From: an uncultured Eubacterium sp.
Lineage (GTDB): Bacteria > Bacillota > Clostridia > Lachnospirales > Lachnospiraceae
Direction of reading: 5' to 3'
Assembly: GCA_947089855.1 (NCBI GenBank)
Contig: CAMUML010000011.1
Coordinates: forward strand, 21,041-85,040
Length of the DNA stretch: 64,000 nt
Shown here: positions 1-64,000 of the stretch, one piece after another
Numbering within the stretch: position 1 is the stretch's first letter
How the letters are laid out: every line of letters begins with the position of its first letter
Translations under genes and position numbers: made by a program
The notes under the pieces: generated by a model
Told to the model about the DNA's origin: nothing
Database searches by the model: none
What the model saw: only the letters and a program-made list of their open reading frames with translations

Positions 1-2
1 CA

Positions 3-203
3 TTTAAGCTGGTAACGACGGTCCGGGGGAATTCGCGCAAAGGCATGATCAGTATTGACTCACCAATGGGGAAGGCGGTTTTGGGCCATAAAGTTGGGGA
101 ACGTGTAACGGTAAAAGTCAATGATTCTTATAGCTATGAGGTAGAGATCCGTGCCATTGAGAATACAGTAGACGATGGCACAGACAGCCTGCGGAAATTT
201 TAA
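3..203 (+). CDS. greA: GreA/GreB-type transcription elongation factor, C-terminal part (5' truncated by window)
   Basis: This is the last 66 codons of a gene that enters from the left edge. The reading frame contains SIDSPMGKAVLGHKVGE followed by a strand rich in valine and ending VEIRAIE, which matches the FKBP-like C-terminal domain of GreA/GreB (the usual pattern is SP-x-GKALLG-K-VGD). In the known family this domain docks on RNA polymerase near the secondary channel while the missing N-terminal coiled coil stimulates cleavage of backtracked transcripts. Only the C-terminal domain is visible, so a GreA-like protein lacking the coiled coil cannot be excluded. The tail after the domain, with several acidic residues, is slightly longer than usual. 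The next gene begins 26 bases downstream on the same strand and may be cotranscribed. Confidence 0.75.
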   Translation, partial: FKLVTTVRGNSRKGMISIDSPMGKAVLGHKVGERVTVKVNDSYSYEVEIRAIENTVDDGTDSLRKF

Positions 204-229
204 CTGGATGGAAACAGCGGGGGTGGGTT

Positions 230-1000
230 ATGACGCAGCTAGAACAATATTATAATAAATTTTGTGAAGAAAAGCGTTTGGGCAGAAGGCATGGCCAGGT
301 GGAATTTACCGTTTCGATGCATTATATACATAAATACCTTGCAGGAATGGAACAGCCGAAAATATTGGATGTCGGAGCTGGGACTGGGCGTTACAGTGTG
401 CGGTTGGCACAGGAAGGGTATGACGTCACGGCTGTGGAATTGGTGAAGTATAACTTGGGCATATTAAAATCCAAAGGCAGCAGTGTAAAAGCATATCAAG
501 GAAATGCGTTGCGTTTGTCCCGGTTTGCCGATGAAACATTTGATATGACGCTGCTGTTTGGCCCAATGTACCATCTTCATACAGCTAAAGATAAAGTGCA
601 GGCGCTGTCAGAAGCACGGCGGGTAACGAAAACAGGCGGTTATATCCTGGTAGCATACTGCATGAATGAATATGGCGTCTTGATGTATGGATTCCGGGAT
701 GGAAATGTAAGGGCATGCTTAAAGGACGGACGGCTGGCTGAAGGGTTCCAGTGCAAGGCAGGGGCGCAGGACTTGTATGATTATATCCGGTTGGAAGAGA
801 TTGGCCAGATAAACCAGGCGGCAAACCTGCGCCGTATCCAGATCATTGCACCAGATGGCCCTGCCAATTATATGCGCCAGGAATTAAATGCAATGGATGA
901 CGAGACATTTGCGCTTTTTATCCAATACCAGCTGGCCACTTGCGAGCGGCAGGACCTGATTGGTGCAAGCGCACATACCGTGGATATTTTGCAAAAATAA
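230..1000 (+). CDS. class I SAM-dependent methyltransferase
   Basis: The 256-residue product has a typical class I methyltransferase fold. Motif I is ILDVGAGTGRYS near residue 45, an acidic residue ends strand 2 (VTAVELV), and the motif IV/post-I region is FDMTLLFGPMYHL near residue 105, followed by ARRVTKTGGYILVAY. These residues bind S-adenosylmethionine; the acceptor substrate cannot be read from the sequence. The YHL after motif IV and the overall length resemble small-molecule or UbiE/Methyltransf_11-type enzymes rather than DNA or rRNA enzymes. The start ATG follows a weak GGGGGTGGG purine tract. The gene sits 26 bases after the GreA-like gene and ends in a bidirectional terminator that also serves the debranching enzyme. 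A housekeeping function is plausible but unassigned. Confidence 0.85.
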   Translation: MTQLEQYYNKFCEEKRLGRRHGQVEFTVSMHYIHKYLAGMEQPKILDVGAGTGRYSVRLAQEGYDVTAVELVKYNLGILKSKGSSVKAYQGNALRLSRFADETFDMTLLFGPMYHLHTAKDKVQALSEARRVTKTGGYILVAYCMNEYGVLMYGFRDGNVRACLKDGRLAEGFQCKAGAQDLYDYIRLEEIGQINQAANLRRIQIIAPDGPANYMRQELNAMDDETFALFIQYQLATCERQDLIGASAHTVDILQK

Positions 1001-1030
1001 AAATATGCCACGGTATTTATTATTTTTAGG
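976..1030. terminator. bidirectional intrinsic terminator between convergent genes
   Basis: ATACCGTGG (976-984) pairs with CCACGGTAT (1008-1016), and the stem continues through A/T pairs around ATATTTT and AAAATAT. A T-rich run (TATTATTTTT) follows on the plus strand. The hairpin overlaps the methyltransferase stop codon and lies just before the end of the minus-strand debranching enzyme gene, so it can serve both. Confidence 0.65.
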
Positions 1031-3149
1031 AAGTTTGTGGTTCCGTTTTTGTTTCTGTATGGTTATGCACGCCAACCAGTACCTGCACGCTCCTTGGCTG
1101 CAGGGAAACGGCATGGTTTTGCACTGGCCTTGGAACCGCCAGGATACTGTCTGTTTCCCAGGTGTCTACAACAACCGCCCAGTGCATATCTTGCGGAAGG
1201 CTTGGCAGATGCTGTATCACACGTTCCCAATAGGTATTGATTGATAAAAATACAATATCGTCTTCACCAGTTTCCCCGTCTGTTCCAGCATACATTACGC
1301 CGATTACATGGGAATCCCATTGGTAATGTGCATTCCAGGCTTCCGATTCGTGCAGGCTGACCGGAGGGAACCCAATGGAACAAGCAGGCATATCTTTGCG
1401 GATCACCGCATGTTTTTTCCGGAAATGGATCATAAAACTGAAAAAGGTAAATAGATCCCTGTTTTTTTCCGGCAATGACCAGTCCAGCCATGAAATCATA
1501 TTATCCTGGCAATACGTGTTGTTGTTTCCATTCTGGCTGTTCCCGAATTCGTCCCCAGCCAAAAACATCGGGGTTCCACGGCTGCAGAGCAGTACTACGC
1601 AGGCATTTTTCACCATCCGTTTGCGGAGGGCAAGAATATCGGGATCCATTGTCTTGCCTTCTACGCCACAGTTCCAGCTGTAATTATTATTGCTTCCGTC
1701 TGTATTGTCCCATCCGTTTGCTTCATTGTGCTTTTCATTATATGCGTACAGGTCATGCAGCGTAAACCCATCGTGGCAGGTAATGAAATTAATGGAAGCA
1801 TTGTGGCCACGTGTTTGCGGGTCATACATATCCGTAGACCCAGTGATGCGCAGCGCCGCATTGGAAGCCGTATCCGTATCCCCTTTCAGGAAACTGCGTA
1901 TATCATCGCGGTAACGCCCGTTCCATTCTGCGAAACGGTTCCAGGAAGGGAAACTTCCGACCTGGTACAGCCCACCCGCATCCCAAGCTTCGGCAATCAG
2001 CTTGGTACTGCCCAAAATTGGGTCAAAAGCAAGGCTTTGCAGTAACGGCGGTTTGCTCATAGGAGAACCGTCTTCATTGCGTCCAAGGATAGAAGCAAGG
2101 TCGAACCGGAAGCCGTCCACACGGTAAGTAGTCACCCAATACCGCAGGCAATCCAAGATCATGCGTTGGACGATCGGGTGGTTGCAGTTGAGCGTATTGC
2201 CACACCCGCTGTAATTATAGTATTCCCCATTTGGGGTCAGCATATAATAAATGTTGTTGTCAAACCCTTTGAAAGAAAAGAAATTGCCTTGCTCATTCCC
2301 TTCTGCCGTATGGTTGAATACCACATCTAAAATAATCTCAATACCGTTTTCATGCAGGCTTTTCACAAGCTGTTTTAGTTCGGTGCCTTCGCGGTTGTAT
2401 TCTACACCGCCGCAGTAGCTTGTGTTCGGTGCAAAAAAGCTAACCGAATTATACCCCCAGTAGTCAATCAGTTCCCGCCCGTTGTAAGTCCGCTGGGAAC
2501 CAGTTTCGTCAAATTCAAAAATCGGCATCAGCTCTACGGCATTGATACCAAGTTTTTTCAAATAAGGGATTTTCTCCATCAGTGCGGCAAACGTCCCAGG
2601 TTTTGCGCGCAGGGAACTGTCAGCCATAGAAAACCCGCGTACATGCAGTTCATAAATAATCAGGTCTTCCATTGGGATATGCGGATAAACCAACGTGCCC
2701 CAGTCAAAGTCGTCTTTTACAACGCGCCCTTTATAAAAATGGCTTTTTCCTGTTTTAATGCCCCATACACTTTGGCCGGTGACTGCTTTTGCATAAGGAT
2801 CTAGCAGATATTTGGATGCGTCAAAAATCAGGCCGTTTTCCGGTTCATATGGCCCGTCAACGCGGTAGGCGTACTCAAATTCTTCAATGTCGAGCTTAAA
2901 TACGATCATAGAATAGACATTTCCGATACGGTAATTATCTGGAAATTTTAATATTGCATAAGGGACGTCTTCGCGCCGGTGGAACAGCACAAGCTCACAG
3001 GAAGTGGCATTGTTGGAATGCACGGTAAAGTTTACGCCGCCAGGGATGGCCGTCGCACCATTGATGTCATAAAATCCGGGCCTTACATCGTAGCCTGCGA
3101 TATGGTCGAAAGGAACCAGATGAAATTTGTTCATTGGAATTGGATTCAT
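1026..3149 (-). CDS. glgX: glycogen debranching enzyme / isoamylase-type GH13
   Basis: This 707-residue protein is a GH13 alpha-1,6-glucan hydrolase of the GlgX/isoamylase group, expected to trim branches of glycogen or imported alpha-glucans in the cytoplasm. A CBM48-like domain occupies about residues 25-125. The catalytic barrel carries YWGYNSVSFFAP, DVVFNHTAEG, the nucleophile region VDGFRFDLAS (Asp near 350), the acid/base region LIAEAWDAGG (Glu near 387) and the transition-state Asp in TCHDGFTLHD (near 460). Length is normal for GlgX. The ATG at 3149 follows GAGGT at suitable spacing. It is a single gene transcribed toward the methyltransferase and is not linked here to other glycogen genes. 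No signal peptide is visible. Discrimination between GlgX and true isoamylase would need phylogeny. Confidence 0.93.
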   Translation of the reverse strand: MNPIPMNKFHLVPFDHIAGYDVRPGFYDINGATAIPGGVNFTVHSNNATSCELVLFHRREDVPYAILKFPDNYRIGNVYSMIVFKLDIEEFEYAYRVDGPYEPENGLIFDASKYLLDPYAKAVTGQSVWGIKTGKSHFYKGRVVKDDFDWGTLVYPHIPMEDLIIYELHVRGFSMADSSLRAKPGTFAALMEKIPYLKKLGINAVELMPIFEFDETGSQRTYNGRELIDYWGYNSVSFFAPNTSYCGGVEYNREGTELKQLVKSLHENGIEIILDVVFNHTAEGNEQGNFFSFKGFDNNIYYMLTPNGEYYNYSGCGNTLNCNHPIVQRMILDCLRYWVTTYRVDGFRFDLASILGRNEDGSPMSKPPLLQSLAFDPILGSTKLIAEAWDAGGLYQVGSFPSWNRFAEWNGRYRDDIRSFLKGDTDTASNAALRITGSTDMYDPQTRGHNASINFITCHDGFTLHDLYAYNEKHNEANGWDNTDGSNNNYSWNCGVEGKTMDPDILALRKRMVKNACVVLLCSRGTPMFLAGDEFGNSQNGNNNTYCQDNMISWLDWSLPEKNRDLFTFFSFMIHFRKKHAVIRKDMPACSIGFPPVSLHESEAWNAHYQWDSHVIGVMYAGTDGETGEDDIVFLSINTYWERVIQHLPSLPQDMHWAVVVDTWETDSILAVPRPVQNHAVSLQPRSVQVLVGVHNHTETKTEPQTS

Positions 3150-3286
3150 GGAAATACCTCACTTTAATTGGAATATATTCGTTCAGTGCGCCGTATGTAT
3201 ATAGCCATTATAATGCAGGGAACTTGCTTTGTAAAGGAGAAGGATAAATATAAAAGTACCTGTGGTGCTGGCGGAAATGCTGAAAA

Positions 3287-3484
3287 ATAATTACAGGCTT
3301 CACGCACAGGCGCAAGAGCATCAGTATATACAAAATTGATGAGAATGAAGCAAAGACAAAGGAACATGATATTTTGTGTGCAGTAAAATGTTTTCGTGAT
3401 CTTGGAGCCGATATTTCGAAAATAGAAGAACTGCTGGTAAAAAATTACAGCTTATCTTATGAGGAGGCTGAAAAGTATCTATAA
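3287..3484 (+). pseudogene. short decayed gene fragment
   Basis: A frame open from 3287 to a TAA at 3484 encodes a charged helical tail including CAVKCFRDLGADISKIEEL and ending SYEEAEKYL, which looks like the C-terminus of a real protein. There is no start codon or ribosome binding site, and the bases just upstream (3250-3330) look coding only in a different frame, so the gene appears frameshifted and truncated. The family was not recognised. It ends exactly where the structured thi leader begins, so its last bases may also hold the thi promoter. Confidence 0.35.
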
Positions 3485-3485
3485 A
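3457..3485 (+). promoter_or_regulatory. candidate promoter of the thi leader
   Basis: TTATGA (3457-3462), a 17 base spacer and TATAAA (3480-3485) lie just before the first stem of the leader. The -10 matches consensus at 5 of 6 positions but the -35 at only 3 of 6, so the call is weak and rests mainly on position. Confidence 0.3.
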
Positions 3486-3486
3486 A

Positions 3487-3617
3487 CTCTGTAGACATAG
3501 AGCCGGCCTTTAGAGGTCGGCTTACTGTTACCCTACCCCACATTTTCAACTCTAACAATCGCGAAATAGGCTTGACAACCAGCCCGCGGCAGGGTAATAT
3601 CTTACATAGAATGCAGG
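3487..3617 (+). ncRNA. structured 5' leader RNA upstream of thiS (candidate riboswitch aptamer)
   Basis: Several stems can be drawn on the plus strand: CTCTGT/ATAGAG (3487-3502), AGCCGGCC/GGTCGGCT (3501-3522), GTTACCCT (3527-3534) with AGGGTAAT (3591-3598), and inside that CGCG (3560-3563) with CGCG (3585-3588) stacked next to GGCT (3569-3572)/AGCC (3581-3584). The first three use at least one G-U wobble that would become an A-C mismatch on the opposite strand, which points to a plus-strand RNA. The TPP riboswitch landmarks (CUGAGA and the CUGGNUAAUNCCAGCG block) are absent. A terminator hairpin follows directly. From position I infer a regulator of the thi operon; the ligand is unknown. It may match a published thiS-associated RNA motif, which I could not check. 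Confidence 0.5.
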
Positions 3618-3668
3618 GCCGCATGAAGGGGTACACCACCGTGGGTGTATTCTTTTGTGCGGCTTTTT
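3618..3668 (+). terminator. very strong terminator hairpin in the thi leader (putative attenuator)
   Basis: The arm at 3618-3637 pairs with the arm at 3644-3663 over 20 consecutive positions, including five G-U pairs, around the loop ACCGTG, and is followed by TTTTT (3664-3668). Read on the minus strand the five wobbles become mismatches, so the element is directional. It stands 80 bases before the thiS start, where premature termination would shut off the operon. Confidence 0.75.
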
Positions 3669-3748
3669 GGTCGGCAAAATACGTTGTCCTTTGTTTTTTG
3701 CAAGGCTAACTGCAGTAGATATTAAAAATTCTTCAGGAGGTGTCAGCG

Positions 3749-3943
3749 ATGGTCCATATAAATGGAAAACAGGAGCAGGTTTCTGGAATGCAGCTGCAGG
3801 ATTACCTTGTGCAGAACGGTTATCCTATGGAGGGGATTGCGGTAGAATGCAATGAAGAAATCTTGCCCAAAAGCCAGTATAGCTCTTATGTATTAAAAGA
3901 TGGCGATATTATAGAGATCGTTAGTTTTGTAGGGGGCGGCTGA
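3749..3943 (+). CDS. thiS: sulfur carrier protein ThiS
   Basis: This is a 64-residue ubiquitin-like protein that carries sulfur as a C-terminal thiocarboxylate for thiazole formation. It starts MVHINGKQE, contains the typical VECNEEILPKSQY and LKDGDIIEIVSFVGGG, and ends with the required Gly-Gly. AGGAGG at 3735-3740 sits 8 bases before the chosen ATG at 3749; a GTG at 3740 overlaps the ribosome binding site and is less likely. It is the first gene of thiS-thiG-thiH-thiE. Family knowledge says ThiS is adenylated by ThiF, which is not encoded nearby, so the activating enzyme must come from elsewhere or be a MoeB-type protein. Expression is probably controlled by the preceding leader and terminator. 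Confidence 0.92.
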   Translation: MVHINGKQEQVSGMQLQDYLVQNGYPMEGIAVECNEEILPKSQYSSYVLKDGDIIEIVSFVGGG

Positions 3944-3991
3944 GAGGACGCCCAAAAGAAGGACAAGCACAAAAAGAAGGGGGCATGTAAA

Positions 3992-4768
3992 ATGGATGAT
4001 AATAAAGATACTTTTACGTTAGGGGGCAGGGAATTTTCTTCCCGCTTTATTTTAGGCTCTGGAAAATATTCGATGGAACTTATCCGTGCAGCGGTAGAAA
4101 ATGCTGGTGCGCAGATCATTACGCTTGCGGTACGCCGCACGAATACAAAGAAAAATGAAAATATACTGGATTATATCCCGGACCATGTGACGCTTTTGCC
4201 GAATACGTCCGGGGCCAGGGATGCGAAAGAGGCAGTGCGTATTGCGCGGATGTCGCGTGAACTAGGCTGCGGGGATTTTGTAAAGGTCGAGATTATGAAA
4301 GACAGCAAATATCTGCTCCCGGATAATGCCGAAACGGTGCGGGCAACGGAACAGCTTGCTAAGGAGGGGTTTGTCGTGCTGCCTTATATGTATCCGGATT
4401 TGTATGCGGCCAGGGATCTGGTAAACGCCGGTGCTGCTGCTGTGATGCCGCTGGCTTCTCCGATTGGTTCCAACAAAGGGCTTGCGACAAAAGAATTTAT
4501 TCAGATTTTAATTGATGAAATAGATGTGCCGATTATTGTAGATGCCGGCATTGGGCGGCCGTCCCAGGCATGTGAAGCAATGGAAATGGGGGCGGCAGCG
4601 ATTATGGCAAATACCGCAATTGCAACTGCAGGCGATATTCCGGCTATGGCGGGGGCATTTAAACAGGCGATCGAAGCTGGACGCAGTGCCTATTTGGCAG
4701 GGCTTGGCAGGGTATTGGAACGCGGGGCAAGTGCGTCTGACCCATTGACTGGGTTTTTGCGTGATTAA
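3992..4768 (+). CDS. thiG: thiazole synthase ThiG
   Basis: The 258-residue product is ThiG, the TIM-barrel enzyme that combines 1-deoxy-D-xylulose 5-phosphate, dehydroglycine and ThiS thiocarboxylate to form the thiazole phosphate carboxylate. Recognisable segments are [16 protein letters not shown] at the N-terminus, ITLAVRRTN, the phosphate-binding [24 protein letters not shown] and the loop ending [10 protein letters not shown]. The Schiff-base lysine is expected in the FVKVEI segment. Length is normal. It lies 48 bases after thiS. ThiG and ThiH form a complex in characterised bacteria. The spacer to thiH is unusual because it holds a perfect 15 bp inverted repeat. Confidence 0.96.
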
Positions 4769-4795
4769 ATCCGTCACGGATACATCTGTTGAGGG

Positions 4796-4834
4796 ACGCT
4801 ATATCTGGCAATTATTTAATGCCAGATATAGCGT
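4796..4834 (+). repeat. perfect 15 bp inverted repeat between thiG and thiH
   Basis: ACGCTATATCTGGCA (4796-4810) and its exact complement (4820-4834) are separated by nine A/T bases. No T-run follows, so it is not a standard terminator. It could be an mRNA-stabilising or processing hairpin that sets the thiG/thiH ratio, or an operator. Confidence 0.8.
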
Positions 4835-4891
4835 ATAAATAGATGGCGGTTTATGGATGGTAAATGTAAACGAGAGAAAGGGAAAGGGATT

Positions 4892-6145
4892 ATGCCAGAG
4901 AATCAATTTTTTGTAGATTCCGATAAGTTGTCAGAAGAAGCTTTGGAACGCAAGCACCGGCTTGAGAACGACCCGTCTGTAAGGACAGACCCTATGCAGT
5001 ATATGGAGGGGATGGAGCGCATTTCTTCTGATGTTATGGAACAAGTGTTAAGCCAGATGCATGCATATGATTATAATTACTATACAGATGCGGATGTGCG
5101 GCGGGCTTTGATGCATGAAACATGCAGTATAGAGGATTTTAAGGCGCTGCTTTCACCGGCTGCAAAGCCTCATCTGGAAGAAATGGCTGCAAAGGCAAAA
5201 TACGAAACGAGCAGGCATTTTGGAAATACGGTTTATTTATTTACGCCGCTGTATATCGCAAACTATTGTGAAAATTACTGTGTTTATTGTGGGTTTAACT
5301 GTTATAACGATATTGCACGCAAAAAATTGTCAGCAGAAGAAATTGAACACGAAATGAAGGTAATCGCTGATTCCGGGATGGAGGAAATTTTAATACTGAC
5401 CGGGGAAAGCCACAGCATGAGCGATCTAACCTATATTGGCGAAGCCTGCCGTATGGCGGCAGGGTATTTCCGCAATGTTGGCCTGGAGATTTATCCAGTA
5501 AACAGTGAAGATTACCATTACCTGCATACATGCGGCGCAGATTATATTACCGTTTTTCAGGAAACGTATGACCTAGGCAAATACGAAACACTGCATTTAA
5601 AAGGGCATAAACGTGTGTTCCCTTACCGTTTTGAAGCACAGGAACGCGCAATTTTAGGAGGGATGCGCGGGGTTGCATTTTCCGCCCTGCTTGGCCTGTC
5701 AGATTTTCGCAAAGACGCTTTGGCTTCTGCGCTTCATGCCTATTATCTGCAGCGCAAATACCCGCAGGTAGAATATTCCTTATCCTGCCCGCGCCTGCGG
5801 CCGATTGTAAATAATGAAAAAATAGCGCCGCTGGGCGTCAGTGAATCCGATTTATGCCAAATATTATGTGCGTACCGGATATTCCTGCCATATATCGGGA
5901 TCACGGTATCCTCCCGGGAACAGAAAAAGTTCCGGGATGGGATTGTAAAGATTGCGGCAACAAAAGTATCTGCAGGCGTCTCAACCGGAATTGGCGACCA
6001 TGAAAGCAAATATACAGGCATCAAAGAAGAAGGGGCTGGCGACGAGCAGTTTGAAATTTCCGATGCAAGGAGCTTTGGGCAGATGTATGGTGATATGGCA
6101 TCGCAAGGGCTGCAGCCAGTATTAAACGATTATATCTATGTATAG
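4892..6145 (+). CDS. thiH: 2-iminoacetate synthase ThiH (radical SAM)
   Basis: The enzyme cleaves tyrosine with a 5'-deoxyadenosyl radical to give dehydroglycine for ThiG, plus p-cresol. The radical SAM cluster motif is CENYCVYC, with cysteines near residues 126, 130 and 133 of the 417-residue protein. Other ThiH features are ILILTGESHSMSD, the SEDYHYLHTCGADYITVFQETYD stretch read as two segments, and SLSCPRLRP. I chose the ATG at 4892 because a purine tract (AAAGGGAAAGGGA) precedes it; an in-frame ATG at 4853 would add 13 basic residues and has a poor ribosome binding site. The gene overlaps thiE by 8 bases, suggesting coupled translation. Tyrosine-dependent ThiH is typical for anaerobes, in contrast to oxygen-dependent ThiO. 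Confidence 0.95.
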   Translation: MPENQFFVDSDKLSEEALERKHRLENDPSVRTDPMQYMEGMERISSDVMEQVLSQMHAYDYNYYTDADVRRALMHETCSIEDFKALLSPAAKPHLEEMAAKAKYETSRHFGNTVYLFTPLYIANYCENYCVYCGFNCYNDIARKKLSAEEIEHEMKVIADSGMEEILILTGESHSMSDLTYIGEACRMAAGYFRNVGLEIYPVNSEDYHYLHTCGADYITVFQETYDLGKYETLHLKGHKRVFPYRFEAQERAILGGMRGVAFSALLGLSDFRKDALASALHAYYLQRKYPQVEYSLSCPRLRPIVNNEKIAPLGVSESDLCQILCAYRIFLPYIGITVSSREQKKFRDGIVKIAATKVSAGVSTGIGDHESKYTGIKEEGAGDEQFEISDARSFGQMYGDMASQGLQPVLNDYIYV

Positions 6146-6773
6146 CGCAGTTATCAAAAACCAGGAAAAATGGTGGCAGGATTCCATAAAAATCCGCTGT
6201 ATCACAAACCGCCATTTATCGAAACAGGACTATTTTGAACAGATAAAGCAGATTGCACAGGCACAGCCAGAAGCAGTGATCGTAAGAGAAAAGGATTTGC
6301 CAGAGCCAGAATACGAACGGCTTGCGAAAAAAGTGATGCAGATTTGCACCGGTTATCAAGTCCCATGTATCCTGCACACATATACCAGGGCTGCCATACG
6401 TCTGGAGGCTTTTGCCATCCATCTGCCGCTGGTACAGCTTCTGGCACTGCCGGAACGGGAAAAACAGCGTTTTACGGTACTAGGGGCATCTGTACATTCT
6501 ATTAAGGAAGCCAAACAGGCACAGGAAGCTGGTGCAGGTTACCTTACGGCAGGGCATGTTTACCCAACAGATTGCAAAAAAGGGGTGCCTGCGCGGGGGT
6601 TGGATTTTCTGCGGGAAGTTTGCGCCGCAGTAGATATACCGGTGTATGCGCTTGGCGGCATTTGTGCGGGAAATGCGGCGGCGTGTATCCGTGCTGGTGC
6701 GGCCGGTGTGTGTATTATGTCGGAATGTATGCGGACAGATGTGGGCCAGCGTATGCAGGGGTACCGTTTATAG
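6138..6773 (+). CDS. thiE: thiamine phosphate synthase / TenI family protein
   Basis: The 211-residue TIM-barrel protein belongs to the ThiE/TenI family. It shows the family pattern: CITNRHL near the N-terminus, VIVREKDLP, VLGASVHSIKEA, AGHVYPTDCKKGVPARGL and the C-terminal IPVYALGGICAGN. ThiE couples thiazole phosphate with HMP pyrophosphate to thiamine phosphate, whereas TenI aromatises the thiazole product of ThiG. The phosphate-loop Lys-Lys of VYPTDCKKG is present. The pyrophosphate-binding part is divergent (CILHTYTRAAIRLEAFAIHL), so a TenI-like role is a real alternative given its coupling to thiGH. It overlaps thiH by 8 bases. No thiC, thiD or thiM is in the window. Confidence 0.75.
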   Translation: MYSAVIKNQEKWWQDSIKIRCITNRHLSKQDYFEQIKQIAQAQPEAVIVREKDLPEPEYERLAKKVMQICTGYQVPCILHTYTRAAIRLEAFAIHLPLVQLLALPEREKQRFTVLGASVHSIKEAKQAQEAGAGYLTAGHVYPTDCKKGVPARGLDFLREVCAAVDIPVYALGGICAGNAAACIRAGAAGVCIMSECMRTDVGQRMQGYRL

Positions 6774-6823
6774 ATTTATAATGGGTTTCTTATGTTTAAT
6801 ATACAGCATATACAAAAAGATAC

Positions 6824-6990
6824 CTAGTGTAGTGGCTTGCTGGTATTTATGGCAATCGTACTGCCTATTTTGCCATCTGCCGCGTTGGATTTTCTAGTCG
6901 TAGCCACCACTACGCCGTCGAAAATCCGCCTTGCAGAATGACAAAATATTCAGCACGCTTACCATAAATACCAGCGAGCCACTACACTAG
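6824..6990. repeat. 167 bp full-length palindromic element (MITE-like)
   Basis: CTAGTGTAGTGGC (6824-6836) is complementary to GCCACTACACTAG (6978-6990), and complementarity continues inward with scattered mismatches through GCTGGTATTTATGG and GATTTTC/GAAAATC to a tip CGTAG/CTACG near 6910. The entire 167 bases fold into one hairpin. TA dinucleotides lie close to both ends, but a target duplication is not certain. It lies 50 bases after thiE and could terminate or stabilise the thi mRNA. No second copy was seen in the window. Confidence 0.75.
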
Positions 6991-7023
6991 TACACGAATC
7001 TGGTATAGAAGAGGGTGGACAAG

Positions 7024-7890
7024 ATGGAAAATATTAAGATAGCCTTGCTGCAGATCGCAGGTACAGGATCGCTGCAGGGAAATCTGCAAAAAGGGATGGA
7101 ATACTGCAGGAAAGCCAAGGCGCAGGGGGCAGATATTGTGCTATTTCCTGAAATGTGGAGCAATGGATATGATATTCCAGAAGACATTGACGCATTAAAC
7201 CGCATGGCAGTTACCCTGGATAGCACGTTTGTGCGTTCTTTTGCTGGGCTAGCAGGTGCACTTGGCTTGGCAATCGCTATTACATTTCTGGAGGCGCACA
7301 AGCCGCGTCCAAGGAATACTGTTTGCCTGTTTGACAGGAACGGCAGCCTGCGGTATACTTACGCAAAGGTGCATACCTGTGATTTTGGGGACGAATGCCG
7401 GCTGGACAGCGGGGAGGATTTTTTTGTGGCAGATCTGGATACGGCAAAGGGTACCATAAAAGTAGGTTCTATGATCTGCTATGACCGGGAATTTCCGGAA
7501 AGCGCCCGTATCCTAATGCTGAAAGGGGCGGAACTTTTGCTGGTGCCGAATGCATGCCCAATGGAAATCAACCGTTTGTCGCAGCTTCGCGCGCGGGCGT
7601 ATGAAAATATGCTGGCGGTTGCAACCTGCAATTATCCGGCAAGCCAGCCGGACTGCAATGGGCATTCAACCGTATTTGACGGGGTCGCTTATCTGGAAGA
7701 ATGTCCGGTATCTAGGGATACCTGTATTTTGGAAGCGGGGGAGGCGGAGGAACTTTGCATAGTGGAACTAGATATGGATAGGCTCCGTAACTACCGTGGG
7801 CGGGAAGTGCATGGCAATGCATACAGGCGTCCGGATAAGTATGGGGCAATTATCGAACAAAAAGTAACGTATCCATTTATTCGGGCATAA
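7024..7890 (+). CDS. carbon-nitrogen hydrolase (nitrilase superfamily)
   Basis: This 288-residue protein is a member of the nitrilase/omega-amidase superfamily that hydrolyses amides or nitriles. The catalytic triad is visible: Glu in VLFPEMWSNGYD near residue 42, Lys in YAKVHTCDFGDE near residue 115, and Cys in SMICYDREFPESAR near residue 150. The pattern EMWSNGY and YDREFPE resembles the YafV/omega-amidase and N-carbamoylputrescine-like branches, but the substrate is not clear. The ATG at 7024 has AGAGGG 8 bases upstream; a GTG at 7015 is inside that site. The gene is followed 42 bases later by a MATE exporter on the same strand. No link with the preceding thi operon is evident beyond adjacency. 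Confidence 0.87.
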   Translation: MENIKIALLQIAGTGSLQGNLQKGMEYCRKAKAQGADIVLFPEMWSNGYDIPEDIDALNRMAVTLDSTFVRSFAGLAGALGLAIAITFLEAHKPRPRNTVCLFDRNGSLRYTYAKVHTCDFGDECRLDSGEDFFVADLDTAKGTIKVGSMICYDREFPESARILMLKGAELLLVPNACPMEINRLSQLRARAYENMLAVATCNYPASQPDCNGHSTVFDGVAYLEECPVSRDTCILEAGEAEELCIVELDMDRLRNYRGREVHGNAYRRPDKYGAIIEQKVTYPFIRA

Positions 7891-7932
7891 ATATGCTGGA
7901 TCGAGCTGGAAGGAAGGGAGTGGCCAGGACGT

Positions 7933-9309
7933 ATGGCAGCACAAAGTTCAAAACAGGATATGGGGAGCGGCAGTATTCCGCGGTTAATGCTGAATCTGGC
8001 GGTTCCAGCCGTAGTCGCACAGCTTATCAATATGCTGTATAATATTGTAGACCGGATTTATATCGGGCATATCCCAAAGGCGGGGTCTTCTGCGTTGACC
8101 GGGGTAGGCCTGTTTTTGCCGATTTTAATGATGATCAATGCATTTGCTATGCTGGCAGGTTCCGGCGGCGCGCCAAGGGCGGCGATAGCGATGGGAAAAA
8201 ATGACCGGGAAGGCGCGCAGAAAATACTGGGGAACTGTTTTGCGGTGCTGCTTATGTTTGCAGTTGTGCTGACGGTTTCGTTTTATGTATTTGCACCGCA
8301 GCTTTTACGGCTGTTTGGCGCAAGTGATATTACGCTGCCGTATGCGTTGGATTATGCGCGTATCTATATTCTTGGGACGGTTTTTGTTATGGTGGTAATG
8401 GGGATGAACCCGTTTATCACAACGCAGGGGTTTGCAAAATTCAGTATGATAACGACCGTTGTGGGGGCTGTCTGCAATATTATTCTGGATCCGGTCCTGA
8501 TATTTGCCCTTCATATGGGCGTGCGGGGAGCAGCGGTTGCAACTGTATGCAGCCAGGCGGTCAGTGCTGTGTGGGTCCTTTGGTTTTTGCGGGGGAAAAA
8601 GACGATCTTGCGGCTGGAACTGGCGGATATGAGGCTTGTGCCAAAAGTGATCCTTCCTTGCCTGGGGCTTGGAATTTCTACATTTGTAATGCTTAGTACG
8701 GAAAGTATTTTAAATATCAGTTTTAACAGCAGCCTGTCCCGCTTTGGCGGGGATGTAGCCGTGGGGGCTATGACGATTATTTCTTCCTGCAGCCAGCTGG
8801 TCACGCTGCCATTGCAAGGGATCTGCCAGGGCGGGCAGCCGATTATGAGTTTTAATTTTGGCGCTGGAAAAAAGGAACGGGTAAAGCAGGCGTTCCGCTG
8901 CCAGTTTACGGCTTGTACGGGGTATGCCGCGCTGATGTGGCTGCTGCTGATGGTGGCGCCGCAGGTATTTTCTAGTATTTTCAGCAGCGATGCGTCTTTG
9001 GTGGATTATACAGCCTGGGCGATGCGGATTTATATGGCTGGTATTTTTTCGACGGGGATACAGATTTCCTGCCAGCAGACGTTTATGGCGTTAGGGCAGG
9101 CCAAAATTAGCCTGCTGATGGCGTGCCTGCGTAAATTGGTGCTGTTAATACCGCTTATTTTTATTTTGCCGCAGATTTTTTCTGACCAGGTATTTGGCGT
9201 ATTTGTGGCAGAGCCGGTCAGCGATATTTTGGCGTCTGCGGTAACTGGAACCATGCTGTTTATCCGGCTGGACGGGATATTGGAAAGAGGGGCAGCGGGC
9301 AGGATGTGA
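7933..9309 (+). CDS. MATE family efflux transporter
   Basis: The 458-residue protein has about 12 hydrophobic segments in two homologous halves and is a multidrug and toxic compound extrusion (MATE) transporter of the DinF/NorM type used by many Clostridia. The N-terminal pattern GSIPRLMLNLAVPAVVAQLINMLYNIVDRIYIG, read as its parts, and the second-half segments QGICQGGQPIMSFNFGAGKKERV and MALGQAKISLL are highly typical. Such proteins export cationic drugs or toxic metabolites using sodium or proton gradients across the cytoplasmic membrane. It lies between the hydrolase and ybaK on the same strand. The substrate cannot be inferred. Confidence 0.93.
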   Translation: MAAQSSKQDMGSGSIPRLMLNLAVPAVVAQLINMLYNIVDRIYIGHIPKAGSSALTGVGLFLPILMMINAFAMLAGSGGAPRAAIAMGKNDREGAQKILGNCFAVLLMFAVVLTVSFYVFAPQLLRLFGASDITLPYALDYARIYILGTVFVMVVMGMNPFITTQGFAKFSMITTVVGAVCNIILDPVLIFALHMGVRGAAVATVCSQAVSAVWVLWFLRGKKTILRLELADMRLVPKVILPCLGLGISTFVMLSTESILNISFNSSLSRFGGDVAVGAMTIISSCSQLVTLPLQGICQGGQPIMSFNFGAGKKERVKQAFRCQFTACTGYAALMWLLLMVAPQVFSSIFSSDASLVDYTAWAMRIYMAGIFSTGIQISCQQTFMALGQAKISLLMACLRKLVLLIPLIFILPQIFSDQVFGVFVAEPVSDILASAVTGTMLFIRLDGILERGAAGRM

Positions 9310-9366
9310 CGGTGCCCTGCTAGTTAAGGATGCAAAAAAGCGGATGGTTTTTAAGGAGTTTTGCGT

Positions 9367-9846
9367 ATGAAAAAAACAGAGAAAACGAATGTAATGCGCC
9401 TTTTGGACCAGCATAAGGCCATATACAAAAGCCATTTTTACGAAAGCAAAGGGGCGGTCAGCGGGGTAGAGGCTGCCGCCTTGTTAAAATTGGAGGTGCA
9501 GCAGGTTTTCAAAACGTTAGTAACCGTTGGGAAAAGCGGTCAGCATTATGTATTTGTGATACCCGTGGATCAGGAATTGGATTTAAAAAAAGCCGCTGGA
9601 GCAGTTGGCGAGAAAAGTATCGCAATGATCAAGGAAAAGGAGCTGCTTCCGCTTACTGGCTATGTGCATGGCGGCTGTTCCCCGATTGGAATGAAAAAAC
9701 AATTTCCAACCGTGGTCGATGCCGCCAGCAGAAAGCAGCCGGCTATTGTTTTTAGCGGAGGCAAGATCGGCTGCCAGGTGGAGATGGCATTACAGGAACT
9801 GGCGAAAATCGTGCCGTTTCAGACAGCGGATGTATGTACTGGTTAA
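9367..9846 (+). CDS. ybaK: Cys-tRNA(Pro)/Cys-tRNA(Cys) deacylase YbaK/EbsC
   Basis: This 159-residue protein belongs to the YbaK/EbsC family that removes cysteine mischarged on tRNA(Pro), a freestanding proofreading function. Family segments are LLKLEVQQVFKTLVTVG, with the key lysine in VFKTL, YVFVIPVDQELDLKKAA, and LTGYVHGGCSPIGMKK with the GGxSPxG signature (here GGCSPIG). The ATG at 9367 lies 8 bases after AAGGAG; an in-frame TTG two codons upstream is less suitable. Its stop codon overlaps the stop of the convergent nagB gene by 4 bases, so transcription of the two genes must meet inside coding sequence. Confidence 0.93.
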   Translation: MKKTEKTNVMRLLDQHKAIYKSHFYESKGAVSGVEAAALLKLEVQQVFKTLVTVGKSGQHYVFVIPVDQELDLKKAAGAVGEKSIAMIKEKELLPLTGYVHGGCSPIGMKKQFPTVVDAASRKQPAIVFSGGKIGCQVEMALQELAKIVPFQTADVCTG

Positions 9847-10574
9847 CACCCGCCAAGCGCCTCTTCATCTGCGACAATGGTGACATCTGCATGCAGCTGC
9901 AAAATGGAAGCTGGAATACGTGGGGTAACCGGCCCGTACAGCGCTGCATGCAGTGCATCTGCCTTCGCTTTCCCGCTGGCAATCAGCAGGATTTTTTTTG
10001 CTTGCAGGATGTTGCGGATACCCATGGTATAGGCTTGGCGCGGGACGTCCGCTTCGCAGGTAAAGAAACGTTTGTTTGCTTCGACCGTACTTGGTGTAAG
10101 GTCGGCGCAGTGTGTCCCACATGGAAATGCATCGCCTGGTTCGTTAAATCCGATATGCCCGTTATTGCCTAGCCCCAGCAGCTGTAAGTCAATGCCGCCA
10201 GCCTGGGCAATGGCCTGGTCGTAGCATAAGCAGGCTTTTTGTGCGTCTGGCTCCAGTCCGTCTGGGACAAACGTATGCGTTTTATCTATATTGATATGGT
10301 TAAATAAGTGCTGGTTCATAAAAAATCGGTAGCTTTGCGGATGTTGCGGGCCGAGCCCGCAGTATTCGTCCAAATTTATAGTAGTAATTTTGGAAAAATC
10401 CAGCGTTATTTTTGGGTTTTGATGCCATTCTATGAGATTCTGGTAAAGCCCGATTGGGGAAGAACCGGTGGCAAGGCCAAGTACAGAATCGGGTTTTAAA
10501 CGTATCTGGCCAGCGATGATATTTGCGGCTGTCCGGCTCATTTCATCATAATTAGCGGTTCGGTAAATTGTCAT
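9843..10574 (-). CDS. nagB: glucosamine-6-phosphate deaminase NagB
   Basis: NagB converts glucosamine 6-phosphate to fructose 6-phosphate and ammonia, the last step of sialic acid and GlcNAc catabolism. The 243-residue protein has LGLATGSSPIGLY (phosphate loop), INLDEYCG with the catalytic Asp, LLGLGNNGHIGFNEPG with the active-site Asn/His region, and TMGIRNILQAKKILLIASG. The ATG at 10574 is 7 bases from AAGGAG; an ATG two codons upstream is too close to that site. It is divergent from the nan operon across an A/T-rich 280 base region and probably shares its regulation. The C-terminus is a little shorter than that of the E. coli enzyme, as in other Firmicutes. Confidence 0.95.
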   Translation of the reverse strand: MTIYRTANYDEMSRTAANIIAGQIRLKPDSVLGLATGSSPIGLYQNLIEWHQNPKITLDFSKITTINLDEYCGLGPQHPQSYRFFMNQHLFNHINIDKTHTFVPDGLEPDAQKACLCYDQAIAQAGGIDLQLLGLGNNGHIGFNEPGDAFPCGTHCADLTPSTVEANKRFFTCEADVPRQAYTMGIRNILQAKKILLIASGKAKADALHAALYGPVTPRIPASILQLHADVTIVADEEALGGC

Positions 10575-10787
10575 GTTCATTCTCCTTTTCTTCTACATTG
10601 AATAAGTATGGTTTTTTGCGGTACTTTTTTAATATACCTGTTTTTCATTTTATTTCAATATCTGTCTAAAATGTGGAAAGAAACATCAAAAATTTATGCA
10701 AATCTAACAAAAACATCTTGCAAATTCAAATATAAAATCAGTCAATTTAGAAAACATCAAAAGTACTTTCAGAACTGCCCGAAAATA

Positions 10788-10815
10788 TTGAAATTCATTT
10801 AACAATTGCTATACT
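10788..10815 (+). promoter_or_regulatory. promoter of the nan operon
   Basis: TTGAAA (10788-10793), 16 bases and TATACT (10810-10815) precede the strong AGGAGGT site of nanE by about 25 bases. The upstream region 10590-10787 has no gene, is strongly A/T-rich and contains repeated AACATC-type runs (ACATCAAAAATT, AACATCAAAAGT) that could bind the RpiR regulator; that is inference. Confidence 0.6.
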
Positions 10816-10857
10816 GGAACCACTAAGGAACTGTGAATAACCAAGGAGGTATAAGGT

Positions 10858-11544
10858 ATGGATCAAAAGGTAAGGGGCATGGAAGGGAAGCTGGTGGTAT
10901 CCTGCCAGGCATTGCCCGAAGAACCGCTTCATTCTTCTTTTATTATGGGAAGGATGGCGTTGGCAGCAATGCAGGGAGGCGCCTGTGGGATACGGGCGAA
11001 TACAAAAGAGGATATTTTGGAGATCAAACGCCAGGTTGGCCTGCCGGTTATCGGCATTGTAAAAAGGGACTATGCTGACAGCAGCGTGTACATTACGCCG
11101 ACAATGAAAGAAGTCGATGAGCTGCAGGAGGCGGCGCCGGAAATTATCGCGGTAGATGCAACCTGCCGGCTGCGTCCGGGCGGTGTGGATTTGGAAACGT
11201 TTTTTCAAAGCGTCAAACGAAAATATCCGGACCAGCTGTGGATGGCCGATTGCGCTACGGTAGAAGAAGCGCTTCATGCAGATGCACTGGGGTTTGATTT
11301 TATTGGCACGACAATGGTTGGCTACACGCAGGAAAGCAAAGGGCTGGAAATCGAAGCAGACGATTTTTTTATCTTGCGCCAGATTTTGGAACAGGCCAAG
11401 CATCCGGTGATCGCGGAGGGAAATATCAATACGCCGCAAAAAGCCAGGCGTGTAATTGAACTGGGTGCTTACTGTGTTGTCGTCGGTTCCAGCATTACCA
11501 GGCCGCAGCTTTTGACAAAAATGTTTACCGACGCGTTGGGCTAA
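10858..11544 (+). CDS. nanE: N-acetylmannosamine-6-phosphate 2-epimerase NanE
   Basis: NanE converts ManNAc-6-phosphate to GlcNAc-6-phosphate. The 228-residue TIM-barrel has the family hallmarks LVVSCQALPEEPLHSS at the N-terminus, GACGIRAN, VIGIVKRDY with the catalytic Lys, TMKEVDEL, IAVDATCRLRP, MADCATVEEALHA, FIGTTMVGYT, VIAEGNINTP and VVVGSSITRP. The start follows AAGGAGGT. It is the first gene of an operon that holds nanA, a sodium:solute symporter, YhcH, a ROK kinase, an RpiR regulator and nagA, and this order makes the sialic acid assignment firm. Confidence 0.96.
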   Translation: MDQKVRGMEGKLVVSCQALPEEPLHSSFIMGRMALAAMQGGACGIRANTKEDILEIKRQVGLPVIGIVKRDYADSSVYITPTMKEVDELQEAAPEIIAVDATCRLRPGGVDLETFFQSVKRKYPDQLWMADCATVEEALHADALGFDFIGTTMVGYTQESKGLEIEADDFFILRQILEQAKHPVIAEGNINTPQKARRVIELGAYCVVVGSSITRPQLLTKMFTDALG

Positions 11545-11600
11545 CAGGCGTTTGATTCGGATTAACAAAAAGAAAACAGGACAAGAAAGGAAAGAAAAAG

Positions 11601-12521
11601 ATGAGGGATTTAGAAAAGTACAAAGGCGTGATACCAGCATTTTATGCATGTTATGGCAAAGACGGAACGGCCAGTGCCGACGGGGTACAGGCTTTGACGA
11701 GGTATTTTGTGGAAAAGGGCGTGAAAGGGGTATATGTAAACGGTTCTTCAGGGGAGTGTATTTACCAGAGTAAAGATGAAAAGAAGCTGATCTTGGAAAA
11801 TGTAATGGAGGCAGCACAGGGCAGGCTGACGGTGATTGCACACGTAGCATGCAATAATACGCAAGACAGCATGGAGCTGGCCGCCCACGCGGAACAATTG
11901 GGGGTCGATGCGATTGCCGCTATCCCGCCGATCTATTTCCATCTGCCGGAGCATGCGATTGCAGAATATTGGAATGATATAAGTGCTGCTGCGCCAAATA
12001 CCGATTTTGTGATCTATAATATCCCGCAGCTGGCAGGGGTGTCCCTTACCATGCCGCTGTTTGCACAGATGCGGAAAAACCCTAGGGTCATAGGCGTGAA
12101 AAATTCTTCGATGCCGGTCCAGGATATTCAGATGTTTAAACAGGCGGCTGGCGAGGGCTATGTAATCTTTAATGGGCCGGATGAACAGTTTATCAGCGGG
12201 CGTATCATTGGTGCGCAAGGCGCCATAGGCGGGACTTATGGGGCAATGCCGGAACTGTTTTTGGAAATGGATGCTTGTTTAAAGCGAGGGGAACTGGAAA
12301 AGGCACGGGACATCCAGTATGCAGCCAATGAAGTAATCTATAAAATGTGCGAGGCACACGGCAACCTGTATGCGGTGCTGAAAGAGGTTTTACGCATCAA
12401 TGAAGGGCTGGACTTGGGCGGAGTACGCAAACCGCTTCCGGCGCTTGCCGAAGAAGACTATGCCATTGCAAAAGAAGCGGCCAGTTTGATACGGGCAGCG
12501 AAAGAACGTTATATCCAGTAA
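11601..12521 (+). CDS. nanA: N-acetylneuraminate lyase NanA
   Basis: The 306-residue product belongs to the DHDPS/NAL class I aldolases and is expected to split N-acetylneuraminate into pyruvate and ManNAc. Visible features are YVNGSSGECIYQSKDEK containing the GSSGE carboxylate-binding motif, the tyrosine in FVIYNIPQLAG, and the Schiff-base lysine in VIGVKNSS near residue 165. The segment FNGPDEQFISGRIIGAQGAIGGTYG, read in parts, is characteristic of NAL rather than dihydrodipicolinate synthase. It lies 56 bases after nanE. The GSSGE (not GTTGE) variant and the context support the sialic acid substrate. Confidence 0.93.
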   Translation: MRDLEKYKGVIPAFYACYGKDGTASADGVQALTRYFVEKGVKGVYVNGSSGECIYQSKDEKKLILENVMEAAQGRLTVIAHVACNNTQDSMELAAHAEQLGVDAIAAIPPIYFHLPEHAIAEYWNDISAAAPNTDFVIYNIPQLAGVSLTMPLFAQMRKNPRVIGVKNSSMPVQDIQMFKQAAGEGYVIFNGPDEQFISGRIIGAQGAIGGTYGAMPELFLEMDACLKRGELEKARDIQYAANEVIYKMCEAHGNLYAVLKEVLRINEGLDLGGVRKPLPALAEEDYAIAKEAASLIRAAKERYIQ

Positions 12522-12557
12522 GCGGTGTACTGGCGGGGGATAGAATAGGAGGGACCT

Positions 12558-14072
12558 ATGCAGGGATTTACGAAAATTGATCTGGTTATATTAGTGGTGT
12601 ACCTGGCAGCAGTGCTGTTTGCCGGCCTGCATTTTGCCAAAAAGGATATGAAAGGCAAGGAATATTTTAAGGGGGACGGTACCGTGCCGTGGTGGGTGAC
12701 TTCCGTATCCATATTTGCGACACTGTTAAGCCCGATTTCCTTTTTATCGCTGGCGGGAAATTCGTATGCAGGGACCTGGATCATGTGGTTTGCACAGCTT
12801 GGGATGCTTTTAGCCATCCCGCTGACGATACGTTTTTTCCTTCCGATTTACAGTAAGTTAGGCATTGATACGGCATACCATTATTTGGAGCTACGTTTTG
12901 GAAGCAAGGGGCTGCGTGTCCTTGGCGCAGTTATGTTCATCGTATATCAGATTGGCCGTATGTCCATTATCATGTATCTGCCTTGTATGGTTTTGGGGAA
13001 CCTGACAGGCATCAGCGTTAATCTGCTTATTATCATCATGGGTGTAATAGCTATTATTTATTCCTATACAGGTGGCCTAAAGTCTGTGCTTTGGACAGAT
13101 TTTATCCAAGGGACGGTGTTACTGTTGGGCGTAACAATATCACTGCTGTTCTTAATTGCCCACTTGAATGGAGGGTTTGGAGCCATTATAGGCGCATTTG
13201 TGGACGAGGGGAAATTCCTTGCGCCTGGCCAGCCTATTTTTGACGCCAACCTGTTAAAAGACAGCGTATTTTTAATGGTGGTTGGGGCCGGGTTTAATAC
13301 AATGGGTTCTTATGTGTCCAGCCAGGATATTGTACAGCGGTTTACTACGACAACAGACCAGAAAAAACTGAATAAAATGATGCTGGCAAACGGTGCGCTG
13401 TCTATTTTTATTGCAACGGTATTTTATTTGATTGGAACCGGTTTGTATGTATTTTACCAGCAGAATACCTTACCGCCGGCTGCAGCGCAAGATCAGATTT
13501 TTGCGTCTTATATTGCATTTGAGCTTCCGGTCGGGTTTACCGGGCTGCTGCTGGCTGCTATTTATGCAGCGTCACAGTCTACGCTGTCTACGGGCTTAAA
13601 TTCGGTTTCAGCCAGTTGGACGCTGGACATACAGGCACGGCTTACGAAAAAGGAAATGAGTTTTGAAAAACAGACGAAAATCGGGCAGTATGTTTCATTA
13701 TTAGTGGGTATTTTTGCAATTGTAGTGGCAATTGTACTGGCGAATGGAGGCATCCAGTCGGCCTATGAATGGTTTAATGGGTTTATGGGGCTGGTACTCG
13801 GTATTTTGATCGGGACATTTATTTTGGGTGCATTTACGAAAGTAGCCAATACATTTGGTGCGGCCTTGGCTTTTTGCGCGGCTTCGGCTGTTATGGTCGG
13901 CATTAAATATTTTGCACCGGCAGGTTCGGTTTCGATTTGGTCTTATTCAATTATTTCTATTGCAGTATCATTGGCAGTCGGTATCCCTGCCAGCCTGGCT
14001 TCGCGGAAATTGACTGGGGATGATTCGGTACCAGCACCGAATACGACCATTTACCAGGATAACAGAAGATAA
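12558..14072 (+). CDS. sodium:solute symporter (SSS family), probable sialic acid transporter
   Basis: The 504-residue protein has about 13 membrane segments and the SSS family architecture, including an N-terminal segment after FTKIDLVILVVYLAAVLFAG (helix 1), WWVTSVSIFATLLSPISFL, YHYLELRFGSKGLRVLGA, IYSYTGGLKSVLWTDFIQG and a late helix rich in serine, AIYAASQSTLSTGLNSVSA, that contributes to sodium binding. SiaT-type members import N-acetylneuraminate with sodium, and the position directly after nanA makes that the best guess. It would be the only sialic acid importer in the locus, as no TRAP or ABC system is present. The start follows AGGAGG. Related family members carry proline, glucose or pantothenate, so the substrate is inferred from context. 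Confidence 0.85.
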   Translation: MQGFTKIDLVILVVYLAAVLFAGLHFAKKDMKGKEYFKGDGTVPWWVTSVSIFATLLSPISFLSLAGNSYAGTWIMWFAQLGMLLAIPLTIRFFLPIYSKLGIDTAYHYLELRFGSKGLRVLGAVMFIVYQIGRMSIIMYLPCMVLGNLTGISVNLLIIIMGVIAIIYSYTGGLKSVLWTDFIQGTVLLLGVTISLLFLIAHLNGGFGAIIGAFVDEGKFLAPGQPIFDANLLKDSVFLMVVGAGFNTMGSYVSSQDIVQRFTTTTDQKKLNKMMLANGALSIFIATVFYLIGTGLYVFYQQNTLPPAAAQDQIFASYIAFELPVGFTGLLLAAIYAASQSTLSTGLNSVSASWTLDIQARLTKKEMSFEKQTKIGQYVSLLVGIFAIVVAIVLANGGIQSAYEWFNGFMGLVLGILIGTFILGAFTKVANTFGAALAFCAASAVMVGIKYFAPAGSVSIWSYSIISIAVSLAVGIPASLASRKLTGDDSVPAPNTTIYQDNRR

Positions 14073-14106
14073 GGCATGTGCATAAAAAAGAAAGAAGGGG
14101 CAGATA

Positions 14107-14565
14107 ATGATTTTTGGAAATATACATAATTTAGAAGCTTACCGTTTTTTAGAAAAAGGGGTTTTGGAATGCTTTTCTTATGCCAGTGCAAATGATTTAA
14201 AGGCGTTTGAAACGGGCAGGCATAACATTGACGGGGACAGGCTGTTTGTGAACATTGCCGGGTACCGGACACAAGAACCAATCGCCCGTTTTTGGGAAGC
14301 ACACCACGTGTACCTTGACGTGCATGTGATGCTGCAGGGCACAGAACAGGTCGATTTAAATTTTATCCAAAATATGAAAGAACTAGGGTACACGCAGGAA
14401 GAGGATTTCCTTAGCCTGCAAGGCGGGAAAAACAGTTCGGTAATTTTGCAGGAAGGGGATTTTTTAATCTGTTATCCGCAGGATGCGCACCGTACAGGCG
14501 TGCAGGTGGATGGGCCGCAGGCAATCCGCAAAGCAATTTTTAAAGTGTTACTGTCCGGCCTTTGA
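14107..14565 (+). CDS. nanQ: YhcH/YjgK/YiaL (DUF386) family protein, probable sialic acid anomerase
   Basis: The 152-residue cupin-like protein has the YhcH signature: FETGRHNIDGDRLFVNIAGY, WEAHHVYLDVHVMLQGTEQ and FLICYPQDAHRTG, with metal-binding histidines and acidic residues. E. coli NanQ (YhcH) speeds the interconversion of sialic acid anomers, which would help the lyase or the transporter use the correct form. The gene is placed between the symporter and the ROK kinase, the usual location in nan operons. The first ATG follows AAGGGG. The enzymatic role is inferred from the E. coli homologue and context. Confidence 0.85.
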   Translation: MIFGNIHNLEAYRFLEKGVLECFSYASANDLKAFETGRHNIDGDRLFVNIAGYRTQEPIARFWEAHHVYLDVHVMLQGTEQVDLNFIQNMKELGYTQEEDFLSLQGGKNSSVILQEGDFLICYPQDAHRTGVQVDGPQAIRKAIFKVLLSGL

Positions 14566-14626
14566 CGGGACGGTGGCTTTAAAGTTGCCATAAAAACCGG
14601 ACCGTAGGCAAAAATTTAATAAAATA

Positions 14627-14635
14627 TGGTATAAT
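14627..14635 (+). promoter_or_regulatory. internal extended -10 promoter before nanK
   Basis: TGGTATAAT (14627-14635) is a consensus -10 with the TGn extension, 22 bases before the nanK start. No good -35 is visible. It could give the kinase, regulator and nagA genes expression independent of the nan promoter, useful for amino sugars other than sialic acid. Confidence 0.5.
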
Positions 14636-14656
14636 ATTGTGTTGGCAGGTATGGGA

Positions 14657-15538
14657 ATGAAAAAATATATTAGCATTGATATTGGAGGAACAGCAATCAA
14701 ATACGGCATAATTGCAGAAGGTGGCATTATCCAAAACCGCAACGAGATGCCGACGCAAGCGCAGCAGGGTGGCCCGGCGGTCCTGTGCAAAGTGGCGGGC
14801 ATTGTCCGCCAGGCTTGCCAGATAGAAGAGGTTTCTGGTATTTGTATTTCCACTGCCGGGATGGTGGATATTCGGAAAGGGGAAATTTTTTATGCAGCGC
14901 CGCTTATCCCACAGTACGCTGGAATTTCCTATAAACAGACTCTGGAAGCGCAGTTTTCCATCCCATGCGAAGTGGAAAACGATGTCAATTGCGCGGGACT
15001 GGCAGAAGCGGTTTCCGGCGCCGGAACAGGATGCAGCCCAATGCTGATGCTTACGGTAGGGACTGGCATCGGCGGCAGCCTGGTGATTGACGGGCAGGTA
15101 TACCACGGGTTTGGATACAGTGCCTGTGAGGTGGGATATATGCATATGCGTGGCAGTGATTTCCAGACCCTGGGTTCCGCCAGCAGCCTGACAAAAAAAG
15201 TAGCCAGCCGCAGGCAGGAACCAGAGGAAGCATGGAGCGGATGGCGTATTTTTGAAGAAGCAAAACGTGGGAACCGTGCCTGTATCGAAGCCATTGATGA
15301 AATGGTAGATGTCCTTGGGCTTGGGATTGCAAATATCTGTTATGTTGTAAGCCCGAAGGCCGTTGTCCTGGGCGGAGGCATTATGATACAAGAGGAATAT
15401 TTAGGGGATAAAATAAAGGCTGCGGTAGGCCGGTACCTGGTTGGCAGCATGGCGTCCCGTATCCGGCTTGCATTTGCAAAGCACCAGAATGATGCGGGTA
15501 TGCTGGGGGCATACTACCATTTCAAAAATTGCCAGTAA
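14657..15538 (+). CDS. nanK: ROK family sugar kinase, probable N-acetylmannosamine kinase
   Basis: This 293-residue protein is a ROK kinase, expected to phosphorylate ManNAc released by NanA. The nucleotide-binding loop is SIDIGGTAIKYGII at the N-terminus, the sugar-binding segment is CEVENDVNCAGLAEAV, and the second ATP motif is LTVGTGIGGSLVIDG. At the position where typical ROK proteins have G-H and the CxCGxxGC zinc motif, this protein reads CEVGYMHMRGSDFQ, so the zinc site is absent and the His is shifted. ATG 14657 is chosen because GGCAGG precedes it at 7 bases; upstream GTG and ATG codons in frame are weaker. It overlaps the start region of the RpiR gene only in an unlikely extended frame. 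Confidence 0.8.
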   Translation: MKKYISIDIGGTAIKYGIIAEGGIIQNRNEMPTQAQQGGPAVLCKVAGIVRQACQIEEVSGICISTAGMVDIRKGEIFYAAPLIPQYAGISYKQTLEAQFSIPCEVENDVNCAGLAEAVSGAGTGCSPMLMLTVGTGIGGSLVIDGQVYHGFGYSACEVGYMHMRGSDFQTLGSASSLTKKVASRRQEPEEAWSGWRIFEEAKRGNRACIEAIDEMVDVLGLGIANICYVVSPKAVVLGGGIMIQEEYLGDKIKAAVGRYLVGSMASRIRLAFAKHQNDAGMLGAYYHFKNCQ

Positions 15539-15597
15539 TTCATAACCGTTTGCCGCAGCCGCAAGGCCGTCCGTTTATATACAGCATGGAGGAAACT

Positions 15598-16431
15598 ATG
15601 GAATATTATGTAAAGTCCGTTGTGCCGATTATAGAGATGAATTACGACAAATTTACAACAGTAGAAAAAAGCATCGCAGATTTTTTTATTCATAACCAGA
15701 AAAAGGTGGATTTTTCCTCCAAAGCAATTTCCGACCGGCTGTATGTTTCAGAAGCATCGTTGTCCCGGTTTGCAAAAAAATGCGGCTACCGGGGTTACCG
15801 GGAGTTTGTGTACCAGTATGAAATAACGTTTGTAGAAAAAAAAGAAACGATGACTGGGAACACCCGTATGATCTTAAATGCATACCAGGAGCTGCTCAAT
15901 AAAACCTATAGCCTGGTAGATGAAGAGCAGATTGCCCGCATTGCCCAGTATTTAAACCGGGCAGAACGGGTGCTGGTATGCGGGCATGGCAGTTCCGGCC
16001 ATGCTGCGGCAGATATAGAAATGCGGTTTATGCGCATCGGCGTCAATATCGACGCACTTTGTGATGGGCACCGGATGCGTATGCAGGCTGTTTTCCAGGA
16101 TAAGCAAAGCCTTGTATTCGGTATCAGCGTCAGCGGGGATTCTGAGGATGTGCTGTTCCTGTTAAAAGAAGCTTATGGGCGGGGTGCAAAAACCGTGCTG
16201 CTGACGGCCAAAAATGCGGACCGGTTTTATGAATTTTGCACCGAAGTAGTGCTGATGCCGTCCCTGCGTTATCTCAACCAGGGCAATGTGATTTCGCCGC
16301 AGTTTCCGATCCTTATTATGCTGGATATTATTTACTCCTGTTATGCGCAACTGGATAAAAGGGAAAAAGACAGGCTGCATAACCATACGCTGCAGGCTTT
16401 GGCAGGTAAAAAAAAGCCAGACAACTGGTAG
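15598..16431 (+). CDS. MurR/RpiR family transcriptional regulator
   Basis: The 277-residue protein has an N-terminal RpiR helix-turn-helix (FTTVEKSIADFFIHN, VSEASLSRFAKKCGYRGY) and a C-terminal SIS sugar-phosphate isomerase-like domain (VLVCGHGSSGHAAADIEMRF, VFGISVSGDSEDVLFLLKEA). Such regulators sense sugar phosphates; the neighbourhood suggests ManNAc-6-phosphate, GlcNAc-6-phosphate or GlcN-6-phosphate. ATG 15598 lies 5 bases after GGAGG and is preferred to in-frame upstream codons within the preceding coding sequence. As part of the operon it probably controls its own transcription from the nanE/nagB intergenic region. Whether it represses or activates is not visible. Confidence 0.9.
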   Translation: MEYYVKSVVPIIEMNYDKFTTVEKSIADFFIHNQKKVDFSSKAISDRLYVSEASLSRFAKKCGYRGYREFVYQYEITFVEKKETMTGNTRMILNAYQELLNKTYSLVDEEQIARIAQYLNRAERVLVCGHGSSGHAAADIEMRFMRIGVNIDALCDGHRMRMQAVFQDKQSLVFGISVSGDSEDVLFLLKEAYGRGAKTVLLTAKNADRFYEFCTEVVLMPSLRYLNQGNVISPQFPILIMLDIIYSCYAQLDKREKDRLHNHTLQALAGKKKPDNW

Positions 16432-16447
16432 AGTGAAGGAGGGCATT

Positions 16448-17602
16448 ATGGTAATTAAAAATGCAAACGTTTATACGCAAAATGGCGTGTTCCAGGAGGG
16501 GGAAATCTGCATACAAGATGGTGTATTTGCCGAAAGTGGGCAAGGTGGCATACAAGATGGCGAAGTGGTAGACGCAGAAGGCTGTTACGCATTGCCGGGC
16601 CTGATCGACCTGCATTTTCATGGCTGTATGGGCTATGATTTTTGCGACGGTACGCAAGAGGCATTCGCAAAAATTGCAGCATATGAGGCATCGGTAGGGG
16701 TTACCGGGATTGCGCCGGCTATGCTGACACTCCCGGAAAAAGAGCTGGAACGGATCCTGCGTGCCGCGGCAGCGGAAAAAGCGCTGCGCACACAGGAACC
16801 GGATGCCCGTATGGCAGACCTTATCGGCATAAATATGGAGGGGCCTTTTATCAGCCGTGTAAAAAAAGGGGCGCAGGACGAGCGGTATATGGCTCCTTGC
16901 AGCGTGGAAACCATGCAGCGGTTTTTGGATGCATCTGGCGGGCTTGTCTCTTTTATCGGCATTGCCCCGGAAGAAAACCCTGGCTTTGTGGATTTTATCA
17001 GGCAAATGAAAGGGAAAGTGCATGTTTCGCTGGCACATACAAATGCGGATTATGATACGGCTATGCGGGCGTTTGCTGCCGGTGCAGACCATGCTGTGCA
17101 TTTATATAACGCTATGCCGCCGTTTACCCATAGGCAGCCAGGTGTGGTCGGAGCGGTTGCCGACAGCCCGCATGTGTATGCAGAATTAATTTGCGACGGG
17201 ATGCATATCCATCCTTCGGTAGTGCGGGCTACGTTTCAGATGCTTGGGCCGGACCGGATTGTTTTTATCAGTGACAGTATGCGTGCTACGGGTATGGCTG
17301 ATGGGCGTTACCGGCTGGGGGAACTGGATGTGGAAGTGGAAGGGAAGCGGGCTTTGCTTGTATCGGATGGTTCTTTGGCGGGTTCTGTGACGAATTTGAT
17401 GGATTGTATGCGTACTGCGGTGCTGCAGATGGGGATTCCATTGGAGCAGGCGGTGGCATGTGCTACGGTTAATCCGGCAAAGTGCCTAGGTGTTTATGGT
17501 ACGCGCGGGTCGATTACAGTTGGGAAAAAGGCGGATGTGGTGCTGCTGGATAAGGGGCTGAATCTTAGGATGGTTGTGAAAGATGGGGAATGTATTTCAT
17601 AA
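16448..17602 (+). CDS. nagA: N-acetylglucosamine-6-phosphate deacetylase NagA
   Basis: The 384-residue amidohydrolase removes acetate from GlcNAc-6-phosphate to give the NagB substrate. Features are DLHFHGCMGYDF near residue 55, INMEGPFIS with the metal-binding Glu, HTNADYDTAMRAF and HAVHLYNAMPPFTHR with metal-binding histidines, CDGMHIHP, and the catalytic Asp in VFISDSMRATGM. The ATG at 16448 has GGAGG 5 bases upstream. It closes the nan operon 16 bases after the RpiR gene. Together with nagB on the other strand, it completes the path from sialic acid to fructose 6-phosphate. Confidence 0.96.
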   Translation: MVIKNANVYTQNGVFQEGEICIQDGVFAESGQGGIQDGEVVDAEGCYALPGLIDLHFHGCMGYDFCDGTQEAFAKIAAYEASVGVTGIAPAMLTLPEKELERILRAAAAEKALRTQEPDARMADLIGINMEGPFISRVKKGAQDERYMAPCSVETMQRFLDASGGLVSFIGIAPEENPGFVDFIRQMKGKVHVSLAHTNADYDTAMRAFAAGADHAVHLYNAMPPFTHRQPGVVGAVADSPHVYAELICDGMHIHPSVVRATFQMLGPDRIVFISDSMRATGMADGRYRLGELDVEVEGKRALLVSDGSLAGSVTNLMDCMRTAVLQMGIPLEQAVACATVNPAKCLGVYGTRGSITVGKKADVVLLDKGLNLRMVVKDGECIS

Positions 17603-17680
17603 GGCATGGGCTGCGTTATAGGCGGGGGATATACGGATGGAAGTAATTTAGCAATGGAGGGGATTGTTAATTTGCATTGC

Positions 17681-17710
17681 TTGCCGCAACGGAGCTTCTT
17701 TTGCTATAAT
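17681..17710 (+). promoter_or_regulatory. promoter of the XRE regulator gene
   Basis: TTGCCG (17681-17686), 18 bases and TATAAT (17705-17710) with a TGn extension (TGCTATAAT). Transcription would begin near 17717, between this site and the ATG at 17742, which supports that start codon. Confidence 0.75.
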
Positions 17711-17741
17711 GAAGTTGCCGAAGGCGGAGGAGGTATCGTTT

Positions 17742-18182
17742 ATGTTTAGCGAAAATCTTAAATTGCTACGAAAGAAAAAAGGGTTATCGCAAGAGGCGCT
17801 GGCTGTCCGACTCAATATCGTCCGGCAGACGGTATCAAAGTGGGAGAAAGGCTTGTCAGTACCGGATGCTGACTTACTGGTAAAACTGGCGGATGTTCTT
17901 GATGTAAGTGTAGCTGAACTGCTGGGTGGGAATCACCCTAACAGTAAAGATACAAACGAACTTGTGGAGCAGCTCTCCCGTATCAATGGGCAATTAGCAA
18001 TCAAAAACCATCGTTTCCGCCGTATTTGGAAAGCCGTACTCGGAATCATCGCAGCATTTGTTGCTATCAATATATTGCTTGTTGTTGTTGGCGTTATATC
18101 AAACAACTTATACCGGGAACACACAAGTGTAGAGCAATTACCAATTTCCGAAGAAAGCAAGACTTACGAAAGTAATCCGTGA
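17742..18182 (+). CDS. XRE family transcriptional regulator with a C-terminal membrane segment
   Basis: This 146-residue protein has a Cro/C1-type helix-turn-helix in residues 3-60 (LKLLRKKKGLSQEALAVRLN, VRQTVSKWEKGLSVPDADLL) and a single hydrophobic segment near residues 93-117 (VLGIIAAFVAINILLVVVGV) followed by a short polar tail. Membrane-tethered XRE proteins are common in Firmicutes; the target is not known. The ATG is preceded by GGAGGAGGT and the promoter at 17681. It appears monocistronic, ends in a hairpin at 18202-18231 and is followed by a copy of repeat A. The G+C-poor C-terminal part differs slightly in codon use from the nan operon. Confidence 0.85.
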   Translation: MFSENLKLLRKKKGLSQEALAVRLNIVRQTVSKWEKGLSVPDADLLVKLADVLDVSVAELLGGNHPNSKDTNELVEQLSRINGQLAIKNHRFRRIWKAVLGIIAAFVAINILLVVVGVISNNLYREHTSVEQLPISEESKTYESNP

Positions 18183-18201
18183 TGCTATCTTAACTACCCC
18201 A

Positions 18202-18231
18202 AAGGGCGGCAGCTTAAAGTGCTGCCGCCTT
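18202..18231 (+). terminator. hairpin after the XRE gene
   Basis: AAGGGCGGCAGC (18202-18213) pairs with GCTGCCGCCTT (18221-18231), with one bulged G, around a 7 base loop. The following tract (TCTGCCATTATTTAT) is only moderately T-rich. Confidence 0.55.
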
Positions 18232-18242
18232 CTGCCATTATT

Positions 18243-18335
18243 TATACTGGCAAACACTAAAGTTTGCCAAATAACGCCGACTTACGAGCGTCATTATCTT
18301 GAATCATATGGTAAACTTTATCGCTCGTGAGTATA
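18243..18335. repeat. repeat family A, copy 1 (93 bp)
   Basis: The element begins TATACTGGCAAACACTAAAG and ends TCGCTCGTGAGTATA. Its terminal 26 bases form imperfect inverted repeats, and an inner ACGAGCG/CGCTCGT pairing is present. The ends TA-TACT and AGTA-TA allow a TA target duplication as in Tc1/IS630-type MITEs (inference). Full relatives lie at 43678 and 62078. Confidence 0.8.
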
Positions 18336-18366
18336 GAAAGGGCAATTTTCATGGTAGGGGTTCGCC

Positions 18367-19122
18367 TTATATCCAGTGTTGGATGGCGTCGTGCAGGAGT
18401 TTGGCACAGCCGGGGATGTTGCGGTCATAGTATGCCGTAAACCGCCCATCTGCGAGGTACATTGCCGCTATGCCTTTGTGCATTTTGGGAAAATAGTCGG
18501 GCACGGTGATTGATAGCCATTCTTTGTGGAGCATTGCGATTTGTTTTGCTTCTTCGCTGTTGGCGGGGATGCCTGCTGTAACGCCTGCTTCCAGGTGGTT
18601 TCGGATGTCTTCGTCTAGTTCTTTCCATTTTAGGTATTGTGCTTCGGATAGGTTTTGTATTTTGTTGTTTGCTGCGTCCATTTGCGTGTCTCCGTATTTT
18701 TTCCGGGCTTCGGCACCGTATTTGGTTTCGTTTACTTGGATCATTTTTTCTTTAAATGCCTGGAATTTTTCTTTGTCGCTCATATCGTAGGTTCCTTTCA
18801 TGTATTGGATTGTTTTTTTTACGGTCTGGATAAAAGCCTCTGTCGAGGCTTTTTGTTTTTCCAGTGCCAGAAGATGTTCCTCCATAGCTTTTAGCATGTC
18901 AAAGTCTTTATCGTAGATGATTTTATGGATGGCTTTTAGGTTTAGGCCGCGTTCGCGGTAAAACAGGATCTGCTGTAGGATGGCGAGTTCTGTTTTTCCG
19001 TAGTAGCGGTAGCCGGTGTCTGTGACTTTTGAGGGTTTTAGTAAACCGATTTCATCGTAATAGCGCAGTGTGCGGGTGCTGATGCCGGCTAGTTTGGCTA
19101 AGTCTTTGATACTATATTCCAT
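18367..19122 (-). CDS. MerR family regulator with TipAS-like ligand domain
   Basis: The 251-residue protein has a MerR helix-turn-helix and wing (YSIKDLAKLAGISTRTLRYY, DEIGLLKPSKVTDTGYRYYG) in residues 1-70, a dimerisation coiled coil around residues 75-115, and a C-terminal domain of about 130 residues (ending FTAYYDRNIPGCAKLLHDA) matching TipAS, the thiopeptide-binding domain of TipA. Such proteins bind drugs and activate exporters or themselves. The start has an AGAGGAGG site, and the promoter has the 19-base spacer expected for MerR control, so autoactivation is likely. No exporter gene is adjacent in the same direction, so its regulon is not obvious. Confidence 0.9.
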   Translation of the reverse strand: MEYSIKDLAKLAGISTRTLRYYDEIGLLKPSKVTDTGYRYYGKTELAILQQILFYRERGLNLKAIHKIIYDKDFDMLKAMEEHLLALEKQKASTEAFIQTVKKTIQYMKGTYDMSDKEKFQAFKEKMIQVNETKYGAEARKKYGDTQMDAANNKIQNLSEAQYLKWKELDEDIRNHLEAGVTAGIPANSEEAKQIAMLHKEWLSITVPDYFPKMHKGIAAMYLADGRFTAYYDRNIPGCAKLLHDAIQHWI

Positions 19123-19146
19123 GATGTTACCTCCTCTGTTAATACA

Positions 19147-19177
19147 AGGATAGCAGTTTACGTTACGGCAATGTCAA
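19147..19177 (-). promoter_or_regulatory. MerR-type promoter with 19 bp spacer
   Basis: On the minus strand TTGACA (complement of 19172-19177) is separated by 19 bases from TATCCT (complement of 19147-19152). The spacer contains GTAACGTAAAC, which resembles operators of TipA-like MerR proteins. The long spacer is the hallmark of promoters realigned by MerR activators. Confidence 0.8.
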
Positions 19178-19207
19178 GAGCTTTTTTATATTTAACGGCT
19201 TATAATT

Positions 19208-19383
19208 GTTACTATTCACAGCCACCTGAACACCCTGCTGTCCAGGTGGCTGCCAAGCTGATTCAGGAGTGAGCAGGCTCCAATTTGCAAGGCAAATTCT
19301 TTCAATGAGCCTGCGAATGTTACTATTTACAGCCTCATAACTTAGAATATTTGTCAAGAACAAATTGGCTGTGAATTAGTAAC
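19208..19383. mobile_element. MITE family C, copy 1 (176 bp) with 8 bp target duplication
   Basis: The element starts GTTACTATTCACAGCC and ends GGCTGTGAATTAGTAAC, so its ends are inverted repeats. TTATAATT flanks it directly at 19200-19207 and 19384-19391. Inside are a CACCTG...CAGGTGG hairpin, the shared core GATTCAGGAGTGAG, a GCAGGCTC...GAGCCTGC stem and an internal GTTACTATTTACAG. It differs from copies 2 and 3 in both hairpins but keeps the same plan. No coding sequence is present. Confidence 0.85.
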
Positions 19384-19395
19384 TTATAATTAGCC

Positions 19396-19423
19396 TTGCA
19401 AGCAGGTGGTAATTTGATATAAT
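19396..19423 (+). promoter_or_regulatory. promoter of the Uma2-like gene
   Basis: TTGCAA (19396-19401), 16 bases and TATAAT (19418-19423) with TGn extension (TGATATAAT), 27 bases before the start codon. Confidence 0.75.
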
Positions 19424-19450
19424 GAAAATACATGGTGGAGAGGTGATAAA

Positions 19451-19966
19451 ATGGATTTTCAAATACTGGACATGGCGGGGGCCAGGCCTGAGCATTCAAC
19501 CGTTATTGTAAATTTTGTTGCTGCTATACGGGAACAGTTGTTACATAGCACATGTTATGTGTTTTCCGATAATGTTCAATATAGATGGCATACAAAAGAA
19601 GGCGATGAAAAAACAGTTATTCCGGATGCCTCTATCAATTGCCGGACAAAAATCAGAAAAGGCAATGTATTTTTGGATATTCCGCGTTTTGTAATGGAGG
19701 TATTAAGCCCATCTACAGAAAAATATGACCGTGGGGAGAAAATGGATTTATACAGGCAGCAAGAGGTCGACGAGTATTGGATTGTAGATTGGCAAAAGAA
19801 AATAGTGGAAATCTATAATCTTGATTACGATGAAAACGGACAACCGCAATATTATTTATGGGAAACCATTACAGAACAAAATAAGGAAAAATTAAAAATC
19901 GTCCACTTTCCGAGTGTAAAAATTACATTTGAAAAATTATTTGCTGAAGTGGATATGGAATATTAA
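19451..19966 (+). CDS. Uma2 family (DUF820) PD-(D/E)XK nuclease-like protein
   Basis: This 171-residue protein has the Uma2/DUF820 core of the PD-(D/E)XK fold: VIPDASINC contributes the Asp, and FVMEVLSPSTEKYDRGEK contributes the Glu, followed by the family pattern DLYRQQEVDEYWIVDW. Members are widespread and multiply duplicated in cyanobacteria and some Firmicutes; many are linked to mobile DNA, and their function is not settled. A clear promoter and a GGTGGAGAGGTG ribosome binding site support expression. It stands in a repeat-rich patch with Rpn-like genes, between two copies of MITE family C. The lower GC content here compared with neighbouring operons suggests acquisition. Confidence 0.85.
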   Translation: MDFQILDMAGARPEHSTVIVNFVAAIREQLLHSTCYVFSDNVQYRWHTKEGDEKTVIPDASINCRTKIRKGNVFLDIPRFVMEVLSPSTEKYDRGEKMDLYRQQEVDEYWIVDWQKKIVEIYNLDYDENGQPQYYLWETITEQNKEKLKIVHFPSVKITFEKLFAEVDMEY

Positions 19967-20008
19967 GGGGGCTTTTTAAGGCCTAAAGGGCATATAGAAA
20001 ACTGGAGA

Positions 20009-20280
20009 AATGAAACCGCAGAAAGATTGATAAAAAAGGGAAAATGACACTTGATGAAATTGCGGAGTGTGTTCCGTTAGTATCACTGTTACTATTTACG
20101 GGCCAGGAATGCGCATAAACTGCGCATTCCGTGAGGACATGATTCAGGAGTGAGGGGCGGTTTTGCGAAGCAAACTTCCAATATCGCCCCGAATGGTTAC
20201 TATGAGCGGCCCCCAGGCCGTGAATAGTAACAGTATCACTTGATGAATTAAGGGAAATTGAAAAACAGCATTGTCTGTAA
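20009..20280 (+). pseudogene. 3' remnant of an Rpn-like nuclease gene, frameshifted and split by a MITE
   Basis: One frame reads NETAERLIKKGK, the next continues KKGKMTLDEIAECVPLVS, and after removing the 144 bp MITE plus one copy of its target duplication the frame runs on SLDELREIEKQHCL to a stop at 20280. The pattern ERLIKKGKMTLDEIAE is the C-terminal tail typical of Rpn/PD-(D/E)XK transposase-associated nucleases in Firmicutes. The body of the gene is missing, there is a frameshift in the A-tract near 20033-20044, and the MITE interrupts it, so it is a relic. Confidence 0.7.
20088..20231. mobile_element. MITE family C, copy 2 (144 bp) with 9 bp target duplication
   Basis: The ends are GTTACTATTTACGGGCC and GGCCGTGAATAGTAAC. 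AGTATCACT stands on both sides (20079-20087 and 20232-20240). Removing the element and one duplicate restores an open frame, which proves insertion. Inside are a GGAATGCGC/GCGCATTCC stem, the core GATTCAGGAGTGAG and a GGGGCG/CGCCCC stem. It is the reverse complement of the copy at 57246 with only three differences in 144 bases. Confidence 0.95.
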
Positions 20281-20299
20281 AGCCTGTTTTTGGTATAGT
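20271..20299 (+). promoter_or_regulatory. promoter of the Rpn-like gene
   Basis: TTGTCT (20271-20276), 17 bases and TATAGT (20294-20299) with TGn extension (TGGTATAGT). The -35 overlaps the stop region of the pseudogene. Confidence 0.65.
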
Positions 20300-20346
20300 A
20301 AAGGTACAGAGGATTTCCCAGCATGATTTTACGGAGGATAAAGGAT

Positions 20347-21234
20347 ATGGGTACAGAAAACTTGGGAACGGTTTCTGGGGTTTTAAAATCAGGGCCGCAA
20401 GCGGCTGTCCAGCATGAAGACGCGGCTTTAAAGACAGCGTTCCGGTATTTTTCGGATGTGCTGCTCCCGTATATTGGGATCCGGAAAAAAGCGGTAGGCC
20501 TAACGGCTACAGAACTGGTGCATCTGGATGTGAAGAAATTTCATGAGGATTTTAACCTGGTTATGGAAGACGGGTCCTGGGTACATTTTGAGTTCCAGAG
20601 CAAAAACGAGGGGCTGGAGGGCCTGAAGCGGTTTCGCGTTTACGAAGCGCTGGCGAGTTACCAGTATAAGGTACCGGTTACTACGTATGTACTGTTTTCC
20701 GGTAAAATCCAAAAGCCGATGACGCAGTTTCAGGAAGGGGTAAATACATTCCGCATTGTTCCGGTCATTATGCAGGAATACGATGCGGATCAGTTGATTG
20801 CAGGGCTACAAAAAAAGAAGGGGTGTAAAGAAGCACTTACAAAAGAAGACATGGCATGGCTTTCCCTCTGCCTACTGATGGGTGGGAAGATGCCGCTGAA
20901 GGACAGGGTAAAAGCAGCATACCAGATTATAAAAGAAGCCGAACCGTCTGATCCGGAAGAACTGGATAAAGTGGAAACCGTATTATATGTTATGTCAGAT
21001 AAATTATTAGAGCCTGCAGAAATGGATGAATTGATGGAGGTGATTGGAATGACACGCTTAGGGCAGAAACTGGTAGATAAAGGGATCGAACAGGGAATTG
21101 AACAGGGGAGATTGGAAATTGCCCAAAAACTGATCGGACTTCTGGATGAACAGGTAATCGCGGAGAAGACAGAACTTCCATTGAAAGAAGTGCTGGAATT
21201 GAAGAAGAAAAAAGAATCTATCCCTAAAGTATAA
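20347..21234 (+). CDS. Rpn/PD-(D/E)XK nuclease family transposase-like protein
   Basis: The 295-residue protein has an N-terminal PD-(D/E)XK-type domain (VHLDVKKFHEDFNLVMEDGS, then VHFEFQSKNEGLEGLKRFRV with the acidic and Gln positions of the nuclease core) and a C-terminal tail with the repeats GIEQGIEQGRLEIAQKL and a degenerate helix. Rpn proteins are recombination-promoting nucleases, and many Firmicutes relatives of this layout occur in high copy number. The ATG at 20347 is 9 bases from GGAGG; an ATG at 20323 lies ahead of that site. It appears monocistronic with a good promoter. Its tail is related in style to the adjacent pseudogene, so the two may derive from serial duplication. Confidence 0.75.
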   Translation: MGTENLGTVSGVLKSGPQAAVQHEDAALKTAFRYFSDVLLPYIGIRKKAVGLTATELVHLDVKKFHEDFNLVMEDGSWVHFEFQSKNEGLEGLKRFRVYEALASYQYKVPVTTYVLFSGKIQKPMTQFQEGVNTFRIVPVIMQEYDADQLIAGLQKKKGCKEALTKEDMAWLSLCLLMGGKMPLKDRVKAAYQIIKEAEPSDPEELDKVETVLYVMSDKLLEPAEMDELMEVIGMTRLGQKLVDKGIEQGIEQGRLEIAQKLIGLLDEQVIAEKTELPLKEVLELKKKKESIPKV

Positions 21235-21443
21235 GGGATCAGCTCAAACTTCCCACATGAATTTCGGGTATAAGGAACTGGCGCAAAATGCACAAGTTAT
21301 TTCACGACAGTTCCTAAGGCCTGGATAAATGGCCCGGGCGCCTGCCGAAAGCGCTTTATGGACCATATTAATAGTATCCACCTTTCGGATGGTATGATAC
21401 ATAATTGTAAACGATATATAAGCTTCAATTAGGTTTGGTTGTA

Positions 21444-22121
21444 ATGCATATTTTAATTATAGAAGATGAGCCGGAAACCAGGGCGGAATTAAAATCATAT
21501 TTAGAGAATTCCTTGTACCAAGTAACCGCTTTTTCTGACTTCGAAGATGGGGGCAAGGTAGCAGCGGACGCACTGCGGCTGGCCCCGGATTTGGTTTTGC
21601 TGGATTTAAACCTGCCAGGCCAGTCGGGGTTTGAAATCTGTGCACAAATCCGTGCCAGTTCGGATATGCCCATTATTTTTGTAACAGGCAGGGACGATGC
21701 GATGGATGAGGTGAATGGGCTGCTGACGGGCGGCGACGATTATATTACAAAGCCGTTTTATCCGCCGGTCCTGCTGGCGCATATTGCAGCCGTGTTGAAA
21801 CGGGCGGACCATAGGGATGGAAGTACCGTTATGGTACAGGTACACCAAGGTGTAGAACTGGATATGGCAAAGGGCTGTGCCAGATACGCGGGCCGTAGCG
21901 TGGAGCTGACAAAGAATGAATTGAAAATATTAAACTGCCTGTTCCAAAAGAAAGGGGCTATTGTACCGCGGCTGGAGCTGATCGAGTTTTTGTGGGATAA
22001 CCAGGTGTTTATTGACGATAATTCGCTCAGTGTCAATGTGGCGCGTATACGTAGCAAGCTAGCGGAAATAGGCGTCAAAGATTTTATAAAGACAAAACGC
22101 GGAATGGGGTATTATATTTGA
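21444..22121 (+). CDS. OmpR-family response regulator, BceR-like
   Basis: The 225-residue protein has a receiver domain (ILIIEDEPETRAEL, phosphoacceptor Asp in LVLLDLNLPGQSG, Lys in DYITKPFYP) and a C-terminal winged helix (VELTKNELKILNCLF, SLSVNVARIRSKL, IKTKRGMGYYI). It is paired with the following small sensor kinase, 19 bases downstream, and by type belongs to the BceRS group that controls peptide-antibiotic transporters; the BceAB-like genes lie 3.8 kb downstream beyond a chemoreceptor. The ATG at 21444 has a weak site; a TTG three codons earlier is an alternative. An extended -10 (TGGTATGAT, 21390-21398) lies upstream. Confidence 0.9.
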   Translation: MHILIIEDEPETRAELKSYLENSLYQVTAFSDFEDGGKVAADALRLAPDLVLLDLNLPGQSGFEICAQIRASSDMPIIFVTGRDDAMDEVNGLLTGGDDYITKPFYPPVLLAHIAAVLKRADHRDGSTVMVQVHQGVELDMAKGCARYAGRSVELTKNELKILNCLFQKKGAIVPRLELIEFLWDNQVFIDDNSLSVNVARIRSKLAEIGVKDFIKTKRGMGYYI

Positions 22122-22140
22122 TGGAAAAGCAGGGATAAGT

Positions 22141-23211
22141 ATGAATGCTGTGGATTTTATAAAGGATAAACTATTGTTATTGCTGCTGCACGCTGTCTGT
22201 ATGATCGCTTTGGCAGCTTTTTTGCGGTTGACAAATTATCCGGATTATTATATATGCCTGATCGGTATCTGCTGGGCGCTGGCCGTTTCTTTGTGGTTTT
22301 TGGCCGAGTATTTGGCACGGAAAAAGTATTTTAGCCAGTCCAGGCAGATATTGGACAGCCTGGACAAGAAATACCTGTTGGGCGGGCTGCTGCCGCATTC
22401 ATTCCGGCTGGAGGACCAGCTGTATCAGGATATGATCAGAAGGTCTAACAAATCGGTGATTGAACGGATCCATGAGATCGAAGAACAGCAGAAGGATTAC
22501 CGGGAATATATTGAAAGCTGGGTACACGAAATGAAAGCCCCGATTACGAGCGTATGCCTCAGTTGTGAAAAGGGGAAAGATATGCGTACCCGCCGTATCA
22601 GCCAGCAGATGCAGAAAATAGAAAATTATGTAGATATGGCGTTATATTATGCCCGTTCGGACGCGGTATACAAAGATTATATGATAAAAAAGGCTTGCCT
22701 GCAAAAGACAGCAGAAGAAGTGGTTTGTAAAAATAAATATTACCTGATCCAAAATGGCGTACAGGTACAAGTGGACTGTATGGATTCTGTGTATACCGAT
22801 GTAAAATGGATCGCGTTTATTTTAAACCAGCTAGTGCTGAATGCGGTAAAATATAAAAGCGGTAGCCATCCGCACTTATGGATTTATACGGAAAAATGGG
22901 AAGGCGGCGTGCGTTTGTCTGTGCTGGATAATGGAATAGGCATTGAGGACGATGAAAAGGAACGGATTTTTGAAAAAGGGTTCACTGGTCGCAATGGGAG
23001 GAAATATAAGCAGGCCACTGGGATGGGGCTTTATTTATGTAAAAAATTGTGCTTGAAGCTGGGCATTCATATTTATGCAAGGCCAGGCAAGGAAGCGGAT
23101 AGGTGCCATGGTAACGGCAATCTGGACGGCATCCCATTTCAAGGGGATTTTACTGGCACAGAAATGATATTGGAGTTTCCCGTCAGCCGTTATCAGATCC
23201 GCAGCCATTAA
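22141..23211 (+). CDS. intramembrane-sensing histidine kinase, BceS-like
   Basis: This 356-residue kinase has two closely spaced membrane helices in residues 10-60 with almost no extracellular loop, as in BceS kinases that sense through their cognate ABC transporter. The histidine motif is SWVHEMKAPITSV (His near residue 130), followed by ATPase boxes NQLVLNAVKYK, LSVLDNGIGI and GMGLYLCKKLC. It pairs with the response regulator upstream. By family knowledge it would respond to flux through the BceAB-like transporter at 25948-28781 after exposure to bacitracin-like or lantibiotic peptides. The C-terminus has a longer insert (residues around 315-330) than typical BceS. Confidence 0.9.
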   Translation: MNAVDFIKDKLLLLLLHAVCMIALAAFLRLTNYPDYYICLIGICWALAVSLWFLAEYLARKKYFSQSRQILDSLDKKYLLGGLLPHSFRLEDQLYQDMIRRSNKSVIERIHEIEEQQKDYREYIESWVHEMKAPITSVCLSCEKGKDMRTRRISQQMQKIENYVDMALYYARSDAVYKDYMIKKACLQKTAEEVVCKNKYYLIQNGVQVQVDCMDSVYTDVKWIAFILNQLVLNAVKYKSGSHPHLWIYTEKWEGGVRLSVLDNGIGIEDDEKERIFEKGFTGRNGRKYKQATGMGLYLCKKLCLKLGIHIYARPGKEADRCHGNGNLDGIPFQGDFTGTEMILEFPVSRYQIRSH

Positions 23212-23246
23212 GGCCTGGGGTGTGTTTTTTTGACAGGTATGGCAAT

Positions 23247-23295
23247 CCAGGCGCCGCACCGCAAGGCGATTACCGGCTTGTGGTGCGGCGCCTGG
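23247..23295. terminator. strong hairpin between convergent kinase and chemoreceptor genes
   Basis: CCAGGCGCCGCACC (23247-23260) pairs perfectly with GGTGCGGCGCCTGG (23282-23295) around a 21 base loop. The T-run is weak on both sides. It is placed to separate two converging transcripts. Confidence 0.5.
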
Positions 23296-23382
23296 GGCCA
23301 GTCTGTTATTTGTTTATGGATATAGTGTCCAAAGGCCAGCCTGGCCTGGCCATTTTTGCTGTGCATTTAATAGTAACAACAT

Positions 23383-25398
23383 TTAATATTCAAATTTCCC
23401 CGCAGCAGCCGATAGCTGTTCTGCCAGCTGTGACAGCATGACGGATGCTTGGCTGGTGTCCTGCATGGCATGTGAACAGCCTTTAATGTTATCTTGGATT
23501 TCCATCGTATTGTTTAATGATGTATTCGTAGTTTCTTCTACATTTGTAATGGCGGAATCTGCATTTTGGACTGCAGTGCGCACATCGTTGACCATATCCA
23601 AGATCAGTTCCGACATGTTGGAAATATCGTCGGAGTCTTCGTAATAGTCTTGGCCTGTCTTCAAATACCCGTTTAATTGCGGCTGTATTTTTTCGTCTAT
23701 AAAATTTAACAATGCCTGGCCGTTTTCAGATAGTTCGGCAAATGCATCTTCTACTTTTTCAACGGTATCCTGGATGGAATGGATACTTTTGGCAGTTTCT
23801 TCCGCGAGTTTCCCGACTTCCCCTGCAACGACGGCAAAGCCTTTGCCCATTTCCCCAGCGCGCGCAGCTTCTATGGAAGCATTGAGGGCAAGCAGGTTTG
23901 TCTGGCTTGAAATATCTGCGATCACATTTGTAAGGGTCCGGATTTCTTCTACGACTCTTCCAGCTTCTAAACTGTGTTTTATTTTTTCCTGCTGTATTTT
24001 ATAGATTTCCTGGCTTTCGGCAATCGCGCTCTTTGCCTGCTGCTGTACGCCAAATGCTTTTTCTTTGTATTTGTCGGCATGGCTGCTTTGTTCGGCTGCT
24101 TTTGCTGCCAGTACTTCCATATTCCCGTTTATTTTTTCAATAAAGCTGTTTAGGTTTTGTACCGATTCCAAGTTTTGGCCGCTGCCGTCTACAACGATGT
24201 CTGTAGAAGAGCCGATGGTCTCTATCCGGGATGAAATTTCCTGTGTAGAAGCGCATAATTGTTCGCTGGAGGCGCTTACATCGGAGGCATGGTCGATAAT
24301 AGCGGTAATACATTCCTGCATCTGTCCGGTCGCATAGTCAAGGTCATGGCAGGCGGCGCCAAATTCGTCGTGCCTCCTGGAATGGATACGGTGGGCCAGG
24401 TTGCCGTCTGCCAGCTGTGCCGCATGGTTACGGATTTCCAACAGCGGGCGCCGGAAAGTGGCTGCAATAAAGGCTGCGATAAAAGCACCGGCAACTAACG
24501 CCACCAACGTAGCGATGATTAGGCTGCTGCGCAGGGCACTTATGTCGTGCAGGGCTTCCTGCTCTGGATAAGCGAGGGCCAGCGACCAGGTAGAGCTATC
24601 AATTGGCGCATAGGCACACAAATAGTCCGTGCCTTCATAGGAATAAGAAGCGGTGCCGCTTTCCCCATTTTTCATGCTGGTTTGTACGTCCAGGTAGTCT
24701 TCATAGCCGGCCTGGCCTTGGTAAAGTTCCAAATCGTTTTGGAAATTTTGTACCATTTCCAGGTTGCGGTCGGCAATCCGTGTGCCGTTAGCGTCAATGG
24801 CATATGCATATCCGCTTTCGCCTACCTGGATGTTTGTTACAATATCGTTAAATTGTGCGGCAGTGATTACGCCGCCCAGCGCGCCGACGATGCTGCCGCT
24901 TTCATTGATGACCGGCGCCGTAATAATCATGATCATAGCATTGTCGGCTTCACTTGGGACAGGGGCGGTTATGTAGGTTTCCCCTTCCATTGCGGCCAGG
25001 AAATTTGCACGTTCCGAGAGGTTAAAGACCTCTGAGCCTGGCAGGCGGGTATCCCCGTTTGTGTCTGAAATTTGAATCCGCTCAAAGCCTAGGCGTTCAG
25101 TTTCAGCTACGATGACAGGTTCCTGTCTGGTCCAGTCCATGCTGGTAATAGCTTCCTGCCTAGCCAGTGTTTCAATCTGTGTCCTGCGCACTTCCAAAAG
25201 GCCGCTTAAAATGTCCGCATTTTCCAATGCACGGTGTTCCAGGCTGTTAACTGCTTCGGTCCGGATGATACGGGTGCTTTGCCGGTAGGCAAGTGCCGTC
25301 AGGGCACTGCATACAATTATAAGCAGCACAAATACCTCCAGTGTTAGTTTCAAGCCAATACTGATCAGCGTCCCCTGTTTTTTTGTTGTTTTCTTCAT
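23383..25398 (-). CDS. methyl-accepting chemotaxis protein with dCache-type sensor
   Basis: The 671-residue chemoreceptor has an N-terminal membrane helix (residues 12-35), an extracellular region of about 250 residues with dCache_1 features ([39 protein letters not shown]), a second helix near residue 300, a HAMP domain and a long cytoplasmic signalling coiled coil. The conserved hairpin tip reads [20 protein letters not shown], followed by [10 protein letters not shown]. dCache domains often bind amino acids or other small ligands. The ATG at 25398 follows AGGAGAGG; the frame extends upstream but without a suitable site. No C-terminal CheR-binding pentapeptide is seen. The gene stands on the opposite strand in the middle of a Bce module. 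Confidence 0.93.
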
Positions 25399-25947
25399 TT
25401 TTCCTCTCCTGTTTCTGCCAAAATTTTTTGTTTTGGGTATGGAAGATAGCTGTTTCCCGCAAAACAGTACAGTGTTTATTTTAATCTGGTAGTATTCTAC
25501 TCTATATTGGGGATTTTTGCAATCATTTCCCCTGCATTTGATTTGATCCACAAGTCTAAAAACAGGTAATTGTGCACAATAATTTAGATTTTACACGCTG
25601 TTGGAAATTCACATATTTATAGAAGAAACAATTATAAACACGCCATTTTCTGCAAAGTATTTGTGCAAAATCACAAATATGGGTCAAGTTAATAGGCTAT
25701 CGTATAGGGAGTGATGCGGCGTCCGGGAGGCCACAATGTAACACCCTATCTGAACGGCTACGCTTAAGTAAATGACACTGGTTCAAGGGTTATCTAAACC
25801 GGTTACATTCTTTCAAAAACGTAAGCAAAATGTATCCAAACTTCATACCATTCCAGACAGGTATCTGCTATAGTATTACCAGCCAGGTTATAGCAGGGCA
25901 ATGATTGCTTGCGCCTGGCACAAAAATAACAGGAGGTATGATATTGT
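25399..25947. other. 549 base intergenic region with divergent promoters and a dispersed motif
   Basis: No gene was found here. The left part (25440-25700) is A/T-rich and should hold the chemoreceptor promoter. An extended -10 TGCTATAGT (25867-25874 area) lies about 75 bases before the BceA-like start and is the best promoter for the transporter, though a -35 is unclear. GCGTCCGGGAGGCCACA (25719-25735) recurs near the right end of the window. Confidence 0.5.
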
Positions 25948-26709
25948 ATGGAAGGGGACATCCGTGTATGCGATGTGGAAAAATACTACGGAAACAGTGA
26001 TCATGTCACGAAAGCTGTAGACCGGGTAACGTTTACCGTAACGAAGGGGGAGTTCGTCGGTGTTATGGGGGCTTCCGGATCTGGAAAGACGACGCTTTTA
26101 AATATGCTTGCAACGATCGACCGGGTAACGGCCGGCCATATTTACTATGGGGATGTAGATATTACAGAACTGCCGGAAGAGAAACTTTCAGATTTCCGCA
26201 GGGACCATCTTGGCTTTGTGTTTCAGGAGTATAACCTTTTGGACACATTGACGATAGAAGAAAACATCCTATTGGCCTTGGCCCTGCATGGGCTGGGGAA
26301 ACAGGAAATACAAAACCGGTGCGGGCAGATGCTGTCCCTTTTGGACATCCAGGAGGTAAAAGGGCAGTTCCCATACCAGGTATCCGGTGGGCAAAAGCAA
26401 CGGTGTGCTTGCGCCCGGGCTTTGGTAAACCGGCCCAAACTGCTTTTGGCGGATGAACCGACTGGGGCTTTGGATTCCAAAGCAGCGCAGACGCTTTTAG
26501 AGACATTTCTGGATTTAAACCAAAAGCTGCAGGCAACGATCTTTATGGTAACACATGATGCTTTTTCCGCCAGCTATTGCCAGCGTATTTTATTTTTAAA
26601 GGATGGGAAGATTTTTCATGAACTGCGCCGCGGGCAGAAAAGCAGGCGGGTATTTTTAAATGAAATTTTGGATGTGCTGTCATTAACGGGAGGTGGGAAG
26701 GGCATATGA
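25948..26709 (+). CDS. BceA-like ABC transporter ATP-binding protein
   Basis: The 253-residue ATPase has Walker A GASGSGKTTLL near residue 43, Q-loop FVFQEYNLLDTL, signature VSGGQKQRCACARAL, Walker B LLLADEPTGALD and the switch His in FMVTHDAFSASYC. The MacB/LolD-type sequence and the four-base overlap (ATGA) with the following large permease identify a BceAB-type peptide-antibiotic transporter. These systems detach antibiotics such as bacitracin or lantibiotics from lipid II intermediates. The ATG lies 10 bases after an AGGAGGT site. Regulation by the BceRS-like pair upstream is likely. Confidence 0.93.
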   Translation: MEGDIRVCDVEKYYGNSDHVTKAVDRVTFTVTKGEFVGVMGASGSGKTTLLNMLATIDRVTAGHIYYGDVDITELPEEKLSDFRRDHLGFVFQEYNLLDTLTIEENILLALALHGLGKQEIQNRCGQMLSLLDIQEVKGQFPYQVSGGQKQRCACARALVNRPKLLLADEPTGALDSKAAQTLLETFLDLNQKLQATIFMVTHDAFSASYCQRILFLKDGKIFHELRRGQKSRRVFLNEILDVLSLTGGGKGI

Positions 26710-28781
26710 AAACGGTATTTTCGACATTGGCGCTGCGTAACGTCAAGCGGTCTGCAAAAGATTATATCGTTTATTTTTTGACGATGATGCTGGTAACGGC
26801 GATTATGTCTGCTTTCCATTCCCTGCTGTTTTCCGAGGATGTCCAAAAGCTGTCCCAAATGGCCCTGCTGATGCCAGTGACGATCGGGCTTGCAACGTTT
26901 TTTATCGTATGGATCAACGCGTGGCTGATTTCTTATATGGTGCAGTTTATGTTGGAAAAAAGGGCTAGGGAATTTGGCGTCTACCTGCTGCTCGGTATGC
27001 CAAAACGCAGGATCGTATGGCTATATATGCGGGAGAACCTGATGCTCGGCGCAGGGGCGTTTGCGGCAGGGGCTGTCTTTGGGCTGTTGCTGCAGCAGAT
27101 CCTGCTGGCGGTATTTTATGGTATCGTCCAGATGGAATACCAAATCCGGCTGGAATGGAAGCTGGAGAACCTGCTTTTGACGGCGGGCTGCTATAGTGGC
27201 TGTTACCTGCTGGCGCTGCTGCGGTGCAGGCGGAAGTTAAAGAAAATGAATATCCATGCCCTAATGGAGAGCCAGCGTAAAAATGAAGAGGTCAAAGAAC
27301 GGCATGAACAGGCAAAGCAGTGGCTATTGCCGCTTTCCCTGCTGCTTTTTGCAGCGTGCGGCCTTTTTTTGTTTTGCTATCACGGATGGGGGACGGGGAC
27401 AGTGATAGGGTTTATCATTGGGCTGGTGCTGTCTATCTACTTATTTTACAGTGGGTTTGCAGCATGGATCATCTGTTATATCAGGCGCCACGGCAGCAGG
27501 ATCTATCAGGGCCAGAACTTGTTTTTGCTGCGGCAGTTTTCTTCTAAAGTCCGCTCGATGCGGTTTACCATGGGTACCTTGACCTCGCTGTTTGCGCTGG
27601 CGATGCTTGGGTGTGCGGTTGCCTTGATGTTTCACGGTTTTCAAAATCAGGTGCTGGAGCAAAAGTGGCCGTTTGATGTCCAGATATATGACAGGCGGCC
27701 AGATGCCCAATTTGAAAAAGAACTGGCTGTACTGCAAAAAGAAACGGATGTGGCACAGTCATACCGCTATTGCATTTACCAAAATGGGACGCAGCAGGTG
27801 AATGCATGGCTGTATACCCATTTAAAGGAATTTGGCAGGGAGTATCAAAAAGCGGATGGGACGGTGGATTGGAAAAAAGCGGGTGAAAGCTTTTCCTATT
27901 ATAAGTACGATACTTATATGCTGCTGTCCGATTATAACCACTTAAGGGGGATGGTTGGGCTTGACCCGGTCAAGTTGGGCAGCCAGGAGTATGCGCTGCA
28001 TATCAAAAGGCGTGTCTGGATGCAGGCCGGTGATTTTTCGGGGGATTTGGAAATCCAAAGCCAGGATGGGAAGGGCAGGCGCAAGCTTCGGGGCATTTAT
28101 ACAGAGCCGTTTTCCCAGGATGGGCATAACGGAGCAGACTACCTGATCATTGTGCCCGATACGGCGGCTGCTAAAATGGAGCCTTATTATGCCGAACTGG
28201 CTGTGCAGTTAAAGCAGCGTGCGCCAGGGGGCTTACAAAATAAGCTGGAACGTATCCTGCCGGATGGATATTCGATGGATGCGAGCGGCCATCTGTATTC
28301 GGAAGAAGACAGTATGTGCATTGGGTCGGACAGCATTGTGTCTATGGCCTATAAAATAGTGGTCAGGGATAACCTGGTGCCGGAGGTGAAGGTGCTGCTT
28401 ACGTCCATTACGTTTCCGCTTGTCTATATCGGGCTGGTATTTGTATGTGTGGCTTTAACGGTACTTTCTGTACAGCAGTTAAGCGATTCGGCAAAATATA
28501 AGTTCCGCTACCGGGTGCTGTATCAGATTGGGCTTGGAAAGAAAGATATTTCCCGTGTTGTTTTTTGGCAGCTTGCGGTATTCTATCTGTGCCCGGCGGC
28601 GTTTGCAGCGGGTTTAAGCGGACTGGTGGCTGTGTTTGCGGGGTGGAAGTTCAACTTTTATACGGGTACGCAGACCGCAGCCGCAGGGTATTTTGCGGGG
28701 ACACTGTTGTTTTTCTTTGTGGTTTATGCGTTTTATTTCATCGTAGCTTATGTGGGGTTTAAGCGGAATGTGGAAGCGTAG
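26706..28781 (+). CDS. BceB-like ABC transporter permease
   Basis: This 691-residue permease starts with TLALRNVKRSAKDYIVYFLT, the classical BceB/FtsX-like opening, and has ten predicted membrane helices in a 1+3, 2+1, 3 pattern, with a large extracellular domain of about 200 residues (roughly residues 320-540) between helices 7 and 8 as in BceB. This domain senses and binds the peptide antibiotic and passes the signal to the histidine kinase. The first helix pair and the helical segment ending REFGVYLLLGMPKRRI contain the FtsX family GM motif. Its start overlaps the ATPase gene by 4 bases. Length is normal for the family (640-690). Confidence 0.93.
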   Translation: MKTVFSTLALRNVKRSAKDYIVYFLTMMLVTAIMSAFHSLLFSEDVQKLSQMALLMPVTIGLATFFIVWINAWLISYMVQFMLEKRAREFGVYLLLGMPKRRIVWLYMRENLMLGAGAFAAGAVFGLLLQQILLAVFYGIVQMEYQIRLEWKLENLLLTAGCYSGCYLLALLRCRRKLKKMNIHALMESQRKNEEVKERHEQAKQWLLPLSLLLFAACGLFLFCYHGWGTGTVIGFIIGLVLSIYLFYSGFAAWIICYIRRHGSRIYQGQNLFLLRQFSSKVRSMRFTMGTLTSLFALAMLGCAVALMFHGFQNQVLEQKWPFDVQIYDRRPDAQFEKELAVLQKETDVAQSYRYCIYQNGTQQVNAWLYTHLKEFGREYQKADGTVDWKKAGESFSYYKYDTYMLLSDYNHLRGMVGLDPVKLGSQEYALHIKRRVWMQAGDFSGDLEIQSQDGKGRRKLRGIYTEPFSQDGHNGADYLIIVPDTAAAKMEPYYAELAVQLKQRAPGGLQNKLERILPDGYSMDASGHLYSEEDSMCIGSDSIVSMAYKIVVRDNLVPEVKVLLTSITFPLVYIGLVFVCVALTVLSVQQLSDSAKYKFRYRVLYQIGLGKKDISRVVFWQLAVFYLCPAAFAAGLSGLVAVFAGWKFNFYTGTQTAAAGYFAGTLLFFFVVYAFYFIVAYVGFKRNVEA

Positions 28782-28787
28782 GGGGCT

Positions 28788-29075
28788 TTATCCGCCGCTT
28801 TCGGAAGAATGGCCCCACCGGTCTGGTATACCGGGGCAGCCCCTGATACGTATTGCTGCGCGCATTTCTACAAAGCACCCGCAGATACGGCACATACCGT
28901 TTAACAGCTTGCTGCATGATTTACATGCAGCAAGCCGTTTTTCATATTCCTGTGGGGGTGTTTTGTCTTCTTCCGGTAGAAGGCGGATATATTCATACAT
29001 ATTTTGGAAGTATGCTGCCTGGTTTGTTTCCCGTATCAGGCATTGCCGGCAATACCGCTGGTGTTTTTCTTCCAT
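28788..29075 (-). CDS. DUF6171 family small cysteine-rich protein
   Basis: The 95-residue protein contains CRQCLIRE at the start, then CKSCSKLLNGMCRICGCFVEMRA near residues 50-70 and a final RIRGCPG, giving seven or eight cysteines in a zinc-ribbon-like arrangement. This matches DUF6171, a Firmicutes family without known function; the arrangement suggests metal binding. The ATG at 29075 is preceded by GGAGGAGGCGG. It lies 41 bases downstream of the arabinofuranosidase gene and could be the last gene of the arabinan operon by read-through, although no functional link is known. Its end is 6 bases from the end of the convergent bceB-like gene. Confidence 0.8.
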   Translation of the reverse strand: MEEKHQRYCRQCLIRETNQAAYFQNMYEYIRLLPEEDKTPPQEYEKRLAACKSCSKLLNGMCRICGCFVEMRAAIRIRGCPGIPDRWGHSSESGG

Positions 29076-29116
29076 TATGATACCGCCTCCTCCTTTGGGC
29101 TGACAGGGCCGTTGCC

Positions 29117-30646
29117 CTATGCCATTTCTACGGCCAGATGTACGGCACTGCATGCAGGTACGGTAAATTTCAGGCCTTGTTTCGTAATTTCTATGGTATC
29201 AAATGCCTTTACGGTTACCTGGCTGGGATCTTCAAATGTATTTTTCGCGTGCATTTCACCGGCTACCATTTCACCGGTTACAGCCGATGCGCTGACATCC
29301 AGGAAGGCATCAATAGCTGCGGGCTGATCCAGGGATAGGTTGGTAACCGTAATATGCAGCCGTCCGTCTGTGCCGATGGATGCTGATTCTGTCAGGTTTG
29401 GCACAGGATAATCTTTGGTGCCGGTTTGGGTGGTTTCTATTTGGCTGTCTACTAATTGCGCACCCTGGTGATGTTTGTAGAGGTCGAAAATATGGTAGGT
29501 TGGCGTTTTTACCATTTTATCGCCTTCGGTGAAAATAACAGCCTGCAGCACGTTAACGATCTGCGCAAGGTTTGCCATCCGTACCCGGTCGGCGTGCTTG
29601 TTAAAGATATTTAGCGTAATCCCGGCTACGAGCGCATCCCGCATCGTGTTTTGCTGGTATAAAAAGCCTGGGTTTGTGCCTGGTTCTACGGTATACCAGG
29701 TTCCCCATTCATCGACTACCAGTGCGATTTCTTTCTCTGGGTCGTATACGTCCATAATGGCGCTGTGTTTTTGGATCAATTCTTCCATATAGAGCGCTTT
29801 GGAAAGGGTTTTGTACCATACGCCGGCATCAAATTCGGTAGCGCTGCCTTTGCGTTCCCAGCCTTCCGGATGTACGTAGTAATGCAGGGACAGCCCGTCC
29901 ATAAATCCATGCGATCCTTTCGGAGAGTGGCAAAAACAGGTGTCTAATACGGTTTTTGTCCATTCGTAGTCGTCGACATTTGGGCCGCAGCAGATCTTGC
30001 GGATGGATGGGGTGTGGTGTTCTAACGGTTGCATTGGTTTTTGGGAATAGTCGCGTACATAGGTCTGGTAGCGGCGGTATTCATTGGCATAGTATTCGGG
30101 TGTCATATTGCCGCCGCAGCCCCAGTTTTCGTTTCCTACGCCAAAATAATCGACCTTCCACGGTTCTTCATGGCCGTTTTGCCTGCGCAGGCCGGCCATT
30201 GGGGAAACGCCGGAAAAGGTCATATATTCGACCCATTCAGACATTTCACGTACTGTCCCGCTGCCAAGGTTGCCGTTGACGTAAGTTTTGCAGCCAAGCT
30301 GGCGGCAGAGTTCAAAATATTCATGGGTTCCAAAGCTGTTGTCTTCTACAACGCCGCCCCAATGGGTATTGACAATGGTTTTGCGGTTTTCTTTTGGGCC
30401 GATGCCGTCTTTCCAGTGGTATTCGTCTGCAAAGCAGCCGCCTGGCCAGCGCAGTACGGGTACTTTGATTGCTTTCAATGCGTCTACGACGTCCTTGCGC
30501 ATTCCATTGACCTGCTCTATGGGGGAATCTTCCCCTACATAGATGCCTTCATAAATACAGCGGCCAAGATGTTCGGAAAAATGCCCGTAGATTTCTTCTG
30601 AGATTTTGGCCAATTTTTTTTCGGTGTTAATTTTTAATTTTGCCAT
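29117..30646 (-). CDS. abfA: intracellular alpha-L-arabinofuranosidase, GH51
   Basis: The 509-residue enzyme belongs to GH51. It has the N-terminal [17 protein letters not shown] block, [20 protein letters not shown] in two parts, the acid/base Glu in [12 protein letters not shown] near residue 175, and the nucleophile Glu in [10 protein letters not shown] near residue 295, then a C-terminal beta-sandwich. GH51 enzymes release L-arabinose from imported arabino-oligosaccharides or arabinoxylo-oligosaccharides in the cytoplasm. No signal peptide is present. The ATG at 30646 follows TTGGAGGAAAC. It lies 79 bases downstream of the GH43 lipoprotein gene and within the arabinan cluster, so the product of the lipoprotein and ABC importer would be its substrate. 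Confidence 0.95.
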
Positions 30647-30725
30647 TGTTTCCTCCAAAATTGATTTGTTTGGTAGCTGTTTGTCCGGATATGGTGAAAA
30701 AGGCAGTATGTATGATAAGTGGCGG

Positions 30726-32186
30726 CTACTCTGCGATAGCGTTGGTTCCGCTGCCCCATATGGCAATTCCAGTTTCCTTTTGCAAAGCGGTAAACGCCCA
30801 TACGTATTTTTTGCCGTCTTCGTCCCATTGTTTTAATATGGTTCCATGATACGTTGCTTCCCCAATGGACAGGTCCAGGCTGTTTTCGTCTTTGATTGCC
30901 CAGGTGCCCGTTTGGCCGCCGCTTACTTTACCGTCTTTTGAAAGTTCGATGGAAACGGATTCCTGCATCGTTGGGGAAATATCGCGGCCATGGCTGATTA
31001 GTTTGTAGTTGCCTGCGCAATCTTGCATGGTAGCGTTTTCCAGTGTTTCTCCGGTATAGCGGTAGGGTGCTACGACAGGCCATCCATCTTCATTAAAAAA
31101 CATCTGGTGTACACGGACCTGGTGTTCTTCGCCGCTTCCTTCAAAACGGGTATGGTAGATCAGGAAATATTTTCCGGTGCTTTCTTGGTATAGGCAGGAG
31201 TTATGCCCTGGGGACAGGTAACCCTTGCGGTTTTCTCCGTCTTCCCCCTCCATATGGAGGAATTTGTAGCACCCCATAAGCTTGGTGCCATAAAGGGCGG
31301 CAGATGTATCACTAAAAGTGCTGCCTGCAGGGCCTTTGCATTCGGCCATGTCCTGGCCCATGGAATCTTCGTAAGGGCCATCCGGCGTTTTGGAGCGGCA
31401 TACCCGGATGTTATAGCCGCCATCGGAGTCAAGGCCGCCAAAAGACAGGAATAAGTAGTAATAGGCGGTATCCGGGTTATAGATTACGTAAGGGGCTTCA
31501 ATACGCAGATGGTTTCCGCCCAGCAGTTTTTTTCCATAGCCTGGTTCTAAGAAAAGGCCAGTAACAGGGTCCAGTTCTTTCGCAAAGATGCCGCCGGAGT
31601 AGGAACCGTAGATCATCCATAGCCGTTCTTCCTGGTCGAAAAATACGGCTGGGTCGACGACGTTTGGGTCGTCTGCAGACTGGTAGAGTTTCCCATTTTC
31701 GCTTGGCTGGCTAGCAGGCATGCCGGATTTTAAAAGGATGCCCTCGTTTTGGTAAGGGCCTTCGACCGAATCGGATACTGCCATGCCAAGGCAGGATAAC
31801 GGGCTGCTCCCTTCACAGTTGCAGTAATACATATGGTATTTTCCGTCTTTTAACCGGATCACGTCCGGGGCCCAAAAGGTATTGCTATGCGACCATTCAA
31901 AGGCTTCTTTCATTTGGGATAAAACATTTGGGATAACCTTGTTTTCGTTTTTTACGCCCTGGTTTACATACGTCCAGTTCATGAGGTCGTCCGTTTTGGC
32001 CACTGCCAGGTGCGAGCCAAAAATATAATAAGAGCCGTTGCCGGCGTCTACGATTGACGGGTCATGCACCGATACTTCCGCAAACGTTTTTTCTACGGCG
32101 GGGTCTGCTTTTAGTTTTGGCTGTTTTGCACAGCCAGAGAGCAGCAGTACGGACAGGCAGCTATAGAAATAGATCTTTTTTTTCAT
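30726..32186 (-). CDS. secreted lipoprotein endo-arabinanase, GH43
   Basis: The 486-residue protein starts with a lipoprotein signal ([11 protein letters not shown], lipobox LLSGC with Cys19) and continues into a five-bladed GH43 propeller. Catalytic acids are the Asp of [10 protein letters not shown], the Asp of [10 protein letters not shown] and the Glu of [11 protein letters not shown], with the HTRFEG region near the end of the propeller. A C-terminal beta-rich module of about 120 residues (from [15 protein letters not shown]) matches the arrangement of two-domain endo-arabinanases such as B. subtilis Abn2. Anchored outside the cell it would cut arabinan into oligosaccharides for the neighbouring ABC importer. 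It lies between the regulator and the GH51 gene. Confidence 0.9.
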
Positions 32187-32260
32187 CGTTTTTCCCTCAT
32201 TTGCGGATTTGTACGTTTCGCCGTCAAAGGAAAAACAGGGGGCGCCCCTATGGCGCGCGG

Positions 32261-33193
32261 TTAGGATACGGCAATGGGGCTATAGGCGATGCGGGCTTGT
32301 ATCGCCTGGCTGTAATTTCCGAATTTGCGGCCAAATATCGTAAGTCCGCCAACATTTTCCGCGTCCTGTGGGACTTCAAACCGGAACCGGATTGTACTTT
32401 TATAATCCAGCCCAAATTGTTTGATGCTGACATTGGAAATTTTCAGCCCGTCCACAAAGGTGCCTTTTTTATTGATAGTTATCATTTTTAATAAGCCATA
32501 TTGGTTCCAGTTCGGCAGCCACCAGTCTGGCGTAAAGATGCCGCGGACATCCCCAAAATCGCCAGGGCTTGTCCACATGCCGATAGGTTCCCCATTTAAA
32601 TAAAAATAAATGTCGGAAGGCCAGTCATTATTGGTACCAGGGGCTTCGGAACTGATTTCCAAAGACAGTGTGATCTGTTCGATCTGGACAGAAGGAGGCA
32701 GCAGGGTAGGGATCATGTATTCGACATACCCCTTTCCAAACCAGATAATTTGCGCATGTACCCGGTCTGGATGTGCGAAATAGCGGGGGTCGTCGGCTTC
32801 CCCGATCAGGGACAATTCAGTAGCCAGCCCGCAGGTTGGGTACACATCATAATCCATATATTGCCCGACTGGAATATCGGTAATAAATACGTTGCCGTCT
32901 TCTTCGGATTCATCGGAAACGACATCTACCAATATTTTATCCACGTCGACGCGGCAGACTTTTTGGTTGCCATGTCCGCTTCTGCGGTCAGGGAGTATTT
33001 TAACGACTCCGCTTTCTTCTAATTTCCGGATATGGCTGGTCAGTGCGCCGTTGGTTACGCCAATGGCACTGGCCAGTTCATTGATATTCATTTCTCTGTT
33101 TTCCAGCAGCAGTTTTACTATTTTAATCCGCAGTTCGGAACCGAGGGCCTTAAAAACCGGCAGGCCTTCTTCGAGATTTTTGATGTGCAGCAT
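32261..33193 (-). CDS. ArsR-like winged-helix regulator with a C-terminal beta-rich domain
   Basis: Residues 1-95 form an ArsR-type winged helix (FKALGSELRIKIVKLLLEN, INELASAIGVTNGALTSHIR, KLEESGVVKI). The remaining 210 residues are not an ArsR extension but a beta-rich domain with many aromatic residues (ISSEAPGTNNDWPSDIYFYL, GIFTPDWWLPNWNQYGLL), suggesting a carbohydrate-binding jelly roll. I infer that the second domain binds arabino-oligosaccharide or arabinose. The ATG at 33193 follows GAGAGGT; an earlier ATG at 33220 has no site. It has its own promoter at 33269-33297, overlapped downstream by an AAATATCTAAAA site that recurs upstream of the importer genes, so autoregulation is likely. 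It would be the local regulator of the arabinan cluster. Confidence 0.8.
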   Translation of the reverse strand: MLHIKNLEEGLPVFKALGSELRIKIVKLLLENREMNINELASAIGVTNGALTSHIRKLEESGVVKILPDRRSGHGNQKVCRVDVDKILVDVVSDESEEDGNVFITDIPVGQYMDYDVYPTCGLATELSLIGEADDPRYFAHPDRVHAQIIWFGKGYVEYMIPTLLPPSVQIEQITLSLEISSEAPGTNNDWPSDIYFYLNGEPIGMWTSPGDFGDVRGIFTPDWWLPNWNQYGLLKMITINKKGTFVDGLKISNVSIKQFGLDYKSTIRFRFEVPQDAENVGGLTIFGRKFGNYSQAIQARIAYSPIAVS

Positions 33194-33253
33194 TGGTGAC
33201 CTCTCTTCCGGCTCCACCATTATTTAGGAGCAAATGAATGTATATTAGTTTAT

Positions 33254-33265
33254 AAATATCTAAAA
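33254..33265. promoter_or_regulatory. putative operator AAATATCTAAAA in the regulator promoter
   Basis: AAATATCTAAAA covers the expected transcription start of the ArsR-like gene. The same 12 bases occur, inverted, just upstream of the importer promoter at 36792-36803. Binding by the regulator is inference. Confidence 0.5.
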
Positions 33266-33268
33266 GAG

Positions 33269-33297
33269 ACTATACACGAATTTTCTCCAATATGCAA
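33269..33297 (-). promoter_or_regulatory. promoter of the ArsR-like regulator
   Basis: On the minus strand TTGCAT (complement of 33292-33297), 17 bases and TATAGT (complement of 33269-33274) precede the gene. Confidence 0.75.
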
Positions 33298-33347
33298 GTC
33301 CTGAATCATCGAATCCAGATACACTAAAGTTTGCCAAAAGAATGAAA

Positions 33348-33384
33348 GCGGGCCGCCCCCTCAGTATTGGCAGGGGACAGCCCG
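33348..33384 (-). terminator. terminator after the ABC permease genes
   Basis: On the minus strand ACGGGCTGTCCCCT pairs with AGGGGGCGGCCCGC around a short loop, followed by TTTCATTCTTTT. It separates the importer transcript from the regulator gene. A truncated copy of repeat A (ACACTAAAGTTTGCC, near 33320-33336) follows. Confidence 0.7.
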
Positions 33385-33392
33385 TTGCAAGC

Positions 33393-34265
33393 TTAACCTT
33401 TTACGCCGGATACTGCCAGCGACTCAATAATATAGCGCTGGAAGAAGAAGAACAAAAGCAGCGTTGGCAGGATGGCGAGCACAGATGCCGCCATAATCAG
33501 CGGGTAATCGCTGTTGACTGCATAATAGGAGTTAAAGGAACGGATAACAACCTGCAGGGTAAACCATTCTTCATTTTGGATAAAAATAGTCGGTGCAAGG
33601 TAATCGTTCCAGATGCCCATAAACCAAAGGATCAATTGCGTCATCAGCGCACCTTTCATTAATGGAAGGAATATCTTGTAATACATCTTAAAATAGCCGC
33701 AGCCGTCGATTTTCGCTGCTTCTACCAAAGAATCCGGCACACTGGTCAGATTTTGGCGCAGGAAGAAAATAATGCTGACGTTTCCGAATAAGCCTGGAAT
33801 AATTAAAGGCAGCAGGCTGTTGGTCCAGCCCAGTTTGGTAAACATCACATACTGTGGGATCATAACGACTGCAAATGGAATCATCATCGTTGCCAGCAGG
33901 CCGAGGAATATGCCGTTTTTCCCTCGGAACTTTAGTTTGCTGAAGGAAAATGCAGACAGGGAGGAGGTAAATCCGCCGACAATTAACACTGGGACTGCAA
34001 CGATCAGCGTATTGCGCAGGCCCCTTAAAAATTCCGGTTTTGCAAGTACCTCGCTGTATTTTCCGAATTTCCAGGGATTTGGTATCAGGCTAAAATCTGC
34101 GGCAAGGATCTGGTTTTTTGTCATAAACGAACTTAAGATCATATAGATCAGCGGAAAGACCATAACAACCGCCCCAAGCAGCAGTGCCACAAACACAATT
34201 TTGTCAATGGTTTTGCTCTTTTTTGATTTAATTTCCGTACCTTGGCTTTCTTTGTTGTTTGCCAT
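33393..34265 (-). CDS. sugar ABC transporter permease (MalG/AraQ type)
   Basis: The 290-residue protein has six membrane helices and the binding-protein-dependent permease signature EAAKIDGCGYFKMYYKIFLPL, which contacts the ATPase. The N-terminal LGAVVMVFPLIYMILSSFM is typical of MalG/AraQ (CUT1 family). With the permease and binding protein upstream it forms an importer for oligosaccharides. No ATPase gene is adjacent; CUT1 systems in Firmicutes commonly borrow a shared MsmX-like ATPase. It starts 12 bases after the previous gene with an AGGCGG site. The substrate is inferred to be arabino-oligosaccharides from the flanking GH43 and GH51 genes. Confidence 0.93.
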   Translation of the reverse strand: MANNKESQGTEIKSKKSKTIDKIVFVALLLGAVVMVFPLIYMILSSFMTKNQILAADFSLIPNPWKFGKYSEVLAKPEFLRGLRNTLIVAVPVLIVGGFTSSLSAFSFSKLKFRGKNGIFLGLLATMMIPFAVVMIPQYVMFTKLGWTNSLLPLIIPGLFGNVSIIFFLRQNLTSVPDSLVEAAKIDGCGYFKMYYKIFLPLMKGALMTQLILWFMGIWNDYLAPTIFIQNEEWFTLQVVIRSFNSYYAVNSDYPLIMAASVLAILPTLLLFFFFQRYIIESLAVSGVKG

Positions 34266-34277
34266 TTTTTCCGCCTC

Positions 34278-35201
34278 CTATTCCATTGTCTTAACCCATT
34301 TCTCCTGGCCTTTAAAGTTTAGCGCCGTGACGATAAAGATAAAGATAGCCAGAATAAATGCCATTGCGGAACCATAACCCATTTGGTTGCTGCCAAATGC
34401 CTTGTCGTACAGGTAAAATACTACGGTTGCCGCACTGTAATTTAACCCGCCGCTCGGAACCATAACCAGGACTTCTACGAATACCTGGAAACCTCCGATC
34501 AGGCCGGTGATCAGCAGGTAAAATGTAACTGGCGAAACAAGCGGGACAGTGATGTAACGGAACAGGTTCCATCCGCTTGCGCCGTCAATTTTTGCAGCTT
34601 CATATAAATCTCTCGGTATTCCTTGCAGGCCCGACAGATATAAGATAATGGAAGAACCCAGCCCTTTCCATACCATAAAGATGATCATGGATATTTTTAC
34701 CCAGAATTCATCGCCCAGCCAGTTTGGCCCGTGGGTTCCGGAAACCAGTTTGATAATACTGTTTAAAAGGCCGTAATCATAGTTGAATACCCACATCCAC
34801 AGGATCGCTACTGCGACCAGGGAAGATACAACCGGTACATAATACAGGGTCCGCAGGAATTTGATGCCGCGGATCTTACGGTTCATGCCTACGGCGATTA
34901 CAAGTCCAAAGACCATCCCAACTGGAATGCCGACCATGTAGATAATGGTATTTAACAACACCTTCCAGAATTTGTCGTCACCCAGCAATTTTATATAATT
35001 CCGAAAGCCGACGAAGTTATCCATCATGGAATTCATGCCGTTCCATTTCGTTAAGCTGGTAATAAATGCGAAAACGATTGGAAATGCCATAAATATTAGG
35101 AACCCAATAAACGCTGGAGATACAAAGGCCAGCCCCCAACAGTGTTCTTTGAATTGGGCTTTGTTCATTTTTTTCTTTGTTGCTGCATTGCCTCCACTCA
35201 T
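34278..35201 (-). CDS. sugar ABC transporter permease (MalF/AraP type)
   Basis: This 307-residue protein has six helices, the first after a basic N-terminus, and the signature YEAAKIDGASGWNLFRYITV for ATPase coupling. The typical segments SPAFIGFLIFMAFPIVFAF and LYYVPVVSSLVAVAILW place it in the MalF/AraP/UgpA group of CUT1 importers. It is the second gene of the importer operon and starts with a GGGAGGTAACTG site, following a strong intergenic hairpin behind the binding protein gene. It partners with the downstream permease. Confidence 0.93.
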   Translation of the reverse strand: MSGGNAATKKKMNKAQFKEHCWGLAFVSPAFIGFLIFMAFPIVFAFITSLTKWNGMNSMMDNFVGFRNYIKLLGDDKFWKVLLNTIIYMVGIPVGMVFGLVIAVGMNRKIRGIKFLRTLYYVPVVSSLVAVAILWMWVFNYDYGLLNSIIKLVSGTHGPNWLGDEFWVKISMIIFMVWKGLGSSIILYLSGLQGIPRDLYEAAKIDGASGWNLFRYITVPLVSPVTFYLLITGLIGGFQVFVEVLVMVPSGGLNYSAATVVFYLYDKAFGSNQMGYGSAMAFILAIFIFIVTALNFKGQEKWVKTME

Positions 35202-35218
35202 ACAGTTACCTCCCTATG

Positions 35219-35255
35219 AGAAGCGGCCAGGCCTTCTCATCCGCTGGCCGCTTCT
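35219..35255 (-). repeat. 12 bp perfect stem-loop between binding protein and permease genes
   Basis: AGAAGCGGCCAG (35219-35230) pairs with CTGGCCGCTTCT (35244-35255). There is no T-run. Such hairpins behind the binding protein gene are known to protect the upstream mRNA and keep binding protein levels above permease levels; that role is inferred. Confidence 0.7.
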
Positions 35256-35267
35256 GTGTTAAACCTG

Positions 35268-36689
35268 CTATTCCACACTTTCCCAGGCGGTGTCAAGCGC
35301 TTCCTGCATCTGTGGCTGGTATTCTTCGATAAATTCATCCACAGTCATATTTCCGTTCTTGACATTGTCCACATTTTTCCAGAATACATCAAACCATTCT
35401 GCATTCGGTGTATAAGTGCTTTCCTGGAACCGTCCTTCATATTTGTCTGTGCCTTCAAGATAATTAAAGAACACGTCTACAGATTTAGGGAATGGAAGGG
35501 TGCCATCTTCAATGGATTTTACAAAATCTCCTTCTGCCAGGCTCTTTAAGTTTGGAAGCTGGATAGACTGCCCGCCTACAATGCCGGAAAGTTCCTTTTG
35601 CCCGTCTTCGTTTGCACACAGGTAGGATACCAGCTGCGCTGCCTCTTTTTTGTTTTCACTCTGTGCAGATACGCAAAAACCTACGGTGCCGAGCCAGGTC
35701 ATGCTCTTTCCGGTAGAAAGCGTCGGATATGCACATAAATCCCATTCAAATGGGAACGTCTCTTTATCCATAAAAGCTGCTACATCCCAGGTTCCGCATG
35801 CATAAAATGCTTCCTGGCCTGCCAGCCATCTTTGGTATACGCCTAAGGATGCATCCTGTTCCACAGTTGGCGTTACTTTATGTTCTAAGGTGAGGTCTAC
35901 ATATTTTTGGAATGCTTCTTTAAATTCTGGTGTGTCGATCGTTACGGTTTTATAATCATCCGATAGGAAAGAAGCGCCATTAGACCAAATGTACTGCTGG
36001 ATCATAAACTGGTTTGCAGCACCGCACCCCCATTGGTCGATTTCGCCGTCCCCATCGGTATCCTTGGTAAATTTCTTGCACACATCTACAAATTCGTCAT
36101 AGGTATAAGGATTTTCCGGGTCTGGATATGGTATATTTTCTTTGTCAAAAAGCTCTTTATTATAAGCATAGGCAAATACAGAAGCGTCTTTTGGGAGTGC
36201 ATACAGGTCGCCTGTGCCAACTTTTTCCCCGTCATAACGGTAACTGTTTAATGCTTCCTGGGCCACCAGATCATCTGTTGTAATGTCCAACTCATCTAAG
36301 ATCGGCTGCAAATTTTCGATATACCCGTTTTCTACATACTGCTGTACGGATTCTGGCCCTACATAAAAAATATCTGGCAGTTCTTTTGCGGTCATCATAC
36401 CGGTCAGTGTTTTGGAATATTCTTCCTGTGTTGTGATCTGTACATCAACCTTTTCAATCGTGTCGGAATTGTCTTCTTTCCATTTTTCGATCATGCTTTT
36501 GTAGATTGGCGATTCATGGTCGTTTGCGAAAATGAAAACGGACAGGCTTTTTTTGCCGCCCCCTCCGCCGCCTCCATCGCCATCCGCAGATGTGCCGCTG
36601 CCTCCATCGCCGCTGCCGCACCCTGTTAGGATGGTTCCTGCTGCAAGTACTGCAGACAATATTATTGTTCGCACCTTCTTCGTCATCAT
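35268..36689 (-). CDS. extracellular sugar-binding lipoprotein of an ABC importer
   Basis: The 473-residue protein has a lipoprotein signal (TIILSAVLAAGTILTGC, lipobox LTGC, Cys24), a flexible Gly/Ser/Asp linker and then a family 1 extracellular solute-binding domain (LSVFIFANDHESPIYKSM, ALPKDASVFAYAYNKELFD, WLAGQEAFYACGTWDVAAF). It captures the oligosaccharide outside the cell for the two permeases downstream. The glycine run in the linker is encoded by a low-complexity stretch near 36545-36610. Start ATG 36689 is 8 bases from AGGAGG. Transcription starts from a strong promoter at 36758-36786. Substrate class is inferred from neighbouring arabinan enzymes. Confidence 0.93.
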   Translation of the reverse strand: MMTKKVRTIILSAVLAAGTILTGCGSGDGGSGTSADGDGGGGGGGKKSLSVFIFANDHESPIYKSMIEKWKEDNSDTIEKVDVQITTQEEYSKTLTGMMTAKELPDIFYVGPESVQQYVENGYIENLQPILDELDITTDDLVAQEALNSYRYDGEKVGTGDLYALPKDASVFAYAYNKELFDKENIPYPDPENPYTYDEFVDVCKKFTKDTDGDGEIDQWGCGAANQFMIQQYIWSNGASFLSDDYKTVTIDTPEFKEAFQKYVDLTLEHKVTPTVEQDASLGVYQRWLAGQEAFYACGTWDVAAFMDKETFPFEWDLCAYPTLSTGKSMTWLGTVGFCVSAQSENKKEAAQLVSYLCANEDGQKELSGIVGGQSIQLPNLKSLAEGDFVKSIEDGTLPFPKSVDVFFNYLEGTDKYEGRFQESTYTPNAEWFDVFWKNVDNVKNGNMTVDEFIEEYQPQMQEALDTAWESVE

Positions 36690-36757
36690 GTTACAGTCCT
36701 CCTTTTTTAATCTTTTGCAGCTCTTATGTATAAATGCCGTTCATTAGAGCTGGATTT

Positions 36758-36786
36758 ATCATAGCACAATGATTTAGAAAAAGCAA
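36758..36786 (-). promoter_or_regulatory. promoter of the arabino-oligosaccharide importer operon
   Basis: On the minus strand TTGCTT (complement of 36781-36786), 17 bases and TATGAT (complement of 36758-36763) with TGn extension. A TTTTAGATATTT site (36792-36803) lies immediately upstream of the -35. Confidence 0.75.
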
Positions 36787-36791
36787 TATTA

Positions 36792-36803
36792 TTTTAGATA
36801 TTT
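36792..36803. promoter_or_regulatory. putative operator upstream of the importer promoter
   Basis: TTTTAGATATTT is the exact reverse complement of the 12 base site in the regulator promoter (33254-33265). Its place about 6 bases upstream of the -35 element would fit an activator or a looping repressor. Confidence 0.5.
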
Positions 36804-36870
36804 GTAACATATGATAGAAAGACTGCATAAAATGTTCAACGTTTTTTTTTTTTTTTGTGTATAATGCATA

Positions 36871-36915
36871 AAAAAGTTTTTTATTTTTAGAATAATCTAA
36901 AATAAAAAACTTTTT
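36871..36915 (-). terminator. A/T-rich terminator after the intracellular GH43 gene
   Basis: A 20 bp A/T-rich stem (36871-36891 with 36896-36915, one bulge) closes on the loop ATAA and is followed on the minus strand by TTTTTT. Its tip TTTTAGA/TCTAAAA resembles the operator motif of the cluster. A run of 16 T (36842-36857) lies next to it. Confidence 0.65.
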
Positions 36916-36937
36916 ACAAACACTTCTATATTATTTT

Positions 36938-37927
36938 TTAGCCTAAAATAGAAAGCGGGTTTTTTTTATAGGAAAATACTGGGAACCCTCTGTCGTCGTA
37001 TTCCATGCGCATAAGCATCGTATGCCGGTTGGGGTCATAAAGCGGGTTGCCAAGCACTTCGTCATAGGGCCTTGCATGGTAGATGCAAAGGTCGGTGGTG
37101 CCGTCGTCTGCTTTTACAAAACAATTATGCCCCGGGCCGTAAATACCTTTCTGGGAATCGGAACGCAGTACCGGGTAGCGCAGTTTTGTCCACGAGCGTG
37201 GGTCTAATAGGTCGGCGTCCTTATCTGCATATAGCATCCCGATACAATAGTCAATGCCGGTTTCGCTGGCCGAAAAGGTCAGGAACAGCTTATCGCCATG
37301 TTCCAGTATATCAGGGCCTTCATTGACCCAAAAGCCGATCCGCTCCCAGTCATAATCTGGGGTCGTTAACAGTACTTGGGCGGTGGCCAGCTTGACCGGG
37401 GATTCCATCCGGGCAATATAAAGGTTGGATATTTGCTTGCCTACACCGGTTTTTTCTGCCCAGATATAGTAATATTGGCCGTGATGCCGGTAGACTGTGG
37501 CATCAAGGGAAAAAGAGTGGAACGAAAACGGGTCATTGTCCGCTGCCTGTATCATACCCATTTCGGCCCAAGCGTCCGACATTGGGTCGCTGCCCATGCA
37601 TTTTAACACATAGGGCCGGATTTCCCATTCGTCATCTTTATCGCCAGCCGCGTAATAGATATACCATTCCCCATCCAGGCAGTGGATTTCCGGCGCCCAA
37701 ATATGCAGGCTCTGCGGGCCGCTTTCGTGCTTGCGCCATAAAGTGCGTTCGCTCGCGCTGGCAAGCCCTGCCAGTGTATCGGCCTTCCTTAAGACAATAC
37801 GGTCATATTCCGGGACAGATGCGGTAAAATAATAGCTGCCGTCTGGATTTTGGCAGATAAAAGGGTCTGCACGCTGTTCAATAAATGGCTGGTTGTATTC
37901 TGTGTAGCTGTAGTTTGTCTGATTCAT
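36938..37927 (-). CDS. cytoplasmic GH43 glycosidase, probable exo-alpha-L-arabinofuranosidase or arabinanase
   Basis: This 329-residue protein is a single GH43 propeller without signal peptide. The catalytic base Asp lies in QRADPFICQ, the pKa-modulating Asp in FSLDATVYR and the general acid Glu in WVNEGPDIL. HIWAPEIHCLDGEWYIYYAA and YGPGHNCFVKADDG are typical of the family members that act on alpha-L-arabinofuranosides. It would process imported arabino-oligosaccharides together with the GH51 enzyme. The ATG at 37927 follows AAAGGAG; the frame upstream lacks a site. It has its own promoter region with a palindromic operator candidate and is the most upstream gene of the cluster. Exact substrate is uncertain (arabinan, arabinoxylan). 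Confidence 0.88.
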   Translation of the reverse strand: MNQTNYSYTEYNQPFIEQRADPFICQNPDGSYYFTASVPEYDRIVLRKADTLAGLASASERTLWRKHESGPQSLHIWAPEIHCLDGEWYIYYAAGDKDDEWEIRPYVLKCMGSDPMSDAWAEMGMIQAADNDPFSFHSFSLDATVYRHHGQYYYIWAEKTGVGKQISNLYIARMESPVKLATAQVLLTTPDYDWERIGFWVNEGPDILEHGDKLFLTFSASETGIDYCIGMLYADKDADLLDPRSWTKLRYPVLRSDSQKGIYGPGHNCFVKADDGTTDLCIYHARPYDEVLGNPLYDPNRHTMLMRMEYDDRGFPVFSYKKNPLSILG

Positions 37928-37972
37928 AAAAACTCCTTTATTTGCTGTTGCTGATTTTAAGGTTCGCCCTAG

Positions 37973-37999
37973 TTTATAACATTTTCCTTTTGGATTCAA
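37973..37999 (-). promoter_or_regulatory. candidate promoter of the intracellular GH43 gene
   Basis: On the minus strand TTGAAT (complement of 37994-37999), 15 bases and TATAAA (complement of 37973-37978) with a TGn extension. The spacer is short. Confidence 0.4.
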
Positions 38000-38009
38000 T
38001 GAGTATTTT

Positions 38010-38026
38010 ATATTTTAGTAAAATAT
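38010..38026. promoter_or_regulatory. palindromic operator candidate upstream of GH43
   Basis: ATATTTTA-G-TAAAATAT is a perfect 8 bp palindrome around one base, 11 bases upstream of the -35 of the GH43 gene. A TTCTAAAATTT half-site follows at 38036-38046. The motif resembles the TCTAAAA sites at the importer and regulator promoters. Confidence 0.5.
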
Positions 38027-38131
38027 TACATATTTTTCTAAAATTTTTGGCTAAGATTACGTATAGAACAAATAGGGTAGCGGGATTATAATAGGACAAA
38101 ATATTCCATTTTGGACAGAAGGGGTGGAAAC

Positions 38132-38785
38132 ATGTATTTTTTTTCAGTGGACGGGCCGCTGTGGCGGTTTTTTAATTTGGTTTATAACCTGGTGCTGCTG
38201 CATGTGCTGTGGGTCGTTTATAGTATTCCGCTGGTTACAGTGGGGGCTTCAACGACTGCGTTATATTATGCATGCATGAAAATGATTCGGACAAAAGAAG
38301 GGTATGTACACCGGAATTTTCACCGTTCGTTTAAACAGAATTTTAGGCAGGCTACGGTTATTTGGATGGTTATGGCGGCTGTGCTGTTTTTATTCCTGGT
38401 TGACTTTAGATACGGGGGCTACCTTGGGGGTACGGCTGGGAAAATAATGGTTGCAGCGTGTTCGGTTTTTCTGGTTCCGACGGTATTTACCTGCATGTAT
38501 ATTTTCCCAGTACAGGCAAAGTTTGAGAACCGTATTTGGGAAAATTTTAAAATAGCGCTTTTACTGCCGTTCCGGCATTTTTTGTGTTCGCTGCTGTTAT
38601 GTTTTATAATGGCGACCTTTGTGCTGCTGACAGTGGCGTTTGTGCCGTTTATTATGCTGCTTTTTTGTTGCGGGGCAGGGCTATATGCTTATCTCACTTC
38701 TAATGTTTTTATTTTTATTTTCCGTAAGTACCTGCCGGATGAACTGGAGGATGACCTGGAGCGGTCCGGGGAGCGGTTTTTGTAA
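38132..38785 (+). CDS. YesL family (DUF624) membrane protein
   Basis: The 217-residue protein has five or six hydrophobic helices and the YesL/DUF624 pattern: the N-terminal GPLWRFFNLVYNLVLLHVLW, then VYSIPLVTVGASTTALYYAC. YesL proteins accompany sugar ABC importers and polysaccharide-degradation clusters in Bacilli and Clostridia; their function is unknown but a chaperone or accessory role for the transporter is often supposed. The ATG at 38132 follows AAGGGGTGG; an upstream in-frame TTG is less likely. It is divergent from the GH43 gene and shares its 200 base regulatory region, with TATAAT at 38087-38092 as a possible -10. Confidence 0.85.
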   Translation: MYFFSVDGPLWRFFNLVYNLVLLHVLWVVYSIPLVTVGASTTALYYACMKMIRTKEGYVHRNFHRSFKQNFRQATVIWMVMAAVLFLFLVDFRYGGYLGGTAGKIMVAACSVFLVPTVFTCMYIFPVQAKFENRIWENFKIALLLPFRHFLCSLLLCFIMATFVLLTVAFVPFIMLLFCCGAGLYAYLTSNVFIFIFRKYLPDELEDDLERSGERFL

Positions 38786-38901
38786 AGGGGGAGCGGTTTT
38801 TAGCTAAGGAGCTTGAAAAGCCGCAGCATCTATGTTAGACTGGAAACCAGCAGGCGGCCCTGCGTAATGCTGCAAGAAGAATGAAAAAGGGGTGATGCTG
38901 T

Positions 38902-40479
38902 TTGAACCAGAAATTAAGGGAAAAAATAATGGAGTCTTTATCCGCAGTACTGCCGATTACAGGCATTGTATTGCTTTTAAGCATCCTGCTGGTGCCGTTA
39001 AAGTTAAGTACAATGTTTATGTTTATGACAGGGGCGGTAATGCTGGTGGCAGGCATGGGGTTTTTCCAGTTAGGGGCAGAAATGTCTATGACGCCTCTTG
39101 GCGAAGGGATTGGCGTGCAGATTTCAAAGACGCGGTTTATTGCTGTTATTTTGGCTATTGGGTTTGCGATGGGGATGATTATTACGATTTCCGAGCCAGA
39201 CCTGCAGGTATTGGCAGAGCAGGTGCCGTCGATTCCAAATATGACGCTGATCCTTACGGTTGCAGTTGGCGTTGGGATTTTTCTTGCGATGGCAATTTTC
39301 CGTATTTTGTTCCAGATAAATCTTTCTACTATATTAATTGTGTGTTATATAGCATTGATCGGTATTTCGTTTTTGGTTCCCAAAGAGTTTATGGCAGTTG
39401 CATTTGACTCAGGCGGTGTTACAACCGGCCCTATGACGGTTCCATTTATTATGGCTATGGGCGTCGGCCTGGCATCGGTCAGGGGCGATAAGAATGCGTC
39501 GAGCGACAGTTTCGGGCTGGTTGCGCTTTCCAGTGTCGGCCCGGTGCTTGCGGTTATGATCTTAGGGTGCTTTTACAATCCGACGCAGGCTGCGTATGCG
39601 ACGTACCAGGTGGCGGATGTGGTAACGACCAGGGATTTGCTGTGGGAGTTTTTGACGAGTATGCCGCCGTATGTAAAAGAGGTTATGGTTTCGCTTGTGC
39701 CGGTTGTCGCGGTATTTGCAGTGTTCCAGCTGTTGAGCCGCCGTTATCAGGATTGGCAGGTAAAGCGTATTGTGGTCGGTTTTGCATATACATACCTTGG
39801 GCTTGTGCTTTTTTTATGCGGCGTGAATGTCGGGTTTGCCCCAATCGGCTCTTTATTGGGCAGTGAAATTGCTTCGGCAGGCTGGCGGTGGCTTTTGGTG
39901 CCGATCGGTATGCTGATTGGCTATTATATTGTAAAGGCAGAACCGGCCATCCAGGTGCTGAACCATCAGGTAGAAAGCGTAACAAACGGCGCGGTTTCTG
40001 CAAAGGCAATGAACCAGTGTATGTCGGTGGGCGTTTCGGTCAGCGTGGGCCTTGCCATGCTGCGTGTGCTGACAGGGCTGCCGATTTACTGGATCGTAAT
40101 ACCCGGCTATGTGATTGCACTGGTGCTTTCGCGGTTTGTGCCGAAGATGTTTGTCGGTATTGCGTTTGACTCCGGCGGCGTGGCCAGCGGGCCTATGACT
40201 TCCACGTTCCTGCTGCCGTTAAGTATTGGCGCATGTGATGCGCTGGGCGGCAATATGATGACCGATGCGTTTGGTGTAGTGGCATTGGTTGCACTGACGC
40301 CTTTGATCGCGATCCAGTTGATGGGTATCCAGTATCAGATTGTGCTAAAGAAGGGCAAAGGTGCCGCACAGGGCGTACAGGATGTGGGCGGTATAGAAGA
40401 GCCTGCATTTGCAGCTGGCTTTATGGATGATGAGATATTTGACTTTGATGAGGAGGATGAAGATGACGGACAATCATAA
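38902..40479 (+). CDS. DUF1538 family multi-pass membrane protein
   Basis: The 525-residue protein has about 12-14 membrane helices in two similar halves. Each half contains the family signature: AVAFDSGGVTTGPMTVPFIM in the first and GIAFDSGGVASGPMTSTFLL in the second, and each half continues with a D-A/S-FG motif (SSDSFGLVAL, MTDAFGVVAL). DUF1538 proteins have no established function; the inverted or tandem duplication, signature loops and membrane topology are those expected of a transporter. The start is TTG at 38902, 8 bases after an AAGGGGTGAT site. The C-terminus is very acidic (DDEIFDFDEEDEDDG). It overlaps the start of the PII-like gene by 17 bases. Confidence 0.88.
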   Translation: MNQKLREKIMESLSAVLPITGIVLLLSILLVPLKLSTMFMFMTGAVMLVAGMGFFQLGAEMSMTPLGEGIGVQISKTRFIAVILAIGFAMGMIITISEPDLQVLAEQVPSIPNMTLILTVAVGVGIFLAMAIFRILFQINLSTILIVCYIALIGISFLVPKEFMAVAFDSGGVTTGPMTVPFIMAMGVGLASVRGDKNASSDSFGLVALSSVGPVLAVMILGCFYNPTQAAYATYQVADVVTTRDLLWEFLTSMPPYVKEVMVSLVPVVAVFAVFQLLSRRYQDWQVKRIVVGFAYTYLGLVLFLCGVNVGFAPIGSLLGSEIASAGWRWLLVPIGMLIGYYIVKAEPAIQVLNHQVESVTNGAVSAKAMNQCMSVGVSVSVGLAMLRVLTGLPIYWIVIPGYVIALVLSRFVPKMFVGIAFDSGGVASGPMTSTFLLPLSIGACDALGGNMMTDAFGVVALVALTPLIAIQLMGIQYQIVLKKGKGAAQGVQDVGGIEEPAFAAGFMDDEIFDFDEEDEDDGQS

Positions 40480-41155
40480 GAAACAGGGGTTTCAGCTGCT
40501 GTTTCTCATTGCAACGCCAAAGCTGGTACACAAGGCGGTGGATGTATGGAAGGCACAGAAGGTGCCGGTGCAGTATATTATGCATGCACAGGGTACCGCT
40601 TCCAGCCAGATTATGGATATGCTTGGGCTGGGCGGGGTGGAAAAAGACCTGCTGTTAGGTATCTTGCCGCGGCCGTTTGCAGGGCAGATGTTAAAAAAGC
40701 TGCGCCATAGGCTTCATCTTGGGATGCCCAACACCGGTATCGCTTTTACCGTTACAATGTCAGGCTGCAGCAGCCATGTGATCCGGCTGATGGAACCCTT
40801 GCAGGCGCAAGAGGATGGGGACGTTAGAAAGGATGAATGGGAACATATGGAAAATGAATATTGTGCCATTATGGCAATGGTCAACCAGGGTTTTAGCGAA
40901 GAAGTAATGAATGTGGCAAGGCCAATGGGCGCTTCCGGCGGTACCGTATTCCACAGCAGGCGTATCGGAAGCGAAGAGGCGATGAAGTTTTGGGGCATCA
41001 GCATCCAGCAGGAACGGGAGGTGGTGCTTATCCTTGCTACCAAAGAGGATAAAAAAGAAATTATGAAAGCAATCAGCGGCAGGTGCGGCATGAAAAGCGA
41101 AGCACAGGGGATTGTATTGTCGCTGCCGGTAGATGAAATAATTGGTTTGGGGTAA
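40463..41155 (+). CDS. tandem PII-like (P-II family) regulatory protein paired with DUF1538
   Basis: The 230-residue protein looks like two PII/GlnB-like ferredoxin folds in tandem: FQLLFLIATPKLVHKAVDVW and GTASSQIMDMLGLGGVEKDL in the first, and a second half with NQGFSEEVMNVARPMGASGG, TVFHSRRIG and a short VVLILATKEDKKEIM. The segment RPMGASGGTVFHSR resembles the phosphate-binding T-loop/B-loop region of PII proteins. The ATG at 40463 is 6 bases from AGGAGG and lies inside the end of the DUF1538 gene, so translation is coupled. By analogy to GlnK-AmtB, it may gate the membrane protein in response to a nucleotide or other ligand; that is inference. The family usually co-occurs with DUF1538. 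Confidence 0.75.
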   Translation: MTDNHKKQGFQLLFLIATPKLVHKAVDVWKAQKVPVQYIMHAQGTASSQIMDMLGLGGVEKDLLLGILPRPFAGQMLKKLRHRLHLGMPNTGIAFTVTMSGCSSHVIRLMEPLQAQEDGDVRKDEWEHMENEYCAIMAMVNQGFSEEVMNVARPMGASGGTVFHSRRIGSEEAMKFWGISIQQEREVVLILATKEDKKEIMKAISGRCGMKSEAQGIVLSLPVDEIIGLG

Positions 41156-41157
41156 TC

Positions 41158-42006
41158 ATGATAGATTTTAGGCATGAGCTGGTGCTTCCAAATGACGACT
41201 TGCCATTTAAGATGTTTGTATTTGAAGGCAAAAACGGCAGCTATAAAGTGTCCAAGCATTGGCACCGTTCCGTAGAAATTTTCTATGTGATGAAAGGAAG
41301 CATCCGTTTTTATATTGATTCGCAGTTATATACATTAAATCCAGGGCAGTTTGCATTGGTCAATTCCAATGAAGTACACAGCGTCGACTGCCCGGACCCT
41401 AATTTTACGGTTGTGCTGCAGATCCCACAGGGGCTGTTTGAAAAATACCTGGGGGATGCAGGCAGCCTTTTATTTTCACACAGCCGGATGGAAGATGAAA
41501 GGCTGGCTGGGCTGATCTGGCATATGTACGAGGAATACGAAAACAAAAAGTATGGGTATCTGCTGGATATATTGGGCAGTTTTTACCAGCTTTTGTATTT
41601 GCTGGTGACGGAGTACCGGGTTTTGGAAATTGATGAAGAACGCAAAAAGCAGCACCGCAACCTCGACAAACTGTCCCATATTACGAATTACATACAGGTA
41701 AACTACCGGGAAGATTTGACACTGGAAGGGGTTGCGCGCATTTTTGGGTTTTCTCCGGCATATTTGTCCCGGATGTTCCAAAAATATGTCGGCATCAATT
41801 ATAAATCATATGTGCTGGAGCTGCGTACCGAAGCAGGGTACCGGCTTTTGATGAATACGGACCGGCCGGTTGGGGAAATTGCCGTTACCTGCGGGTTCCC
41901 AGACAGCCGCAGTTTTGCAAAGGCATTCCGTAAGCGCTATGGGATGCTGCCGACAGAGTACCGCAAAAGCAGTGGCAGCAAAGAGGCGGATGAAAATGAC
42001 ATGTGA
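41158..42006 (+). CDS. AraC family transcriptional regulator
   Basis: This 282-residue protein has an N-terminal cupin sensor (SKHWHRSVEIFYVMKGSIRF, LNPGQFALVNSNEVHSV) and two C-terminal helix-turn-helix units (LTLEGVARIFGFSPAYLSRM, VGEIAVTCGFPDSRSFAKAF) ending with a RKRYGMLPTEYR segment. Such proteins respond to sugars and often activate adjacent genes. It starts 2 bases after the PII-like gene and precedes the isomerase by 170 bases, where a strong promoter is located, so the isomerase and kinase genes are its probable targets. The ribosome binding site is weak and translation may be coupled to the gene before it. Confidence 0.9.
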   Translation: MIDFRHELVLPNDDLPFKMFVFEGKNGSYKVSKHWHRSVEIFYVMKGSIRFYIDSQLYTLNPGQFALVNSNEVHSVDCPDPNFTVVLQIPQGLFEKYLGDAGSLLFSHSRMEDERLAGLIWHMYEEYENKKYGYLLDILGSFYQLLYLLVTEYRVLEIDEERKKQHRNLDKLSHITNYIQVNYREDLTLEGVARIFGFSPAYLSRMFQKYVGINYKSYVLELRTEAGYRLLMNTDRPVGEIAVTCGFPDSRSFAKAFRKRYGMLPTEYRKSSGSKEADENDM

Positions 42007-42111
42007 AGAGTTTCAACGGTCATGGAGATGGTTCGGATGTCCTTTGTTTAGATTTTCCTATAATATTTAAATTTAGTCAAAAAAATGCCATAACCAGGAC
42101 AAGTTTTTAAG

Positions 42112-42139
42112 TTGTAATATCCGCTGGATATTTTATAAT
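42112..42139 (+). promoter_or_regulatory. promoter of the sugar isomerase gene
   Basis: TTGTAA (42112-42117), 16 bases and TATAAT (42134-42139) lie about 38 bases upstream of the start codon. Confidence 0.75.
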
Positions 42140-42176
42140 AGTCATAATAAAAATATAGAAAGCGGAGGAAAAGATT

Positions 42177-43664
42177 ATGTTTCAAAACATTCCAAAAGTA
42201 AAACTCGGCATTGTTGCAGTCAGCCGTGACTGTTTCCCGGAAAGTTTGTCCGTAAACAGGCGTAAGGCGCTGGTTGAGGCATATAAAGCAAAGTATGGGG
42301 AAACAGACATTTATGAATGCCCGGTCTGTATCGTAGAAAGCGAGATCCATATGGTGCAGGCGCTTGAGGATGTAAAAAAAGCAGGCTGCAATGCGCTGGT
42401 TGTTTACCTTGGCAATTTCGGCCCGGAAATCTCGGAAACACTTTTGGCGAAACATTTTGATGGCCCGAAAATGTTTGTAGCTGCAGCGGAAGAATCCGGC
42501 GACAGCCTGGTAGGCGGGCGCGGCGATGCCTACTGCGGAATGCTGAATGCAAGCTATAACCTGAAACTGCGCAATGTCCGCGCATATATTCCGGAATATC
42601 CAGTTGGTACGGCAGAAGAATGTGCAGATATGATCCACGAATTTTTGCCGGTTGCACGTGCGGCAGTTGGGCTTTCCAGCTTAAAGATCATCAGCTTTGG
42701 GCCAAGGCCGCTTAATTTCTTGGCATGTAACGCACCGATCAAGCAGCTGTATAACCTGGGTGTAGAAATCGAGGAAAACTCTGAGCTGGATTTATTTGAA
42801 TCTTTTAATAAGCATGAAAAAGATGCACGTATCCCAGAGGTAGTTGCGGATATGGAAAAAGAACTTGGCACAGGCAACCAGAAGCCGGAAATCCTGCCGA
42901 AACTGGCACAGTATGAACTGACGCTGTTAGACTGGGTAGAGCAGCATAAAGGGTACCGTGAATACGTAGCCATTGCCGGCAAATGCTGGCCTGCATTCCA
43001 GACGCAGTTTGGTTTTGTGCCATGCTATGTGAACAGCCGCTTGACAGGCAGGGGAATCCCGGTTTCGTGTGAAGTGGATGTTTACGGGGCATTAAGCGAG
43101 TTTATCGGCACCTGTGTCAGTGAAGATGTGGTAACGCTTTTGGACATCAACAATACCGTTCCGGCGGACATGTACAAAGAAAGTATTCAAGGGAAATTCA
43201 ATTATACACAGAAAGATACGTTTATGGGGTTCCACTGCGGCAATACCTGTTCTTCCAAATTGTCTTCCTGCTCTATGAAATACCAGATGATCATGGCGCG
43301 TACGCTTCCGGAAGAAGTTACACAGGGGACGCTGGAAGGCGACATTATCCCTGGCGATATTACGTTCTTCCGTCTGCAGAGCACAGCAGATGCAAAACTG
43401 CGCGCATATGTAGCGCAGGGCGAAGTGCTCCCAGTGGCAACGAAATCCTTTGGCGGCATCGGTATTTTTGCAATCCCGGAAATGGGCAGGTTCTACCGCC
43501 ACGTATTGATCGAAGGCAATTACCCGCACCACGGCGCGGTTGCATTCGGCCATTTTGGAAAGAGCCTTTATGAAGTATTTAAGTTAATTGGCGTAGATAC
43601 TGCTGAAATCGGGTTTAACCAGCCAAAAGGGATGCTGTACCCGTCTGAAAATCCATTTGCATAA
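42177..43664 (+). CDS. L-fucose/L-arabinose isomerase family protein (FucI-like, COG2407 type)
   Basis: The 495-residue protein belongs to the fucose/arabinose isomerase superfamily. It lacks the signature blocks of classical AraA but has the metal-binding segments expected of FucI-like proteins: CWPAFQTQFGFVPC, SCEVDVYGALSEFIG with the acidic ligand, DINNTVPAD, MGFHCGNTCSSKL, and the C-terminal HHGAVAFGHFGKSLYE with a ligand His. Members isomerise aldoses to ketoses (fucose, arabinose, D-arabinose or xylose). Paired with the following FGGY kinase it probably converts a pentose to a ketopentose that is then phosphorylated. Because arabinan enzymes lie nearby, L-arabinose is plausible, but no epimerase (AraD) is present. 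The promoter and AGCGGAGGAAAAG site are clear. Confidence 0.82.
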   Translation: MFQNIPKVKLGIVAVSRDCFPESLSVNRRKALVEAYKAKYGETDIYECPVCIVESEIHMVQALEDVKKAGCNALVVYLGNFGPEISETLLAKHFDGPKMFVAAAEESGDSLVGGRGDAYCGMLNASYNLKLRNVRAYIPEYPVGTAEECADMIHEFLPVARAAVGLSSLKIISFGPRPLNFLACNAPIKQLYNLGVEIEENSELDLFESFNKHEKDARIPEVVADMEKELGTGNQKPEILPKLAQYELTLLDWVEQHKGYREYVAIAGKCWPAFQTQFGFVPCYVNSRLTGRGIPVSCEVDVYGALSEFIGTCVSEDVVTLLDINNTVPADMYKESIQGKFNYTQKDTFMGFHCGNTCSSKLSSCSMKYQMIMARTLPEEVTQGTLEGDIIPGDITFFRLQSTADAKLRAYVAQGEVLPVATKSFGGIGIFAIPEMGRFYRHVLIEGNYPHHGAVAFGHFGKSLYEVFKLIGVDTAEIGFNQPKGMLYPSENPFA

Positions 43665-43677
43665 TATTTGTGCAGTA

Positions 43678-43770
43678 TATACTGGCAAACACTAAAATTT
43701 GCCAAGTAACACCGACTCACGAGCGTTTTTATCTTACATCATATGGTATACTTTATCGCTCGTGAGTATA
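43678..43770. repeat. repeat family A, copy 2 (93 bp)
   Basis: Begins TATACTGGCAAACACTAAAA and ends TCGCTCGTGAGTATA, the same length as copy 1 with a few changes in the centre. It lies 14 bases after the isomerase stop codon, so it forms a 3' stem-loop of that mRNA. Whether it terminates or stabilises transcription into the kinase gene is not known. Confidence 0.85.
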
Positions 43771-43886
43771 GCTTAAGATATTCGCAGGGTGTTTGCAGGA
43801 TTTTGTAAGGAATTGCATCATCCTGCAATATTTTTCAGAAATACTGCCAAAGGCGGGGCAACGTGTTACGAAAGGAGGACAGGAAC

Positions 43887-45353
43887 ATGTTATATATAGG
43901 AGTTGATTTAGGTACGTCAGCCGTAAAACTGCTGTTAATGCAGGCGGACGGTACCATTGAAAATATCGTATCGAAAGAGTATCCGATAAGCTTCCCTCAT
44001 CCGGGCTGGTCTGAGCAGAAGCCGGAAGACTGGTGGGACGCCTGTGTGGCAGGGATCCAGGAGCTGGTAAAAAATGCGGACCGCAGCCAGGTGGCAGGGA
44101 TCAGTTTTGGCGGGCAAATGCATGGGCTGGTTGTACTGGATCATGCAGGCCAGGTGATCCGGCCGGCGATTTTATGGAATGACGGCAGGACGATGGAAGA
44201 GACGGAGTATTTAAATGAAACCATCGGCCGGGAAAAACTGTCGCAATATACGGCAAACATTGCTTTTGCAGGGTTTACCGCACCAAAAATCCTGTGGATG
44301 AAAAAGCAGGAACCGGAATTGTTTGCCAAAATCGACAAGATTATGCTCCCAAAAGACTATATTGCATATAAGCTGACTGGCGTCCATTGTACAGACGTTT
44401 CCGATGCCTCCGGTATGCTGTTAATGGATGTAGAGCACAAATGCTGGTCAAAGGAAATGATAGAAATCTGCGGCATCCAGGAAAGCCAGCTGGCGCATAT
44501 TTATGAAAGCTATGAACCAGTCGGGACGCTCCTGCCGGAAATTGCAAACCTGCTTGGGCTTCCGCAGACGACGGTTGTCGCAGCTGGCGCCGGCGACAAT
44601 GCGGCAGCTGCAGTTGGAACTGGTACCGTGGGAAACGGCAGCTGTAATATATCCTTAGGGACAAGTGGCACGATTTTTGTAGCCAGCGAAAAGTTTGCGG
44701 TAGACAGCCATAATGCACTCCACGCATTTGCGCATGCAGATGGCCATTACCATTTAATGGGCTGCATGTTAAGCGCAGCATCCTGCAATAAATGGTGGAT
44801 GGAAGATATTCTTGGCACTACGGATTTTGGGGCAGAACAGGCAGGCATTACAAAGTTAGGGGAAAACCATGTTTACTTCCTGCCATACCTGATGGGCGAG
44901 CGTTCCCCGCATAATGACCCGAAGGCACGTGGTACATTTACCGGTATGACGATGGACACCACCCGCGCCGATCTAACCCAGGCAGTGCTGGAAGGCGTAA
45001 CATTTGCACTGCGGGATTCTTTTGAAGTCGCTAAACTGCTAGGCATCCAGATCGACCGTACCAAAATCTGCGGCGGCGGTGCAAAAAGCCCGCTTTGGAA
45101 AAAGATGGTAGCAAATATCTTCAACATCAAAGTAGATACGCTTGCAAGCGAAGAAGGCCCGGCGCTTGGCGGCGCAATGCTGGCGGCAGTTGCAAACGGG
45201 GAATACGCAAACGTACAGGAAGCGGCAGAAAAAATAGTAAAAGTAGTAGATACGATTGAACCAGAAGAGGGGCTGGCAGCGCTTTATGAAGAGCGTTACC
45301 AGACATTTAAAAGGATATACCCACAGTTAAAAGAAGTGTTCCAAAATATGTAA
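43887..45353 (+). CDS. xylB: FGGY family carbohydrate kinase, xylulokinase-like
   Basis: This 488-residue kinase has YIGVDLGTSAVKLLLM (phosphate 1), SFGGQMHGLVVLD, the ILWNDGRT motif, AGAGDNAAAAVGTG (phosphate 2), SLGTSGTIFVA and the C-terminal adenosine motif KICGGGAKSPLW. The GQMHG segment with Asp in WNDGR is typical of xylulokinases. It phosphorylates a ketopentose, presumably the product of the preceding isomerase. The ATG at 43887 is 8 bases from AAAGGAGG; a GTG upstream is inside the untranslated region. Its length equals the usual 480-500. Related L-ribulokinases differ in the N-terminal motifs, so a xylulose or D-ribulose substrate is favoured. Confidence 0.9.
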   Translation: MLYIGVDLGTSAVKLLLMQADGTIENIVSKEYPISFPHPGWSEQKPEDWWDACVAGIQELVKNADRSQVAGISFGGQMHGLVVLDHAGQVIRPAILWNDGRTMEETEYLNETIGREKLSQYTANIAFAGFTAPKILWMKKQEPELFAKIDKIMLPKDYIAYKLTGVHCTDVSDASGMLLMDVEHKCWSKEMIEICGIQESQLAHIYESYEPVGTLLPEIANLLGLPQTTVVAAGAGDNAAAAVGTGTVGNGSCNISLGTSGTIFVASEKFAVDSHNALHAFAHADGHYHLMGCMLSAASCNKWWMEDILGTTDFGAEQAGITKLGENHVYFLPYLMGERSPHNDPKARGTFTGMTMDTTRADLTQAVLEGVTFALRDSFEVAKLLGIQIDRTKICGGGAKSPLWKKMVANIFNIKVDTLASEEGPALGGAMLAAVANGEYANVQEAAEKIVKVVDTIEPEEGLAALYEERYQTFKRIYPQLKEVFQNM

Positions 45354-45616
45354 CAGCCAAAACCAGATATATGCTACACCGTGGATACTGCAAGTAATCA
45401 TTTGTTGTAATGGTCATTAGCAGATCGTAATTTATACCGCACACCGGTTAAATTTACAGTAAGGCATTTCTTGATTACATTACTGCCTCAATCTATATGG
45501 CAAACTTTATCGCACGTGGGTATCATAGGCAACGGCAAACAAGCAGCAGACGATAAAAAACGTCTGCTGCTTGTTATATTGTTTTACATTCTTGCAGTGT
45601 GGAACCGCCCAGGAAG
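45354..45616. other. intergenic region with a truncated repeat A copy and a terminator
   Basis: No gene is visible. TATATGGCAAACTTTATCGC followed by ACGTGGGTAT (45494-45523) is the right half of repeat A with drift, so an older truncated copy. The 12 bp stem at 45541-45572 terminates the BFD-like gene from the other strand. Confidence 0.6.
45541..45572 (-). terminator. terminator of the BFD-like gene
   Basis: AAGCAGCAGACG (45541-45552) pairs exactly with CGTCTGCTGCTT (45561-45572) around an eight base A/T loop. On the minus strand GTTTGCC follows; on the plus strand GTTATATTGTTTT, so it may act in both directions. Confidence 0.65.
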
Positions 45617-45796
45617 TTATTTTGCGGTCAATTCTGCGATCAAATTTTCCACATCTTCAATACAAGCTCCGCAGATCGTACCGACATTGTTGATTTCTTG
45701 GACATCTTCCAACGTCTTTGCGCCATTGGCTACCGCTTCTTGGATCATGCCATTCGTAATATCTAAACAACTGCATATAATATCGTCTGGATTCAT
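45617..45796 (-). CDS. BFD-like [2Fe-2S]-binding small protein
   Basis: This 59-residue protein has the bacterioferritin-associated ferredoxin pattern: DIICSCLDITNGMIQEAV, with CxC at the N-terminus, and VGTICGACIEDVENLI with CxxC, 32 residues later. In the family these four cysteines bind a [2Fe-2S] cluster. Stand-alone copies like this occur in many Clostridia, sometimes with oxidoreductases or iron storage proteins; none is adjacent. The ATG at 45796 follows AAAGGAGGCGC at good spacing. The frame extends seven codons upstream but without a site. Its partner is unknown. Confidence 0.88.
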   Translation of the reverse strand: MNPDDIICSCLDITNGMIQEAVANGAKTLEDVQEINNVGTICGACIEDVENLIAELTAK

Positions 45797-45906
45797 AGTG
45801 CGCCTCCTTTCTTTCATGGTAGATGGTCTTTATCAAGTATGTGGATAAATAGAAAAAATATACATAGGGATGTAAAAAAATTAGGAAAGGCATTCCGTTT
45901 CCAGGC

Positions 45907-45935
45907 TTTACACCCGCCAAATAACAGTCTATAAT
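45907..45935 (+). promoter_or_regulatory. promoter of argJ
   Basis: TTTACA (45907-45912), 17 bases and TATAAT (45930-45935). No ARG box was recognised between this site and the start at 45994. Confidence 0.8.
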
Positions 45936-45993
45936 AATCAAAAGCAATGCAGCGGCAGTAAGGAACTGTGGTTTTAGAAAGTAGGAGGACAGC

Positions 45994-47238
45994 ATGAAGC
46001 TAAAAATGGAAACAGGATATAAAAACGTAGAAGGGGGTGTATGCGCAGCAGCCGGATTTTCTGCAAATGGCTGCAACTGCGGTTTAAACCCAGATAAAGA
46101 GAAAAATGACCTAGGCATGGTTTATAGTGAAAAAACTTGCAGCACAGCAGCCGTATATACAACGAATAAAGTAAAAGGTGCGCCGATCCTTGTTACACAA
46201 AAAAATCTGGAAGCTACCGGCGGGCAGTCACGGGCTATCATTGTAAACAGCAAAAACGCCAATACCTGCAATGCTGACGGTGAGCAAAAAGCATGGCGGA
46301 TGTGTGAACTGGCGGCGCAACAGCTCCATATCGCCCCAGAAGAAGTAGTTGTAGCATCTACAGGCGTTATTGGGCAGGTACTTCCCATTGAACCGATCGC
46401 AAACCATATAAAAACGCTGGCGGCTGGCCTGTCCCCAGATAAGCATGGGGAAGCAGCATCTGCTATTATGACAACAGACACGGTTAAAAAGGAAGTTGCA
46501 GTGGAATTCCTGCTGGACGGGAAGGTATGCCGGCTGGGCGGCATGGCAAAGGGCAGCGGCATGATACATCCAAATATGGCGACTACCTTAAACTTTATTA
46601 CAACCGATGCTGCCGTTTCTGCGCCAATGCTGCATAAGGCATTACAGGAAACGGTGAAAGGGACCTATAACTGCCTTTGCGTAGACGGAGATATGTCTAC
46701 CAACGATATGGTATGCATTATGGCCAATGGCTGCGCTGGCAATCAAGAAGTGGCGGCGGACGGGGAAGCGTTCCAGGCATTTCAAAAGGCGCTGTACCTG
46801 GTGCTGCTGAACCTGACCAGGATGCTTGCGGCGGACGGGGAAGGGGCAAGCAAGCTGCTGGAGTGTACCTGTGCGGGCGCGCCTGATTTGGATACGGCAA
46901 CAGCGGTTGCAAAAAGCGTAATCCGTTCCCCGCTTGTAAAAGCTGCCATGTTTGGATGCGATGCGAACTGCGGGCGTATTTTATGTGCGGCAGGCTATGC
47001 GGATGCTGAGTTTGACGTTCATAAGATTGACGTGGCGCTTGCTTCTGCGGCAGGCAGTATCCTTGTATGCCGGGATGGCAATGGGATTGCCTTTTCGGAG
47101 GAAAAAGCAGCAGCTGTTTTGGCAGAAGATGAAATTTCTATCCGTATTGACCTAAACCAGGGGGAAGCATCTGCAAAGGCATGGGGGTGCGACCTTACCT
47201 ATGATTATGTAAAAATTAATGCGGATTACCGGAGTTAA
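45994..47238 (+). CDS. argJ: bifunctional glutamate N-acetyltransferase/ornithine acetyltransferase ArgJ
   Basis: ArgJ transfers acetyl groups from N-acetylornithine to glutamate and can use acetyl-CoA for the first step of arginine synthesis. The 414-residue precursor is self-cleaved before the nucleophilic Thr in KGSGMIHPNMATTLNFITTD (cleavage between Ala and Thr of MAT-T near residue 190). Other features are TTNKVKGAPILVT, IIVNSKNANTCN, VVVASTGVIGQ and the C-terminal LTYDYVKINADYRS. It stands alone with its own promoter; argC, argB and argD are not in the window, whereas many Clostridia have them together. The ribosome binding site is AGGAGGAC. Confidence 0.96.
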   Translation: MKLKMETGYKNVEGGVCAAAGFSANGCNCGLNPDKEKNDLGMVYSEKTCSTAAVYTTNKVKGAPILVTQKNLEATGGQSRAIIVNSKNANTCNADGEQKAWRMCELAAQQLHIAPEEVVVASTGVIGQVLPIEPIANHIKTLAAGLSPDKHGEAASAIMTTDTVKKEVAVEFLLDGKVCRLGGMAKGSGMIHPNMATTLNFITTDAAVSAPMLHKALQETVKGTYNCLCVDGDMSTNDMVCIMANGCAGNQEVAADGEAFQAFQKALYLVLLNLTRMLAADGEGASKLLECTCAGAPDLDTATAVAKSVIRSPLVKAAMFGCDANCGRILCAAGYADAEFDVHKIDVALASAAGSILVCRDGNGIAFSEEKAAAVLAEDEISIRIDLNQGEASAKAWGCDLTYDYVKINADYRS

Positions 47239-47292
47239 AAGCTGCTTTGAACACAGCAAAGTACTGGCCTTAGAAGGCGGTGGTATAATCGT

Positions 47293-47979
47293 ATGAAAAC
47301 AATTTTGATAGCGGACGACCATGAGCAGATTTTGGATGTATTAAAGGAATATGCGGTTCAGCAGGGGTATCAGGTATATACGGCCCGTACTGGCAGTGAA
47401 GCATTGGATGCATTTAAAAATACCGGATTCGACGCAGTTTTATTGGATGTCCGTATGCCGCATATAGATGGGTTTGAGGTATGCAGGCGGATACGCAGGG
47501 AATCGATGGTGCCGATCATTATGATTACCGCACGTGGGGAAGATTATGAGCGGATTATGGGGCTTGACATCGGTGCGGATGATTATGTTGTCAAGCCTTT
47601 TTCGCCTTCTGAGGTAATGGCACGGCTGCGGGCAGTGCTGCGCCGGGTGCAGGCGGCGGAACCAAAACAGGAAGGAGTGTGCAAGGGGAACCTGTCTATA
47701 TCCATTGAAAAATACAAAGCGGCAGTAGACGGGCAGGAGGTCCATCTGACGAAAAAGGAAATAGAGATTTTATGGCTGTTAGCATCCCATGCAGGGACTG
47801 TGTTTACGCGCGGGCAGATTTTGGATGCAGTATGGGGGTATGATTATTATGGGGATGACCGGACGGTGGACTCCCATATGAAACGTTTGCGTGCAAAACT
47901 GGAAAACTATGTACATACAGGCTGGAACCTGGCAACCGTGCGGGGTGTCGGCTACAAATTTGAGGAATTTGATGAATAA
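47293..47979 (+). CDS. OmpR-family response regulator
   Basis: The 228-residue regulator has a receiver domain (ILIADDHEQILDVL, Asp in AVLLDVRMPHIDG, Lys in DYVVKPFSPSE) and an OmpR winged helix (VHLTKKEIEILWLLASH, DRTVDSHMKRLRAKL, VRGVGYKFEEFDE). It overlaps the start of its kinase by 8 bases. The pair sits upstream of a gene for a small secreted protein at 49536, which is the likeliest target. It is paralogous in layout to the BceR-like regulator at 21444 but belongs to a different branch, the PhoB/VanR-type with a large sensor kinase. Confidence 0.92.
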   Translation: MKTILIADDHEQILDVLKEYAVQQGYQVYTARTGSEALDAFKNTGFDAVLLDVRMPHIDGFEVCRRIRRESMVPIIMITARGEDYERIMGLDIGADDYVVKPFSPSEVMARLRAVLRRVQAAEPKQEGVCKGNLSISIEKYKAAVDGQEVHLTKKEIEILWLLASHAGTVFTRGQILDAVWGYDYYGDDRTVDSHMKRLRAKLENYVHTGWNLATVRGVGYKFEEFDE

Positions 47980-49420
47980 GATTACGAAAAAATTATTCCG
48001 CTACTTTTCCCTGATGCTTTTATTTTTATCGGCCACGGTGTTTGCTGGCTTTGCAGGGATATTTTACTATTATACCTTCCAGCACCACGCTTTGGAACTG
48101 GAGGTACGGGCGCAGACGATCAAACAGCAGCTGGAACAGTTTATGGGTGCAGGCCCCAAACAAGGGAAAGGCGCCTACCTGCGGTTTGTGGATGATATAG
48201 CGCTGGCGGATGTATATATTGTAGGCACGGATGGAGCACCTTTTTCCTGGGGGAAATGGGGCCATAAGGCAGTTGGGGCTTCCCCTACACAGGAAGTAAA
48301 AGACTTTGCATCCCATCTTATCCTAGGAAACGGGCCCCAGGATAAAAAGGGGGAAAACCACGTCGAACGGTATCAGGCAAAGGATGCGGACGGAAACCGG
48401 GTGATATTTGTGGGTACGGCAGTTTATGAAGATGGAAAAGCTGCTGCAGCTGTGGTAATATGCGATACAATGGACGTGCATTATAACAGTTTCCGTTTTG
48501 CCATTATCCTGTTGGCGGCAGTCTTGTCCTTTTTTCTGATATTATCCGGTATTTTATCAATTTTTTTATCCAGGCGGTTTATTTTGCCGATCCAGCAGAT
48601 TGCCCGTGCGACAAAAGAGCTGGCCAGGGGGAATTATACGGCCAGGACCTGCGTACAGGATACGACTGAGCTTGGGGAGCTTGCACAAGAAACCGACCTG
48701 CTGGCTGGAGAGCTGGAGCTTGCAAGGCAGGAGCGCAGTAAAATGGAGCAGATGCAGCAGGATTACATTTCTAATATTTCCCATGAATTAAGGACACCGG
48801 TTGCTGTGATACGAAGTTCACTGGAAGCTGTCTGCGATGGAGTGGTCAAAGGGGAAAAAGCAGCCCAATACTTACGCCAAATGCTTGCCGAAAGTATTTC
48901 TTTGCAGCGGCTGGTCAATGATATGCTGGAATTGTCCCGCCTGCAGAACATGGATTTCCCCATTGAGAAGGCGCCAATGGACCTTTGCCTGGCACTGGAA
49001 GATGCCGTGCGGGCTGTACGGGTGCTTGCACAGGAAAAGCAGGTGCAGGTGCAATATGAAAAAAGTAGGGCCGAATGGCTGATGGAAGGGGATTATGGAC
49101 GCCTGCGCCAGATGTTTGTAGCAGTTTTGGATAATGCCATCAAATATTCGCAAGATGGCGGGCATATACAGGTGGAAACAGAGGCTGGGCCAGAAAAAAT
49201 GCATATTATAGTCAGGGATTTTGGCTGCGGCATATCGGAAGAAGACCAGGCGCATATTTTTGAAAAGTTTTACCGGAGCGCGCAAAACCAGGAAAAAGGT
49301 TCGGGCCTAGGGCTTGCAATAGCCAAAAGCATCGCCCAGCGGCACCAGATCACGATTGGGCTGGACAGTGTTTGTGGGCAAGGGACGCAAGTTGCCTTCT
49401 GTGTCCTTCGGCATTTTTAA
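47972..49420 (+). CDS. sensor histidine kinase with extracellular domain and HAMP
   Basis: The 482-residue kinase has a first membrane helix at about residues 12-34, an extracellular domain of about 130 residues, a second helix near residue 175-195, a HAMP segment (FILPIQQIARATKELARGNY), the histidine motif ISNISHELRTPVAVIRSS, and ATPase motifs DNAIKYSQDG, VRDFGCGISEED and GSGLGLAIAKSIAQ. The stimulus is unknown. Its ATG at 47972 overlaps the response regulator stop, so translation is coupled; the frame upstream is only a shadow of the regulator gene. The pair precedes the small secreted protein at 49536. Confidence 0.92.
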   Translation: MNKITKKLFRYFSLMLLFLSATVFAGFAGIFYYYTFQHHALELEVRAQTIKQQLEQFMGAGPKQGKGAYLRFVDDIALADVYIVGTDGAPFSWGKWGHKAVGASPTQEVKDFASHLILGNGPQDKKGENHVERYQAKDADGNRVIFVGTAVYEDGKAAAAVVICDTMDVHYNSFRFAIILLAAVLSFFLILSGILSIFLSRRFILPIQQIARATKELARGNYTARTCVQDTTELGELAQETDLLAGELELARQERSKMEQMQQDYISNISHELRTPVAVIRSSLEAVCDGVVKGEKAAQYLRQMLAESISLQRLVNDMLELSRLQNMDFPIEKAPMDLCLALEDAVRAVRVLAQEKQVQVQYEKSRAEWLMEGDYGRLRQMFVAVLDNAIKYSQDGGHIQVETEAGPEKMHIIVRDFGCGISEEDQAHIFEKFYRSAQNQEKGSGLGLAIAKSIAQRHQITIGLDSVCGQGTQVAFCVLRHF

Positions 49421-49535
49421 AAGATGGAAATATTTTAAAAATGACATCAAAATGCCATATACGGATGGTAGATTGTATCTAGGCAATCACAAGGGCCTAA
49501 ATACAATGAAATCATACGCATGGAGGGTTATTATT

Positions 49536-49811
49536 ATGAAAAAACGGATATTTGCGGCAACAGCAGCTTTGGCATTAACAGCTTCTCTGGCAGCGCCAGT
49601 ACCGGCAGCGGCGGCACGGCGTGCGGTACGCAATGCGAGAAATTATGCAGGGTGCTATTACGTAGACAAAAATGGCGACGGTATCTGCGATAACTTTGTG
49701 GATGCGGATAACGATGGTATCTGCGACAATAGCAGGGGAGCCGGCAGGGGAATGGGCCGTGGCCGCTACGCAAATGCTGGCCGGGGGTGCCGGGGCTGCT
49801 ATCGGTACTAA
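49536..49811 (+). CDS. small secreted Cys/Gly-rich protein with Ca-binding-like Asp repeats
   Basis: This 91-residue protein starts MKKRIFAATAALALTASLAA, a Sec signal peptide with cleavage probably after AAA near residue 26, then carries YVDKNGDGICDNFVDADNDG, a tandem of DxNxDG/DxDxDG loops with the pattern GDGICDN and NDGICDN seen in dockerin and thrombospondin type 3 Ca-binding repeats. The C-terminal part is Gly/Arg/Cys-rich (GRGMGRGRY, GRGCRGCYRY). I do not recognise a named family. GGAGGG precedes the ATG by 10 bases. It stands 115 bases behind the histidine kinase. In-frame sequence past the stop (49812-49928) keeps the same Gly/Cys-rich style, suggesting recent truncation or a longer ancestral protein. 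Confidence 0.65.
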   Translation: MKKRIFAATAALALTASLAAPVPAAAARRAVRNARNYAGCYYVDKNGDGICDNFVDADNDGICDNSRGAGRGMGRGRYANAGRGCRGCYRY

Positions 49812-49901
49812 AAGCGGCTGCGCAACCGTGGTTTTTGTGGCTGCGGGGACGCCGGAAGAGGGGGCGGCGGGCGGGCTTGCTGCTCCTGCTCCAGAATGCT
49901 A

Positions 49902-50039
49902 AGAAGCCCTAAGTATTCTGCATTTACGTAATGGTACCGGACGGGCGCGGCACATTGTCCGCCCTGGCTTAACGCCAGCAGCTACAGGCGCCGCTTCGGC
50001 TTCGCCGCCTGTTTTTTAAGCAGAATACTAAGGGCTTCT
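49902..50039. repeat. 138 bp element with 20 bp near-perfect terminal inverted repeats and internal terminator
   Basis: The ends AGAAGCCCTAAGTATTCTGC (49902-49921) and its complement (50020-50039) differ by one base. Inside are a GGGCG/CGCCC hairpin (49944-49964 area) and the terminator at 49984-50017. The whole may be a MITE-like insertion that supplies a terminator for the secreted protein gene. The stretch 50040-50489 holds no confident gene, only the 18 bp repeats and the promoter at 50394. Confidence 0.6.
49984..50017 (+). terminator. intrinsic terminator
   Basis: ACAGGCG (49984-49990) pairs with CGCCTGT (50006-50012), extended by two inner pairs across a mismatch, loop CTTCGGCTT, followed by TTTTTT (50012-50017). 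Confidence 0.8.
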
Positions 50040-50144
50040 AAACATTCTTCCAACGTCGCCGCAACCCAGCCCACCGCCCCCTCTTCCAGCTGGTTTGTGC
50101 AGGCTATCCGCGGATTACAGCCCACGCTATGGCAAAGCAGCAGG

Positions 50145-50208
50145 TTGGCAGTTGCCCGATATTTGGCAGCTGCCCGATGTTTGGCAGTTGCCCGATGTTT
50201 GGCAGGGC
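50145..50208. repeat. tandem 18 bp repeats (3.5 units)
   Basis: TTGGCAGYTGCCCGATRT is repeated at 50145, 50163 and 50181 with a partial fourth unit at 50199. Each unit holds a GGCAnnTGCC palindrome. Because 18 is divisible by three, frames stay open: the minus strand reads repeated LPNIGQ within an open frame 50104-50292 that ends in a CCFAIAWAVIRG tail, and the plus strand reads repeated CPMFGS within 50129-50320. Neither frame has a good ribosome binding site, so no gene is called. Confidence 0.85.
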
Positions 50209-50393
50209 TGGTATAAATGCTTGGTTTCCAATGTCCGCGGTGGTGTTTCCGGGTTCAGCCCCACAACATCCCCCAAAAGCTATAACATACAATACACTGC
50301 TTCAAATTTTATATTTATAGTTTAACTTCCCGCCTATGGTATGCCCGGCGTCCGCGAAGCCACCTCCCCCACCGGTTTTTTCGATCATGAAGC

Positions 50394-50420
50394 TTGACTA
50401 TATCCCTTGTTTGGTATAGT
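50394..50420 (+). promoter_or_regulatory. promoter of the SGNH hydrolase operon
   Basis: TTGACT (50394-50399), 15 bases and TATAGT (50415-50420) with TGn extension (TGGTATAGT). The spacer is short but the extended -10 may compensate. Confidence 0.5.
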
Positions 50421-50489
50421 ATAAATATGCAGTAACCGGGCGTATTAAAATGCGTACCAGGAAACCATTCAGACAGGAGGGGATTACGG

Positions 50490-51812
50490 ATGGATCCAGC
50501 CAGCATTCCATTTGGCAGCAGGCAGGCAAAGGACAAATGCCATAGGCGCAGCGTAAAACATTTTTTGTCCATATTTGCCGTGTTTTTTTGTCTGGTACTG
50601 TCCATTTCCATCAAAACGGACGGCGCAGCCGCCGAGGGGGAAAAGGGCGAAAAAAAAGAATTAGGGAAAATATGGGAATTAGAAGGTACAAAAGAAATTG
50701 AGGAACTAAAAGTATCTGTCACTTTGAAAAAAGGGAAAGATGCACGGATTGCCTGGGAAGCACAGCCAGGCGCTGTTTCCTACCAGGTGCAGCGCAAAGA
50801 TAATAAAGGCGGCAAGTTTGTCAAAATAGCTGCCGTTGACAGCAGTGTACATAAATATATAGATACTAAGGTGCAGGGCGGAAGGGAATATGGGTACCGT
50901 ATTGTTGCCTGCATGGAATACGGGGATGATATATACAGCGGGAAAACCGTGTTTGCCTGCCCGTTTGCCAGGGTAGAAGGCGTAAAACTAGATAGGGATA
51001 CCGCAACCTCTATCCAGGTGGCCTGGAACCAAAATCAGGATGTGCCATATTACAAGGTATATTGTTCCAAAAAGAAAGGCAGCTTCCAGTATGCGGGAAC
51101 TACAACGGAAAATGCGTTTCTTGTAAAAAACTTAGAATTAAACCAGAAATATTATGTATATGTAAAAGCATGTGCTTCCAAAAAAGATTCTAGCCTAGAC
51201 AGTAAAATGTCCAAAGCAGCGGCCATAAAAACGAAAGTGCTCCAACGGATGACCGTATTTGCAGGGGATTCCATTACGACAGGGTTGACGGCCTACCAGA
51301 TATTGGATAAAATGAATATAACCGGGGACAAAAAGACAGTCGCCGATATTGGATTAAATACGACGACCTTCCGGACAAGGCGCGTATTTGACGGAAAATC
51401 GGGCTTGGAGCGGGTAATTGCCTATAAGCCTTACCGGGTGTATCTGATGCTTGGGATCAATGAGATCGCTTACCGCAGCAGTGCGGATGTTGCTGCCGGA
51501 TACCGGGAGATTATAAACGCGGTCCGGGCAGGGGCTCCGGATACGGATATTGTGCTGTTAGCAGTATCGCCGGTTACCAGGGCAGAACAGCAGCGCACAG
51601 AGGGGTATGCACAGATACCAGATTTAAATAAACGGCTAAAGGCTATGGCCAAAGAATTTGGTATCCGTTATTACGATTACACGGGGTTTTTGAAAGACGC
51701 CAGCGGCTGCCTAAACAGCAGCTTGGCCGCAGGTGATGGGGTACACTGGACTATTTCGGCCTACCAGGCGTTTTCGGAAGCAATCTCGAAGTATGACAAG
51801 TCATTGGGATAG
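50490..51812 (+). CDS. secreted SGNH/GDSL hydrolase with fibronectin type III domains
   Basis: The 440-residue protein has a basic N-terminus and a hydrophobic signal/anchor (residues 24-42), two fibronectin type III-like domains (about residues 75-160 and 163-248, with EAQPGAVSYQVQRKD and NLELNQKYYVYVKAC) and a C-terminal SGNH hydrolase domain. The hydrolase motifs are FAGDSITTGL with the Ser nucleophile near residue 260, LGINEIAY with the Asn, and GDGVHWTISAYQ with Asp and His. Such enzymes are O-acetyl esterases or acetyltransferases acting on glycans at the surface. It is the first of four genes that also include DUF4358, MBOAT and DHHW proteins, so a role in adding or removing acetyl groups from a surface polymer is inferred. 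Confidence 0.85.
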   Translation: MDPASIPFGSRQAKDKCHRRSVKHFLSIFAVFFCLVLSISIKTDGAAAEGEKGEKKELGKIWELEGTKEIEELKVSVTLKKGKDARIAWEAQPGAVSYQVQRKDNKGGKFVKIAAVDSSVHKYIDTKVQGGREYGYRIVACMEYGDDIYSGKTVFACPFARVEGVKLDRDTATSIQVAWNQNQDVPYYKVYCSKKKGSFQYAGTTTENAFLVKNLELNQKYYVYVKACASKKDSSLDSKMSKAAAIKTKVLQRMTVFAGDSITTGLTAYQILDKMNITGDKKTVADIGLNTTTFRTRRVFDGKSGLERVIAYKPYRVYLMLGINEIAYRSSADVAAGYREIINAVRAGAPDTDIVLLAVSPVTRAEQQRTEGYAQIPDLNKRLKAMAKEFGIRYYDYTGFLKDASGCLNSSLAAGDGVHWTISAYQAFSEAISKYDKSLG

Positions 51813-51835
51813 GCCATTGATATTAGGAGGGGAAT

Positions 51836-52360
51836 ATGGAAAGACGGACGAAAAACAGGGAAACAGGCAGGAAGCGGTGGAGGAACCGTATAGCGCTTTT
51901 TCTAGCTGCCATTGTAGCGGCTGCCCTTTTACAGCCATTACAGGTATGGGCGGCTGGCACAGGATGCAAGGAGTTATGCATGGCGGCTTTGAAGGCTGCG
52001 GGCGGTGCTGAAAATTTGAAATACCAGTCGGAACATGCAGATGATTTCGGCGGCTTTTCTGCTTCTGACCGGGAGAAAGTATCATCCATTATGTATGTCT
52101 GTGATGAAAAGGAAGCATACAGCCTGTGTGTAGCAAGGGCTTCGAGCAAATCCGGCGCCGCTGACTTATTAAAAAGCTTGAAAGCTTACAAGTCCAATAA
52201 CAGCAACAGCGGCTACCTGAGCGATTATTCCAAGACGGAGCAGAAAGTATTTAAAAATGCCATTTGCGGAAAAAAGGGCAAATATGTATGGTATATTGCA
52301 ATGTCTACTGGTAAGTCGGCCAATAAGAAGGGGCAGACGGCACTTAAGAAAAAACTGTAA
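51836..52360 (+). CDS. DUF4358-like exported protein
   Basis: This 174-residue protein has a basic N-terminus and a single hydrophobic segment (residues 19-40, FLAAIVAAALLQPLQVWA) with a possible AWA-type cleavage site. The exported part contains KVSSIMYVCDEKEAYSLCVA, AADLLKSLKAYKSN and AICGKKGKYVWYIAMST, the pattern of DUF4358: a beta-strand pair, a helix counting repeated units, and a final KGKYVWYI strand. DUF4358 genes frequently neighbour MBOAT and DHHW genes in Clostridia, and their function is unknown. It lies 23 bases after the SGNH gene with an AGGAGGGG site and 27 bases before the MBOAT gene. Confidence 0.7.
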   Translation: MERRTKNRETGRKRWRNRIALFLAAIVAAALLQPLQVWAAGTGCKELCMAALKAAGGAENLKYQSEHADDFGGFSASDREKVSSIMYVCDEKEAYSLCVARASSKSGAADLLKSLKAYKSNNSNSGYLSDYSKTEQKVFKNAICGKKGKYVWYIAMSTGKSANKKGQTALKKKL

Positions 52361-52387
52361 TAGATACTGGCAGTACAGGGGAAGATT

Positions 52388-53791
52388 ATGGTATTTAGTA
52401 GTTTGTTGTTTTTATTCCGGTTCCTTCCATTGGCCCTGCTCGTATACTATGCAGTGCCAAAGGGATGGCGGAACCTGGTGTTATTTATTTCCAGCCTGAT
52501 TTTTTATGCATGGGGTGAGCCAGTATACGTGGGCCTGATCCTTTTTTCTACTCTGGTAGATTATACAGCAGGCCGCATAACCGCATATTTTAAAGAAAAA
52601 GGAAATCAGAAATGTGCCAAAGGGGCAGTGCTTGGTTCTGTGTGCGTGAACCTGGCACTGCTTGGTTTTTTTAAATACGCCGATTTTTTTGCGCGTGCGC
52701 TTCAGGCAGCTTGTTCTATAGATGTACCGGAGCCTGGGCTGGCGCTGCCGGTCGGCATTTCTTTTTATACGTTTCAGACCATGTCATATACGGTTGATGT
52801 ATACCGTGGGGATGCGCGTGTACAGAAAAATTTTATTGCGTTTGGAGCATATGTAGCCTTATTCCCGCAGCTGATCGCCGGGCCGATTATCCGTTACAAA
52901 ACCGTGGCAGAACAGCTAAATGAACGGAGCGAATCAGTAAACCTATTTTTCCAGGGGATTTTGCGGTTTACCGTTGGGCTAGGCAAAAAAGTGCTGCTGG
53001 CAAACCAGATTGGCATGGTATGGCAGGAGGCCGCAGCGTTTGGCTTAGACAGCCTTTCAACTGCTTCGGCATGGATCGGGATTGCAGCATTTACCTTCCA
53101 GATCTATTTTGACTTTTCCGGGTATTCCGATATGGCCATAGGGCTTGGCAAGATGTTTGGCTTTACTTTTACAGAAAACTTTGATTATCCATATGAATCC
53201 AAAAGCATAACCGAATTTTGGCGCAGATGGCATATCTCCCTCGGCACATGGTTTAAGGAATATGTCTATATCCCACTCGGCGGCAACCGCAAAGGCCCGT
53301 TTTGCCAAATGGTAAATATTGGAGTGGTCTGGTTTTTAACGGGCCTTTGGCATGGCGCTAATTGGAAGTTTGTATTGTGGGGCGCCTATTATGGCCTGCT
53401 GCTGGTAATGGAAAAATTTTTATGGAAACCGGTCCTTACAAAACTTCCGGCATGGGCAGGCCATATTTATACGATGCTGGCTGTAATGGTAGGCTGGAGC
53501 CTGTTTGCCTGGCAGGATATGCGGGATGGAATGGGCTACCTCGCAGCACTGTTTTTCCGGTCTAAGGCAGGGCTTTGGGACAGCCAGGCTGCCTACCTTT
53601 TTCTATCAAATGCGGGGCTATTTCTAGCCGCTGCGGTAGGTGCGACATCCATCTGCAGGCGGGCAGCCGCAAAGGAAAGTCCGGCTAGGCGGGATGCTAT
53701 TGCCGTCTTGTATGTAGCGGTAATTTTTACGGCTTGCCTCGCAATGCTGGTAAATTCGTCGTATAATCCGTTTTTGTATTTCCGTTTCTAG
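52388..53791 (+). CDS. MBOAT family O-acyltransferase (AlgI/DltB-like)
   Basis: The 467-residue membrane protein has about 11 helices and is an MBOAT of the AlgI type. Signature segments are FSSLLFLFRFLPLALLVYY at the start, LPVGISFYTFQTMSYTVDVY, QLIAGPIIRYKT, ITEFWRRWHISLGTWFKEYV, YIPLGGNRKG and FLTGLWHGANWKFVLWGAYY, in which the His of WHGANW is the catalytic residue of the family. AlgI-like proteins pass acyl groups from the cytosol across the membrane to an extracellular acetyltransferase partner. The next gene encodes a DHHW protein that is the probable partner. The target polymer is not known from the sequence. Confidence 0.93.
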   Translation: MVFSSLLFLFRFLPLALLVYYAVPKGWRNLVLFISSLIFYAWGEPVYVGLILFSTLVDYTAGRITAYFKEKGNQKCAKGAVLGSVCVNLALLGFFKYADFFARALQAACSIDVPEPGLALPVGISFYTFQTMSYTVDVYRGDARVQKNFIAFGAYVALFPQLIAGPIIRYKTVAEQLNERSESVNLFFQGILRFTVGLGKKVLLANQIGMVWQEAAAFGLDSLSTASAWIGIAAFTFQIYFDFSGYSDMAIGLGKMFGFTFTENFDYPYESKSITEFWRRWHISLGTWFKEYVYIPLGGNRKGPFCQMVNIGVVWFLTGLWHGANWKFVLWGAYYGLLLVMEKFLWKPVLTKLPAWAGHIYTMLAVMVGWSLFAWQDMRDGMGYLAALFFRSKAGLWDSQAAYLFLSNAGLFLAAAVGATSICRRAAAKESPARRDAIAVLYVAVIFTACLAMLVNSSYNPFLYFRF

Positions 53792-53837
53792 TACACCGTA
53801 AAATATAAAACAGGAAAAAGGAGGGGGCGGCGTTTTT

Positions 53838-55046
53838 ATGCGTATAAGGACGGTAAGGATTGCAGGTATTGCCCTGTTTTGCACAGTGCTTGCAGCCGGT
53901 TTTTTTAGTACCTGGCTGCTTCCGCAAAAAGAATATTCCAAAATGGAAAACCGCGCATTGGAAACCAGGCCAGATGGATCAATATCCGAAATACTAAGCG
54001 GCGAATTCCAGGAACACTATGAAAAATATTTAAATGACCAGATGTGTTTCCGGGACCAGTGGGTAAGTATGGCAGTAGGGCTGGAGTATTTGTTTGGAAA
54101 ACGGGACATAAATGGCGTTTATATCGGAAGGGACGGCTATTTAATAGAAAAATACGAAGAATCCGGATTTGAAGATGCACAGATAGCAGAAAATGTCAAA
54201 ACCCTTTCTGGCTTTTTAAATGATGCGGTAAAGCAGTTTGGCAAACAAAGGGTAAGCTGCCTAATGCTGCCTGCCAAAGAAACCGCTTTACCAAAGAAGC
54301 TGCCGCACTTTGCCCCACAAACCGGCAGAAAAGAAACAGATACCATTGCCAGCCTGCGCAGGGGATTAGAAGAGCCGGATCTGCTGCTGGATATGGCAAA
54401 CGTGCTAAAAAAGCATCAAGATGAATATATTTATTACCGTACAGACCACCACTGGACACCACTGGGCGCTTATTATGCCTACTGTGCATGGGCAGAACAG
54501 ACGGGCCATACGGCACATCCAATCGGGGATTATAGCAGGGAAACGGTGTTTACTGATTTTTATGGCACTACCTATAATAAAGTACACCTGCCTGTGCCAA
54601 TGGACCATGTGGAGCTATTTGGCCATCCAAACCAGGAAGGGGTATCCGTGGTACTGGATGGCGGGGAAATACGGTCTAGTTCCTTCTATTTCCGGGACGC
54701 GGCATTAGAAGGGTTTAACCGCTATAACCTGTTTTTCTCCAAAAACACGGCCCAGATTGAAATAAAAACGAATGCACATACAGGCAGGGCCCTTCTGGTA
54801 GTCAAGGACTCGTTTGCCAACTGCTTTGTGCCATTTTTAGCTGGGGATTATGACAAAATTGTGATGGTGGATTTCCGGTATGGGAAAAACGATATTTACG
54901 ATATTCTAAAAATGCATGAAGAAATAACGGATGTACTGGTCATGTATAACGTTCGCAAATTCATGCAGGATACGAACCTGAAAGCATTGGACAAAAAATC
55001 GGACACAATGGAGGAATTCCGGATGGAAGATTTTTTAAGTCCGTGA
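53838..55046 (+). CDS. DHHW family protein (AlgJ/AlgX-like SGNH-fold acetyltransferase partner)
   Basis: This 402-residue protein has one N-terminal membrane anchor (residues 7-25) and an extracellular domain with the DHHW motif YYRTDHHWTPLGAYYAY near residue 200, VSCLMLPAKETALPKKL, and the C-terminal VVKDSFANCFVPFLAGDYD that supplies the Ser of the SGNH-like triad. In alginate and cellulose acetylation systems, related AlgJ/AlgX proteins accept acetyl groups from the MBOAT partner and transfer them to the polysaccharide. It follows the MBOAT gene by 46 bases with a GGAGGGGGCGG site. The pair therefore looks like a complete O-acetylation module together with the SGNH hydrolase and DUF4358 genes. 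Confidence 0.9.
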   Translation: MRIRTVRIAGIALFCTVLAAGFFSTWLLPQKEYSKMENRALETRPDGSISEILSGEFQEHYEKYLNDQMCFRDQWVSMAVGLEYLFGKRDINGVYIGRDGYLIEKYEESGFEDAQIAENVKTLSGFLNDAVKQFGKQRVSCLMLPAKETALPKKLPHFAPQTGRKETDTIASLRRGLEEPDLLLDMANVLKKHQDEYIYYRTDHHWTPLGAYYAYCAWAEQTGHTAHPIGDYSRETVFTDFYGTTYNKVHLPVPMDHVELFGHPNQEGVSVVLDGGEIRSSSFYFRDAALEGFNRYNLFFSKNTAQIEIKTNAHTGRALLVVKDSFANCFVPFLAGDYDKIVMVDFRYGKNDIYDILKMHEEITDVLVMYNVRKFMQDTNLKALDKKSDTMEEFRMEDFLSP

Positions 55047-55077
55047 AATGACGGTGGCTGCCCCATCAAAAAACCTC

Positions 55078-55106
55078 TTGCATAACAACTTTTCATGGTT
55101 TATAAT
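55078..55106 (+). promoter_or_regulatory. promoter of the rib operon
   Basis: TTGCAT (55078-55083), 17 bases and a perfect TATAAT (55101-55106). Transcription would begin about 10-15 bases before the riboswitch. Confidence 0.85.
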
Positions 55107-55125
55107 CAGTAACAGAATGAAACAA

Positions 55126-55234
55126 AGTCTTCAGGGCAGGGTGCGATTCCCTACCGGTGGTACAGCCCACGAGCCGCAAGGCATGACCCGGTGCAATTCC
55201 GGGGCCGACAGTATAGTCTGGATGAAAGAAGACA
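55126..55234 (+). ncRNA. FMN riboswitch (RFN element)
   Basis: All RFN landmarks are present: P1 strands GTCTTC and GAAGAC, AGGGCAGGGTG, ATTCCCTACCGG, TGGTACAGCCCACGAGC, TGACCCGGTG, ATTCCGGGGCCGACAG, and TATAGTCTGGATG. FMN binding closes the aptamer. A terminator at 55296-55324 follows, and a competing GGAAAAC/GTTTTCC pairing (55241-55247 with 55281-55287) lies between, so control is probably by transcription termination. Confidence 0.97.
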
Positions 55235-55295
55235 TTTTAAGGAAAACAGGGTTCCTTTCGTTAAGTAGGCCTCTAAAAAAGTTTTCCTTCCATTG

Positions 55296-55327
55296 CCCGA
55301 AGCCTTGCGTTCGGGATTTTTTATTTT
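55296..55327 (+). terminator. terminator of the FMN riboswitch expression platform
   Basis: CCCGAA (55296-55301) pairs with TTCGGG (55310-55315) around an 8 base loop and is followed by ATTTTTTATTTT, just upstream of the ribD ribosome binding site. Confidence 0.85.
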
Positions 55328-55339
55328 GGAGGTAGGAAA

Positions 55340-56491
55340 TTGGACGATTATGGATATATGCGCATGGCACTGGAGCTTGCGGAGCGGGGCTGCGGGTGGG
55401 TATCGCCAAACCCAATGGTTGGTGCAGTGATTGTAAAAGATGGGCGTGTGATCGGGGCTGGGTACCATGAACGGTACGGCGGGCTGCATGCCGAACGGAA
55501 TGCATTGGCAGCCTGTACGGAGCCGCCGGAGGGCGCCGTTATGTATGTTACATTGGAGCCTTGCTGCCATTATGGGAAACAGCCGCCTTGTGTAGATGCG
55601 GTGGTAAAAGCGGGCATCCGCCGGGTGGTGATTGGTACTTTGGACCCGAATCCACAGGTCGCTGGAAATGGAGCCCGTATCCTGCGGGAACATGGGATTT
55701 GTGTTACGGAACATATTTTAGAAGAAGAATGCAGACAGCTGAATGAGGTGTTTTTCCATTATATTACAACAAAACGGCCGTTTGTAGTGATGAAATATGC
55801 GATGACGCTGGATGGAAAGATCGCGGCCTACACTGGGGCTTCGAAATGGGTTACCGGGGAGGAAGCAAGGGCGCATGTACACCGGCAGCGGCTGCGGTAC
55901 CGTGCGGTTATGGCCGGCGTTGGGACGGTTTTGGCGGATGATCCGCTGCTTACCTGCCGTATCGAAGGTGGACGGGATCCAGTGCGCATTATCTGCGATT
56001 CCAACCTTCGTACCCCGTTAGGTTCGCAGGTGGTGGCGACTGCGCAGGAAGTGCCTACGTGGATTGCTACCTGCTGTACGGATACGGGCAGGCACCGGCC
56101 TTATGAGAAGGCAGGCTGTAAGGTTTTTGTAGTGGAAGGGGCCGGCGCTGCAGGGCAAAAACGTGTCGATCTGCAAAGGCTGATGGAACGGCTTGGCCAG
56201 GAAGGGATTGACGGTATTTTGCTGGAAGGCGGCGGTACATTGAACTGGTCAGCGCTGCAGGCGGGCATTGTGCAAAAAGTGCTGGCATATGTTGCGCCAA
56301 AGCTGTTCGGCGGGCAGGCCGCGAAAACGCCGGTAGAGGGGGACGGCTATCCAGCCCCGGCGGACGCTCCGCGATTGCAGATCCATGCAGTTACGAAGCT
56401 AGGCGCAGACTTATTAATTGAAGGCAGGCTGGAAAAAAACAGTGCAGATATGGTTGCTTGCGGGGAATGCGAAAGGACATCTGCCGGTTAA
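55340..56491 (+). CDS. ribD: bifunctional diaminohydroxyphosphoribosylaminopyrimidine deaminase / 5-amino-6-(5-phosphoribosylamino)uracil reductase RibD
   Basis: RibD carries out the second and third steps of riboflavin synthesis. The N-terminal deaminase domain (residues 1-145) has zinc-binding GGLHAERNAL and TLEPCCHYGKQPPCVDA. The reductase domain follows with VVMKYAMTLDGKIAA, WVTGEEARAHVHRQR, VLADDPLLTCR and ILLEGGGTLNWSAL. The start is TTG at 55340, 7 bases from GGAGG, and would be preferred to an ATG six codons later. The C-terminal end (residues 360-383) falls in a 70 bp unit that is repeated twice more into ribE, so the normal terminus was probably altered by that duplication. It is the first gene after the FMN riboswitch. 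Confidence 0.95.
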   Translation: MDDYGYMRMALELAERGCGWVSPNPMVGAVIVKDGRVIGAGYHERYGGLHAERNALAACTEPPEGAVMYVTLEPCCHYGKQPPCVDAVVKAGIRRVVIGTLDPNPQVAGNGARILREHGICVTEHILEEECRQLNEVFFHYITTKRPFVVMKYAMTLDGKIAAYTGASKWVTGEEARAHVHRQRLRYRAVMAGVGTVLADDPLLTCRIEGGRDPVRIICDSNLRTPLGSQVVATAQEVPTWIATCCTDTGRHRPYEKAGCKVFVVEGAGAAGQKRVDLQRLMERLGQEGIDGILLEGGGTLNWSALQAGIVQKVLAYVAPKLFGGQAAKTPVEGDGYPAPADAPRLQIHAVTKLGADLLIEGRLEKNSADMVACGECERTSAG

Positions 56492-56630
56492 AGGCAGGCT
56501 GGGAGAAAGCGGGGTAGGAGCGGTTGTTTGCGGGAAGTGTGGAAGGAATATTGCCAGTTGAAGGCAGGCTGGAAGAAAGCGGGGTAGGAGTTATTGTTTA
56601 CGGGAATAGTTGAAGAAGTCGGGACGGTGA
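56421..56630 (+). repeat. three imperfect tandem copies of a 70 bp unit across the ribD/ribE junction
   Basis: AAGGCAGGCTGG begins at 56421, 56491 and 56561, exactly 70 bases apart, and similarity continues through TTGYTTRCGGG and GAAAG/GAAGG blocks. Copy 1 encodes the end of RibD, copy 2 is non-coding or encodes a short peptide, copy 3 contains the ribE start. Copies 2 and 3 share AGAAAGCGGGGTAGGAG, the ribE ribosome binding site, and both carry a TTG start-like codon. As 70 is not a multiple of three, each copy changes reading frame. Confidence 0.85.
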
Positions 56631-57244
56631 TGCGGATCCAAAAAGGGCGGCATTCTGCGGTGCTTTCGATACAGGCAAAGACGGTTTTGGAGGATATTAA
56701 AATTGGGGACAGCATAGCGGTAAACGGTGTCTGCCTGACGGTGGTATCGTATGATACTACCGGTTTTGCGGCAGATGTCATGCATGAAACGCTGGACCGG
56801 TCGGCGCTGGTGCAGTTAAAAAGCGGAAGCCATGTTAACCTGGAACGGGCAATGCCTGCTTTGGGGCGGTTTGGTGGGCATATTGTAGCCGGACATGTGG
56901 ATGGCGTCGGGACAATTGTGGAAACAAGGCGTGATGATACGGCGGTCTGGTATACGGTCCAGGCAGGGCCAGCAGTGCTGCGTTATGTTGTGGAAAAAGG
57001 ATCCATTGCGATAGACGGGATTAGTTTGACGGTAGCGCGGGTAGCGCAGGATTCGTTTTCGATTTCCGCAATCCCGCATACCGTACAAAAGACGGTGCTT
57101 TTTGAACGTAGGAAAGGCGATGCCGTAAACCTGGAAACGGATATAATCGGGAAATATGTTGAGCGGCTGCTTTCACCGGCTGGTGGGCAAAAGCCGCAGC
57201 AGCGTGCGCTGACAAAAGAGTTTCTGGCAGAGTGTGGGTTTTGA
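56594..57244 (+). CDS. ribE: riboflavin synthase alpha subunit RibE
   Basis: The enzyme dismutates two 6,7-dimethyl-8-ribityllumazine molecules to riboflavin. The 216-residue protein begins [11 protein letters not shown], the nearly invariant N-terminus, and has two barrel repeats: INVxVCL-type [17 protein letters not shown] in the first and [16 protein letters not shown] in the second, with [17 protein letters not shown] linking them. The start is TTG 56594 with GTAGGAG upstream, in the third copy of the 70 bp unit. A MITE is inserted at its stop codon (copy 3 of family C), and the target duplication preserves the TGA. It precedes ribBA. Confidence 0.95.
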
Positions 57245-57245
57245 T

Positions 57246-57389
57246 GTTACTATTCACGGCCTGGGGGCCGCTCATAGCAACCATTCGGGGCGATATTGGA
57301 AGTTTGCTTCGCAAAACCGCCCCTCACTCCTGAATCATGTCCTCACGGAATGCGCAGTTTATGCGCATTCCTGGCCCGTGAATCGTAAC
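57246..57389. mobile_element. MITE family C, copy 3 (144 bp) with 8 bp target duplication
   Basis: The ends GTTACTATTCACGGCC and GGCCCGTGAATCGTAAC are inverted repeats. GTTTTGAT stands on both sides (57238-57245 and 57390-57397). Three substitutions separate it from the reverse complement of copy 2, indicating recent activity. It lies inside the rib operon between ribE and ribBA, adding 152 bases of structured RNA to the transcript. Confidence 0.95.
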
Positions 57390-57425
57390 GTTTTGATAGC
57401 TTTTAAGGAAGGGGAATATAAGATT

Positions 57426-58625
57426 ATGAATCAATTTCATACAGTGGAAGAAGCACTGGAAGATTTAAGGAATGGAAAGATCATTTTGGTTACCGATGAT
57501 GCAGACCGGGAAAATGAAGGGGATTTTATTTGTGCGGCACAGTATGCGACTACGGCGAATATTAATTTTATGGCGACTTATGGGAAAGGGCTAATCTGCA
57601 TGCCGATGTCGGAAAAATATGTGAAACGGCTGAGGATTCCGCAAATGGTGGAGCAGAATACGGAGAGCCATGAAACGGCATTTACGGTTTCTATTGACAG
57701 TGCAGAAACGACGACAGGGATTTCGGCTGCGGAGCGGTCGATAACGGCTATGAAATGTGTCGACGACCATGCAAAACCGGAAGATTTCCGCCGCCCTGGC
57801 CATATGTTTCCGCTTTTGGCAAAGAAGAATGGCGTCTTGGAACGCAACGGCCATACGGAGGCGACGGTTGACCTATGCCGCCTGGCCGGCCTTAAGGAGT
57901 GCGGGCTGTGCTGCGAGATCATGCGGGAAGACGGTACGATGATGCGGACGCCGGAACTGTTGGAACTGGCTGCGCAGTGGGATATGAAGTTTATTACGAT
58001 CAAAGATCTGCAGGACTACCGCAAGCATCATGAAAAGCTGGTGGAACGGGTAACGGAAACGAAGATGCCGACCAAATACGGGAATTTTATAGCTTATGGC
58101 TATGTGAACCAATTAAACGGCGAGCATCATGTCGCGCTGGTGAAAGGGGACATTGGCGATGGGCAGGATGTATTGTGCCGTGTACATTCGGAATGCCTGA
58201 CCGGCGATGCGTTTGGTTCCCTGCGCTGCGACTGTGGCCAGCAGCTGGCTTCCGCCATGAAGCAGATAGACAAAGAAGGGCGCGGCATTTTACTATATAT
58301 GCGCCAGGAAGGGCGTGGCATTGGGCTGATCAATAAGCTGCGTGCCTATGAACTGCAGGAAAAAGGTATGGATACGCTGGAAGCAAACTTGGCGCTTGGC
58401 TTTGAAGGCGACGAGCGGGAATATTATATTGGGGCGCAGATACTGCGGGATTTGGGCGTTAAAAATATGCGCCTTTTGACCAATAACCCGGATAAAGTCT
58501 ACCAACTTTCGGAGTTTGGGCTTGAGATTACAGAACGTGTGCCTATCCAGATGGATGCCACAGAATACGACCTGTTTTATTTGAAGACAAAGCAGCGCAG
58601 GATGGGCCATTTGATCAATTATTAA
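57426..58625 (+). CDS. ribBA: bifunctional 3,4-dihydroxy-2-butanone 4-phosphate synthase / GTP cyclohydrolase II RibBA
   Basis: RibBA supplies both precursors of the lumazine ring. The 399-residue protein has the DHBP synthase domain first ([49 protein letters not shown]) and then the GTP cyclohydrolase II domain with zinc ligands in [19 protein letters not shown] and the motif [20 protein letters not shown] 57426 follows AAGGAAGGGG. The frame upstream is open through the MITE and would add 64 residues, but this peptide is also encoded by the other MITE copy and is not part of the enzyme. The inserted MITE lies 37 bases upstream of the start. Confidence 0.96.
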
Positions 58626-58674
58626 AAAAGTTAAGCCAAAACTATCATAGAAAAAAGAAAAGGGGAATAATACG

Positions 58675-59142
58675 ATGAAGACATTGGAAGGAAAACTAGT
58701 ATCACAGGGCATAAAGGTAGGCATTGTTGCCGCACGTTTTAATGAGTTTATCACATCTAAGCTGTTAAGCGGCGCTATGGATGGGCTGCTGCGGCATGAC
58801 GTAAAGGAAGAGGATATAGAGGTGGCATGGGTGCCAGGGGCTTTTGAGATCCCGCTAATCGCTTCAAAAATGGCCAAAAGCGGCAAGTACGATGCGGTTA
58901 TCTGCTTAGGGGCGGTGATCCGCGGCAGCACAAGCCATTATGACTATGTGTGCAGCGAAGTATCCAAAGGGATTGCGTCTGTGGCATTGGCAAGCGGCGT
59001 CCCAGTGATGTTTGGCGTGCTGACAACGGAAAATATCGAACAGGCAATTGAACGGGCAGGTACAAAGGCAGGCAATAAAGGGTATGACTGCGCGCTTGGC
59101 GCTATTGAGATGGTAAATCTGGTCCGTCAGATCGAAAGTTGA
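58675..59142 (+). CDS. ribH: 6,7-dimethyl-8-ribityllumazine synthase RibH
   Basis: The 155-residue protein forms the lumazine precursor and is typically a 60-mer. It contains [50 protein letters not shown] with the catalytic His, [17 protein letters not shown] and a final [15 protein letters not shown]. It is the last gene of the rib operon (ribD-ribE-ribBA-ribH), the usual Firmicutes order, 49 bases after ribBA with an AAAAGGGGA site. Length is normal. Confidence 0.96.
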
Positions 59143-59151
59143 CAATTCTGG

Positions 59152-59180
59152 TTGAAATAAAGCCAAAAGAAGATTATAAT
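59152..59180 (+). promoter_or_regulatory. promoter of the small membrane protein and alaS
   Basis: TTGAAA (59152-59157), 17 bases and TATAAT (59175-59180), almost consensus. Transcription would start about 26 bases before the small gene. Confidence 0.85.
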
Positions 59181-59212
59181 AAAACGAGATTGATTCGTAG
59201 GAGGAATTTTGA

Positions 59213-59365
59213 ATGGCAGCATTTTTAGGCAGTTTTTTACAATATGGCATTATTATGGCAATCTTAGCAGTGATCGCGGCCGCAGGGGCAATGGTCGGCA
59301 AAAAGCTGCGTGAGAATAAAGACGCAAAATCAGCCACCGTGCATATCGGTAGCGGCAGAAAATAA
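59213..59365 (+). CDS. small single-pass membrane protein (50 aa)
   Basis: A 50-codon gene too short for standard gene calling. It begins MAAFLGSFLQYGIIMAILAV, continues with a hydrophobic helix to about residue 29, then a basic, polar C-terminus (GKKLRENKDAKS). The ribosome binding site GTAGGAGGAATTTTGA and a near-consensus promoter support it strongly. Similar small proteins in Lachnospiraceae are often annotated with misleading names or as hypothetical. It lies 39 bases before alaS and is probably cotranscribed. The function is unknown; a membrane anchor or small regulatory peptide is possible. Confidence 0.8.
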   Translation: MAAFLGSFLQYGIIMAILAVIAAAGAMVGKKLRENKDAKSATVHIGSGRK

Positions 59366-59404
59366 AAGGAAGATGCGACAGACAGATTTTGGAGGGCAGG
59401 CAGC

Positions 59405-62062
59405 GTGAAAAAGAGTTACGGCGTAAATGAACTACGCAGGATGTTTCTTGAATTTTTTGAAGGCAAAGAACATTTGGTTATGAAGAGTTTTTCTTTAGTG
59501 CCGCACAATGATAACAGTTTATTATTGATCAATGCCGGGATGGCTCCGTTAAAGCCATATTTTACCGGGCAGGAAATACCGCCGAAAAAGCGTGTGGCGA
59601 CCTGCCAGAAATGTATCCGTACCGGGGATATTGAGAATGTAGGCAAGACTGCAAGGCATCTGACTTTTTTTGAGATGCTCGGCAATTTTTCATTTGGGGA
59701 TTATTTTAAACGGGAAGCGATTTTCTGGTCCTGGGAATTTTTTACGGAAGTGCTTGGGCTGGAAAAGGACCGTTTGTACCCGTCTATTTATGGGGAAGAC
59801 GACGAGGCATTTGAAATCTGGAATAAGCAGATCGGTATCCCGGAAGAAAAAATCACACGGTTTTACCGTGACGAAAATGGTAAATGCGATAATTTTTGGG
59901 AGCATGGCGCAGGCCCCTGCGGGCCGTGTTCGGAGATTTATTACGACCGCGGGGAAGCATATGGGTGCGGCAGGGCGGACTGCAAAGTTGGCTGTGACTG
60001 CGACCGTTTTATAGAAGTATGGAATAATGTGTTTACACAGTTTGACGGCGACGGCAAAGGGAATTATACGGAGCTGGCACAGAAAAATATTGATACCGGG
60101 ATGGGCCTGGAACGGCTTGCGGTTGTAATGCAGGATGTGGATTCCGTATTTGATATTGATACGATGAAAGCAATCCGGGATAAGGTCTGTGGGCTGTCTG
60201 GAAAAACATATCAAAAAGATGCGTTGGACGATGTGTCCATCCGGCTGATCACAGACCATATCCGTTCTGCAACCTTTATGGTATCGGACGGTATCATGCC
60301 GTCGAATGAAGGCCGCGGTTATGTACTGCGCAGGCTGATCCGGCGCGCAGCCAGGCATGGGCGCATGCTTGGCATAGCGGGGACGTTTCTGGCAGACCTG
60401 AGCAATACGGTTATTGTAGAAAGCCGGGATGGGTATCCAGAACTGGAAGAAAAGAAAACGTTTATTTTTAAAGTGCTGACACAGGAGGAAGAAAAGTTTA
60501 ATAAGACGATCGACCAGGGGCTTGCGATCCTTTCTGATTTGTGCAGGGAAATGGAAGAAAAAGGGGAGAAAGAGCTTTCTGGGGAAGAAGCGTTTAAACT
60601 GTATGATACGTATGGGTTCCCACTGGATCTGACACAGGAAATACTGGAAGAAAAAGGGTTTGCGATTGATGAAGCCGGGTTCCGTTCCTGTATGGAAATG
60701 CAGCGTACTAAGGCCCGTAAGGCAAGGAAAGCCACGAATTATATGGGTGCAGACGCGACCGTATACGAATCGGTCGACCCGTCCATTACAACAGAATTTG
60801 CAGGCTATACCGCCTTAAAGCTATCATCGGCCGTAACAGTTATGACGACGGAGACAGAGGTGACGCAGGCGCTGTCTGATGGTGAAAAGGGTACGGTGAT
60901 CGTAGAAAAGACTCCGTTTTATGCTGCGATGGGCGGCCAGGTTGGCGACACAGGCTTTATCCGGGCAAAAGACGGTATATTTAAAGTAGAAGATACCATT
61001 AAGCTGATGGGCGGCAAAGTTGGCCATATTGGGACCTGTGTAAGCGGGATGCTAAAGGCTGGCGATACGGTGGAACTGGAAGTAGATGCAGGGCGCAGGG
61101 CACGTATTGAAAAAAACCATAGTGCAACCCACCTGCTGCAAAAAGCATTGCGGGAAGTATTGGGCACGCACGTAGAGCAGGCAGGTTCCGAAGTGGCTCC
61201 GGACAAGCTGCGTTTTGACTTTACGCATTTTTCTGCTATGACGCCGGAGGAAATCAAAAAGGTTGAGGCGCTTGTAAACGCAAAGATAGCGGCTGCCCTG
61301 CCGGTGCAGACGGATGTTATGGCGCTGGATGAGGCCAAAAAGACCGGCGCAATGGCGCTGTTTGGCGAAAAATATGGCGAGATGGTTCGCGTGGTCCGTA
61401 TGGGGGATTTTTCCGTGGAATTATGCGGTGGCACACATGTGAAAAATACCAACGCGGTAGCTGCGTTTAAAATTATTTCAGAAAGCGGGGTGGCTGCAGG
61501 CGTGCGCCGTATTGAGGCGTTAACCTCAGATGCTGTCTTTGACTATTATGGCCAAATAGAACAAACGCTGTACGATGCAGCGAAAATGGTCAAGGCGACA
61601 CCGGCAAACCTGCTTGACAAGCTGGGCCATTTAATGGCAGAAATCAAAGCCCTTTCCAGTGAAAATGAATCGTTAAAAGCACAGGCGGCGAAAGACGCGC
61701 TGGGCGATGTTATGGACAAAGTAACTATTGTCAAAGGCACCAAATTTTTGGCCGTTCAAGTACCGGGCGTGGACATGAACGGGCTGCGGGATTTAGGCGA
61801 CCAGTTGAAAGTCAAATTGGGTGAAGGCGTTATCTTGCTGGCTTCAGATGCAGGCGGCAGGGCCAGCCTGATGGCTATGGCTACGGATGGTGCAATGGCT
61901 GCCGGTGCACATGCAGGCAACCTGATTAAAGCGGTGGCAGGCAAAGTCGGCGGCGGTGGCGGCGGACGGCCGAATATGGCACAGGCCGGCGGCAAAAATC
62001 CGGATGGCATTGCAGATGCACTAAAGGAAGCTGGTGCCGTATTAGAAAGCATGTTAAAATAA
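59405..62062 (+). CDS. alaS: alanyl-tRNA synthetase AlaS
   Basis: The 885-residue protein is a complete alanyl-tRNA synthetase: the class II catalytic domain (YGVNELRRMFLEFFEGKEH, PYFTGQEIPPKKRVATCQKC, NFWEHGAGPCGPCSEIYYD, NTGMGLERLAVV-type IDTGMGLERLAVVMQ), the tRNA-binding domain, the editing domain with HSATHLLQKALREVLGTHV and the metal-binding CGGTHVKNT, and the C-terminal DHHA1/C-Ala domain (GGGGGRPNMAQAGG). It starts with GTG at 59405, 9 bases after GGAGG. No T-box is visible in the 39 bases upstream; control must come from the promoter at 59152. A copy of repeat A follows. Confidence 0.97.
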   Translation: MKKSYGVNELRRMFLEFFEGKEHLVMKSFSLVPHNDNSLLLINAGMAPLKPYFTGQEIPPKKRVATCQKCIRTGDIENVGKTARHLTFFEMLGNFSFGDYFKREAIFWSWEFFTEVLGLEKDRLYPSIYGEDDEAFEIWNKQIGIPEEKITRFYRDENGKCDNFWEHGAGPCGPCSEIYYDRGEAYGCGRADCKVGCDCDRFIEVWNNVFTQFDGDGKGNYTELAQKNIDTGMGLERLAVVMQDVDSVFDIDTMKAIRDKVCGLSGKTYQKDALDDVSIRLITDHIRSATFMVSDGIMPSNEGRGYVLRRLIRRAARHGRMLGIAGTFLADLSNTVIVESRDGYPELEEKKTFIFKVLTQEEEKFNKTIDQGLAILSDLCREMEEKGEKELSGEEAFKLYDTYGFPLDLTQEILEEKGFAIDEAGFRSCMEMQRTKARKARKATNYMGADATVYESVDPSITTEFAGYTALKLSSAVTVMTTETEVTQALSDGEKGTVIVEKTPFYAAMGGQVGDTGFIRAKDGIFKVEDTIKLMGGKVGHIGTCVSGMLKAGDTVELEVDAGRRARIEKNHSATHLLQKALREVLGTHVEQAGSEVAPDKLRFDFTHFSAMTPEEIKKVEALVNAKIAAALPVQTDVMALDEAKKTGAMALFGEKYGEMVRVVRMGDFSVELCGGTHVKNTNAVAAFKIISESGVAAGVRRIEALTSDAVFDYYGQIEQTLYDAAKMVKATPANLLDKLGHLMAEIKALSSENESLKAQAAKDALGDVMDKVTIVKGTKFLAVQVPGVDMNGLRDLGDQLKVKLGEGVILLASDAGGRASLMAMATDGAMAAGAHAGNLIKAVAGKVGGGGGGRPNMAQAGGKNPDGIADALKEAGAVLESMLK

Positions 62063-62077
62063 AAGAAGTACGCAAAA

Positions 62078-62168
62078 TATACTGGCGAGCAATAAAATTT
62101 GCCAGTAACGCCGACTCACGGGCGTCAATAAAAAGGCTATATGGCAAATTTTACCGCTCGTGAGTATA
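62078..62168. repeat. repeat family A, copy 3 (91 bp)
   Basis: Begins TATACTGGCGAGC and ends CCGCTCGTGAGTATA, more diverged than copies 1 and 2 but with the same inverted repeat ends. It lies 15 bases after alaS and would form a stem-loop in its 3' region. The following GCAGGCATTCGG...CTGAATGCCTGC inverted repeat (62180-62219) and T-rich run complete the terminator. Confidence 0.75.
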
Positions 62169-62253
62169 AAATCGGCAGACAGCAGGCATTCGGAAGATGG
62201 ATGATTCTGAATGCCTGCTTTTACTATATTTACACATTAGAAGGAGCAGCAAT

Positions 62254-63936
62254 ATGAAAAGATCAATCAACCAATCCACGCTGGCACTGCTGCTGAATGG
62301 GATTAGCATTTTGGCGCTTGTATTTTTAATTTATTCCCTGTTTTCCTATAGTAGCATACATGGCCAGCTGAATACGGAAAATGAGGAGCGGATTGCCCTG
62401 ACTTATCAGGCGAACCGTTTTATGAATGGTTCTGCCTATTTAACCAATGAAGTACGTGCATTTGCGGCTACCGGCAGACAGAAGCACTATGACAATTATT
62501 GGAAAGAAGTAAACGAGTTAAAAAACCGTGACAAAGGCATAGCGGCCATGCAGAAAATCGGAATTACACAGGGCGAGCAGGAAATGATTGACCAAATGTC
62601 GGCGATTTCTAACCGGCTGGTGCCGCTGGAAGATGAAGCTATGAAACATGTAATGGCAGGCAATAGGAAGGAAGCCATTGATTATGTATATGGGGATGAT
62701 TACAGCGGTTCTATTGAACAGATTAATGTTATAAAAGAACAGTTTTTGAAAGCCTTGGAGAAGCGGACAACAAACCAGGTAGCGGACCTTAAAGAAAAGG
62801 CGGATTTTATTAAGATAGAAATGATGGCTGCGTTGTTTATGGTAGGCATTATGCAGGCGGTAGTGATGGGCGTTACCAAAAGGCGCATCCTGCGCCCGGT
62901 GATCGCAGTGCGCGACCAGATGGGGGAAATTTCGCAAGGCAACCTTTCCGCAGAGTTTGCTTTACAGCCAAATACATCGGAAATCGGGATGCTTGTAAAC
63001 TCCATCCATGAAACAAAACACGAGTTGAAAAAATATATCCATGACATAGACGAGAAGCTGGCAAAGATGGCGCAGGGGACGATGGATGTGGATATTGGGA
63101 CGGATTACCGGGGTGAATTTCTGCCGATCCAGAATGCGATGCGCCAGATACTGGATGCTTTCAACCATGCGCTTTGGAATATTAACCGTGCGGCCGAGCG
63201 TATATCAGAGGAAGCAAAACGGATGGCGTCTGGTGCACAAGTACTTTCCAGCGGTACCGTTATGCAGGCTTCTGCGGTACAGGAACTCTCAGCCAATATC
63301 CAGGATATATCCGCACAGGTAGAACGTACTTCCGCAGATGCGGACCATGCACGGGCATGCGCCCAGGAAGCAGGGCGCCAGCTCCAGCTGTGCGATGGGA
63401 AAATGGCATCGCTGGCAGATGCAATGGAAGACATTCTGAATGCGTCCGATAAAATCGGCGGAATTGTAAAAACAATCGAAGAAATTTGTATACAGACGAA
63501 TATCCTGGCGCTGAATGCCGCAGTAGAAGCGGCACGGGCCGGGGAGGCCGGAAAAGGGTTTGCGGTTGTGGCAGACCAGGTGCAGGAATTGGCCAATAAA
63601 AGTTCGGAAAGTGCACAGGATATTGCAGAACTTGTCGGGGGCTCTATGAAGCTGGTTAAATATGGAGTAACGCTGACAGCAGAGACAACGAGTGCACTTT
63701 CGGCTGTCGTAGCCGGTTCTAAAAATTCGGAAGAAATCGTCAGCCATATTGCTGATTCTGCGCAGCATCAGGCACAGACGCTGAAACAGCTGACACAGGG
63801 CATGGAGCAGATTTCCGGCGTTGTGCAGACAAATGCGGAAACAGCGAAGGAATCGGCGGAATCGGCGAGGGAGCTTTCGGGGCAGGCGGAGGAGCTGAAG
63901 GTGTCGGTACATAAATTTAAGTTGCGGAGGCGTTAA
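62254..63936 (+). CDS. methyl-accepting chemotaxis protein with 4HB-type sensor
   Basis: The 560-residue chemoreceptor has a membrane helix at residues 10-32 (LLLNGISILALVFLIYSL), an extracellular four-helix-bundle sensor of about 150 residues (QANRFMNGSAYLTNEVRAFA, ITQGEQEMIDQMSAISN), a second helix near 190-207, HAMP-like segments, and a signalling domain with the tip motif [21 protein letters not shown] second HAMP-like unit follows the first (DEKLAKMAQGTMDVDIG). The ATG at 62254 is 7 bases from AAGGAG. The 4HB sensor differs from the dCache receptor at 23383, so the two sense different ligands. It is not near any che gene in the window. Confidence 0.93.
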   Translation: MKRSINQSTLALLLNGISILALVFLIYSLFSYSSIHGQLNTENEERIALTYQANRFMNGSAYLTNEVRAFAATGRQKHYDNYWKEVNELKNRDKGIAAMQKIGITQGEQEMIDQMSAISNRLVPLEDEAMKHVMAGNRKEAIDYVYGDDYSGSIEQINVIKEQFLKALEKRTTNQVADLKEKADFIKIEMMAALFMVGIMQAVVMGVTKRRILRPVIAVRDQMGEISQGNLSAEFALQPNTSEIGMLVNSIHETKHELKKYIHDIDEKLAKMAQGTMDVDIGTDYRGEFLPIQNAMRQILDAFNHALWNINRAAERISEEAKRMASGAQVLSSGTVMQASAVQELSANIQDISAQVERTSADADHARACAQEAGRQLQLCDGKMASLADAMEDILNASDKIGGIVKTIEEICIQTNILALNAAVEAARAGEAGKGFAVVADQVQELANKSSESAQDIAELVGGSMKLVKYGVTLTAETTSALSAVVAGSKNSEEIVSHIADSAQHQAQTLKQLTQGMEQISGVVQTNAETAKESAESARELSGQAEELKVSVHKFKLRRR

Positions 63937-64000
63937 GGGGGGGGGGGTGGGGACACCCGCCCGCCGTCCCAACTTACCGCGTCCGGGAGGCCACACTCCA
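63937..64000. other. G-tract and dispersed GCGTCCGGGAGGCCAC motif at the window edge
   Basis: After the stop codon there is a run of 11 G, T and 4 G (63937-63952), then GCGTCCGGGAGGCCACAC (near 63980-63997), which shares 17 bases with 25719-25735. The feature continues beyond the window. Confidence 0.5.

Follow-up and report, generated by a model that had tools for sequence, protein, structure and literature searches.

The thiS motif was published by Stav et al. 2019 (PMC6429828), and Atilho et al. 2019 (PMC6478431) showed that it is an HMP-PP riboswitch. As described in the text of the latter paper, it is a ligand-ON switch with the aptamer embedded in its own terminator, and HMP-PP-dependent structure change, read-through and reporter expression were shown for members other than the one treated here (PMC6478431). 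The same text places a G-U run at positions 24-27 and 46-49, an unstructured loop at 35-39 and termination near 66, gives GG-CC as a putative pseudoknot of the class, and reports from in-line probing that a tested member switches on truncation at 52-54 nt (PMC6478431). In the tested member, changes at the positions that correspond to G 3630 and C 3639 of the window abolished the response (PMC6478431). The class is described as associated with thiS, thiW and thiE (PMC6478431, PMC6429828), and tandem TPP riboswitches are stated for about 30% (eLife, PMC6478431) or 20% (BMC Microbiology, PMC6429828).

Positions 3605-3670 of the window, by which we mean the whole stretch of 64,000 nucleotides that was analysed, are almost certainly an HMP-PP riboswitch (thiS motif), and an ordinary member of this known class (Table 1). 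Membership was observed in sequence, covariation, alternative folds, register and gene context; that this copy responds to HMP-PP is an expectation by analogy with the published members. The preliminary description had proposed that a ligand-sensing or protein-responsive leader other than a TPP riboswitch controls the thiazole operon, and that it might be a published thiS-linked motif. The first proposal is supported, since the leader fits the HMP-PP riboswitch, and the second agrees with the thiS motif (PMC6429828) that was later described as that riboswitch (PMC6478431). An unannotated leader, missed by an Rfam 15 scan, can thus be assigned to an experimentally characterised riboswitch class.

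Table 1. Features of the HMP-PP riboswitch locus, in positions of the window.
Feature	Position	Strand	Basis or remark
Alpha-amylase/CBM48 gene	1026-3149	minus	
Degenerate short reading frame	ends 3484	plus	
Sigma-70-type promoter, TTGACA-17-TAATAT	3572-3600	plus	10/12 consensus matches; predicted
HMP-PP riboswitch (thiS motif), whole element, 66 nt	3605-3670	plus	covariance model R1
5' element AGAATG	3608-3613	plus	AGAGTG in most relatives
P1 (ON state), AUGC 3611-3614 with GCAU 3621-3624	3611-3624	plus	MFE fold of first 49-55 nt
Terminator stem (OFF state), 20 pairs	3618-3637 / 3644-3663	plus	sequence, terminator scan, folding, covariation in relatives
Conserved core, GGGG 3628-3631 and loop 3638-3643	3628-3643	plus	invariant in 40/40 aligned rows, which were picked with a core pattern
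P2, terminator tip	3632-3637 / 3644-3649	plus	
Terminator loop ACCGTG	3638-3643	plus	
Terminator U run (T5)	3664-3668	plus	
thiS, first gene of controlled operon	3749-3943	plus	TIGR01683, 71.3 bits, cut-off 37.45
thiG	3992-4768	plus	PF05690, 339.7 bits
thiH	4853-6145	plus	TIGR02351, 498.8 bits, cut-off 380
TMP-TENI family gene, TenI-like or ThiE-like	6138-6773	plus	PF02581, 141 bits

The start of thiS is the ATG at 3749, after AGGAGG at 3735-3740, while the list of open reading frames puts it at GTG 3740. The TMP-TENI gene stays below the NCBIfam cut-offs for both TenI (108.3 bits, cut-off 251) and thiE (99.8 bits, cut-off 145.1), with TenI the nearer of the two. Between this gene and a carbon-nitrogen hydrolase gene there is a long imperfect inverted repeat (6815-6995), with a 99% copy on contig C51 and an 86% piece on contig C1 of the same genome, which resembles a small repeat of the mobile or intergenic kind. 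The end of the degenerate reading frame (3357-3484) has a 77% identical stretch on contig C59 of the same genome. A dispersed repeat at the leader itself was considered and is not supported; the only additional match to 3240-3760 in the own genome covers 3357-3484, upstream of the leader.

The hairpin of the preliminary description, 20 bp with five G-U pairs and TTTTT, is present at 3618-3668, with the G-U pairs at 3624-3657, 3625-3656, 3628-3653, 3630-3651 and 3631-3650. The terminator scan calls it a terminator of the plus strand and thiS follows, which confirms the orientation that had been claimed. The RNA of 3605-3670 has a folding energy of -34.4 kcal/mol as compared to a mean of -17.2 (sd 2.8) in shuffles (z -6.2), and none of 200 shuffles folded as well; when 3480-3740 was folded as a whole, z was -5.0, again with 0/200. 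The description had further called the hairpin attenuator-like. The terminator is real, but it holds the aptamer itself and does not lie downstream of one.

The preliminary description had also taken everything from 3487 to 3668 as one leader with several stems, and this we reject, because a promoter lies inside that stretch and the conservation does not extend over it. The stem at 3500-3523 is upstream of the promoter, and among the 29 non-self loci described below conservation is confined to 3604-3671 (query positions 119-186). From the promoter-like sequence, transcription is predicted to start at about 3605-3607. A promoter with at least 9/12 consensus matches was found upstream of 30 of 43 elements, the window included, a level that 7% of shuffles reach, and in 29 of these 30 the gap from promoter to 5' element is 6-7 nt, which places the element close to the start of the RNA, if not right at it. 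No such promoter was seen upstream of the other 13, and a TPP riboswitch precedes two of them (L013, L014).

It is conceivable that the hairpin is a plain intrinsic terminator, without ligand sensing, of an upstream transcript or of a short promoter-proximal RNA. All features of such a terminator are present, and the degenerate reading frame ends upstream of the hairpin. However, the promoter sits between that frame and the hairpin, the loop and the middle of the stem are conserved across genera, a competing hairpin at the 5' end covaries, and thi genes accompany the element in 37 of the 38 genomes that have it, so we find this explanation very unlikely.

The relatives carry much of the evidence for the HMP-PP riboswitch. 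A blastn search with 3486-3740 against 397 genomes of the family (E up to 1) gave matches in 272 genomes, the weak end mostly by chance; the 30 loci that were fetched include that of the window. The 29 non-self loci are 81-92% identical and match only around the hairpin. Downstream on the same strand there is thiS in 27 of them; L026 has thiG without thiS, and the sequence of L018 stops 70 nt downstream of its element. Elements were selected with a typed pattern for the core, and after two duplicates (L033, L045) were dropped, 47 distinct rows remained, the window and 46 relatives. The alignment A1 consists of 40 rows; the window was left out, as were L007, L016, L018, L025 and L040, where the 5' element was not recognised or the linker was long, and L039, which has no upstream sequence. 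The tests on 43 elements (P1 pairing, promoters) include the window and omit L007, L018, L025 and L039.

Common to the rows of A1 are AGA(G)TG, a linker and an outer stem that both vary, and the core AAGGGG-YR-CACCACC-NN-GGG, the invariance of which is partly a construction, because the rows were picked with the core pattern. The core does vary in more distant matches of the covariance model, for example AUGGGG in L148 and L150. In the terminator, 96.6% of the cells of the 40 rows are paired and both sides have changed in 9 of the 20 pairs. The covariation score is 0.382 as compared to 0.216 in shuffles (0/500), and far above that of slid versions. The four pairs of the GGGG run showed no two-sided change in the 40 rows, and the innermost of them is unpaired in 10/40.

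The class is also defined by a hairpin that competes with the terminator. P1 of the window takes up the 5' arm of the terminator; a pairing of AGAGUG with the 3' arm was considered as well and rejected, since P1 falls on the 5' arm when the 3' arm is left out of the fold and also when the RNA is truncated. The pairing of the window's own P1 is worth -5.3 kcal/mol, as compared to -2.1 on average when its 5' segment is paired with the arm of each of the 43 elements. Across the 43 elements, the 5' segment and its own arm gave -6.30 kcal/mol as compared to -3.98 (sd 0.27) for re-dealt partners, and 0 of 10,000 deals did as well, a count that is no strict probability as related sequences are not independent. 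This form of comparison was used because most of P1 shifts register among the elements. The three columns of P1 that can be aligned are 95.7% paired, with two-sided change in two of the three pairs, and for the whole structure of P1 and P2, the real value was reached in four measures by 0-4 of 500 shuffles, and in one other, further pair types, by 65 of 500. The outermost pair of P1 is A-U in the window, while in the relatives it is G-C (24/40) or G-U (11/40). A lack of covarying stems among thiS leaders had been named beforehand as what would refute the proposal, and the proposal passed, as both the terminator and the competing 5' hairpin covary.

Truncation of the window RNA in silico shows the exchange between the two folds. 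At 49-55 nt P1 and P2 make up the MFE fold, and from 56 nt on it is the terminator; a 48-nt RNA folds into a third structure. The probability of P1 is about 0.4 at 49 nt, 0.8-0.98 at 51-54, about 0.5 at 55 and at most 0.01 from 56 on.

A protein could likewise bind a stem-loop that is conserved at the start of an RNA, or the inverted repeat in the DNA, and the thiazole operon would then be under a protein-responsive attenuator or a DNA operator. One-sided changes between G-C and G-U preserve the RNA pairing in many rows, and the alternative RNA fold covaries, both of which speak against this. In the published text on the class, moreover, HMP-PP acts in vitro with purified components (PMC6478431). 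A protein site of either kind is thus highly improbable as the explanation of the element.

The HMP-PP riboswitch of the window was compared with the published class by text description and numbered positions. Common to both are a distance of about 66 nt between start and U run, an aptamer embedded in the terminator, a competing P1, P2 at the tip, a G-U run opposite a U-rich strand, a conserved loop and the site upstream of thiS. With 3605 as +1, GGGG 3628-3631 falls on 24-27, C 3639 on 35, the loop on 35-39 and the end, 3670, on 66. The GGGG pairs with UUCU at 3650-3653, three G-U and one G-C, which fits the published 24-27 / 46-49. As in the class, P1 breaks up the terminator base and leaves P2 intact, the partner strands being compared with the published text only. 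In the window as well as its relatives the element lies upstream of genes that serve to make, transport or use thiazole phosphate, as would be expected from the association of the class with thiS, thiW and thiE.

The differences are small. The window has AGAATG and not AGAGTG as in most relatives, and at published position 48 a C replaces the U. P1 has four pairs in silico, and the switch point at 55/56 nt, also in silico, is 2-3 nt later than the published 52-54 nt, which comes from in-line probing. Directly upstream there is no TPP riboswitch, as in the tested C. sp. Maddingley member (PMC6478431). The two substitutions could be taken as signs of a variant with altered ligand specificity, and we judge that to be exceedingly unlikely. 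U 3624 is the partner of the A of AGAATG, in a pair that is G-C or G-U in most relatives, and G 3629 is the partner of C 3652. At the core positions the window does not differ from the relatives, and the controlled genes are the usual ones.

If the HMP-PP riboswitch of the window works as the published ones do, the RNA would start near 3605, and with the polymerase at the U run its first 50-55 nt would be exposed and could hold both P1, in which the 5' end pairs with the terminator's 5' arm, and P2, the terminator tip. This fold would leave the invariant GGGG free to contact the CC of the invariant loop. Should HMP-PP bind at that point, the terminator could not form, and thiS, thiG, thiH and the next gene would be transcribed; without HMP-PP, the 20-bp terminator would close and transcription would stop. 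The outcome would be that thiazole phosphate is made when its pyrimidine partner, HMP-PP, is waiting.

The preliminary description was right that a TPP riboswitch is missing here; no match at gathering score was found in the window, and an Rfam search of 3300-3900 with E up to 10 gave only four chance-level eukaryotic families and not TPP. The covariance-model search that had been suggested for the leader region gave no matching family at the element. With Rfam 15 this holds at gathering score for the window and 28 related loci (20 + 8), where none of the other families is relevant to the element either, and an annotation made with Rfam 15 is therefore silent on it. The 46 related elements together with the covariance model R1 could seed a family entry. 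Elsewhere in the window, the scan showed a TwoAYGGAY RNA (49888-50053, minus strand, RF01731, 50.4 bits) and an FMN riboswitch (55123-55237, plus strand, RF00050, 114.7 bits).

The genome does have a TPP riboswitch on another contig (C5:109955-110063, minus strand, 60.9 bits, RF00059), the only one found, although further copies may be missing from an assembly that is 89.7% complete. It is followed on the same strand by thiE (TIGR00693, 227 bits, cut-off 145.1), a HAD-family hydrolase gene and thiC, and a thiD-type kinase is found on contig C25 (PF08543, 304.1 bits). Like the element of the window, it controls thiamin genes, but its fold and ligand are different and it is an OFF switch, whereas the HMP-PP class is ON. 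We lean towards the interpretation that the two riboswitches act on separate operons, TPP as OFF switch on thiE-HAD-thiC and HMP-PP as ON switch on thiS-thiG-thiH and the tenI/thiE-like gene. As the thiazole operon of the window carries the HMP-PP switch only, the pyrimidine branch would be under the control of the end product, and the thiazole branch under that of the pyrimidine. If this is true, the published tandem logic gate has been split over two operons. A TPP riboswitch directly before the element was seen at 2 of 20 scanned loci (L013, L014), and this order is the tandem arrangement described in the published text.

To follow the HMP-PP element in more genomes we used R1, which was built from the 40 relatives with the window left out. 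It matches 3605-3670 in full length with 70.3 bits (E 1.7e-15), as compared to 18.2 bits on the minus strand at the same place, and this is the sole match in the own genome among those listed at E up to 1e-4. Of 195 relative genomes, 38 have a match at E up to 1e-4, the own included; the genomes of the blastn and R1 searches overlap, and L028 and L149 are the same element. Among the 13 listed members of the genus, again with the own included, 11 have a match and G399 and G405 have none. The gene downstream in the 38 genomes is thiS in 35, thiG in one (L136) and thiW in one (L147). The match in L154 is probably false; the locus is rich in A and T, scores on either strand (37.1 and 30.4 bits) and has no thi gene among the reading frames listed. 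At the 80 nearest ThiG loci, a strong match (at least 56.7 bits) was found in 19, most of them from the training set, and in 61 there was none, L089 (29.4 bits) and L066 (24.4 bits) being weak and at least L047, L050, L098 and L111 beginning too close to the gene to tell. The switch is thus far from universal on thiG operons.

Some of the elements were found in other arrangements. L151:1971-2072 and L153:2014-2119, which come from a single genus in a different family of the same order, have 37 nt in the apical loop where the model has 2, and thiS downstream; it is possible that they are a loop-extended form of the switch. In L152, a Clostridiales-1 RNA (2047-2211, RF01699, 102.2 bits) starts 5 nt past the HMP-PP-like element (1975-2041) and precedes thiS (2318). 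At L147:505-3889, on the minus strand, a TPP riboswitch, thiE and thiD are followed, still within the cluster, by an HMP-PP-like element and then by thiW and thiM, which codes for hydroxyethylthiazole kinase, and judging from this order, one thiamin gene cluster appears to be divided by two switches.
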